36,512 nt of DNA from Candidatus Methanoperedens nitratireducens. GTDB taxonomy: Archaea > Halobacteriota > Methanosarcinia > Methanosarcinales > Methanoperedenaceae. The notes beneath the pieces were generated by a model that was not told the DNA's origin, did no database searches, and worked only from the letters and a program-made list of their open reading frames with translations. The stretch lies in contig NZ_JMIY01000002.1 of the NCBI RefSeq assembly GCF_000685155.1, positions 130,790 to 167,301 on the forward strand. The letters run 5' to 3'. How positions within the stretch are numbered: position 1 is the stretch's first letter; each line of letters begins with the position of its first letter. The position numbers and the translations under genes are program-made. Shown here piece after piece: positions 1 through 36,512 of the stretch.

Positions 1-553
1 AATTCGGCATCCGCTGTAACTGTCGAACCCTGGGGTAAGAGGGAAATAATATTGGATATTTTTCGCCAAATTTAAAGAACTCCTTAACAGATAGCTCATC
101 AAGTCTCTGCAATGCCATTTCTAACCATTCTTTCGGTATTTTTTGAAAGACGGTGTGTAATTCTGAAGGGCAAGGATATTTTCCGCTGCCTTTAATTGTC
201 ATATCATATTCAATATTTTTTAAATCTGTGGAGAGATCCACAAATGACCTCATTCCTTTGACCAGTATGGCGGCTGCCAGTTTTATTGGATCATATTCCT
301 GAGGTCTGCCTCTGTTCGAGAGTTCAAATGGAGAGCCAAATTCTTTGGCTACTTTTTCTGCCAGCTCTATGCTTTCTCTAAAGGTTATCTCGACCCTATC
401 GATTATGCCTCTGAATGGTCTCCTCGTTTTTATTGACCATGGTCGCTTTTTCTCATTCCTGAGTGAGTTTCTTTCTTCTCTGGCTATTTCTTGAATCAAA
501 GAACCGGTTACTCTTCCTGCAATCAGTTCAGCAACATCTTCGATCGACAGTTC
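1..553 (-). pseudogene. Transposase N-terminal fragment, probably degraded
   Basis: An open frame runs leftward from just after a TAA (554-556) and off the window edge. It reads as the N-terminal part of a DDE transposase: a charged start, then RGRPQEYDP, a KLAAAILVKGMRSF helix, GSGKYPCPSELH and EWLEMALQRLDELS, the layout seen before the catalytic domain in archaeal IS transposases. There is no ATG near the 5' end; only CTG (548-550) or an internal TTG could start it, and the ATG upstream is in another frame. In the last 40 bases the main frame becomes unnatural, while the neighbouring frame reads LLPQGSTVTADAE, which would supply the strand with the first catalytic Asp. I infer at least one frameshift and a missing start, so a decayed copy. 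The IS family cannot be fixed from this part, and terminal repeats are not visible. Confidence 0.55.
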
Positions 554-635
554 TTAACAGATGCAACATAAATTTAGTGTAGCATAACAAATTCGAAACA
601 TAAATGTACAAGAGACGTTATCTGGTTTAATAGTT

Positions 636-1334
636 ATGAAGTTACTCGTAAGCCCTATCAACATAGAAGAGGCAAATACCTGCAAACTTGGCGGAGCGGA
701 TATAATCGATGTTAAGAACCCAAAAGAAGGCTCACTTGGTGCTAATTTTCCCTGGATGATAAGCGCTGTTAAGAAAGTGGCAGGTTCCGTACCTGTTAGC
801 GCTACAATAGGAGATTTTAATTATAAGCCGGGAACTGCCTCACTTGCTGCACTGGGTGCTGCTGTTGCAGGGGCTGAATACATCAAGGTGGGATTATACG
901 ATATCCAGACAGGAGAGCAGGCACTGGATATGCTGACCGGCATTGTCCGCTCTGTAAAAGATTTTGATAAAAATAAAAAAGTAGTTGCCTCAGGCTATTC
1001 AGATTACCGGCGGATCAATTCTATCTCGCCGTTTGAACTTCCCTCCATTGGTGCCAGGGCGGGTGTTGATGTTGTAATGATGGATACGGGTATAAAGGAC
1101 GGTCGCTCCACATTTGAGTTCCTTGAAGAGCAGGAACTGGTTGAGTTCGTATCAGGTGCAAAAGACTATGGACTTCAAACAGCCATTGCAGGTACTATAA
1201 AGTTTGATGATATTCCATCCTTAAGACGCATATCGCCTGATATCATCGGGGTCAGAGGATGTGTATGCGGCGGGGACCGTAATTCTACCATAAAGAAGGA
1301 ACTTGTTGAGCGATTAAAAGATCTCTTAGCTTAA
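636..1334 (+). CDS. mfnB: (5-formylfuran-3-yl)methyl phosphate synthase
   Basis: MfnB makes the furan ring of methanofuran by joining two molecules of glyceraldehyde 3-phosphate to give 4-(hydroxymethyl)-2-furancarboxaldehyde phosphate in the cytoplasm. The 232-residue length and the start MKLLVSPINIEEA fit the family (DUF556, MJ1099 in Methanocaldococcus). The TIM-barrel lysines known in the M. jannaschii enzyme can be placed: Lys27 in IIDVKNPKEGSLG, Lys84 in EYIKVGLYD, and Lys154 in MMDTGIKDGRSTF. The C-terminus has the phosphate-binding IIGVRGCVCGGDR. The gene stands alone on its strand and converges on mqnE, with the two stop regions overlapping by four bases. An A/T-rich TATA-like stretch lies about 33 bases upstream near position 600. 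The identification is firm; promoter placement is tentative. Confidence 0.95.
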   Translation: MKLLVSPINIEEANTCKLGGADIIDVKNPKEGSLGANFPWMISAVKKVAGSVPVSATIGDFNYKPGTASLAALGAAVAGAEYIKVGLYDIQTGEQALDMLTGIVRSVKDFDKNKKVVASGYSDYRRINSISPFELPSIGARAGVDVVMMDTGIKDGRSTFEFLEEQELVEFVSGAKDYGLQTAIAGTIKFDDIPSLRRISPDIIGVRGCVCGGDRNSTIKKELVERLKDLLA

Positions 1335-2425
1335 TTATATTCTTTTATCACTTCATAGTTCGTGGTTCGCTCAACCGGAATCCTGCCAGCACTTTTTATT
1401 AAATGAATCAGCCTGTCTTTTGGCATATACTCAGGCGTAGCGCCGCCTGCAGCATGTGTGATGCGCTCTTCCATCACGGTACCGTCAATATCGTTTGCGC
1501 CATAGTGAAGCGCGATCTGTGCGATCTTTTCACCCACCATGACCCAGTAGGCCTTGATGTTGTTGATATAGCCGTTTAACAAAAGGCGCGAGATGGCGGT
1601 TATTTTAAGGTCATCAAAACCTGTGGGACCGTATCGTATCCTGGCGGTTTTTTGCAGATCTGTATTATCAGGATGGAATCTCAGGGGGATAAATGCCTGG
1701 AACCCGCCTGTTCTTTTTTGCAATTCCCTTAGCCTGAGAATATGGTCTACAATATCTGAGTGTGTCTCGATGTGGCCGTATAACATCGTAGCATTGCTCT
1801 TTATTCCAAGGCGATGTGCTGTCCCCATGACCTCAAGCCACTCTTCGCCGCTTATTTTGTCAGGACAGATCTTTTTCCTTGTTTCCTCATTGAATATCTC
1901 GCCTCCGCCTCCTGGAAGGCTTGTGAGCCCTGCTCTTTTCAGACGCAAGAGCACCTCTTTTATACTCATTCCTGAATTCCCTGCAAGGTATGCAATCTCC
2001 ACAGCGGTGTATGCCTTAAGCGACATAGCAGGATACTTCTCATTGAGATGACTGAGCACGTCCTCGTAATATTCAAAAGGAAGCTCCGGGTTAAGAGAGC
2101 CAACGATATGCAGTTCAGTTGCGCCCATTTTCCATGCTTTTTCTGCTTTCTCCATTATCTCATCAATAGTAAGGGTAAAAGCGCTTTTTTGCTCCCTGTC
2201 CCTGAAGTACGCGCAGAACCTGCATTTTGAGGCGCAGATGTTTGTGTAATTGATATGGCAATTAGATATGAACATGACCCTGTCTCCCACGGTCTTTTTG
2301 CGCGCATAATCCGCAAGCGCACCGATGAGGGAAAGGTTCCGGGATTCCATCAGCAGCATGCCATCCTCGAAATCCAGATCCTCTGAAGCCTGTATTTTTT
2401 CTATTATTGATGATAGCTCGTCCAT
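1331..2425 (-). CDS. mqnE: Aminofutalosine synthase, radical SAM (menaquinone pathway)
   Basis: MqnE joins the enolpyruvyl of 3-[(1-carboxyvinyl)oxy]benzoate to the deoxyadenosyl radical from SAM, giving aminofutalosine, an early step of the futalosine route to menaquinone. The 364-residue protein has the radical SAM cluster CxxxCxxC at Cys64, Cys68 and Cys71 after NYTNI, the glycine-rich SLPGGGGEIF, KICPDKIS, NATMLYGHIET and GGFQAFIPLRFHP. The C-terminal KAYWVMVGEKIAQIAL and NDIDGTVMEERITHAAGG separate MqnE from its relatives CofG/CofH of F420 synthesis and from MqnC. Most homologues have GGGAE where this one has GGGGE. It is the last gene of a leftward row and lies 53 bases after the endonuclease IV-like gene. 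Its partner MqnC is encoded 12 kb away. I am confident of the family; substrate is inferred from the motifs. Confidence 0.88.
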   Translation of the reverse strand: MDELSSIIEKIQASEDLDFEDGMLLMESRNLSLIGALADYARKKTVGDRVMFISNCHINYTNICASKCRFCAYFRDREQKSAFTLTIDEIMEKAEKAWKMGATELHIVGSLNPELPFEYYEDVLSHLNEKYPAMSLKAYTAVEIAYLAGNSGMSIKEVLLRLKRAGLTSLPGGGGEIFNEETRKKICPDKISGEEWLEVMGTAHRLGIKSNATMLYGHIETHSDIVDHILRLRELQKRTGGFQAFIPLRFHPDNTDLQKTARIRYGPTGFDDLKITAISRLLLNGYINNIKAYWVMVGEKIAQIALHYGANDIDGTVMEERITHAAGGATPEYMPKDRLIHLIKSAGRIPVERTTNYEVIKEYN

Positions 2426-2478
2426 CTACCTGTATTTATATGCAGATAATAGATAAGGGCATCGTTTTTTGAGACTTT

Positions 2479-3294
2479 TTATTCATATTCCCTTTTTAAC
2501 TCAAGCGCATCCTTCTCAAGATTGGGGTATCCGCAGATCACCATACCCCTAACATCGAAATCAGAAAAAACCTGTGCCAGCTCCTTGTATTTAGAATCTG
2601 GTTCTTCGAGTGCAAAATGCATCCTTCTCTCTTTTTCCCAGGCTTCTACTCCAGTAGCGTGTATATACATATCGTTGAGCCCCTCATGTCCAAGCGTATA
2701 CTCCACCTGCGCCAGAACCAGTGCAAATTCCTCACCTGAGTCATATCTTCCTGTCCTTGCATGCAGGTGCGGGAAATCGATGCACGGCAAAACTCCTTCT
2801 ACTTCGGTCAGGGCAAGCACCTCATCAAGATTCCCGAACTGCGACCTGCGTCCAGTCGTCTCAACCCGCAGTGTGATATCCATACCCTCGTCCCTTAATT
2901 GTTTCTGGATACTGCCAAGGGTGTTTTTTACTCTCTCGTACACAGCCTGCGGTATGTCCCTCTGGTAGGATGCAGCATGGATCACCACGCTTCTTGCCCC
3001 GCATATACTTGCGATCTTTGCTGACTGCAGTATTCTGCCCTTATTCACAAAAAATTTTGCACCGTATGTATTGAGATTTGTATAGTATGGTGCATGAGCA
3101 CTTAATTTAATATCGAGTTCCTTTGCCACTTCACCCACGGTACGCGCTGTTTTTTCACCCATCCTGACATCATGCAGGAACTGGAGTTCCATACACCCGA
3201 GACCGAGTTCATGGGTCTGCTTGATTCCAGAGATGCTGCTCTTTCTTTTTGAACTGGTCGGTGTGCCTGCCGTACCAAAGAGCAGGCGCTCCAT
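2479..3294 (-). CDS. Endonuclease IV-like TIM-barrel protein (AP endonuclease family 2)
   Basis: The 271-residue protein resembles the Nfo/xylose-isomerase-like TIM barrel. Metal-ligand positions of endonuclease IV can be followed: His67 in SAHAPYY, His106 in VVIHAASY, Glu145 in RVETTGRRSQFG, Asp173 and His176/His178 in CIDFPHLHAR, and His212 in YIHATGVE. Endonuclease IV cuts DNA at abasic sites using three zinc ions, but archaeal members of this branch are short on direct tests, so repair is the likely role, not a proven one. The start ATG directly follows the TGA of the ferritin-like gene (TGA-ATG, no gap), so the two are almost certainly translated from one message. Placement beside mqnE may be chance. 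A sugar-isomerase-like activity is the main alternative. Confidence 0.75.
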   Translation of the reverse strand: MERLLFGTAGTPTSSKRKSSISGIKQTHELGLGCMELQFLHDVRMGEKTARTVGEVAKELDIKLSAHAPYYTNLNTYGAKFFVNKGRILQSAKIASICGARSVVIHAASYQRDIPQAVYERVKNTLGSIQKQLRDEGMDITLRVETTGRRSQFGNLDEVLALTEVEGVLPCIDFPHLHARTGRYDSGEEFALVLAQVEYTLGHEGLNDMYIHATGVEAWEKERRMHFALEEPDSKYKELAQVFSDFDVRGMVICGYPNLEKDALELKREYE

Positions 3295-3834
3295 TCAACC
3301 CTCTATCTCAAGAGGAGAATAACCGTACCACGAGCCCACCTGCTCAAGATGATCCAGTGCCTCAATAAGCGTCTCCTTGTGCCCCTCCTCGAAATGCACG
3401 AGTCTCAGGAACAGATCCCTGGCTGATATATCCTCTGTTTTTTGTGCGCTGCCTGAGTATAGTTCAATAGATCTCTCCTCAACTTTGATCCCGAGCTTAA
3501 GTACGTCCTTTGTCTCCTCTATATTCAGAGGCCGCAGGGGTTCTGGAAATATACGCCTGGCTCTCTCTGTGTTCTCCTCATCCAGCACCTTGATATCAAT
3601 TGACCTCCCTGAGATCCTTTTGTATTCCTTCTCAATCAGTTCCTGATGCTTCGCCTCATACTTCGAAAGTTCTCTGAACAGCGCTTTTGGATTATCGTCC
3701 TCAACAATGTCGCTGAATATCGAGTAATACTCCTTTCCATAGATCTCAATCGATATAGCTTCTTTTAGGATATCCAGAAGCATGTCACTCTGATTATTCG
3801 TATTATTCACACCCCCTTTAGAAAATGATTCCAA
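3295..3834 (-). CDS. Ferritin-like diiron protein, rubrerythrin type
   Basis: This is a 179-residue four-helix-bundle candidate. Two repeats of the diiron carboxylate pattern are visible: EISIEIYGKEYY-like helix followed by YEAKHQELIE, then GIKVEERSIELY followed by HFEEGHKETL. This is the E...ExxH layout of rubrerythrins and related archaeal ferritin-like proteins. No C-terminal rubredoxin CxxC domain is present, so it is a short rubrerythrin-like protein. Such proteins deal with peroxide or oxygen in anaerobes, or store or sense iron; which one applies here is not visible. The start is uncertain: ATG at 3834 gives the length listed, and a GTG at 3810 sits directly behind a GGGGGT run. Its stop abuts the start of the endonuclease IV-like gene, and a shared stress or repair role is a reasonable inference. 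Confidence 0.75.
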   Translation of the reverse strand: MESFSKGGVNNTNNQSDMLLDILKEAISIEIYGKEYYSIFSDIVEDDNPKALFRELSKYEAKHQELIEKEYKRISGRSIDIKVLDEENTERARRIFPEPLRPLNIEETKDVLKLGIKVEERSIELYSGSAQKTEDISARDLFLRLVHFEEGHKETLIEALDHLEQVGSWYGYSPLEIEG

Positions 3835-3885
3835 TCAGTAATAAAGATTGTCAGGTCCTATGTTCTGGCCCTGCATGACTGCTCA

Positions 3886-4899
3886 TCACATCTTCTCACA
3901 CACCACCACCTCATCCCCGAACCCGAACACATGCAGGACCCTTTCACCTCTTGATCCCTCTTCAAGCTTTTTTCTGATGTCCCAGTATCTCTCAGGCTCA
4001 ACATCAAAACGCAGGACAACTTTTCCTGCCTTTTCTTTCCTGAAGAGCTCCCTCATCTTATGGATATCCCTCTCAGTCCTGCCCACAACCCTGTAACTAT
4101 CCTTAAAAAAAGGCGAGTCGATAGGTTTTGAGGATGTAAGAAGGGTGCGCCTCTCATCTCCCTTATAATAGAAGACCTGATCGCCTGCTGTTGTCTGAGC
4201 CAGTTCGTTTAGAAGCTCTGCTTTCACTACAGAGGGCTGCGGCTCATAGACATACTCTCTCAGATGACCTGTTTTAATCGAAGGCGCATCAGAGGAGCAG
4301 AGATGCGATTCGCCAGGGAGCACAACCGCACTTCGCTCGCATCGTTTGAGATCATCAAAATAAAGGGTAAGTCTATTTAACTGGCCGTTTAGTGACAGGT
4401 ACTCGCGCTCGCAATCCAGGGTTATCCGTGCTGGCGGCATCTGCGGCGGGGCATGGAACGCAAATCTCTCTGTGATATCGGAGTAGAGCTTCAATATCCC
4501 GGTGATAGGAGGCTCGAGGTTCTCCAGTGTTCGCTCTTTCTCTGCTAAAGGGCGCGCAGGATCGGAGAAGATGATATCAGCATCTGATACCTGAGCTTTC
4601 GTACTCTCTGATAGCGCATCGCCCAGTATGAATTCGACATTTTTTACATTGTAGGTCTCACAATTCTTTTCTGCATATTCAAGTTTTTTCGGATCTCTCT
4701 CGACCGCATAGACTTTCTTGCATTCTTTTGCAAAGAAGATCACCTGCCCTCCAATCCCGCAGCCTAAATCCGCGATTATATCTGTTTTCAGCCGCTTCGC
4801 TATATATTTTGCCACAATCTCGGGTGTGGCAAGCCGCAGCCCCTCCTCGTCTGATACAATCGGCTTTGTAAACTTAACAGTGCGTTTATCACGGGTCAT
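3886..4899 (-). CDS. Class I SAM-dependent methyltransferase with THUMP-like C-terminal region
   Basis: The 337-residue protein has a SAM-binding motif I, ADLGCGIGGQ, at residues 43-52, an acidic motif II in YAVERDPKKLEYA, and DPARP at 113-117 in the position of the catalytic motif IV. The C-terminal half (from about residue 150) has no motif I and resembles the THUMP-like/ferredoxin-like region found behind DPAR-type methyltransferases. Nucleic acid methylation is the likely reaction, but the substrate is not known to me. The first 40 residues hold LATPEIVAKYIAKRL, typical of the helix before motif I. It is upstream of the ferritin-like gene by 51 bases on the same strand and may head that transcription unit. 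A TATA-like A/T stretch lies upstream within 4905-4950. Confidence 0.75.
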   Translation of the reverse strand: MTRDKRTVKFTKPIVSDEEGLRLATPEIVAKYIAKRLKTDIIADLGCGIGGQVIFFAKECKKVYAVERDPKKLEYAEKNCETYNVKNVEFILGDALSESTKAQVSDADIIFSDPARPLAEKERTLENLEPPITGILKLYSDITERFAFHAPPQMPPARITLDCEREYLSLNGQLNRLTLYFDDLKRCERSAVVLPGESHLCSSDAPSIKTGHLREYVYEPQPSVVKAELLNELAQTTAGDQVFYYKGDERRTLLTSSKPIDSPFFKDSYRVVGRTERDIHKMRELFRKEKAGKVVLRFDVEPERYWDIRKKLEEGSRGERVLHVFGFGDEVVVCEKM

Positions 4900-4951
4900 T
4901 TAGATCTACAGCCTATTTCTTAAATTTCCGTATTTTATGTTCAATTTTATT

Positions 4952-4983
4952 AACCGCCGATGAACGCAGATAAACGCAGATAA
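4952..4983. repeat. Dispersed degenerate repeat, copy 1
   Basis: The stretch AACCGCCGATGAACGCAGAT followed by AAACGCAGATAA lies between the methyltransferase and the exported-protein gene. Related copies are at 20625-20647, 33811-33845 (reverse) and 35309-35328 (reverse). The shared core is AACCGCAGAT plus GATGAACnC. All four lie outside genes. Confidence 0.5.
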
Positions 4984-4993
4984 TATCCACAGG

Positions 4994-5782
4994 CTACCTT
5001 CTCTTTATCTTAAAGAGATATATCAACAGGATGATCACAGACCCGATCCCGATAATAACTGCGCCTCTTATCTTTGATAATGCCATGGGCTTTGCTGAGT
5101 TCTCTTCTGGTTCTGCCGGCGCAGTCGAAGTAGTATTTGATACATTAACATCAGAATTAGCATCGGGTACCCGAATAGAAGTATTCCCTGTCAGATTCAG
5201 GGTTATCTCTCCCCGATCCTTTGATATCTCACTGAAGTATCCTGTAATCTCCGTACGATCTGTAATATTTTTTGTGATATTATCCATGCCGCTGATATTG
5301 ATGATATCAACCCCTGCAGGCATAGCAATGGTAACCCGGGTATTTGCCTGTCCCAGGAACCATATGCTGCTTGAGTTAAGGATGCTGTCTTTAAACCTGT
5401 AGGTGACGCTGTATTCATTCACGATGGGACCGGCTGCGTGCGCCTCCCCAATGGCCTCAGGTGATAATGCAGAGCCAACATCCATCATCTCGATCCTCCG
5501 TGTCTCGTTATCTATCCTGATATCCGGTTCTCTCTCAATCGTATCTTTAAGCCATTTTCGCAGCTCCCTGTCTGCGTTCAGGAGCTCCCATGCATTGATA
5601 AAACTGTCGTTATTGCTATCGATACTGATCCTGTATGTTACTGAATCCGCGCCTGTATAAGTCTCGATGTAGTTCCATGTCATATTGTATTCATTTACTG
5701 TAATATCATTAACCCATAAACGCTCTGCTCCGCCAGCTCCTGCAGTCAGGGCTATGAGAACAAAAGCAAAAAAAAGCCTCAT
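4994..5782 (-). CDS. Membrane-anchored exported protein with EF-hand-like loop
   Basis: I do not recognise a named family. The 262-residue protein has an N-terminal signal peptide (MRLFFAFVLIALTAGAGG), a long outside domain, a Thr/Ser/Pro/Glu-rich stalk (about 210-230) and one C-terminal membrane helix (GAVIIGIGSVIILLIYLF) ending in KIKRR. Residues 55-66, DSNNDSFINAWE, match a calcium-binding EF-hand loop position by position (D-x-N-x-D-x-F-I-x-x-x-E). Seven or more NxT/NxS sites suggest N-glycosylation on the outside. The start ATG overlaps the stop of map by four bases (ATGA), so it is translated with the aminopeptidase genes upstream. A surface-exposed calcium-dependent protein is a fair inference; its job is unknown. 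Confidence 0.7.
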   Translation of the reverse strand: MRLFFAFVLIALTAGAGGAERLWVNDITVNEYNMTWNYIETYTGADSVTYRISIDSNNDSFINAWELLNADRELRKWLKDTIEREPDIRIDNETRRIEMMDVGSALSPEAIGEAHAAGPIVNEYSVTYRFKDSILNSSSIWFLGQANTRVTIAMPAGVDIINISGMDNITKNITDRTEITGYFSEISKDRGEITLNLTGNTSIRVPDANSDVNVSNTTSTAPAEPEENSAKPMALSKIRGAVIIGIGSVIILLIYLFKIKRR

Positions 5783-6654
5783 CTGGTTATGACCTCACAC
5801 CCGTCTGCTGTAACGATCACCGTGTGTTCAGCCTGCGAGATAAGCCCGCCCTCGATTTCCTTCAGTACAGGGTATGGTCTGATTATATTAGCTTTTACCA
5901 GTTGCACCATGGCAAAATCGATATTGTTGCCAAGCCATCTTTTCGCAAACGGCAGTGTCTTATACTTCTTTATCTCCTCAAGCAGCTTCCTGGCTGAGGG
6001 ATGGCGCACAGGCTTATCTGAAACAAGATGATAGATCTCAGCGTTCCCTGCATCGTAGATCTTTCCTGCACCGTCTGTGGCGAACGGTTCTATAGCAACT
6101 ATATCCCCTTCATCGAGTATCACCCCGTGCGGCATCCTTTTGTTCGGAATCGCAGGCGGAGCATGCTGGATATACTGCTCAAGCCCGTGCCCTGTGAGAT
6201 TGATTACAGGCCTGTATCCGAATGAACCTATTGCGTCCTCTATTGCACCGCCGATATCAGAGGTGTTCACACCTGCACGGATAAGCTTGATTGCCTCAGC
6301 AAGAGCAGATTCTGAAGCAGCGACAAGCTCCGGGTTGCCCGATAGATCAACAGTTACCGCGGTATCGGCAATATAGCCGTCTATATGTACCCCGATATCC
6401 AGCTTCACCATATCCTCTCCAAAAACCGCTTTATCACCGAACGATGGAGTTGAATGTGCTGCCTCATCATTTCTGGATATGTTCACAGGAAACGCAGGCT
6501 CACCTCCCCTCTCACGTATCAGGTTCTCGGTGAACTCAGCAACAGAAAGCAGGCTTACGCCGATATCTACCTTTTTAACGGCCTCTGCGCGTACTTCTGT
6601 GAGTATTCTCCCGGCCTGTCTGTATTTCTCTATAATCTCATCTTCCTTATTCAT
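5779..6654 (-). CDS. map: Methionine aminopeptidase, type II
   Basis: Removes the initiator Met from new proteins. At 291 residues it has the normal length of archaeal type II enzymes. The five metal ligands are in place: Asp86 (VKLDIGVHIDG), Asp97 (YIADTAVTVD), His156 (LTGHGLEQY), Glu189 (VAIEPFAT) and Glu276 (SQAEHTVIV). His67 in AAHSTPSFGD and His164 in IQHAPPAIP are the substrate-side histidines. The insert between His156 and Glu189 regions and the C-terminal domain with KTLPFAKRW mark type II. The start overlaps the end of the upstream M24 gene by eight bases and its stop overlaps the exported-protein start by four, so the three genes form a tight operon. Identification is firm. Confidence 0.95.
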   Translation of the reverse strand: MNKEDEIIEKYRQAGRILTEVRAEAVKKVDIGVSLLSVAEFTENLIRERGGEPAFPVNISRNDEAAHSTPSFGDKAVFGEDMVKLDIGVHIDGYIADTAVTVDLSGNPELVAASESALAEAIKLIRAGVNTSDIGGAIEDAIGSFGYRPVINLTGHGLEQYIQHAPPAIPNKRMPHGVILDEGDIVAIEPFATDGAGKIYDAGNAEIYHLVSDKPVRHPSARKLLEEIKKYKTLPFAKRWLGNNIDFAMVQLVKANIIRPYPVLKEIEGGLISQAEHTVIVTADGCEVITR

Positions 6655-7801
6655 CTAACACCAGATTCTTCCCGAACATAGTTAAATTCTTGCATCCGCT
6701 TTTGGTCACGACCACAACATCCTCTATCCTTACTCCTCCTATTTCTCTGTAATAGAGACCGGGTTCAACCGTGACAGCACAGCCTGCTCTCAGTTCCCTG
6801 CCACTTTCACTCAGGTTCGGGCCCTCATGGATATCAAGCCCCACGCCATGCCCTGTTGAGTGGATAAAACCCTCTGTGAACTCTCCGCTCCTGCCCCTTG
6901 CGGTCTCGTATCCCCTCTCTTCCAGCACATCGCATACGATGTTGTGGATCTCACTGCCTGTGATGCCTGCTCTTATCTTATTAATCGCTGCAGCCTGTGC
7001 ATCCCTGGCAGCAGAGTACATATCCTCCAGTTCCCCGGCAGGAGTTCCGCGCACTACCGTCCTTGTCATATCAGAGTAGTACCTCTCTTTTTTTGAGCGC
7101 GGCACCATATCGATAACAATTGGTTCATCAGCAAGCAGTTCCCCCTCTCCATGCCAGTGGGGGTCGCTGCTGCCCCGCCCGCACGCAATAATGATATCCG
7201 GTGCCTCGCATCCCAGTGAGAGAAGCGAGATCTCGATTATTGCCCTTACATCCTCTGCTCTAAGAGGCTCGTTCTCCTGCCACAGCACCCCGTTCCTGAC
7301 AGAGGCGTTCCTGATCGCAGAAATCCCATCTGCAAGCGCCCGCTCACCCGCCCTCTGGGCTTTTTCTATGGCTGCAACTTCATGTTCTGTTTTTACCTCG
7401 CGCATCTCTCGAAAAGGACTTTTTACCGGGAGCACATCAAAGCCTTCCCCCCTCATGCAATCTGCAAGCTGTACTGAGAAGTTATAAGGTACTGCGATAC
7501 GTTTCACTGCCTCGGAATTTAAAAATTCAACGATCATCTCACAATACGCTGCATCAATATCTTTAAGCTTCCTGAGCTTTTCCATCATACTATATCTGGA
7601 GGCTGGAAGTACATCCTCTAATCTGGATTCTTTTCTTGCTCTCCCAAGTTCCATATCAGAGACAAGGAGCTTCTCGTCCCTGGAGTATAGGTATATGAAC
7701 GGGTCATGGGCTAAAAACCCGGTCGCATAATACATATCCGCGCTGTGCGCACTTTCGCTCACCATAAGGAAAGCATCGGCATCACCAATATTCAGTTTCA
7801 T
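6647..7801 (-). CDS. M24 family metallopeptidase (Xaa-Pro aminopeptidase/dipeptidase type)
   Basis: The 384-residue protein has an N-terminal creatinase-like domain (about 1-135) and a C-terminal pita-bread metallopeptidase domain. Ligand-bearing motifs are visible: VIDMVPRSKKERYYSDMTRT carries the two Asp, FIHSTGHGVGLDIHEGP the His, TVEPGLYY the first Glu, and VRIEDVVVVT the last Glu. This is the proline peptidase branch (PepQ/PepP) in contrast to the neighbouring type II Map. The start ATG is preceded by AAGGTGA at a good distance, and no earlier start is supported. It heads an operon with map and an exported protein. Physical linkage of two aminopeptidases suggests joint peptide turnover after N-terminal Met removal, which is inference. 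Confidence 0.88.
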   Translation of the reverse strand: MKLNIGDADAFLMVSESAHSADMYYATGFLAHDPFIYLYSRDEKLLVSDMELGRARKESRLEDVLPASRYSMMEKLRKLKDIDAAYCEMIVEFLNSEAVKRIAVPYNFSVQLADCMRGEGFDVLPVKSPFREMREVKTEHEVAAIEKAQRAGERALADGISAIRNASVRNGVLWQENEPLRAEDVRAIIEISLLSLGCEAPDIIIACGRGSSDPHWHGEGELLADEPIVIDMVPRSKKERYYSDMTRTVVRGTPAGELEDMYSAARDAQAAAINKIRAGITGSEIHNIVCDVLEERGYETARGRSGEFTEGFIHSTGHGVGLDIHEGPNLSESGRELRAGCAVTVEPGLYYREIGGVRIEDVVVVTKSGCKNLTMFGKNLVLDE

Positions 7802-7887
7802 TTGTTCACCTTCTTTTTCGTCCGAGTATATATGCTACTGCTAAAAATGCTGTTATTTAGTATTTGATTTTCTCTCCCTGGTTCAGG

Positions 7888-8364
7888 CTAACCAAAGGTT
7901 GCCCCGATCCAGTCCCCTACATAATTTGTTATACCTATTACTATTAATGCTATGAGCAGGTGTTCCATTACTACCTTCCATGGTTTTGCTTTTTGCTGTT
8001 TTGCTATGTAGAAGCTGAAGACTCCAAGCAGGGACAGCCCCCAGACTACACTTATGATAATTGCCTCTGTGAGCGGTAATAGATAAATAGGAACAATAAA
8101 TGTAATCGCAAAAATAAATTTTGTCAAAAACGTAGAGAATGTTGAGATCCATATCTCCATCGTAGTATGCCTGTTTTCTGATTCCTCAGAGACGTGAATG
8201 CCAAGCGCATCAGAGAACGCATCTGCTATCGCTATGGTCAATATGCCGCCGATAATCACGGATTTTGAATGTGTGCCGGCATGTAAACCTACAATTAATC
8301 CAAGCGTTGTGATTATCCCGGATGTTATGCCAAAACTAAACCCCGTCCTCAAGGAATCTCTCAT
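7888..8364 (-). CDS. VIT1/CCC1-related membrane protein
   Basis: The 158-residue form starts at the ATG of MRDSLRTGFSFGITSGIITT; the longer open frame to 8544 was rejected because it runs through the divergent promoter into the ATPase gene. Four or five membrane helices are visible: TSGIITTLGLIVGLHAG, VIIGGILTIAIADAFSDALG, FAITFIVPIYLL, AIIISVVWGLSLLGVF, and LLIALIVIGITNYVGDWIG. The ADAFSDALGIHVSEESE stretch resembles the helix-turn of VIT1/CCC1 proteins, which transport iron or manganese, and of the uncharacterised archaeal family TIGR00267. At this size it is a short version, and metal transport is not proven. It is divergent from a Mg-type P-type ATPase with 83 bases between starts, so joint control is possible. 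Confidence 0.7.
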   Translation of the reverse strand: MRDSLRTGFSFGITSGIITTLGLIVGLHAGTHSKSVIIGGILTIAIADAFSDALGIHVSEESENRHTTMEIWISTFSTFLTKFIFAITFIVPIYLLPLTEAIIISVVWGLSLLGVFSFYIAKQQKAKPWKVVMEHLLIALIVIGITNYVGDWIGATFG

Positions 8365-8447
8365 CAATAATATGTAGTATCCTGATGATATATTAATGAG
8401 AGGCTCAGCAGATATATGTAGGTAGCACTTACAGTGGAGGCGTTTAT
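8365..8447. promoter_or_regulatory. Divergent promoter region of the VIT1-like and mgtA-type genes
   Basis: Only 83 bases separate the two start codons. GGAGG at 8436-8440 lies seven bases before the GTG at 8448 and decides that start, since the nearby ATG at 8446 is followed at once by a stop. A/T-rich stretches such as 8376-8397 could serve as TATA elements in either direction. No metal-sensing riboswitch fold is evident. Confidence 0.5.
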
Positions 8448-10970
8448 GTGAACCAGCATCGATTGGCATTCTGGAGCATCCAGGCATCTGAACTTCTTCA
8501 GCGGCTTCAAACAACACAAGAAGGCTTAACCAGTGATGAAGCACAGCAGCGACTCATACGCTACGGACCAAATCTCCTGACACCAAGGAAGAGAATAGAC
8601 GCGCTTATGCTTCTACTTGCTCAGTTCAAGAGTCCGATTATTCTTATCCTCATCTTTGCAGTAATATTATCATTCTTTCTGGGTGATCCGGTCGATACTA
8701 TTATTATATTGATAATCATTTTTATAAGCGGTCTACTCGGGTTCTGGCAGGAATGGGGTGCAGCAAATGTGGTTGAGAGGCTGATATCCACAGTACGTGT
8801 GAATGCAACTGTGCTTCGCGATAGAGACAGAAAGGAAATACCTGTTGGAGATGTTGTACCGGGAGATATAGTTCTTCTTGCCGCAGGAGATGGTATCCCG
8901 GGAGATTGTCTGATATTAGAGTCCAGAGATCTCTTTATCAACGAAGCCGCCCTGACGGGTGAAACCTATCCTGTAGAGAAAGTGCCCGGTGTTTTACCAA
9001 AAGAGAAGCCGCTTGGCCAGCGTACGAACAGTCTCTTTATGGGAACACATGTGGTCAGTGGCACAGCCAAAGCTATGGTTTTATATACCGGGGCTGAGAC
9101 CGAATTCGGTAAAGTTTTTAAGCATCTGGAATTCAGGCCGCCTGAGACTGAATTTGAGCACGGTGTCAGGCGGTTCGGGTATTTTCTCATCGAAGTTACA
9201 CTGTTGCTTGTAATTACAATCTTCGCCATCAACGCCTACCTGGCACGCCCGATATTGGAATCTTTTCTTTTTGCCTTAGCACTCGCTGTTGGTCTTACTC
9301 CACAGCTTCTGCCTGCGATAATAAGCGTCAATCTTGCCCATGGCGCAAAACGAATGGCACGCCAGAAGGTCATTGTCAAGCGGCTTGCATCGATAGAGAA
9401 CTTTGGCAGTATGAACGTACTGTGCTCAGATAAGACAGGTACCCTGACCGAAGGGGTAATGCGCATTCAGGCTGCACTTGATGTTGATGGCAATCAAAGC
9501 GAAAAGGTCCTTCTGTATGCCTATCTTAATGCAATTTACGAATCAGGTTTTGTAAACCCGATCGACAAAGCTATCCGAGCCCATCGAACGTTCGATCTCT
9601 CAGCCTACAGAAAATTAGATGAAGTGCCGTATGATTTTATCCGCAAGCGACTTAGCATTCTGGTTTCAAAAGAAGATACGCATATTATGGTGACCAAAGG
9701 TGCACTGCACAACGTGCTGGTTCTGTGCACATCAGCAGAGATATCAAGAGGGATAATAGTGGATATAGATGTTGCACGGGAGCAGATCCTGCAGCGCTTT
9801 GAGAGGCTAAGCGGCGAAGGCTTTCGCGTGCTGGGAATTGCATACAGGGATATCGGCTCTATCTCGATTATAACAAAGGACTATGAGGCTGGCATGACCT
9901 TTCTAGGATTCATTGTTTTCTATGATCCACCCAAATCCGGAGTCGCAGAGGCCATAGACCATCTGAGGCACCTTGGCGTTTCACTGAAGATCATCACAGG
10001 AGATAACAGACTGGTCGCTGCCAGTGTCAGCAAACAGGTGGGATTGTCAGATCCACAGATCCTTACAGGCCATGATCTTCGCCTGATGAGTGATGAGGCA
10101 CTGCTCAGGCAGGTGAACTATATAAATATTTTTGCTGAGATCGAGCCAAATCAGAAAGAACGCATTATTCTGGCTCTTAGGAGAGCTGGAAATGTTGTGG
10201 GCTATATGGGGGATGGGATTAATGATGCGCCAGCACTCCACGTTGCCGATGCTGGTATCTCAGTTGATAGTGCTGTGGATGTTGCCAAGGATGCTGCCGA
10301 TATTGTACTTCTTGAGAAGGACCTATCTGTCCTTGCTCAGGGTGTGCGCGAGGGAAGGGTGACCTTTGCTAACACATTAAAGTATGTGTTTATGGCGACG
10401 AGTGCAAATTTTGGGAACATGTTCAGCATGGCAGGAGCATCACTGTTCCTTCCATTTCTTCCCCTGCTGCCCAAACAGATTCTACTCAATAATCTCATGA
10501 CTGACTTCCCTGAGATGACCATAGCAACCGATAGTGTGGATAATGAGATGGTTGATCGGCCCCGACGCTGGAACATCAGGTTCATTCGTACTTTTATGAT
10601 CATCTTTGGTATTCTAAGTTCCGTGTTCGACTATCTCACATTTGGCGCTCTGTTGCTCATCCTCCATGCTACAGTGGATCAATTCAGAACTGGCTGGTTT
10701 ATTGAATCTGTTATCTCAGCTTCGATGATTATACTTGTTATTCGAACCAGGAGACCTTTCTTTAAGAGTATGCCTGGAAAGTACCTGCTCACAGCTACAC
10801 TGCTTATTATCGTAGGTACATCTCTTTTACCTTTTACCCCACTTAAGAAGATATTTGAATTTAGTCCGCTTTCGGTTTCGTTTTTTCTTATTATGTGGAT
10901 GATTGTGGTGTTTTACATTATTGCAGCGGAGAGAATAAAAGAAGCCTTTTATAAGAGGGTAGAATTTTAA
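8448..10970 (+). CDS. mgtA: P-type ATPase, magnesium importer (MgtA/MgtB) type
   Basis: An 840-residue P3B-type pump that would move Mg2+ into the cell with ATP. The N-terminal cation ATPase domain (GLTSDEAQQRLIRYGPN) is followed by helices 1-2, the actuator loop with LTGETYPVEK, helices 3-4 with GLTPQLLPAIISVN, and the phosphorylation site SDKTGTLTEG with Asp328. The hinge and nucleotide parts show KGAL, ITGDN and GDGINDAPAL, followed by the six C-terminal helices. The motif ALAVGLTPQLLP together with VNLAHGAKRMARQKVIVKRL is specific to the MgtA/MgtB group and differs from Ca2+ and Na+/K+ pumps. Translation starts at GTG behind a strong GGAGG. It ends 11 bases before the convergent TPR gene. 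The substrate is inferred from motifs. Confidence 0.9.
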   Translation: MNQHRLAFWSIQASELLQRLQTTQEGLTSDEAQQRLIRYGPNLLTPRKRIDALMLLLAQFKSPIILILIFAVILSFFLGDPVDTIIILIIIFISGLLGFWQEWGAANVVERLISTVRVNATVLRDRDRKEIPVGDVVPGDIVLLAAGDGIPGDCLILESRDLFINEAALTGETYPVEKVPGVLPKEKPLGQRTNSLFMGTHVVSGTAKAMVLYTGAETEFGKVFKHLEFRPPETEFEHGVRRFGYFLIEVTLLLVITIFAINAYLARPILESFLFALALAVGLTPQLLPAIISVNLAHGAKRMARQKVIVKRLASIENFGSMNVLCSDKTGTLTEGVMRIQAALDVDGNQSEKVLLYAYLNAIYESGFVNPIDKAIRAHRTFDLSAYRKLDEVPYDFIRKRLSILVSKEDTHIMVTKGALHNVLVLCTSAEISRGIIVDIDVAREQILQRFERLSGEGFRVLGIAYRDIGSISIITKDYEAGMTFLGFIVFYDPPKSGVAEAIDHLRHLGVSLKIITGDNRLVAASVSKQVGLSDPQILTGHDLRLMSDEALLRQVNYINIFAEIEPNQKERIILALRRAGNVVGYMGDGINDAPALHVADAGISVDSAVDVAKDAADIVLLEKDLSVLAQGVREGRVTFANTLKYVFMATSANFGNMFSMAGASLFLPFLPLLPKQILLNNLMTDFPEMTIATDSVDNEMVDRPRRWNIRFIRTFMIIFGILSSVFDYLTFGALLLILHATVDQFRTGWFIESVISASMIILVIRTRRPFFKSMPGKYLLTATLLIIVGTSLLPFTPLKKIFEFSPLSVSFFLIMWMIVVFYIIAAERIKEAFYKRVEF

Positions 10971-10981
10971 AAAGAATCAAT

Positions 10982-12304
10982 CTATTCTCTTCCCTTTAAC
11001 CTCAAGGCGCCCTGTCTTACTTTGAGACCTAACTTATCAGGCACATATTCAAGGAGTTCAGGATCGAGATAGACCGCCTTTATCAATGCATGGGACGCCC
11101 TTTCATAACTGCCAAGGCTATAATAGGCTAACCCCAGGCCGTGGTAGGCCAGAGGAAACTCAGGATTTAGCCTTATGGCCTCCTGGAACTCCCTGAGCGC
11201 GTCCTCGTACCTGCCCACCTCAGCATAGATACTCCCGAGGTTGTTGCGGGCAGGGGAATAGTCGGGGTCAAGCCGGATAGCCTCCCTGAATTCCTCTATT
11301 GCTTCCTCATTTCTCTTTTGCAGGGCATAGATATCCCCAAGGTTATTATGTGCGCCAGCATAGCCGGGGTTGAGCCTGATCGCCGCTTCCAGCTCTCGGA
11401 TTGCCTCATCGTATCTTCCAAGCCCTGCATAGATATTGCCCAGGTTGCTGTGAGCCTCTGTATATTCCGGTCTGAGCCTGATAGCCTCTTCAAGTTCCAG
11501 AATCGCTTCATCGAACATTCCCATTCTGCTGTAGGTGACGGCAAGATTGTTGTGCACTTCAATATAGCCGGGATCAAGCCTGAGCGCTTCCTTTAGTTCT
11601 TCGATAGCCTCCCCGTACCTGCCCATCTTATCATACGCGATACCCAGGTTGTTATGAATATTGTGGCTCAGGCCGATGTCAGAGGTAACACTGAAAAAAG
11701 AGTAATACTCTGTTAGGAGCCCTGAGGTCTCCTCATCCAGTCCAGATAGGTCTTTTAACTTGTAATAATTCTCTGTTCTGTGATAATGCACGATCCCTAT
11801 TTCCCTGATCGACCCAATGCTGAAATCTACGAGTATCACTGAATTGTGTGAGAAACTGTCTATTATGATAAAGACATGAGGCCCAGAACTGGCAGCCCTT
11901 ACTTCAGGTACGAGACTGCTCAGGAGTATATAACCAAGCTGGGTGATCGCAGCGCAGGATGCAAGGAATTCCTGCTCTTTCATTTTCTCTTCCCGGGGGA
12001 TTCTAGCCTTATCCAGAATAGCAAATATATCCTCATTCCCGGGATTCAGACCATTAACAAGAAGTCTTATCAGCCTGGTGGGAGCATCAGGGCGGTAGTA
12101 TCCCTTATGCTCCAATAGAACCATCATGTCCCTTAGTGAACTGATCAATCCGACCGTATCCTTTGCTTCCAGAGCAGTATCTGTTGCTTGTTTTATCGAA
12201 TCGAAACCTATCTCTTTAAATAATGTATCGAGTTCGTCAAGGATAGCCTGTGCACCGGTATCATGATAACCCAGATGCAAAAGCCGCTCTCTAATATCGG
12301 TCAT
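10982..12304 (-). CDS. Tetratricopeptide repeat protein
   Basis: The 440-residue protein has two parts. The first 200 residues are a helical region of unknown family that includes a strand-rich piece (HVFIIIDSFSHNSVILVDF, IGIVHYHRTENYYKL). The second part is six consecutive 34-residue TPR units from about 216 to 420, each close to NNLGxIYxxxGRYxEAIxELxEAIRLxPx. The repeats are so alike that the 102-base period is visible in the DNA between about 11050 and 11660. TPR domains hold other proteins; the partner is not indicated. It converges on the P-type ATPase with 11 bases between and follows the AI-2E permease gene by 60 bases on the same strand, which makes co-transcription possible. No signal peptide or membrane helix is seen. 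Confidence 0.85.
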   Translation of the reverse strand: MTDIRERLLHLGYHDTGAQAILDELDTLFKEIGFDSIKQATDTALEAKDTVGLISSLRDMMVLLEHKGYYRPDAPTRLIRLLVNGLNPGNEDIFAILDKARIPREEKMKEQEFLASCAAITQLGYILLSSLVPEVRAASSGPHVFIIIDSFSHNSVILVDFSIGSIREIGIVHYHRTENYYKLKDLSGLDEETSGLLTEYYSFFSVTSDIGLSHNIHNNLGIAYDKMGRYGEAIEELKEALRLDPGYIEVHNNLAVTYSRMGMFDEAILELEEAIRLRPEYTEAHSNLGNIYAGLGRYDEAIRELEAAIRLNPGYAGAHNNLGDIYALQKRNEEAIEEFREAIRLDPDYSPARNNLGSIYAEVGRYEDALREFQEAIRLNPEFPLAYHGLGLAYYSLGSYERASHALIKAVYLDPELLEYVPDKLGLKVRQGALRLKGRE

Positions 12305-12364
12305 TTTTTATATCCTGCGGTTTCGCCCTAATCTGTTATAAACCCATCGTACCCGGCATACAGC

Positions 12365-13420
12365 CTAAAAATGCCCTGTATTCATGAGTTCCGCATTCGC
12401 CCGATATGCTGCAACTATCGCCCCAAGCAGGATCGGTGCTATAAAGAACCCGGCAATGCCGCCTACCAGACCGCCGCCTGTGAATGCTATAATGATCAGC
12501 ATCGGGTGTATTCTTGATTGTACATTGATAATATATGGCCTGATTAAGAGCTCAGGCAGGGCTATTATCACCACGAACGAAACTATAAGAAAAATAATTG
12601 CGCTCTGAGTCTCCATTTCAATAAAATATCTATAGATTGCAAGCGGTACAATCACCATCCAGCCTGCAAATATTGGAATTATTGCTGCAATGAGCATAAG
12701 AGCCGAGAGCGCCAGAACGTTTGAGAAACCAAATATGGAGAAAATGATCAATGATAACAGTCCATCTACGATTGCGGTATAGGCATTTCCTATGAATATC
12801 GCAGAGAGGATCCCATCAAAATGCTTGAGGAACCTTTGAGAGAAATCACCCACTTCCTGCGGGATTACCTCTGTTATCCCTCCAACAAGACGGCTGCCAT
12901 CAACCAGCAGGTAGAAACCGAGTAGAATAGCAATGAGGATATTAATAGCAGCAATTATCGACGTCCTGGCAATATCACCTATACGCAATTCACTTATTAT
13001 AGGTGCAAGATATGAAGTAAAATTCAATATAATATCCCTGGTCCTGTCCCGAACGAAATCCGGGGGATCAAAGCTCTCAACAAGGCTCAATAATAATCCA
13101 ACCACATATTCCTGATTTTGAATCACCCAGAGAATCTGATTGAAAAGTTCAATAATACCTAAGCCGATTATCAAAAAAATTGGGAAAACAATAGCAAATG
13201 TAGCAATGTAGGGAGATAATCTCGGGACGTACCTGTCAAGATACTGTTTCATAGGTCTTGCAACATATGCGAGGACTATCCCCAGGACTATGCCATCCAG
13301 CAGCGGGCGTAGAATATACAGGAACATGGCAGTGACTAATAGAATAATAACTGACAGTGCGATCTTCCATTTATTCTTTATTAAATTTGATACCCCGTCT
13401 GTGGATTGAGTGTTCAGCAT
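12365..13420 (-). CDS. AI-2E family transporter (TqsA/PerM-like permease)
   Basis: A 351-residue membrane protein with about seven or eight helices: a first pair in residues 16-60 (IALSVIILLVTAMFLYIL, DGIVLGIVLAYVARP), one near 70-90, an outward loop with the amphipathic DFVRDRTRDII region, then helices in INILIAILLGFYLLVDG, FIGNAYTAIVDGLLSLIIF, ALSALMLIAAIIPIFAG and the last GGGLVGGIAGFFIAPILLGAIVAAY. The end signature GGxxGGIxGFxxAPxxxG and the LVDGSRL segment are typical of UPF0118/AI-2E permeases. Bacterial members export autoinducer-2 or act in Na+/H+ exchange; the archaeal substrate is not known. It lies upstream of the TPR gene on the same strand. Confidence 0.85.
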   Translation of the reverse strand: MLNTQSTDGVSNLIKNKWKIALSVIILLVTAMFLYILRPLLDGIVLGIVLAYVARPMKQYLDRYVPRLSPYIATFAIVFPIFLIIGLGIIELFNQILWVIQNQEYVVGLLLSLVESFDPPDFVRDRTRDIILNFTSYLAPIISELRIGDIARTSIIAAINILIAILLGFYLLVDGSRLVGGITEVIPQEVGDFSQRFLKHFDGILSAIFIGNAYTAIVDGLLSLIIFSIFGFSNVLALSALMLIAAIIPIFAGWMVIVPLAIYRYFIEMETQSAIIFLIVSFVVIIALPELLIRPYIINVQSRIHPMLIIIAFTGGGLVGGIAGFFIAPILLGAIVAAYRANAELMNTGHF

Positions 13421-13620
13421 TTTATATAGACAATGTTCTCAGAGAATATATAATTAATTAGCTAAAGTAATACCTTTTACGCTACCGACTAAGCAATATA
13501 GCATAGTGATAAACGTACAAAATCAGCCATGAATGCCTTTATGCAATCAAATCCGCTCAATAATATACGTATAGAAACGTTTATCTATTATTACTTTTTA
13601 ACCCGTATATGGGAATAGGG

Positions 13621-13650
13621 AAGTATTCCGCTGAAAGAATCGGATACTTT
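13621..13650 (+). promoter_or_regulatory. Stem-loop in the leader of the small membrane protein gene
   Basis: AAGTATTCCG (13621-13630) and CGGATACTT (13641-13649) can pair over nine bases with one bulged T, leaving a ten-base loop. It ends 17 bases before the likely start of the following gene. It could be a leader hairpin or an operator; the sequence does not say which. The rest of 13421-13620 is A/T-rich without a gene. Confidence 0.35.
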
Positions 13651-13666
13651 AATTTAAAACAAAGGA

Positions 13667-13981
13667 ATGGTAGGTTTGACTCTGTTATATCTGGAGTTGT
13701 TAAATGGCGCATTAGGTCAGGCTCTTATTTTATTAGTTTTAATTCTAATAAAGGACTTTAAAAAAGAATTCTCTAATAGAGGTACAAGAATTCAAATTCC
13801 ATTTGCTTTCTTTGGGCTCAGTATAATTGTTTTTTCTATTAAAGAACTCTACAGATATGGGCCTTTTGATAATATTGTTGATCCTGTTGTTTCTGAATTA
13901 CTTGAAATGTTACACCTTCTGCTGACCCTGGCAGTAATTTTTTTACTGCTGGGATTAAAAAAACAGGTGATATTTAATTAA
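13667..13981 (+). CDS. Small membrane protein, unknown function
   Basis: I do not recognise this 104-residue protein. It has three predicted membrane helices: GQALILLVLILI near the start, IPFAFFGLSIIVFSI in the middle, and MLHLLLTLAVIFLLLG at the end, closing with LKKQVIFN. The loop between helices 2 and 3 is charged (KELYRYGPFDN). Two starts are possible: the ATG at 13667 directly behind AAAGGA, or a TTG at 13676 which has a better eight-base gap to the same AAAGGA. The base composition is more A/T-rich than the neighbouring genes. It stands alone on the plus strand and ends five bases before the convergent mqnC stop. A real gene is likely but not certain. Confidence 0.55.
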   Translation: MVGLTLLYLELLNGALGQALILLVLILIKDFKKEFSNRGTRIQIPFAFFGLSIIVFSIKELYRYGPFDNIVDPVVSELLEMLHLLLTLAVIFLLLGLKKQVIFN

Positions 13982-13985
13982 ATAT

Positions 13986-15089
13986 TCAGTACCTCTCTAT
14001 CACATTATACAGCGTATCCCGCTTTGCCACAGGCCGCCCCAATCTCTTTGCAGCATGCACAAGCTCATCCACGCTCTTGCTGTGAAAAGGCACTCCAGCA
14101 GCCCGAACAACGTTTTCCTCTATCATCGTTCCTCCAAGGTCGTTCGCACCATAGTTCAGCGCAACCTGGGCGACTGAAATGCCCTGTGTGACCCAGGAGG
14201 CCTGGATATTCTTGATGTACCCGTTGAGAAGGATGCGCGATACTGCGACCATCTTGAGGTAATCCATGCCAGTTGAATTCCCACTTAACTGCGTATTCTC
14301 TGACTGAAAGCTCCAGGGTATAAAGGCAGTAAACCCGCTGTACTTTTTCTGCATATCACGTATCCTGATAATGTGCTTTATCCTCTCCTCCAGAGTCTCG
14401 GCATGCCCGAAGACCATGGTTGCAGTGGTGGGAATACCCAGGGAATGGGCGGACAGCATCACCTCCTGCCACTTCTCCCACCCGATCTTGCCGGGCGAGA
14501 TATAACCCCGCACCCTGTCATCCAGTATCTCAGCGCCTCCGCCCGGTATTGAATCAAGCCCTGCATCATGGAGCCGCAGGATCGTTTCCCTGATACTGGC
14601 GCCATATAACTTTGATATATGCACTATCTCAGGCGGGGAAAAAGCATGCATCTGGACATTGAACCTTTTTTTGACCTGTGTGAGGAGATGCTCACAGTAT
14701 TCAACCTGGATATTCGGGTTCAATCCTCCCTGGAGCAGGATCTGGGTTGCGCCTAACCTGACAGCCTCATCTACCTTTGAGAGAATCTCTTTGGTCGTCA
14801 GGACATACGCATCCTCCGCATCAGGCTCCCTGTAGAATGCGCAGAACCTGCATTTTGAAGAGCAGATATTGGTATAATTTATATTCCTGTCCACAACAAA
14901 GGTAACCAGATCACCTGCACTTCGCTTTCGCAAAACATCTGCTGCTGCGCCCAGAAGGTTAAGGTTACTGGATTCAAGCAGCCTTGTGCCCTCTTTTATG
15001 CCCATCGGCTCATTACCCATTGCTTGATAGAGAATCTCAGATAGCTCGTTATCATCTGTTAATCTTTTTATTATATCAAAATTCATCAT
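13986..15089 (-). CDS. mqnC: Cyclic dehypoxanthinylfutalosine synthase, radical SAM (menaquinone pathway)
   Basis: MqnC cyclises dehypoxanthine futalosine in the futalosine route to menaquinone. The 367-residue protein has the radical SAM CxxxCxxC at Cys76, Cys80 and Cys83, then QILLQGGLNP, MHAFSPPEI, DSIPGGGAEILDDRVR, ISPGKIG, TTATMVFGHAET and GFTAFIPWSFQ. The C-terminal IQASWVTQGISVAQ and ANDLGGTMIEENVVRAAG are the marks that separate MqnC from MqnE (which has FIPLxFHP and KAYW) and from CofG/CofH. It starts inside the end of the pterin-binding protein gene (overlap 14 bases), so the two are cotranslated. A second ATG three bases inside is an equally good start. With mqnE at 1331 it implies that this organism can make menaquinone, though mqnA, B and D are not in the window. 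Confidence 0.9.
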   Translation of the reverse strand: MMNFDIIKRLTDDNELSEILYQAMGNEPMGIKEGTRLLESSNLNLLGAAADVLRKRSAGDLVTFVVDRNINYTNICSSKCRFCAFYREPDAEDAYVLTTKEILSKVDEAVRLGATQILLQGGLNPNIQVEYCEHLLTQVKKRFNVQMHAFSPPEIVHISKLYGASIRETILRLHDAGLDSIPGGGAEILDDRVRGYISPGKIGWEKWQEVMLSAHSLGIPTTATMVFGHAETLEERIKHIIRIRDMQKKYSGFTAFIPWSFQSENTQLSGNSTGMDYLKMVAVSRILLNGYIKNIQASWVTQGISVAQVALNYGANDLGGTMIEENVVRAAGVPFHSKSVDELVHAAKRLGRPVAKRDTLYNVIERY

Positions 15090-16554
15090 CCTGTGAATAG
15101 CTCCTCTTGAATTTCAGGGCAAGTTCAGCCCTCATAAGTTCTCTACCAAGATAAGCAGCATGATCAAGCCGTGAGACCAATCCAAGCCTGATGATAGTAT
15201 CAAGAACTTCCTTTGCTGTGGTTCCAGCAATTGAGTTATTTCTATTTCTTGCTATGATCTTTCCTGGATAGAGCTTCCCATTCATGACCCGGTCATCTGT
15301 GATATCGATCTTAAAGCACCCTGCCGTGTCAAGATGCCATCTTTCACTGCCCTCAGCTTCGATTACATCTTCAGGCATAGTGCTAAACGCACGTCTTCTT
15401 TTCTCCTTTATCTTAAGGAGATCAATCCCCATGTCCTTGGGAGCGCTTCCTCTTTCTCTTGCAAGCGCCATCATAATAGATGCAGTCTTTAGCTCAGATA
15501 CGCTGCTGTGGGCTTTATCACTGTACTCAGGCGTGAATAAAACACTGGCATCAAGTTCCATGGCAGTTACAGCAAGTATGGCATTAATACCGATTGAATC
15601 TGCATCTATCAGTTCTGTGACATTGCCCGCACCAAAAAAAAGTGGTGTTGTCAGGTCACGCTTTCGGAACTCATAGTACCTGTTGATTGATTCCACTAAT
15701 CCATAACCCGGCGGCTCAAGCACAGGATCTGCTATAATATTGTTGATTCCCGAATTCCTTGCTGATTCAATATTATTAAATAAACTCTCTAAATCACCTG
15801 CGCAATCAGGGATTATAACTGCAGTAGCCGAATTTTGAACAATGTTCTCTTTTACCTCATCGATGTTCTCGGAGTTCAGGCTCAGTACAGCATCCACTCC
15901 TGTATCCAGAGCTGCATTGATTAGCAGGGGATCAAGCGTATCGATACTAATGGGCACCAGAGTTGCAGATCTTGCTACTTCAACAGCAGTTCTAACCTCG
16001 TCTGGTTCTGTATCCAGAGAGATCCCGAGGTCGATAATATCAGCCCCATTCTGTACAAAGTATAGTATTTTATCCATTAGCTCCTGCCGGGATAGATGGC
16101 CTGCATCTACGATCTCGGCCATTACCTTCATACGTGAATTCCCGCCAAGCTTCACTCCTTTCATAATAAATGGCGATACAGATCTCTCCTCAAGTTCGGC
16201 TATTTTCTCGAAAGCATTTGTGCGCCTCACCATGGTTAGCAGTTCACAGGCAGGGACTTCTCTGGAAAAGGTAATATCCTCACTGTATGAGAGCACAAAA
16301 CCAAGATCAACAGCATGTTTTGGGCCAAGAAGGATAGGCATGCCTGATTCCCTCTCAAGCGCCCTGAAATCACCTGATGCCAGACCTGGAATCAATATAA
16401 GATCATACCTTTTATCATAAAGATACCACCTGAGCAGGGTAGGAGTGATAAACGAAGCGACCTCTATATCCAGAACAAGAACATCAGCCATGTCCTGCAC
16501 CGACTTCCTTACGGCATTCTCTGCCAGTCTTCCAGTTACTACCAGGATATCCAT
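15076..16554 (-). CDS. Dihydropteroate synthase-like pterin-binding protein
   Basis: The 492-residue protein matches the archaeal DHPS-related family (TIGR00284, MJ0107 type). Residues 1-130 form a separate N-terminal domain (MDILVVTGRLAENAVR, YDLILIPGLASGDF). The TIM-barrel pterin-binding part follows, with GADIIDLGISLDTEPDEV, PISIDTLDP, DAVLSLNSENID, IIADPVLEPPGYGLVESI and PLFFGAGNVTELIDADS, which parallel the folP motifs for the pterin pocket. The C-terminal 110 residues have no folP counterpart. Methane-metabolising archaea use tetrahydromethanopterin in place of folate, so a role in its synthesis is the usual suggestion, but the reaction is not established to my knowledge. Its end overlaps the start of mqnC by 14 bases. 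Confidence 0.85.
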   Translation of the reverse strand: MDILVVTGRLAENAVRKSVQDMADVLVLDIEVASFITPTLLRWYLYDKRYDLILIPGLASGDFRALERESGMPILLGPKHAVDLGFVLSYSEDITFSREVPACELLTMVRRTNAFEKIAELEERSVSPFIMKGVKLGGNSRMKVMAEIVDAGHLSRQELMDKILYFVQNGADIIDLGISLDTEPDEVRTAVEVARSATLVPISIDTLDPLLINAALDTGVDAVLSLNSENIDEVKENIVQNSATAVIIPDCAGDLESLFNNIESARNSGINNIIADPVLEPPGYGLVESINRYYEFRKRDLTTPLFFGAGNVTELIDADSIGINAILAVTAMELDASVLFTPEYSDKAHSSVSELKTASIMMALARERGSAPKDMGIDLLKIKEKRRRAFSTMPEDVIEAEGSERWHLDTAGCFKIDITDDRVMNGKLYPGKIIARNRNNSIAGTTAKEVLDTIIRLGLVSRLDHAAYLGRELMRAELALKFKRSYSQDDEF

Positions 16555-16588
16555 GTTAATCTCAATCCATTACTCTTTAACGATCGGC

Positions 16589-17245
16589 CTAACTTAAAAA
16601 CATGCCTTTAATTCCATTAGATATAAAAGTAACAGCTATAGCCGCAAGGAAAAGCCCCATCAGTCGTGTCAATAACAGTGTACCTGTTACTCCAACTACC
16701 TTATTAAAATAATCAGAGAACCAGAAAATTAAAAAAGTAATGGCAAATGTAACCAGGATAGCGAATATCACCATCAGTTTTAGATCAATATGTTCTGCTC
16801 TTTCCATAAACAGGATAATTGTTGTAATTGCCCCCGGTCCTGTTAACATGGGCATTGCCATCGGGAAGACTGATATATTTTCCCTGTGCACTGCATCCGA
16901 TAGTTCCTCGGATGTGATGCTCTCCCGCGTAATTCTTGCAAATAGCATATCCATAGCTACAAGGAAAAGCAATATTCCTCCTGCGATTCTCAGTGAATCT
17001 GTTGTGATATCAAAGAATCTTAATATAAGTCCACCTGATATCGCGAAGATGATCGCCATGACGCAGGCAATTGATACGGAACGCTCTGCAACATGGCGCT
17101 TATCAGCCTGGTTCATATTCGAGGTTACAGAGATAAAAGTCATCACACCGGTGACAGGATTGACTATTGAGAATATGGCCGTAAATGCAGAAATGAAAAA
17201 TGTGATATCCGAAGTAAGATCTGGTGCCATTATTGTTTTGATCAC
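16589..17245 (-). CDS. MarC family integral membrane protein
   Basis: The 218-residue protein has six membrane helices and the MarC/NAAT signature: the first helix with AIFSIVNPVTGVMTFISVT, a second TM pair with AISGGLILRFFDITTDSLRIAGGILLFLVAMDML, and the reentrant-like FPMAMPMLTGPGAITTIILF in the middle that repeats the NP/GP pattern. The last helix is LTRLMGLFLAAIAVTFISNGIKG. Function in bacteria is debated; an earlier link to antibiotic resistance did not hold up, and some relatives have been described as amino acid transporters. It lies 34 bases before the pterin-binding protein gene on the same strand, so it may share its transcript without a functional tie. Confidence 0.88.
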   Translation of the reverse strand: MIKTIMAPDLTSDITFFISAFTAIFSIVNPVTGVMTFISVTSNMNQADKRHVAERSVSIACVMAIIFAISGGLILRFFDITTDSLRIAGGILLFLVAMDMLFARITRESITSEELSDAVHRENISVFPMAMPMLTGPGAITTIILFMERAEHIDLKLMVIFAILVTFAITFLIFWFSDYFNKVVGVTGTLLLTRLMGLFLAAIAVTFISNGIKGMFLS

Positions 17246-17278
17246 TATTCTGTTTAGATGCTATTGAACATTTTGGTC

Positions 17279-17355
17279 GTAGTGATCAACTACCCCGTCA
17301 GGCATAAGGAACTGAGATCCATGCTGCCAAAGAAAAAAATACAGAGGAGCAGCAT
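17279..17355. other. Two inverted repeats between MarC and the secreted protein gene
   Basis: GTAGT-GATCA-ACTAC lies at 17279-17293, and ATGCTGC (17321-17327) pairs with GCAGCAT (17349-17355) across a 21-base loop. The pair of small hairpins, with the segment between them, looks like the subterminal hairpin of an IS200/IS605-type end, but no transposase is next to it. The second hairpin lies just downstream of the secreted protein gene and could be its terminator. Confidence 0.3.
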
Positions 17356-17371
17356 GAGTATCAGCTATAAA

Positions 17372-17884
17372 TTAATTCTTGTATCTTCTTGAAATAAACA
17401 GTATTCCAAGCAGCCCTGACGAGACAAGGACGACTGTACTTAGCTCTGGAACCGGGGGTATTGGCCCGCCACATGGAGAGTATTCATCACCATCTGATTT
17501 TAATATAGTTATTATGCCAGGATCTGCCGAAATTAGATTGCCGCCAGTTACTCCACTCGCACTTACGTTATAGGTTCCTGGCTTTATGCTGTATAAAATC
17601 CCATGCTTCAGAGCGCCGGGTGAAACGCAGTTAAACCAGACCTTCCAGGTTTTACCATCCAGCGTTGTATTTTGCTCTCCAATCGTACCATTGAACTGGT
17701 AGGCCAGAGCATTGGTAGATGCATTCCAGAGGATTATACTCCATATATCGCCTTCCTTAAATTTCTGAAACATTACTTTGTTCTCGTCATCATCGATCTC
17801 GATCTTTTCACCTGCTGCCATTGATGGGATCGCAGTTGCTGCAACCAGGATCAACAATGCTACTGTTACTACTCTTATTTTCAT
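17372..17884 (-). CDS. Secreted protein with PEF-CTERM-like archaeosortase signal
   Basis: The 170-residue protein has an N-terminal signal peptide (MKIRVVTVALLILVAATAIPSMA), an outside domain of about 120 residues rich in beta strands with several N-glycosylation sites, and a tripartite C-terminus: PPVPEL, a helix STVVLVSSGLLGILFI and a basic tail SRRYKN. This layout matches PEP/PEF-CTERM sorting signals that archaeosortases cleave and transfer to lipid in Methanosarcina and relatives. The exact tripeptide PEL differs from the PEF most often seen. The outside domain (KEGDIWSIILWNASTNAL, KPGTYNVSASG) is not one I recognise. The start is preceded by GGAGGAAAT, a strong ribosome site. No archaeosortase gene is in the window. 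Confidence 0.7.
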   Translation of the reverse strand: MKIRVVTVALLILVAATAIPSMAAGEKIEIDDDENKVMFQKFKEGDIWSIILWNASTNALAYQFNGTIGEQNTTLDGKTWKVWFNCVSPGALKHGILYSIKPGTYNVSASGVTGGNLISADPGIITILKSDGDEYSPCGGPIPPVPELSTVVLVSSGLLGILFISRRYKN

Positions 17885-18347
17885 ATTTCCTCCTTTTTTA
17901 TTACAGAACTGATTTTTTTCTCTGTTCGTTTTTATTCACCACGTCACCACGCGTTTTTACAGAGAAGGTAATCATCAGCACGTTTCCCTTTATCCGACAG
18001 GTTTATACTTGTGGATCCCAAAAATAAGCAGTGCTGACTGCCTTTTTAGTTGGTCAATGCATGTAGCTGGCCTTATGCATAATTTACCCTGCCAGCTACC
18101 TAGTGCTCTTTTAATTATCTTCTCTGAGCCACTTAAGATTATTGCAATATATAAGCTTTTCCACTGTGTATAATTGTTTACAATGATGGTGATAATGATG
18201 AATGCGTGGATCGAAAGGATTGTAATTGGAGTACTACTTACGTATGCCAATATATTCCCGCAGGTCGGCAATTCCAAGCTTCTTTGTGAGCTTATATAAC
18301 TGAAAGTTCTGGAACCATTGTATTATCTGTTTGTAAATTAGGAGAAA
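17885..18347. other. Gene-poor stretch with a perfect 9-base inverted repeat
   Basis: The 463 bases between the secreted protein gene and tRNA-Ala hold no supported gene. GTAGCTGGC (18063-18071) and GCCAGCTAC (18091-18099) form a perfect nine-base stem with a 19-base loop, followed within a few bases on the plus strand by CTCTTTTAATT. The A/T-rich remainder (for example 18150-18180) would fit a promoter for the leftward secreted protein gene. A 95-codon frame at 17990-18277 has no recognisable features. Confidence 0.4.
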
Positions 18348-18419
18348 TGGACCCGGCGGGATTCGAACCCGCGGCCTTTGCGTTGCGAACGCAACGATCT
18401 ACCCCTGATCTACAGGCCC
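18348..18419 (-). tRNA. tRNA-Ala (anticodon CGC)
   Basis: Read on the minus strand the 72 bases fold as a full cloverleaf: acceptor GGGCCTG/CGGGTCC, D-stem GATC/GATC, anticodon stem TTGCG/CGCAA with loop TTCGCAA, variable AGGCC, and T-arm GCGGG/CCCGC with TTCGAAT. The anticodon is CGC (codon GCG). The third acceptor pair is G-U, the identity mark of alanine tRNAs, and the discriminator base is A. The 3' CCA is not encoded. An ATATTATTTTA element lies directly upstream at about 18421-18435. No intron. Confidence 0.97.
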
Positions 18420-18453
18420 CGTAAAATAATATGATACACAGGAAGTAATATTT

Positions 18454-18729
18454 CTACATCCTGCCAAGTTCTATCACAGATACACTTTCTACCCCATTTA
18501 CTTTACTGAAGGCCTCTTCGACTTTCTCAGTTCCACCTTCAATGTCGCCTACTCTAACTACTACCATGAGGGCTTTTAGACCAAAAGCAACTGGTTCCTC
18601 AGTGAATCCGTGCAGTCGTGCCCCCTTTGGAATTACTTTTTCAAGGTCGTCTTTAAGCTTATTTAAATCAACGTCCATACCAGAGGGCATTACTCTTATT
18701 TTAGCTGCTACTTCTCCCATCTTCTTCAC
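18454..18729 (-). CDS. ef1b: Translation elongation factor 1-beta (aEF-1B)
   Basis: The 91-residue protein is the archaeal exchange factor that reloads EF-1 alpha with GTP. It matches the family in length and sequence: GEVAAKIRVMPSGMDVDLNKL, PKGARLHGFTEEPVAFGLKAL, IEGGTEKVEEAFSKVNGVESV. The fold is the ferredoxin-like domain of eukaryotic EF-1 beta. Two starts are possible: GTG at 18729, which overlaps the TGA of the zinc-finger gene (GTGA), or ATG at 18720, which starts exactly at MGEVAAK as in most archaea. The overlap argues that translation is coupled to the upstream small gene. The tRNA-Ala gene lies just downstream. Confidence 0.95.
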   Translation of the reverse strand: MKKMGEVAAKIRVMPSGMDVDLNKLKDDLEKVIPKGARLHGFTEEPVAFGLKALMVVVRVGDIEGGTEKVEEAFSKVNGVESVSVIELGRM

Positions 18730-18896
18730 GGCCCCTCAAATCCACACACAGGGCATTTATAAGGATTGTTCTGATGCCTGCAGCTAATACATCTTCCAAG
18801 TTCTGTTCCACACTGCGGGCATGGAAATCGCGCATAACCGCGCTCAATAAGATTTACTCCGCACGATACACATTTTTTTGCTTCAACTCTAGCCAT
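18726..18896 (-). CDS. Small zinc-finger protein, HVO_2753-like
   Basis: A 56-residue gene too short for ordinary ORF filters. It starts MARVEAKKCVSCGVNLIERG and has four CxxC pairs: Cys9/Cys12, Cys26/Cys29, Cys36/Cys39 and Cys48/Cys51, enough for two zinc sites. Archaeal proteins of this form are a conserved family of small zinc-finger proteins; HVO_2753 from Haloferax is the studied member and affects swarming and biofilm formation. A position directly before ef1b is frequent in euryarchaea. Its TGA overlaps the GTG of ef1b by four bases. A ribosome site AAGGAGA precedes the ATG. A nucleic-acid-binding role in translation is a reasonable inference. Confidence 0.9.
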   Translation of the reverse strand: MARVEAKKCVSCGVNLIERGYARFPCPQCGTELGRCISCRHQNNPYKCPVCGFEGP

Positions 18897-18944
18897 AATA
18901 TTCTCCTTATGTCTGGACTTTCATAGAATCAAAAGTTATTAAAT

Positions 18945-19541
18945 CTATCCTTTTATAAGTGTCCCGATTGAATAGCCCACAAAAGCATTTATCAATCTAC
19001 CGGGACAGCTTCCGTTAATTATCTCGCAGTTCATCTTATTTCTTATGAGAAAATGAGGAAGCTGTGCATCCACGCATGTCTGTATACCTGTAATCTCAGA
19101 TGCCTGAATCTCTTCTTTCAATGTTCCACTGATATATATCCCATCCACATCAGTTGCTTTAATAAACCTGGCTTTAAGCCTGAGTGCGACCCATGCGGCT
19201 ATAGTATCAGAGGTTACATCCCATGTGTGCGGCAGCTCATCCTCTTTTTTCAGGAGATTGTACGGCAGAAGAATGCATACTCCATCAACAGCGCCAGGAT
19301 CATAAATCAGCCTTACCCGGGTTCCATCACCCAGGTAATAGCCGTATTGTTCCATTGCAAGTATTGCCATCCAGTGAGATGCTTCCTGCGAAGCATTCAC
19401 TTTTCGTACCATATCGGCGAAGATCGAACCTCCTGGTACTATCAGTATTCTCTGCCCGCTTGCATGTGAGTAATCGGTTATCTCTTTTACAAGCCATTTT
19501 GCACAGTGTATCAGGCTCCCGCCTATTTTTACAACTATCAT
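18945..19541 (-). CDS. mfnE: [5-(aminomethyl)furan-3-yl]methyl phosphate kinase, MfnE
   Basis: The 198-residue protein belongs to the amino acid kinase superfamily: MIVVKIGGSLIHCAKWL at the start (phosphate loop), ILIVPGGSIFADMVRK, HTWDVTSDTIAAWVALRLKA (nucleotide side) and KATDVDGIYISG. This is the pattern of MJ0458, shown to phosphorylate the furan phosphate to a diphosphate before it is joined to gamma-glutamyltyramine in methanofuran synthesis. Older annotations call it uridylate or glutamate kinase-like; short length and the DVTSDTIAAW segment favour MfnE. It faces mtnA with 57 bases between and lies upstream of the zinc-finger/ef1b pair with a 48-base gap that contains its own TATA-like element. 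MfnB of the same pathway is at the other end of the window. Confidence 0.85.
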   Translation of the reverse strand: MIVVKIGGSLIHCAKWLVKEITDYSHASGQRILIVPGGSIFADMVRKVNASQEASHWMAILAMEQYGYYLGDGTRVRLIYDPGAVDGVCILLPYNLLKKEDELPHTWDVTSDTIAAWVALRLKARFIKATDVDGIYISGTLKEEIQASEITGIQTCVDAQLPHFLIRNKMNCEIINGSCPGRLINAFVGYSIGTLIKG

Positions 19542-19598
19542 GAATTTTTAGTAAAACGGCAGTGTTTAAATATGTAACGGGAGTATAAAACGAATACA
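19542..19598. promoter_or_regulatory. Shared mfnE/mtnA promoter region with one TTTAAA box
   Basis: The 57 bases between two divergent start codons hold a single strong TATA-like element, TTTAAATAT at 19565-19573, with the palindrome TTTAAA centred about 26 bases from the mfnE start and 31 from the mtnA start. Archaeal transcripts begin about 25 bases past the box, so both messages could be nearly leaderless. A GGGAG at 19579-19583 is 15 bases from the mtnA start, too far to be a clear ribosome site. Confidence 0.45.
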
Positions 19599-20618
19599 AT
19601 GAGGACTATAGACTGGGACTATAAGAAAAACAGTATTACCATGACAGATCAAACCCTTCTTCCAGGGGAATATAAAGTGATCGAGTGCAGCACGGTTGAT
19701 TCTTTGTGCGAGGCCATAAAGCGCCTGCGCGTGAGGGGAGCACCTGCTCTTGGAGCTGCAGGAGGGTTTGGTATAGCCCTGGCTGCTTTTAAAAGTAATG
19801 CATCTTCTCTCAATGAATTGATGGACGATATCGAGAATGCCGGCAAAACGATCATCGCTACAAGACCTACTGCCGTGAATCTTTCATGGAGTGTTAACCG
19901 TGTTATCAGTGCAGTCGAGGATGCAAGGAATATAAAAGAAGCAAGGATGTTCATCCTCGATGAAGCAAAAGCCATAGCTGATGAGGATGTGGAGAAGAAT
20001 ATGCGGCTGGGCGAATATGGCGCATCATTACTTGAAGACGGCGATACTGTCATGACCCACTGCAATGCCGGCAGGCTTGCCTGTGTTGACTGGGGGACGG
20101 CCCTTGGCGTTATCCGCTCTGCACGCGCTGAAGGAAAGGATATAAAAGTTATCTCATGCGAAACCCGACCCCTGAACCAGGGGAGCCGCATCACCACCTG
20201 GGAGCTGGTCCAGGATAAGATTCCGGTTACCCTTATTACAGACAGCATGTCGGGCCATGTGATGCGAAAAGGCATGGTTGATAAAGTGATCGTGGGAGCT
20301 GACAGGATCACACAGGATGCAGTGTTTAACAAAATAGGGACTTATACACATGCTGTCCTTGCAAAAGAGCATGATATACCGTTCTACGTGGCTGCACCCG
20401 TCTCCACGTTCGATTTTGAGCGCATGGAGGATGAGATCGAGATCGAGCTAAGAGACCCTGGCGAGATGAGATATTTCGGAAGCCATCAGATAGCACCGCT
20501 TGATGTTGAGGTGTATAACCCTGCATTTGATGCCACTCCAATGGAGTATGTGAGCGCAATAATCACTGAGAATGGTATCTTCTACCCACCGTTTTTGATT
20601 GATGAAGTCAGGATATAG
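19599..20618 (+). CDS. mtnA: S-methyl-5-thioribose-1-phosphate isomerase
   Basis: MtnA turns methylthioribose 1-phosphate into methylthioribulose 1-phosphate in methionine salvage; archaeal relatives can also act in purine nucleoside breakdown. The 339-residue protein has the family motifs RVRGAPALGAAGG (45-57), RPTAVNLSWSV (89-99), DTVMTHCNAGRLA with the catalytic Cys155, ETRPLNQGSRITTWEL, TDSMSGHVM and VIVGADRI with the catalytic Asp235; the Bacillus enzyme has Cys160 and Asp240. The full motif set favours MtnA over ribose-1,5-bisphosphate isomerase, although that remains the main alternative. It is divergent from mfnE and likely shares its TATA element. Confidence 0.9.
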   Translation: MRTIDWDYKKNSITMTDQTLLPGEYKVIECSTVDSLCEAIKRLRVRGAPALGAAGGFGIALAAFKSNASSLNELMDDIENAGKTIIATRPTAVNLSWSVNRVISAVEDARNIKEARMFILDEAKAIADEDVEKNMRLGEYGASLLEDGDTVMTHCNAGRLACVDWGTALGVIRSARAEGKDIKVISCETRPLNQGSRITTWELVQDKIPVTLITDSMSGHVMRKGMVDKVIVGADRITQDAVFNKIGTYTHAVLAKEHDIPFYVAAPVSTFDFERMEDEIEIELRDPGEMRYFGSHQIAPLDVEVYNPAFDATPMEYVSAIITENGIFYPPFLIDEVRI

Positions 20619-20624
20619 TAAACA

Positions 20625-20647
20625 GAACCGCAGATACACACAGATGG
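20625..20647. repeat. Dispersed degenerate repeat, copy 2
   Basis: GAACCGCAGATACACACAGA followed by TGG lies just past the mtnA stop. It shares AACCGCAGAT with the copies at 4952-4983 and 35309-35328. It may overlap the mtnA terminator. Confidence 0.45.
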
Positions 20648-20692
20648 TAGAGTAATTTGAGATCTTACTGATATGTTTTGTAGAATCTCCTT

Positions 20693-21247
20693 TTATTCCG
20701 CTTCCTGCATCCTTGAAAGCGTAGCCTTTATCTCCGCTATCTCGCCTCTGAGTTCGCTGACCTCGTGCATGAACATCTCACGGAAGTCATCCCGCACCAG
20801 ATGAATTTCCTCCTTGACCTCCCTGAACCCTGTTTTCATATCAGCGAATCCCTTTTCAGTCACTTTTATTAAAGAATCCTGCTTTTCCAGCATTTTATCC
20901 TGCCCTTCCAGCATTCTCAAAAGTATTGGGATGCCCTTTCCCCACTGTTCCATCTGGAATGCCTGCATCACGCGCTCTATAGGCGGAACTGTGCTCTTAT
21001 ATCCTTCAAAAGATATATCTTCTACAATAGCCTCTTTGGGAGTAAAAGTGAGAACAAAATTTTTAAATTCCTCGATTACTTCGTCACCAGCTTCAATGAT
21101 TGCTATTACTGCCTGAGTGCTGTTGATATACGTATTGAACGTATTAAAGTTATTTACACCTAGAGAAAGGGCTTTATTGACAAGCAATACTCTGTAACCA
21201 GCATCATGCACCTTACTGCCTTTAATTGTAAATCTAAGTTTTTGCAT
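20693..21247 (-). CDS. Acylphosphatase-like domain fused to a coiled coil
   Basis: The first 90 residues resemble an acylphosphatase fold: FTIKGSKVHDAGYRVLLVNKALSLGVNNF parallels VxGxVQGVGFRxxxxxxAxxLGL, with Arg19 where the phosphate-binding arginine sits, and the end EAIVEDISFEGYKS parallels AxVxxIxxE. The usual VQGVGFR loop is altered to VHDAGYR, so activity is doubtful. Residues 110-184 are a helical, probably coiled-coil tail with short heptads (MLEGQDKMLEKQDSLIK, EVKEEIHLVRDDF, ELRGEIAEIKATLSRM). Proteins with this pairing occur in methane-cycling archaea, but I know of no function. It is alone on its strand and divergent from htpX. Confidence 0.6.
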   Translation of the reverse strand: MQKLRFTIKGSKVHDAGYRVLLVNKALSLGVNNFNTFNTYINSTQAVIAIIEAGDEVIEEFKNFVLTFTPKEAIVEDISFEGYKSTVPPIERVMQAFQMEQWGKGIPILLRMLEGQDKMLEKQDSLIKVTEKGFADMKTGFREVKEEIHLVRDDFREMFMHEVSELRGEIAEIKATLSRMQEAE

Positions 21248-21359
21248 TTATGTACCTTCGTTTTTATTAATCTGTGATTCTATATGTAATTTGCTGCATC
21301 GTAGCCAGCGCCAATTTTTAATATAATCAACTACATTGTTAATCTGGGAGAAACATAAA

Positions 21360-22244
21360 ATGAAAAAATGGTACCATGACTATGGACTGCAGGCCCGCAT
21401 GATATTGACCATGTTCCTGCTTGCCGCACTCTATCTTTTCTTTCTGGTTATTTTGTCGGCATATGGAGGGGTCGGTACATTCTATCTAATTATTTTTGCA
21501 GGATTTTTCCTGTTTATCCAGTTCTTCTTATCAGATAAGCTTGTGCTCTGGAGCGTTGGGGGACGTGTTGTGAGTGAACAAGAGGAACCGCGCCTTCATG
21601 AGACAGTGTCAAGACTCTGCGCTATAGCTGATCTTCCAAAACCAAAGATCGCTGTTGTGAACAGCAATGTTCCCAATGCCTTTGCAACGGGAAAGAGCAA
21701 AGGAAGCGCAGTTGTGGCAGTCACCACTTCCCTGATGCAGCGGTTAAACCAGCCCGAGCTTGAGGCCGTGCTTGCACATGAGCTGAGCCATGTCAAGAAT
21801 CGGGATATGGTCGTCATCACTATTGCAAGCTTTCTATCCACTGTTGCCTTTTTCCTTGTACGGAACATGCTGTTTTTCGGAATGGGCGGGCGTGATCGAA
21901 GAGGCGCAGGCGCTGCGATAATAGTATGGGTGGTCTCAATTGTGGTATGGATTCTGAGTTTTCTTCTCATCCGTGCTCTCTCAAGGTATCGTGAGCTCTC
22001 AGCAGACCGCGGTTCGGCAATAATTACAGGTCGTCCCTCGCATCTTGCCTCAGCCCTGATGAGAATAAGCGGGCTCATGGAACGCGTACCATCACGCGAC
22101 TTAAGGGAAGTGGAAGGTATGAAGGCGTTCTTCATTATCCCTGCGATATCAGGTGAGTCGGTGATGGATTTTTTCTCAACGCATCCGCCAGTAGAGAAAC
22201 GTATACGTGCGCTTGAGGAGATGGAGAGGAGGATGGAGTTTTAA
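21360..22244 (+). CDS. htpX: HtpX-type membrane zinc protease (M48B)
   Basis: A membrane protease for quality control of membrane proteins. The 294-residue protein has two N-terminal helices (MILTMFLLAALYLFF, LIIFAGFFLFIQFFL), the zinc site HELSH with His140, Glu141 and His144, a third ligand Glu212 in ELSADRGS, and two more helices between. PRIAVVNSNVPNAFATG-like sequence (KIAVVNSNVPNAFATGKSKG) before the site is typical of HtpX. I chose the ATG at 21360 because GGGAG at 21346-21350 sits nine bases ahead; a TTG at 21336 in the same frame would put the ribosome site inside the gene. Its TAA abuts the ATG of pspAB. In bacteria htpX responds to membrane stress, which agrees with that neighbour. 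Confidence 0.93.
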   Translation: MKKWYHDYGLQARMILTMFLLAALYLFFLVILSAYGGVGTFYLIIFAGFFLFIQFFLSDKLVLWSVGGRVVSEQEEPRLHETVSRLCAIADLPKPKIAVVNSNVPNAFATGKSKGSAVVAVTTSLMQRLNQPELEAVLAHELSHVKNRDMVVITIASFLSTVAFFLVRNMLFFGMGGRDRRGAGAAIIVWVVSIVVWILSFLLIRALSRYRELSADRGSAIITGRPSHLASALMRISGLMERVPSRDLREVEGMKAFFIIPAISGESVMDFFSTHPPVEKRIRALEEMERRMEF

Positions 22245-22802
22245 ATGGGTCTCCTGGATACGCTGCTTGGCAGAAGCAAACTCCCAAAACCAAAACCTGA
22301 TAGATTGTTTGCAATGTCCACAGCCTACATCACGCTTAGTACCAATCTTAACCTGATATCAAAAGGCGCAGGCATCTGTTTTAGACCTATTGAAGCTTCA
22401 AGGTTCAGGAATGCCCAGATCGAGATAAGTGAATTGCTTCAACGAAGCTGTCAGGAGACGAATACCACCTATAAGATGCAGAAGGATTCGTATGGATACC
22501 TCTGGGTTATATTGAATGATGAACATTTTGAGGATCTTGTAGCCACATTATACCTTGTGAGCCAGACACTGGCAGAGCACGGGTTTGATGAGCAGCTTCT
22601 GTGTGCTGTTTTTAAATTCGGGAATGAATCTACGGTTTACTGGATATACAATTATAAACAGGCAAGATTCTACCCATTCGTGCCAAAAGGAAAACAGAGG
22701 GACTCTACCTACGAGTTCAGGCTTCGCTCTGTTATGGATAAAGAGCTTCCTATTGAGAAGGATGTAGAGCGGTGGTATCCGTTGTGGGATATACCTGTAT
22801 AG
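22245..22802 (+). CDS. pspAB: PspA-associated protein PspAB
   Basis: The 185-residue protein opens MGLLDTLLGRSKLPKPKPD, followed by LFAMSTAYITL, QKDSYGYLWVIL, EHGFDEQLLCAVFKF, YNYKQARFYPFVPKGKQRDS and ends PIEKDVERWYPLWDIPV. This is the PspAB family, which is found next to htpX or pspA genes in archaea and actinobacteria and is thought to act with the phage-shock membrane response. No molecular function has been shown. The start codon follows the htpX stop with no gap. No pspA is in the window, so partnership with HtpX is the clearer inference. Confidence 0.85.
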   Translation: MGLLDTLLGRSKLPKPKPDRLFAMSTAYITLSTNLNLISKGAGICFRPIEASRFRNAQIEISELLQRSCQETNTTYKMQKDSYGYLWVILNDEHFEDLVATLYLVSQTLAEHGFDEQLLCAVFKFGNESTVYWIYNYKQARFYPFVPKGKQRDSTYEFRLRSVMDKELPIEKDVERWYPLWDIPV

Positions 22803-22809
22803 CATAACT

Positions 22810-23199
22810 ATGAGCTGCATATTATTCTTTGACGGTGCGTGCAGGGGTAATCCAGGGCCTATGGCTATAGGAGTTGTTTTGTTCAGGGACGGAAAGAAGG
22901 TAAAAGATCTCTCAAAATTCCTGGGCACAGGGACGAACAATATCGCAGAGTGGAGCGCATTGATTGAGGGGTTAAAGCTTGCAAAGGATCATGGGTGCAG
23001 GGAACTGGAGGTGAGGGGGGATAGCCAGTTGATCATAAGACAGATCACAGGGAAGTACAGGGTAAGAAGCAGTAATCTCATGCCATTATTCCATGAGGCA
23101 AAAAAATTAAGTAATAGCTTTGAGAGATTGAGGTTTAAATGGATAACAAGGGAAGAGAACATCTATGCCGATGCTCTGTCGAATAAATCTTTATTCTAA
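22810..23199 (+). CDS. rnhA: Ribonuclease HI, archaeal type
   Basis: Cuts the RNA strand of RNA-DNA hybrids. The 129-residue protein has FFDGACRGNPGP at the start with catalytic Asp8, NNIAEWSAL with Glu47, VRGDSQLIIRQ with Asp71, and the last Asp121 in IYADALSN. This is the DEDD set of type 1 RNase H. It lacks an N-terminal hybrid-binding domain and the basic protrusion of E. coli RNase HI, as in the archaeal and Sto-RNase HI group. No clear ribosome site precedes the start, seven bases after pspAB; it may depend on translation of the preceding genes. It converges on fpoO with a 19-base gap. Confidence 0.93.
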   Translation: MSCILFFDGACRGNPGPMAIGVVLFRDGKKVKDLSKFLGTGTNNIAEWSALIEGLKLAKDHGCRELEVRGDSQLIIRQITGKYRVRSSNLMPLFHEAKKLSNSFERLRFKWITREENIYADALSNKSLF

Positions 23200-23218
23200 A
23201 GCTGCTTCAGTTAAAAAA

Positions 23219-23566
23219 TTAATGGTGCGCCTCTTTCTTCTCAGCTTCGCGCCTCTGTATTGATTCTTCGCATGCCCCAAGACAGCTCTCGCAAATAGCC
23301 TTACTGATCGCCCTGTGGTAAGGCTCCTGGAAGATCGGTACACTGACCTTAACCTGGAAAAGAGGTGCATTTTTTATGCCGCACAGATCGCACTTCTTTG
23401 CTCTTATAGGTACCCTGTTAAGGTTTGCCTCATGACAGCTATGAAGGCACTCCTCATTAATGCCCCGCCATGTACCTGTAGGGTACGCTGATGAAACACT
23501 CGGGTCATTCACTTTTACAGGGCACAGGGTGGGTCTTGAAACGCCGCACAAATTACAATCTGCCAT
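23219..23566 (-). CDS. fpoO: F420H2 dehydrogenase subunit FpoO
   Basis: The last gene of the fpo operon. The 115-residue soluble protein has ten Cys: Cys4/7/15, 40/44, 59/62, 92/95/99. They fall into two parallel halves: CNLCGV...PVKVNDP...CLHSC(H)EA and CDLCGIKN...VKVSVP...CESCLGACEES. So the protein looks like an internal duplication of a ~50-residue metal-binding unit with CxxC at the head and CxxxC at the tail. FpoO of Methanosarcina has been proposed to carry an iron-sulfur cluster and has no counterpart in bacterial Complex I. The tail EAEKKEAHH is charged. Cofactor identity cannot be told from sequence; zinc is an alternative. Confidence 0.85.
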   Translation of the reverse strand: MADCNLCGVSRPTLCPVKVNDPSVSSAYPTGTWRGINEECLHSCHEANLNRVPIRAKKCDLCGIKNAPLFQVKVSVPIFQEPYHRAISKAICESCLGACEESIQRREAEKKEAHH

Positions 23567-23571
23567 TTAAA

Positions 23572-25053
23572 TCACACTCCTAGCACTTTTGCTGCATCCA
23601 TTGCCATCTGGATAAAGGGCTCAGGATATACACCTATCCCTATCGTCCCTATCAGGGCCAGTACAATCGCTACCACATAAGGGGTAGGCTCCTTTATCCT
23701 TTCTCCGGCGGGAGGCAGTACATACATGTACCTTATAACACGGGCGTAGTAATAGATGGACAGCGCGCTGTTTAATATGGCCACGATCACAATGAACAGC
23801 ATCCATCCGCTTGCCTGTATCACAGCATCAACAGTGATCGAATAGAAGATCACGAACTTTCCGATGAAACCTGCAGACGGAGGAATACCGGCAAGGGCAA
23901 GGAGAAATACAAGCATTGCGAATGCCGTAATCGGGGCGCGTTTTCCTAATCCTGCAAAATGCTCAAGATCATCCGTGTTCTTTACATTCCTGTTATCAGA
24001 TAGAACCATGTAACCGACAACTGCAACCGCGATAAACGCACCGCCCTTCATCAGGGCATGGCCCAGAGCCAGTAATATACCTCCGCCAATTGCCATCTGA
24101 GACATCTCAGGAGTGATGGCAACGAATGCCAGTGATATGTAACCTGCCTGAGCAATAGAAGAATAGGCAAGCATTCGCTTGATGCTTCTCTGCGATATCG
24201 CTACAATATTACCGTATGTCATCGTAACTACTGCAAGAACTGCAAACGCAAGCTGGATATCAGCACGCATTGCCACCAGGGCAAGCACAAGAACCTTGAA
24301 GGCGGCAACGAATCCCATCTTTTTCGAGCCTGCTGCCAGCAGGGCGGAGACCACAGTCGGTGAGCCCTCATATGTATCCGGAGCCCACATGTGGAACGGA
24401 ACAAGCGCCATCTTAAAAGCAAATCCTGCAACAAGGAACAGCATTGCGACTATATTAATCGCGCCGGTCGCCGCCTGAGGATTGGTGGTGAAAAACTCAA
24501 TGATTCCTGGAATACTTGTATAACCTGTTATACCGTACACCAGTGACATACCGAACAGCATCAATGCCGAGGAGAGCGATCCTATAACAAAATATTTCAG
24601 TGCAGCTTCCAGGGATGCAGGGTTCCTCTTCTCAAAACCTGCAAGCACATACGTTGCCATGCTGGCAAGCTCAAATCCAACAAACAGTGCAACCAGATCA
24701 TTGGCAGATGCCACAACCATCATTCCAACAGTAGCAAGAAGAAGTAATGCATAATACTCATCCTGGTTGCGGCTGCCTTTGAAGTATGTGACCGATGCTA
24801 TTACAGCCAGTAATGATACTACTGCGAATATCAATTTGAAGATCTGCGATAGCGGGTCAACCACAAAAGCATCATAGAAGAAACTTCCCTCGCCTTTTAT
24901 GGCCAGAATAAATACGATCGAAGCCAGAAGTCCGCCTGCGCTCAGATATCCCAGCAGGTTCTTGGACCTATCACTGATCATAAGTCCCAGTAGTACTATT
25001 ACCAATGCCAGGGATATCAGCAGTAGTTCTGGAAGGAGCAAAAGATAGCTCAT
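23572..25053 (-). CDS. fpoN: F420H2 dehydrogenase subunit FpoN (NuoN-like)
   Basis: A 493-residue antiporter-like proton-channel subunit with about 14 membrane helices. Typical NuoN segments are present: helix with the conserved Glu in LVALFVGFELASMATYVLAG, ALKYFVIGSLSSALMLFG with the pumping Lys, MALVPFHMWAPDTYEGSPT, and RMLAYSSIAQAGYISLA. FLLALAGIPPSAGFIGKF lies in the later half. It would pump protons as electrons pass from F420H2 to the membrane carrier. Its end is six bases before fpoO and its start overlaps the fpoM stop by four bases. Confidence 0.95.
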   Translation of the reverse strand: MSYLLLLPELLLISLALVIVLLGLMISDRSKNLLGYLSAGGLLASIVFILAIKGEGSFFYDAFVVDPLSQIFKLIFAVVSLLAVIASVTYFKGSRNQDEYYALLLLATVGMMVVASANDLVALFVGFELASMATYVLAGFEKRNPASLEAALKYFVIGSLSSALMLFGMSLVYGITGYTSIPGIIEFFTTNPQAATGAINIVAMLFLVAGFAFKMALVPFHMWAPDTYEGSPTVVSALLAAGSKKMGFVAAFKVLVLALVAMRADIQLAFAVLAVVTMTYGNIVAISQRSIKRMLAYSSIAQAGYISLAFVAITPEMSQMAIGGGILLALGHALMKGGAFIAVAVVGYMVLSDNRNVKNTDDLEHFAGLGKRAPITAFAMLVFLLALAGIPPSAGFIGKFVIFYSITVDAVIQASGWMLFIVIVAILNSALSIYYYARVIRYMYVLPPAGERIKEPTPYVVAIVLALIGTIGIGVYPEPFIQMAMDAAKVLGV

Positions 25054-26564
25054 GTTATCACTCCTCTCAATACAACAAACTCCAATAATTGTTCTGCGTT
25101 TGTAGTCATCATATTAAGTACAGGACCGGGATTGAGCCCGAAGAATATTACCAGCAGTACAAGTACGGACATGGAGACCATCTCATAACTGGCTATATCA
25201 TGGATATGCCCCAGTTTCTGGTTATAGGTACCGAACACAGCTCTTTGCATTGCCCAGAGATGGTAGCCTGCAGTGAACACGATTCCAAAGAGGGCCAGTA
25301 TCACGAACGTGGGTAGTGTGAAGTATGAGTTAACAAGTACCAGGAACTCTGCAATAAACCCGCTCATGCCCGGCAGTCCAAGCGATGCAAGGAATCCTGC
25401 CAGCATAAGGAAGGTAAGTCTTGGCATATGTTTGGCTATGCCCCCGAGGTCACCTATGATTCTTGTGCCTGCTGAGTGCTGGATCACGCCGCATGACATG
25501 AACAGGATGCCTGTAATAAGCCCGTGAGAGAACTGCTGGTACATTGCCCCGCTTACAGACAGCGGAATGAGGGCTGCTGCACCCAGCATGACAAAACCCA
25601 TATGACTGATGCTCGAATACGCCACCATCTTCTTGAGGTCGCGCTGTGCAAGGGCAAGGAATGTCCCGTAAAGTATGCTCAGAACACCGATTATTGCCAT
25701 CAGACTTATCAATATGCCATGAGAATCGGAATATGGAAGAATTGGAAGTATTATCCTGAAAAGACCATATCCTCCCATCTTAAGCAAGAGCGCGGCGAGT
25801 ATGACACTGCCGGCAGTGGGTGCTTCCACATGCGCATCCGGTAACCATGTATGGAAAGGCACAGCCGGCATCTTTACGATAAAACCAAAGAGCAGTGCCA
25901 GGAATATCGCATCTTTCAACGTTATTATATCCTGTATCAACCAGCCATCCATTACCTGGTAATTTTTCAGTAAATGGAAAATATCAAAATTCGGGGTTCC
26001 TGTTATACTCAATGCATTGAAGTAAAGGGAAAAGATCGCAAGGAGCATCACAAGGCTTGCCACATGTGTATATATAAAGAACTTTATCGCCGAGTAGTCC
26101 TTCCTTGGCCCTCCCCAGATGCTGATAAGGAAATACATGGGAATCAGCACAACCTCCCAGAATATATAGAACACAAAGAAATCAAGAGAGGTAAAGACTC
26201 CAAGAACTCCTACCTGCTCAAGCAGTATCAGGCCGTAGAAGCGGTTTGCCTGTTTTGTCTCACCCCAGGCAAATATTATTGTGAGCGGGATGATTATATT
26301 CGCTAAAAGCACAAGCGGCAGCCCTATACCATCAAGACCGAACTTCAGATTAATTCCAAGGCTGCTGATCCATACATACGATTCTCCAAACTGTATGGTT
26401 GGAATCGAGCTGTCAAAACGCATGAATAGCAGCAGAGATAGAACAAGCGAGAGTCCTGATGCCAGAATTGCAACTATCCTTGCCTGTCCCCTGGTCCTTG
26501 TCAGAAACGTAAGAATTGCTCCGATAAGAGGGATTATTATCATCAGTGAGATTAGACCAGACAT
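25050..26564 (-). CDS. fpoM: F420H2 dehydrogenase subunit FpoM (NuoM-like)
   Basis: A 504-residue antiporter-like subunit with about 14 helices. NuoM marks include SLDFFVFYIFWEVVLIPMYFLISIWGG with the conserved Glu, AIKFFIYTHVASLVMLL with the Lys, MPAVPFHTWLPDAHVEAPTAGSVILA, KKMVAYSSISHMGFVMLG, QQFSHGLITGILF and SLGLPGMSGFIAEF. It follows fpoL directly (one base apart at most) and overlaps fpoN by four bases. Proton pumping is the family role. Confidence 0.95.
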   Translation of the reverse strand: MSGLISLMIIIPLIGAILTFLTRTRGQARIVAILASGLSLVLSLLLFMRFDSSIPTIQFGESYVWISSLGINLKFGLDGIGLPLVLLANIIIPLTIIFAWGETKQANRFYGLILLEQVGVLGVFTSLDFFVFYIFWEVVLIPMYFLISIWGGPRKDYSAIKFFIYTHVASLVMLLAIFSLYFNALSITGTPNFDIFHLLKNYQVMDGWLIQDIITLKDAIFLALLFGFIVKMPAVPFHTWLPDAHVEAPTAGSVILAALLLKMGGYGLFRIILPILPYSDSHGILISLMAIIGVLSILYGTFLALAQRDLKKMVAYSSISHMGFVMLGAAALIPLSVSGAMYQQFSHGLITGILFMSCGVIQHSAGTRIIGDLGGIAKHMPRLTFLMLAGFLASLGLPGMSGFIAEFLVLVNSYFTLPTFVILALFGIVFTAGYHLWAMQRAVFGTYNQKLGHIHDIASYEMVSMSVLVLLVIFFGLNPGPVLNMMTTNAEQLLEFVVLRGVIT

Positions 26565-28550
26565 TTACATACCTCCTATTTTAAGCAAAAGTATCAGCAG
26601 ACCTACTCCTAAAAGAGTAATAGCAGCATAGTTCTGTACCACCCCTGTCTGCAGTTTTCTTATAACTTCGCCAACCTGGAATAATGTGCTACTGATGATA
26701 TTATCGATCACAAGTCCATCGATTATCTTTCTGTCCACAAACTCACCAGACTGAGCAGCGACATCATGAGTCAATTTAACACCTATTATATCTGCTGATA
26801 ATCTGGGCTCATAATACCTGTTTATCAACAGCTTGTACAGCGGGTTTTCAGATGATACGATTTTACTCATATCCAGCATCCGCCTGTGATATATCATATA
26901 CGATATCACGATACCGAGCACTCCCACAATTACAGGCAGCATAATTATGATCGCAGACGGATGGAGTGCCTCACCCTCATGTCCTGCTATTTCTACACCC
27001 ATGAGCTCAAAGTTAGTCTCAAGATAAGGATAGAATCCAGATTGAGAGAAACCGAAGAAAAGGGCAAATACAGCCAGGATCATCAATGGAAGCGTCATTA
27101 TATTCGGGGATTCGTGAGCGCGACGCTCAGAACGCGGTTTTCCTGTAAATGTCATGAACCACAGCCTGAATATATAAATGGAGGTCAGGAGTGCTGCCAG
27201 AATGGCAAAGCCGTAAAATACCCAGCCCCAGCCGCCTGTTATTTCTCCATATTCAAACGCCCCTTCTATGATCATATCCTTGCTGAAGAAACCTGCCGTA
27301 CCTATGTTAATGAAGGGAATACCGATTCCTGCAAGGGCGAGTGCTGCTATCAGCATGGTGATTGCTGTTATCTTCATCTTGCCAAATAACCCGCCCATCT
27401 CGCGGATATCGTTTGTGCCCACTGCATGGATAACACTTCCCGCGCACAGGAACAGCAGTGCCTTGAAAAATGCATGACTTATAAGGTGGAACATGGAGAT
27501 ACCAACAGCTTTGGCTCCGATCACCGCGCCTGCTGTGCCGAGTGCGAGCATCATGTATCCCAGTTGACTCACTGTCGAGTAAGCAAGCACCCTTTTAATA
27601 TCGTTCATAACAAGTCCCATTGTGGCGGCGAACAATGCCGTGAACCCGCCGACAATGGCCACGACCAGAAGTGAATCCGGAATACCATGGACCAGTGAAT
27701 CAGGTGTAGCCACAAACATAGGGAACGTCCTTGCGACAAGGTACACGCCTGCAGTAACCATCGTTGCTGCATGGATCAGTGCGGATACCGTTGTTGGGCC
27801 TTCCATTGCATCGGGCAGCCACCCATGAAGCGGGAACTGACCGCTCTTGCCAATAGCACCGCCGAAGAACAGTAATGTTATAAGAGTTAACTGTCCGGAA
27901 TCAATGTACGGTATTGCCTCGAACATGGTTTTGAACTGAAGGATAAAGTTACCTGATTCAGGGGTTAGCGCACGACCTGCTATAAGCTCGCTCATGTTGA
28001 CATAGAGCAGGACGATCCCTGCAAGGAATAGTACATCACCTACCCTTGTCACAAGAAATGCCTTCTTTGCTGCGGCTGCTGCTGAGGGCTTATGGTACCA
28101 GAAGCCGATCAAGAGGAACGAGCATACTCCAACGATCTCCCATGCAATGAAGAACTGGAGTATGTTATCTGATAGCACAACGGCAAGCATGGCTGCTGTG
28201 AAGAGCGATGTTTCTGCAAAATAGCGCGGCTTTGCAGGATCATGTGCCATATACCCTACAGCGTAGATATGGATGAGCAGGCTCACGAACGAGACCATAA
28301 GGAGCATTACCACTGCAAGAGGGTCGATCAGTATGCCTATATTCAGGTTCGCAAACCACGGCCATGACTGCTGGACTACCCCACCAGGATAGATCTCAAA
28401 GAAGATCCCGAGTGAGATGATAAACGATCCTGCAATGGCAGCAATCGGGAGCGGTGCCCCGCCTGAATAGAGTTTCTTACCCAGGAAAAGCGTCAATACA
28501 AATGCAAGTACAGGTAATAGTACAATCGCTGCTGCGTAATCACTGAACAT
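26565..28550 (-). CDS. fpoL: F420H2 dehydrogenase subunit FpoL (NuoL-like)
   Basis: The largest subunit, 661 residues. After the 14-helix core (FIAWEIVGVCSFLLIGFWYHKP with the conserved Glu, GKSGQFPLHGWLPDAMEGPTTVSALIHA, KRVLAYSTVSQLGYMMLALG, HLISHAFFKALLFLCAGS), it carries the extra C-terminal region with the long lateral helix (DVAAQSGEFVDRKIIDGLVIDNIISST) and a final membrane helix (AAITLLGVGLLILLLKIGG) that clamps the other antiporter-like subunits in Complex I. Length and layout are as expected for NuoL. Confidence 0.95.
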   Translation of the reverse strand: MFSDYAAAIVLLPVLAFVLTLFLGKKLYSGGAPLPIAAIAGSFIISLGIFFEIYPGGVVQQSWPWFANLNIGILIDPLAVVMLLMVSFVSLLIHIYAVGYMAHDPAKPRYFAETSLFTAAMLAVVLSDNILQFFIAWEIVGVCSFLLIGFWYHKPSAAAAAKKAFLVTRVGDVLFLAGIVLLYVNMSELIAGRALTPESGNFILQFKTMFEAIPYIDSGQLTLITLLFFGGAIGKSGQFPLHGWLPDAMEGPTTVSALIHAATMVTAGVYLVARTFPMFVATPDSLVHGIPDSLLVVAIVGGFTALFAATMGLVMNDIKRVLAYSTVSQLGYMMLALGTAGAVIGAKAVGISMFHLISHAFFKALLFLCAGSVIHAVGTNDIREMGGLFGKMKITAITMLIAALALAGIGIPFINIGTAGFFSKDMIIEGAFEYGEITGGWGWVFYGFAILAALLTSIYIFRLWFMTFTGKPRSERRAHESPNIMTLPLMILAVFALFFGFSQSGFYPYLETNFELMGVEIAGHEGEALHPSAIIIMLPVIVGVLGIVISYMIYHRRMLDMSKIVSSENPLYKLLINRYYEPRLSADIIGVKLTHDVAAQSGEFVDRKIIDGLVIDNIISSTLFQVGEVIRKLQTGVVQNYAAITLLGVGLLILLLKIGGM

Positions 28551-28551
28551 C

Positions 28552-28854
28552 CTACCACCTCAAAATATTGATATTATCAAGATTGATCGTATCGCGTATC
28601 CTGAACAATGCAATAAGTATCGCAAACCCTATTGCTGCTTCTGCTGCTGCTATAGCTATTGAGAATAAAGCAAATACCTGACCTGTGGCACTGCCGTTAA
28701 AGCTTGAGAATGCAACAAGGTTAATATTCGCGGCATTCAGCAGGAGTTCTATACACATGAGGATCTTAATTCCGCTCCTCTGCGTGATTATCCCGTATGA
28801 GCCAATGGTAAATATGATGATTGCCACCAGAAGATATGAATATAGATCTGCCAT
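28552..28854 (-). CDS. fpoK: F420H2 dehydrogenase subunit FpoK (NuoK-like)
   Basis: A 100-residue, three-helix subunit of the Complex I-like membrane arm: [37 protein letters not shown] with the two-Glu region reduced to the [12 protein letters not shown] motif, and [25 protein letters not shown] with Glu in AAAEAAIG. Together with J it forms the link between the quinone site and the antiporter-like subunits. One base is shared with the end of the second fpoJ gene. Confidence 0.93.
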
Positions 28855-29114
28855 CAGAATGCCTCCTTTTTAGCTATGTACAGGGCGCCGATTAAGGCAG
28901 TAATCAGTAGCAGTGCGAGTACTTCAAATGATAGTATAAAATCGCTGAATATCCCGCCCCCTATATCCGGACCGCCTGCTATTTCCTCAACGCCGATATG
29001 GATTGCTTCCTCTTTACCTGACCAGATACTATAGCTATCATCGACTGCTATGAAAAGTACAGAAAACAACAATAATGCAACTACTAAATTTAAGATTTTA
29101 GTTAGCATGTTCAT
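28854..29114 (-). CDS. fpoJ: F420H2 dehydrogenase subunit FpoJ, C-terminal part
   Basis: An 86-residue protein corresponding to the C-terminal half of NuoJ: one helix [18 protein letters not shown], a short outside loop, then [28 protein letters not shown]. NuoJ is one polypeptide in bacteria, but it is encoded by two genes here, as described for Methanosarcina. It overlaps the N-terminal partner by 17 bases, with ATGAACATGCT inside that gene's end, so the two were not just split by a sequencing error: each has its own start and stop context. Confidence 0.85.
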
Positions 29115-29352
29115 CTTCTCCTTTTCCGGTTAGCATTATGGTGAACAATATAAGTGTCACAACAGCTCCTACATAGACAAGCACCTGTACCCAGGCTACA
29201 AACTCTGCCTTAAGAAGAATGAAAAGCCCGGCTGTACCTATGAGCGAACCTGCCAGGTACACAGCGCTGTGTACTATTTTTTTGGATAGAATGACCATAA
29301 TCGATGAAAATATAGTGAAAATCGAAATTATCAAAAATACAGTGTCTACCAT
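29098..29352 (-). CDS. fpoJ: F420H2 dehydrogenase subunit FpoJ, N-terminal part
   Basis: An 84-residue protein with three helices, matching the N-terminal half of NuoJ: VFLIISIFTIFSSIMVIL, KKIVHSAVYLAGSLIGTAGLFILL and FVAWVQVLVYVGAVVTLILFTIML. The motif with AEFVAWVQVLVYVGAV is the pi-bulge helix region conserved in NuoJ. It starts inside the end of fpoI (overlap seven bases) and ends in EDEHAN inside the start of the C-terminal part. Confidence 0.88.
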   Translation of the reverse strand: MVDTVFLIISIFTIFSSIMVILSKKIVHSAVYLAGSLIGTAGLFILLKAEFVAWVQVLVYVGAVVTLILFTIMLTGKGEDEHAN

Positions 29353-29762
29353 TTTTCGCCTCTCTTAAACAATAATCTATCAGGACCATACACCACACTC
29401 TCCCTGGTATAGTCCGCCAGTTCATAATCCTGGGTCATTTTAATAGCATTCATCGGACAGGCATCAACGCATAGCCCGCAGAACATGCACATTCCGAGGT
29501 TAAGCTCGGGAAACCATCTTCCTTTATACTTGACTATCCTTATCGTGCTGTTCGGGCAATTTACTTCACATATCCCGCAGCCTATACAGGCATCCTCATC
29601 AACTGCATGCCGCCCTCTGAACCTTGGTGCCAGTTTCATTCTCTCATAAGGATACTGAACTGTTACAGTAGGCCTGTCTCCAATATGTAGAACATGCTTT
29701 AAAGTAACAACGAGCCCCATTATTATACCCGTCATTGTCCAGTTCTTGCTCATCCAGGCCAT
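29346..29762 (-). CDS. fpoI: F420H2 dehydrogenase subunit FpoI (two 4Fe-4S ferredoxin)
   Basis: A 138-residue iron-sulfur subunit. Two 4Fe-4S motifs, Cys59/62/65/69 (ACIGCGICEVNCPNS) and Cys92/95/98/102 (MCMFCGLCVDACPMN), carry electrons from FpoF side toward FpoB. The N-terminal TGIIMGLVVTLKHVLH is the amphipathic helix that holds NuoI against the membrane. One base is shared with the end of fpoH. Confidence 0.96.
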   Translation of the reverse strand: MAWMSKNWTMTGIIMGLVVTLKHVLHIGDRPTVTVQYPYERMKLAPRFRGRHAVDEDACIGCGICEVNCPNSTIRIVKYKGRWFPELNLGMCMFCGLCVDACPMNAIKMTQDYELADYTRESVVYGPDRLLFKRGEKW

Positions 29763-30856
29763 CAGATCACCCCGGCAGTCACAAGGAACCCTGCTACAAG
29801 CAGGTTCAATAAAGCCAGAGGCACCATGATCTTCCAGCCTATATTAAGTAATTGATCGATCCTCATTCTCGGGACCGTATCTCTTAACCACATCGTGAAG
29901 AATATCACAGCATAGGTTTTTATCAGGAAGTATACCAGTGAAGTTATCTGAACAGGGATAAAAGGAATCACCGGCCCGTTCCATCCGCCGAGGAATAATG
30001 TAACTACTATTCCTGAGACAGCAAATAGATGAGCATATTCTGCAAGGAAGAACATAGCAAATTTCATTCCACTGTATTCTGTAAAGAAACCGGCCACAAG
30101 CTCTGATTCAGATTCCTGGAAATCAAATGGTATGCGTCCCAGCTCGGCAATGGAAGCGATAAGGAATAGAACAAAACCGATTGGCTGAAGGAATATGAAC
30201 CACTTCGGGATGATCCCGAACCAGTAATCCCCCTGGGCGTTGACTATATCCACTGTGCTGAGGGAGCCAGTAAATATGACCACCGCAATAGCCGCAAGAG
30301 CGAGCGGTATGGTATAGCTGATATCCTGGGCGACTGCCCTCATTGCGCCCAATAGTGAATACTTATTATTAGATGCCCATCCTGCAAGTAGAACAGCTAT
30401 AGGCGATACTGCTGAAATCGCAATGATATAAAGTAATCCTACCCTGAGATCAGAGATGATCAGGGAATTCCCAAAAGGAATAGGGATGAATATAAGGAGT
30501 GCAGGTACAAAAACAATAAACGGCGCAAGCGTGAATATCCATCTATCAGCTTTTGCGGGAATAATATCCTCCTTTCCAATTAGCTTGATCCCATCCATAA
30601 CAGGCTGGAGAAGCCCGCGGGGTCCTGTGACCATGGGTCCATACCTTACCTGGACCAATGCAACCACTTTACGCTCCATCCATGTCAGGAACATCACAGT
30701 AACCAGTACAAAAGCAAAGAGTACTGCTATCAATACAGATACGATCAAAATTTTTAAAACATACGCCATCCCAAAGATTTCGAACAGATTATATATCTGA
30801 TCGTAAACACCTATTGCAGTTAAAATATTCACTATTAGCTCGTAAGCGTTTGTCAT
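29762..30856 (-). CDS. fpoH: F420H2 dehydrogenase subunit FpoH (NuoH-like)
   Basis: A 364-residue, eight-helix subunit that forms the quinone-binding tunnel with FpoB and FpoD. NuoH marks are present: TWMERKVVALVQVRYGPMVTGPRGLLQPVMDGIKL, GWASNNKYSLLGAMRAVAQDISYTIPL, and ELGRIPFDFQESESELVAGFFTEYSGM. I chose the ATG at 30856, five bases after the fpoD stop, because AGGTGA sits just ahead of it; a TTG at 30880 in the same frame would add eight residues. The quinone or methanophenazine preference cannot be told from sequence. Confidence 0.95.
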   Translation of the reverse strand: MTNAYELIVNILTAIGVYDQIYNLFEIFGMAYVLKILIVSVLIAVLFAFVLVTVMFLTWMERKVVALVQVRYGPMVTGPRGLLQPVMDGIKLIGKEDIIPAKADRWIFTLAPFIVFVPALLIFIPIPFGNSLIISDLRVGLLYIIAISAVSPIAVLLAGWASNNKYSLLGAMRAVAQDISYTIPLALAAIAVVIFTGSLSTVDIVNAQGDYWFGIIPKWFIFLQPIGFVLFLIASIAELGRIPFDFQESESELVAGFFTEYSGMKFAMFFLAEYAHLFAVSGIVVTLFLGGWNGPVIPFIPVQITSLVYFLIKTYAVIFFTMWLRDTVPRMRIDQLLNIGWKIMVPLALLNLLVAGFLVTAGVI

Positions 30857-30860
30857 TGTA

Positions 30861-32009
30861 TCACCTGTCCACATCGCCAAGAACTACATCAATACTCCCA
30901 AAAGCAGCTATCAGATCAGGAATTTTTAATCCCCGCACCAGCTGGGGTATGGCTGCAAGGTTACAAAAAGAAGGTGAGCGTATCTTGATCCTGTAAGGTT
31001 TGGTTGTGCCGTCACTTACAATATAAAAACCTAACTCTCCCTTTGGCGCTTCAATCCTGCTGTAAACTTCACCCGCAGGTGGTGTGAATATCCTCGGAAA
31101 ATAAGTTTGAGCTGTATATGGCGCTCCTGTCATCGGAATTATTCCATACTTCTGAGTGGCTATGATGGACGATTCAGGCATGTTATCGATTAGCTGTCTT
31201 AAAATATGAAGGCTTTCCCTCATCTCATCTATCCTGACTATGTACCTGGCATAGCTGTCACCTTCGCTGCGTACGCATACTTTGAAATCGAGATCCGGGT
31301 ATATGGAGTATGGCTCCAATCTCCTTATATCGTAATTTACACCAGAGCCCCGAAGCGTCGGACCTGTCATGCCATAATTGATAGCTTCTTCCGCGCTTAT
31401 CGTCGCAATGCCCTTCATTCTCATGAGGAATATCTCGTTATTGTTGATTAGCTGTTCGTAATCAGCTATGCGTTTTTCCATATCTTCTATGAATTCTTTG
31501 AGCTTTGGTATGAAGCCATCAGGCAGGTCTTCTCTCACTCCGCCAATCCTCATATAACTGAAAGTCATCCTGGCACCGCAGAGCATCTCGAATAGTTGAA
31601 GAGCTTTCTCCCGTTCCCGAAAACCCCACATCATCATTGTGGATGCGCCAAGGTCCATTAAGAGAGAACCGATAGCAACAAGATGATTCACTATTCTGTT
31701 TAGCTCCATTACAAGGACACGGATGTACTCAGCCCTCAGTGGAACCTCTATATCAGCAAGCTCCTCCACTGCCTTAACATAAGCATAGTTGCTTGGCATA
31801 GCAGAGACGTAATCCAGTCTATCGGTATATGGGATGAATTGCAGATAGGTCTTCATCTCAGCCAGTTTTTCTGTTCCTCTGTGTAGATAACCGAGAACAA
31901 TCGTACACTCCTTGATTATCTCTCCATCCATCCTTAATTTGAATCTGAGCACGCCGTGCGTACTGGGATGTACAGGCCCCATGTTTATGAGAAGTTCTTC
32001 TGTCTCCAA
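30861..32009 (-). CDS. fpoD: F420H2 dehydrogenase subunit FpoD (NuoD-like)
   Basis: A 382-residue protein of the 49-kDa/NiFe-hydrogenase large-subunit family that forms the quinone site with FpoB. Family marks: INMGPVHPSTHGVLRFKL with the HxxxH-like PxHPSTHG loop, GYLHRGTEKLAE, YTDRLDYVSAM with the Tyr used for quinone, GGVREDLPDGF and TGPTLRGSGVNYDIRR. The nickel-binding cysteines of true hydrogenases are absent, as expected for Complex I-type enzymes. It begins one base after fpoC and ends five bases before fpoH. Confidence 0.96.
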   Translation of the reverse strand: METEELLINMGPVHPSTHGVLRFKLRMDGEIIKECTIVLGYLHRGTEKLAEMKTYLQFIPYTDRLDYVSAMPSNYAYVKAVEELADIEVPLRAEYIRVLVMELNRIVNHLVAIGSLLMDLGASTMMMWGFREREKALQLFEMLCGARMTFSYMRIGGVREDLPDGFIPKLKEFIEDMEKRIADYEQLINNNEIFLMRMKGIATISAEEAINYGMTGPTLRGSGVNYDIRRLEPYSIYPDLDFKVCVRSEGDSYARYIVRIDEMRESLHILRQLIDNMPESSIIATQKYGIIPMTGAPYTAQTYFPRIFTPPAGEVYSRIEAPKGELGFYIVSDGTTKPYRIKIRSPSFCNLAAIPQLVRGLKIPDLIAAFGSIDVVLGDVDR

Positions 32010-32010
32010 G

Positions 32011-32514
32011 TTACTTCCTCCTCAGCAGGTTTGATCCATCTGTACTTACTATATCTTCCCCATCTTCCCCGATAGTCACGAACTGCTCCGTATCCATGTC
32101 ATAATCCTTCCTGAGCGGATGTCCATTCCAGCCCTCAGGTAGCAGTATCCTTACAAGATTGGGGTGTCCTGCGAACTTAATCCCTACAAGGTCGTATGTT
32201 TCCCTCTCCAGCCAGTTTGCTCCCTTCCAGAGTGAAGTAAGCGAATCCACTTCAGGATTATTATGATCTAGAATTACCTTTAGCACAAGGTTCTCTTTTT
32301 TCTTATAGGAAAAGAGATTATAGATTACCTCAAACCGATCTGTATAATCTATCCCGGTAATCACAGAGAGATGATCAAAACCCATCTCTTTTACTTTCGC
32401 GGCAGCAGCTAGCAATTCCTCTTTTTTAATAACAGCAAGGGGCTTATCGACCTGCATACCTGTACTCATGACAGAACCTGGAAGCGCCTGTTTCAATTCT
32501 TCTGCCGGGTTCAT
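32011..32514 (-). CDS. fpoC: F420H2 dehydrogenase subunit FpoC (NuoC-like)
   Basis: A 167-residue soluble subunit of the connecting module. It has GFDHLSVITGIDYTDRFEVIYNLFS, LWKGANWLERETYDLVGIKFAGHPNLVRILLPEGWNGHPLRKDY, the 30-kDa subunit signature. It is separate from FpoD, unlike the fused NuoCD of some bacteria. It lies 34 bases past fpoB and one before fpoD. Confidence 0.95.
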   Translation of the reverse strand: MNPAEELKQALPGSVMSTGMQVDKPLAVIKKEELLAAAAKVKEMGFDHLSVITGIDYTDRFEVIYNLFSYKKKENLVLKVILDHNNPEVDSLTSLWKGANWLERETYDLVGIKFAGHPNLVRILLPEGWNGHPLRKDYDMDTEQFVTIGEDGEDIVSTDGSNLLRRK

Positions 32515-32548
32515 AAAGCGATACCTCGCTTTATTTTCCTAAAGTTTT

Positions 32549-33142
32549 TCATTTATTAATCCCCCATTTTGCTCCGTACCCCTCATTCTTGATCTTTTCC
32601 CTCAACTGGATTACTCCATATAACCAGGCCTCGGGTCGGGGCGGGCATCCGGGGATATATACATCAACTGGTATGATCAAATCCACGCCTTTTAGAACTG
32701 AATATGATTCATGGTAGGGTCCACCTGTGTTTGAGCAACTGCCTACCGATATTACCCATTTGGGCTCAGGCATCATCTCGTACAGTTGTTTGACCCTGGG
32801 CGCCATCCGTTTTGTCACTGTACCGGCGACGAACATCAGGTCTGCCTGCCTCGGGCTTGCCCTGAATATTTCCATTCCGAAGCGCGCAATATCATGGTGC
32901 GCCATAGCCACACCCATCATCTCGATAGCGCAGCAGGCAAGACCTGAGGTAACAGGCCAGAGCGAACTCAAGCGCGCCCAGTTAAATATCTGGTCAACTG
33001 TTGTTAGAAGGATCAATCCTTTTCTATCTTTTGCAGAAAGAACAGTATGAATAAGCCCTGTATCCTCCAGTTTTTCAAGTGCCGTCTGCGGCTTCTTTTT
33101 AATTGTACTGATTTTTGTTGTATCAATCGTTACTGGGTCCAC
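32549..33142 (-). CDS. fpoB: F420H2 dehydrogenase subunit FpoB (NuoB-like, N2 cluster)
   Basis: A 197-residue subunit that carries the last 4Fe-4S cluster (N2) before the membrane acceptor. The four ligands are Cys70, Cys71 ([11 protein letters not shown]), Cys136 (VGSCSNTGG) and Cys166 (PGCPPRPEA). The start is a GTG, preceded by GGAGG with an eight-base gap; the gene overlaps the end of fpoA by 13 bases. The first 45 residues are longer and more basic than bacterial NuoB. Because N2 sits at the quinone site, its potential decides which carrier (menaquinone or methanophenazine) can be reduced. Confidence 0.96.
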
Positions 33143-33513
33143 TCTAGTGCCTCCTTTCTCCAGGCATATGCAAGACCGATTATAAGTATCTCTATAAAAA
33201 TAACCATTTGAAAGAACCCGGGAGCTCCGAGGTTTTTAAGCTGTACAGCCCATGGATATAAGAACAAAATCCCGACATCAAAAATAAGGAAAACAATTAC
33301 AATCATATAATATTGTATATTAAAATGAATCCTTGTATCTCCCACAGGTACCTCAGCACATTCATATGTAGTTAATTTCTCTTTAGTCATGTTGCTTGGC
33401 CTGACAATTCTTGACATGAATAAAGAGACGGCCACGAACACAAAGCCTATAACCGTAAGTATAGCTATCGGTAAATAATTATCAAAAAATGCATTTGATG
33501 GCATTTGATTCAC
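33130..33513 (-). CDS. fpoA: F420H2 dehydrogenase subunit FpoA (NuoA-like)
   Basis: The first gene of the operon, 127 residues with three helices: [47 protein letters not shown] (with the conserved FDVE-like [10 protein letters not shown], Gly where bacteria have Glu) and [39 protein letters not shown] is the NuoA loop. The ribosome site ACAGGTGA precedes the start. A TATA element (33547-33555) lies 34 bases ahead. No fpoP-like gene lies upstream, unlike in Methanosarcina. Confidence 0.95.
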
Positions 33514-33912
33514 CTGTTATGTTAGTCGCTCTAAAAGGATTATTGATATAAAAAGCTTATGAAATCATCGCCATGATGGTAATTAATAATCGTAATCAAT
33601 AACTCCGTAGCGTACTCACACTCCTGCACATTTGAATTATTTGTTTTTTCATTTACCTGATCAATCAAGATATTTTCAGTAATTGGAGCAGTCCTCATTC
33701 AATTCTCCATCCTTTTCATTCAATTCTCCATCTTTTTATATAACTAACAGCCCTGAGGATATTAAATTTTTGGTTCGTACAGGTACGAATTGAGTAAAAC
33801 GGATACTTTTAATCCGTGCGTATCAGTGTCATCCGTGCAATCTAAGCGTAAGGTTCTTAAATGATACAGGACTGAAAGAAAATTCATATAGCGCACCAAA
33901 TGAGGGTTGATC
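33514..33912. promoter_or_regulatory. Divergent control region of fpo operon and marker 9 gene
   Basis: About 400 bases without a gene. On the minus strand CTTTTTATA (33547-33555) is a TATA box about 34 bases from the fpoA start, which gives a leader near ten bases with AGGTGA. A tandem duplication of 21 bases starts TCATTCAATTCTCCATC at 33695 and 33716. A near-perfect palindrome TTCGTAC-AG-GTACGAA is at 33774-33789. The copy of the dispersed repeat at 33811-33845 follows. Confidence 0.5.
33811..33845. repeat. Dispersed degenerate repeat, copy 3 (reverse)
   Basis: The reverse complement reads AGATTGCACGGATGACACTG then ATACGCACGGATT, the long form of the element that other copies show only in part (CGCAGAT plus GATGAACnC). 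It lies between the palindrome and the marker 9 start. Confidence 0.45.
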
Positions 33913-35145
33913 TTGATAAACATAAAAGATCTATTTAATATTAGAATTGGCAACATATCCCCCAAAAATCCGATTGCTCTTGCCCCTGTGGCCGGTATAA
34001 CGGATAGTAAATTTGCATCCAGATTCAAAAATGCCGGTCTGGTTATCTTAGGCGGCTATAACCTGGACGACAGGACAAATAAAGCAGCACTTAAAGAAAT
34101 TGCACGGGGCAGAAGTGAGTTTGTATCTGATGATCCAATGGAATTTTTGAGATCCGAGCTTGAGGCCACGGAAGGATTGACAACGATAGCTGTTAATGTT
34201 CGTGCCGCAGCGATAGAACCTTTTATTGAGGCGGCACGTATAACTAAAGAATTCGATGCAATACTTGAAATAAACGCACATTGCAGGCAGCCTGAGATGC
34301 TTGATCTGGGAGTTGGAGAGGCATTATTGAAAGATCTGCCAAGACTCTGCGATTATATCAGAGAGATAAAGAAGACAGGAGTTGTGCTCTCAGTTAAAAC
34401 AAGGGCAAACGTGGTGAATGATGTTGAACTCGCAGTGTCGATCAGGAATGCCGGGGCTGATATCATACATATCGATGCTATGCAAACTCAGAATGATATG
34501 AACGCTCATGGCGCTATGCATATTCATAATGCTATGAATACTCATATGAATACTCATAGTACTATACATACTCGTCATACCCGTGGCACCATACATCAGC
34601 AGGGTATGGATACAGGAGTTATAAAGCGCATCCGCAACTCAACTGATCTATTTATAATCGGCAACAATTCTATCGTGGATTTTGAGAGTGCAAAAGAGAT
34701 GTTCTCACATGGTGCAGATATGGTATCTGTTGCGCGTGCAGCTCTCTCCAATCCCGGTACCATTGATTACCTCGTGGATGAGGTCTGCTCACTCCAGTCC
34801 CTGACAGGCTGGTACAATGCACCAAAGCATATATGCGCAGGGGGAGACTTAAGAGCGCTTGCTTTTTGCTGTCTTCCTGTTAAACCGTGTGCCCTCCACA
34901 GTGCACTAAAGCAGGCTGGCATAAGCGCCGAAGAGTTCATGAGGATCAAGATAGATTTTGCCCGCAAAACACCTATTGAGTATGGAGAAGGAACATGCTT
35001 CGGAAGCATGACCTGGTGCTGCAAGATAACCAAGCCCTGTTTCCTGAGGGATGGGGTGCTTGAATACACAGGGCTTTCTGATGTTGAGTATATGCATATA
35101 AAGAAAAGGTTGTCTGAACATATTCTGAAGCACAGGAAGAAATGA
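33913..35145 (+). CDS. Methanogenesis marker protein 9
   Basis: A protein found in genomes with methyl-coenzyme M reductase. The 410-residue protein has an N-terminal TIM barrel like dihydrouridine synthase (NPIALAPVAGITDSKF, IAVNVRAAAIEPF, EINAHCRQPEM, VKTRANVVND, AGADIIHIDAM, DLFIIGNNSIVDFESAKEM, GADMVSVARAAL) and a Cys-rich C-terminal domain (FCCLPVKPC, GTCFGSMTWCCKITKPC). Function is unknown; the Cys set suggests a metal cluster. The start TTG at 33913 is six bases past GAGGG; a TTG at 33907 is the other choice. Residues about 190-234 are a low-complexity insert rich in His, Met, Asn and Thr (eight His) placed between the IHIDAM strand and the following helix. The gene converges on the zinc-ribbon gene. 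Confidence 0.88.
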   Translation: MINIKDLFNIRIGNISPKNPIALAPVAGITDSKFASRFKNAGLVILGGYNLDDRTNKAALKEIARGRSEFVSDDPMEFLRSELEATEGLTTIAVNVRAAAIEPFIEAARITKEFDAILEINAHCRQPEMLDLGVGEALLKDLPRLCDYIREIKKTGVVLSVKTRANVVNDVELAVSIRNAGADIIHIDAMQTQNDMNAHGAMHIHNAMNTHMNTHSTIHTRHTRGTIHQQGMDTGVIKRIRNSTDLFIIGNNSIVDFESAKEMFSHGADMVSVARAALSNPGTIDYLVDEVCSLQSLTGWYNAPKHICAGGDLRALAFCCLPVKPCALHSALKQAGISAEEFMRIKIDFARKTPIEYGEGTCFGSMTWCCKITKPCFLRDGVLEYTGLSDVEYMHIKKRLSEHILKHRKK

Positions 35146-35226
35146 TAGTGAATACTATTTATTTTTTCTTACCCGGTGCAGGGATGGATTATTATGTATA
35201 TACAACCTGTGACATTACGTTAAACT

Positions 35227-35276
35227 CCGCCTGTGGCGGCGCATCCTCAGGGGTCTGGGGTCGCAACCCCAGCGCC
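35227..35276. terminator. Paired G+C-rich hairpins between convergent genes
   Basis: CCGCC-TGT-GGCGG (35227-35239) is followed by CTGGGGT-CGCA-ACCCCAG (35255-35272), and GGCGC (35238-35242) can pair with GCGCC (35272-35276) as an alternative outer stem. The position between two converging genes fits a two-way terminator. No T-run follows, and archaea often terminate at T-runs alone, so this is tentative. Confidence 0.45.
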
Positions 35277-35308
35277 ATAAAGCTGATCTTGGCCAAAAGT
35301 GTTAATAG

Positions 35309-35328
35309 CACGCTCATCTGCGGTTGAT
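35309..35328. repeat. Dispersed degenerate repeat, copy 4 (reverse)
   Basis: The reverse complement contains ATCAACCGCAGATGAGCG, sharing AACCGCAGATGA with copies 1 and 2. It lies ten bases before the stop of the zinc-ribbon gene. Confidence 0.45.
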
Positions 35329-35338
35329 ATCTGATATA

Positions 35339-35884
35339 TCAGCCCTGAATTAACTTTAATATCTTTATTCCCAGTTCAATGCATTCCATCTTCTCTTTAA
35401 CCCTCTGGAGATCCGTTTCACTTTCAAGACTTATGGCTATGCTATGAACTTTATTCCTTGTTAATGTAGCGATCTGATCATAATCCGCCGTCCCGGGTTC
35501 TTCTGCAGATCTGATCTCGGGCCTGGCTTCTCTCTGCTCTGCCGCTCCTTTTGTTGTTTCCGATTCTCTTGTTATCTCTGGTTCTTTTTTAATCCTCGCT
35601 TCTTTACTTATTTCCTGTTTTTCTTTACCTATTTCCTGTTTCCTAATTTCCTGTTCTTCTTTACTTATTTCCTGTTTCCTAACGTCTTGTTTTCTAACGT
35701 CCTGTTTCTCCTGGAAACTGCATACAGGGCAGAGTACCTTTCCCTGATATCTGAACAGCGGCGCTCCACATTCATGATGCGTAGCCAGCATGGTACCTCC
35801 TTTCTCAAGGAGTCTTGTTATCATCTGTATTTTCCTGTCTTCATCTATTTCTGACACTGTATCACCGAAAGTCTTTTCATGCAA
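35339..35884 (-). CDS. Zinc-ribbon protein of the Sjogren/scleroderma autoantigen 1 family
   Basis: The 181-residue protein has MITRLLEKGGTMLATHHECGAPLFRYQGKVLCPVC, the signature of the autoantigen p27 family that is widespread in archaea. The usual first CxxC is HxxC here (His36, Cys39), with Cys52 and Cys55 as the second pair. Residues about 58-100 are a strongly charged repeat of short units (RKQEISKEEQEIRKQEIGKE), visible in DNA as repeats of TTTCCTGTTT near 35620-35710. A last globular part (ATLTRNKVHSIAISLES, ELGIKILKLIQG) forms helices. Function in archaea is unknown. It is divergent from UPF0147 with about 50 bases between starts. Confidence 0.85.
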   Translation of the reverse strand: MHEKTFGDTVSEIDEDRKIQMITRLLEKGGTMLATHHECGAPLFRYQGKVLCPVCSFQEKQDVRKQDVRKQEISKEEQEIRKQEIGKEKQEISKEARIKKEPEITRESETTKGAAEQREARPEIRSAEEPGTADYDQIATLTRNKVHSIAISLESETDLQRVKEKMECIELGIKILKLIQG

Positions 35885-35935
35885 GAGTCTAATTATGCAC
35901 GGCCTCTTTTATAAAGGTAGCCCGGAGTGATAACC

Positions 35936-36205
35936 GTGTCGGAAAAACCAACCGAAATTATAAAGCAATGCGTTAATACGCTCGATCGGATCATCAATGA
36001 TGATTCTGTCCCAAGAAATATCAGACGCAATGCAGATAATATGAAAAACATACTCATAAACGAAAAAGAACTTCCATCAATAAGAGCCGCAATGGTAATT
36101 TCCAAGCTTGACGAAATAGGTAATGACCCAAATGTACCAATCCATACAAGGACATTAATCTGGGGCCTATCAAGCCAGCTAGAGACAATCCCTGTGGATA
36201 GATGA
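35936..36205 (+). CDS. UPF0147 family protein
   Basis: An 89-residue, all-helical archaeal protein of unknown function: VNTLDRIINDDSVPRNIRRNADNM, SIRAAMVISKLDEIGNDPNVP and HTRTLIWGLSSQLETIPVDR match the family over its length. I prefer the GTG at 35936 because GGAG at 35924-35927 lies eight bases ahead; a GTG at 35927 in the same frame overlaps that site. The family is nearly universal in euryarchaea, so it supports the organism assignment. Confidence 0.9.
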   Translation: MSEKPTEIIKQCVNTLDRIINDDSVPRNIRRNADNMKNILINEKELPSIRAAMVISKLDEIGNDPNVPIHTRTLIWGLSSQLETIPVDR

Positions 36206-36358
36206 ACAGATATTGAATATAGCCTGAACAATAAGAACATCAAAGTGATCATAACTATCATATAAAAATGATCACACCTACCCCATTATTTCATCTGGAA
36301 AACTAATTCAGTACCATTTTATAGTGCAAACGTATTTTTCTTGGAATAGATAATAAAT

Positions 36359-36388
36359 CGATAAGTAAACCGATAAGTAAACCGATAA
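36359..36388. repeat. 12-base tandem repeat CGATAAGTAAAC
   Basis: Two exact copies (36359-36370, 36371-36382) and a partial third (CGATAAG). Confidence 0.85.
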
Positions 36389-36450
36389 GCGCTGATATAT
36401 AGGATGCAATGTGGAATGGATTGCTATCTTGATTTTATCACGTAACAGAT

Positions 36451-36512
36451 TATCAGTAGGATTATCTATCAAATATCAGTAGGATTATCTATCAAATATC
36501 AGTAGGATTATC
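36451..36512. repeat. 23-base tandem repeat running off the window
   Basis: The unit starts TATCAGTAGGATTATCTATC and repeats with a period of exactly 23 bases at 36451, 36474 and 36497, the last cut by the window edge. The copies are identical and without spacers, so it is a tandem array and not a CRISPR. Confidence 0.9.

Follow-up and report, generated by a model that had tools for sequence, protein, structure and literature searches.

The gene for the methanogenesis marker 9 protein in a 36,512-nucleotide stretch of the Candidatus Methanoperedens nitratireducens genome (hereafter the window) carries an insert of 37 codons that is real and lineage-specific. We consider it most likely, with a probability of roughly 0.78, that this insert is a lineage-specific in-frame minisatellite expansion of six codons of the very loop in which it lies, tolerated in a loop that is variable in length. 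The relevant features, in positions of the window, are the following.

33907..35145, + strand: gene whose product, 412 residues long, is a Dus-like TIM barrel followed by a C-terminal methanogenesis marker 9 domain (open reading frame, TTG start)
34462..34482, + strand: conserved strand 6 of the barrel with its end (IIHIDAM), adjoining the insert on the 5' side (homologue conservation; DSSP strand 186-190)
34483..34593, + strand: insert of 37 codons, residues 193-229, rich in His, Met, Thr and Asn and predicted to be disordered (genus comparison, lag-18 test, seed test, pLDDT)
34533..34558, + strand: the array at its most regular, with 2.2 copies, 100% identical, of the 12-nt unit TATGAATACTCA (MNTH MNTH; TRF)
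34567..34587, + strand: HTR-HTR-G, where 9 nt (3 codons) present here are absent from the closest relative (DNA alignment with G024/L002)
34594..34617, + strand: HQQGMDTG, adjoining the insert on the 3' side and interpreted as what is left of ancestral (AM)HPQGMDIG loop codons (codon comparison)
34807..35133, + strand: methanogenesis marker 9 domain, Cys-rich (TIGR03277, residues 301-409)

The host gene is single copy, with one protein match in the genome of the window (G000; 3.2 Mb in 10 contigs), and the 546-kb contig holding the window is taken to be chromosomal. The product matches the NCBIfam profile TIGR03277 with 167.5 bits (cut-off 96.2) over the full profile (1-109), which places it among the marker 9 proteins, and the Pfam Dus profile with 54 bits (cut-off 20.4), which places a Dus-like barrel at its N-terminus. 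The archaeal Dus-like profile TIGR00736 scores 170.5, below its cut-off of 218.7, and its best stretch stops at residue 197, close to where the insert begins; the DusB equivalog TIGR00737 reaches 50.7 bits against a cut-off of 293.3, leaving the protein outside that equivalog. On these profile scores we describe the marker 9 protein as Dus-like in fold and do not assign it as a tRNA dihydrouridine synthase. With marker 9 proteins having an MJ0144-like Dus barrel (TIGR00736) it shares the barrel and a Cys-rich C-terminal domain, together with the strand 6 motif H-[IV]-D-A-M present in most of them and the invariant positions of a 42-sequence marker 9 alignment, whereas in the loop after strand 6 it exceeds the 31-residue form by 37 residues. 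The C-terminal domain, already read as Cys-rich from the window alone, has many invariant Cys. Among the open-licence papers listed for the methanogenesis marker 9/MJ0144 family, none was seen to deal with an insert.

The insert occupies the loop between barrel strand 6 and helix 6, and alignments of homologues confirm that it is, as first proposed, an insertion within the TIM barrel. Between GADIIHID and LFI, the window protein has 68 residues versus 31-32 in the commonest form, the figure of 37 extra codons being 68 minus the 31-residue reference form. Among the 37 inserted residues are 7 His, 4 Met, 7 Thr and 5 Asn, and the reading frame is open throughout. The first-pass annotation had delimited the insertion as 34480-34614. 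This segment is in frame with the 33907-35145 open reading frame and indeed encodes 45 residues with eight His and six Met; it encloses the insert itself, but it also takes in a few flanking codons that are ancestral. We set the 3' border by comparing codons with 25 Methanoperedenaceae genes that lack the long insert and whose loops vary at these positions.

Within the genus, 2 of 31 genomes (G000 and G024) have the insert and match the query across it. In 25 others the insert is absent and the match starts only at query residue 46-51; the 4 without a match are 63-87% complete. Among named homologues (best 80 of at least 536 loci), only L061 has the insert: the span measures 31-32 residues in 75 of these 80 loci, 33 in 1, 37-38 in 3, and 65 in L061. 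A set of 60 genomes, our own included, gave a match in 52, and 50 genes, own gene included, were aligned, corresponding to 30 loci (27 from the genus and 3 from the family) and 20 of the 22 same-order matches, with G040 (partial) and G059 left out; 2 of these genes have the insert and 3 have 37-38 residues, and the genus, 50-gene and named-locus sets overlap and represent largely the same genomes. At the level of the phylum, 106 of 120 genomes gave a match, and the span is 28-33 residues long in the 30 best phylum loci, apart from the window's own gene and from L210, which has 19 and was set aside as an apparently broken or misaligned frame. L029 shows an apparently duplicated segment with a residue X, which probably reflects a gap in the scaffold and was left out of the insert count. 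Because, of the genomes examined, only that of the window and a separately assembled relative have the insert, it is not an ordinary part of the family and is not likely to be an assembly error. The remark of the first-pass annotation that such an insert is not known in this family holds for the homologues aligned, in which only the window gene and its closest relative have it, and the possibility that most homologues carry it is contradicted by the genus (2 of 27 matching genomes).

The insert is repetitive at the DNA level. TRF reported overlapping arrays with periods of 36, 30, 18 and 12 nt in the insert region. Over positions 34477-34608, which comprise the insert and short flanks, self-identity at a lag of 18 was 0.544, compared with 0.355 ± 0.046 for codon shuffles, none of 2000 shuffles being as high; a lag of 36 gave p = 0.018, and the highest value among all lags from 6 to 60 (step 3) gave p = 0.004 against codon shuffles. 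The 18-nt register thus qualifies the array as an in-frame tandem repeat, with a unit divisible by three and significance against shuffles. Arranged in rows of six codons, the array reads AMQTQN / DMNAHG / AMHIHN / AMNTH- / -MNTHS / TIHTR- / --HTRG / TIHQQG, then MDTG; this layout was drawn by eye and verified letter by letter against the window sequence. When compared with an assumed seed GCT ATG CAT CCT CAG GGT, the copies match at 7 of 12 to 14 of 18 bases. No ribosome-binding-like motif that could accompany internal translation start at the ATG codons of the insert was seen by eye.

The putative seed can be found in relatives. The loops of 24 other Methanoperedenaceae genes read AMHPQG in 11 cases, AMHPDG or AMHPEG in 7, and otherwise in 6. 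In a plain seed test at a unit length of six codons, the loop window held ranks 1-6 for 6 of 7 orthologues but rank 31 for the remaining one, and at most other unit lengths (4, 5, 7, 8 and 12 codons) its ranks were poorer; this version was ambiguous because AT-rich windows elsewhere often scored higher. In a corrected test on the 24 genes, the array without its ancestral flanks was scored as a cyclic repeat of each six-codon window, and the score was expressed as z versus shuffles of the same window, which corrects for composition. The AMHPQG or DAMHPQ window ranked first among 284-384 six-codon windows in 9 of the 11 AMHPQG orthologues, and second and third in the other two; with the relative's array as target, the loop window came first in 10 of 11. 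For the AMHPDG/AMHPEG genes, it was first in 4 of 7 (window array) and 6 of 7 (relative's array), and in the six genes with other loops it was never first, with ranks from 5 to 204 for the window array. Over all 24 orthologues, the loop window led in 13 cases with the window array and in 16 with that of the relative; these counts are not independent, since the orthologues are related. In a control with 1490 in-frame windows from seven neighbouring open reading frames, one window reached the level of the loop seeds, with z of 5.2 versus 4.4-5.8 for three such seeds, which weighs against a purely local signal. Of the three unit lengths used in the corrected test (4, 6 and 12 codons), only six, the TRF period, clearly favoured the loop, so the unit length must be regarded as chosen after the fact. 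Taken with the 18-nt register (0 of 2000 codon shuffles), the seed test supports the in-frame repeat expansion that the first-pass annotation had suggested.

A tree built with the loop removed joined the window gene and L061 (100/100) and placed this pair with L062, L063 and L074, a grouping that is not strong (83/96). These three genes, the nearest clade, have 6-7 extra residues at the insert site, e.g. AMPQSG-EMQDFPG, perhaps an additional unit of the same six-codon loop that has since diverged. Because they too are longer there, the change in length at this site may predate the split and go back to the common ancestor. The loop of this nearest sister clade has itself changed, and the loop before expansion was therefore deduced from more distant relatives.

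The nearest named relative, L061 (the G024 match), comes from Candidatus Methanoperedens nitroreducens isolate BE2012_43_12, a separate public assembly titled African mine metagenome; it is 96% identical and its insert is 3 residues shorter. The two close relatives thus differ in array length by whole codons (9 nt, window versus G024), and the alignment suggests that the difference at 34567-34587 is a recent in-frame length change. Between them, residues 193-229 show 6 nonsynonymous and 1-2 synonymous changes (pN/pS 0.69-1.37, depending on gap placement), compared with 13 nonsynonymous and 33 synonymous changes in the remaining gene (pN/pS 0.11). The ratio for the insert is thus about 6 to 12 times that of the remaining gene, with few changes counted, and the density of nonsynonymous changes also differs between the two parts (Fisher p = 0.0037). 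In this pairwise comparison, constraint on the insert is thus much weaker than on the remainder of the enzyme, where it is strong, and the insert is probably near-neutral.

An AlphaFold model was computed from 42 sequences, i.e. the window protein and 41 of the 80 named loci. Its mean pLDDT is 87.8 and the barrel is confident, whereas residues 196-231, between strand 186-190 and helix 236-245 (each the sixth of the barrel by our own count), are below 50, with block means of 27-30 in the core of the insert; a short low-confidence helix is modelled at 195-201. The insert is therefore predicted to be disordered, but low pLDDT is weak evidence of disorder here because only two of the aligned sequences hold the insert. 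The barrel matches DPD, DHOD and Dus structures (VIA-align Z of about 23-26; Foldseek E down to 1.5e-10), e.g. DusB 6ei9 with Z of 24.1 and an rmsd of 2.8 over 217 residues. We drew no functional conclusion from matches to solved HisF structures, which stem from one half of the barrel being shared. In Dus/DHOD/DPD-type barrels, the loops leading from strand to helix line the catalytic face, so the flap formed by the insert should sit at the mouth of the barrel; by analogy with the fold family, we place it on the catalytic rim.

The composition of the insert had prompted the proposal of a selected metal-binding loop, in which the His/Met-rich segment would bind Cu, Ni or Zn and either feed the Cys-rich marker 9 domain or buffer metal. 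The 7 His in 37 residues and the many invariant Cys in the C-terminal domain fit this proposal, as does the fact that the six aligned His are unchanged in the relative while 5 of 34 aligned codons are replaced. However, all six His would be spared by chance with a probability of 0.35, which falls to 0.26 when the three codons that follow, among them a seventh His, are counted as well; moreover, one insert Met is replaced by Val between the relatives and one His lies within the 3-residue indel. The richness in His and Met is largely inherited, because the seed codons encode AMHPQG, with Met at position 2, His at position 3, and at position 5 a Gln (CAG) that is one base away from His (CAT). The predicted disorder of the segment and the 25 other genomes of the genus that have the gene without it likewise speak against selection for metal binding. 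Metal binding thus finds no support in the His/Met richness, considering the seed codons, the predicted disorder, the weak constraint and a His retention not beyond chance (0.35), and we judge such a loop unlikely. We find it slightly less likely still that the flap is functional in a broader sense, having evolved recently to bind metal or gate substrate over the mouth of a flavin-type barrel linked to methane metabolism, its His retained by selection as the remaining positions drift, possibly after repeat seeding of the Borg type.

Other origins of the insert fare worse. Borg elements contain tandem repeats throughout, nearly all of them perfect, whose units within open reading frames are divisible by three and often encode disordered segments, according to Schoelmerich et al. 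2023 (PMC9879509). A Borg-type tandem-repeat process of Methanoperedens acting on the host genome would yield a similar product in the same genus, i.e. a unit divisible by three and a segment predicted to be disordered, and degenerate in-frame arrays do occur elsewhere in this genome. The same study describes the Borg repeats as A-rich, depleted in ATG and for the most part perfect. By contrast, the marker 9 array is degenerate, has 34% A and several ATG codons, lies in a host contig inside a conserved barrel, and seems to be seeded by the codons of its own loop. Furthermore, repeats by the criterion of that work (3 or more units without mismatch, spanning 50 nt or more) are rare in hosts, only 1 to 4 repeat regions being reported for draft Methanoperedens (three named), and ordinary slippage suffices; we therefore regard a Borg-type process as quite improbable. 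Insertion of a mobile or palindromic (RPE-like) element or of foreign DNA would account for a sharp in-frame block confined to one clade, yet DNA and peptide searches of the window's own genome led us to reject it. No second genomic copy was found there, the next best DNA match having E = 0.7 over about 30 bases, and the sole other peptide match (E 0.035, 45%) being a 65-codon frame in L040 opposite the end of a 290-residue open reading frame; the internal register and the seed also indicate a local origin, which makes such an insertion more improbable again. An assembly or binning artefact, for which one could invoke the runs of N elsewhere in the genome, is scarcely credible, as the separately assembled L061/G024 has the insert, in frame, with point changes and a 9-nt gap, and the frame is open throughout.

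We thus favour an expansion of the loop's own codons. In the ancestor of the Methanoperedens of the window and its close relative, the six loop codons (Ala-Met-His-Pro-Gln-Gly) would have been duplicated in tandem, probably via replication slippage or unequal recombination, with slippage as the mechanism that we infer. The array would then have diverged through point changes, a 12-nt duplication (MNTH-MNTH) and a gain or loss of 9 nt (HTR), giving an intact enzyme with a flexible flap of roughly 37 residues on the C-terminal rim of the barrel. With a unit divisible by three, and in a loop where changes in length are tolerated, such growth would leave the enzyme intact. The birth of a loop in a conserved enzyme would accordingly be readable here, from single-copy seed codons in sister species to an array in two relatives whose length still differs. 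The case also calls for caution, since richness in His and Met is no guide to metal binding where the seed codons already provide Met and His. Finally, it adds an example in an enzyme core to a genus whose hosts reportedly have few perfect tandem repeats (PMC9879509).

Several other repeat tracts were seen in this genome. Scanning of the window for exact arrays revealed none of the kind counted in Borgs, and the marker 9 insert, being degenerate, falls outside that definition. The same scan over 436 kb of the genome (20 sampled stretches and the window; units of 6-200 nt, N runs excluded) retained one array, at L142 300-394 (G000:C1:120300-120394), where a perfect 24-nt unit occurs four times inside a longer degenerate array on the 721-kb contig, which qualifies under the Borg definition. 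Degenerate arrays were commoner than perfect ones in the scanned 436 kb, and the units of the degenerate tracts (L142, L153, and 35600-35708 of the window) are often multiples of 3 nt, as in the marker 9 array. The tract at 35600-35708 is a Lys/Gln/Glu-rich degenerate repeat with units of 36, 21 and 15 nt in the open reading frame 35339-35884 (- strand); its setting is a small protein with a charged region of low complexity, whereas the marker 9 array lies in a conserved enzyme core. The homologue of this small protein in G024 matches only at residues 1-70 and 89-181 and has an open frame of 165 versus 189, so the repeat copy number seems, on sequence grounds, to differ between the window and G024; in other members of the genus among the matches listed, the open frames are 129-180, with one of 221. 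A perfect 23-nt direct repeat (2.7 copies) extends from 36451 to the end of the window at 36512, adjoined by a 12-nt array at 36349-36389. In L146 (15195-17528; G000:C2:35195-37528), about 2.3 kb consist of dense degenerate tandem repeats with periods of 24, 48, 72 and 96 nt.
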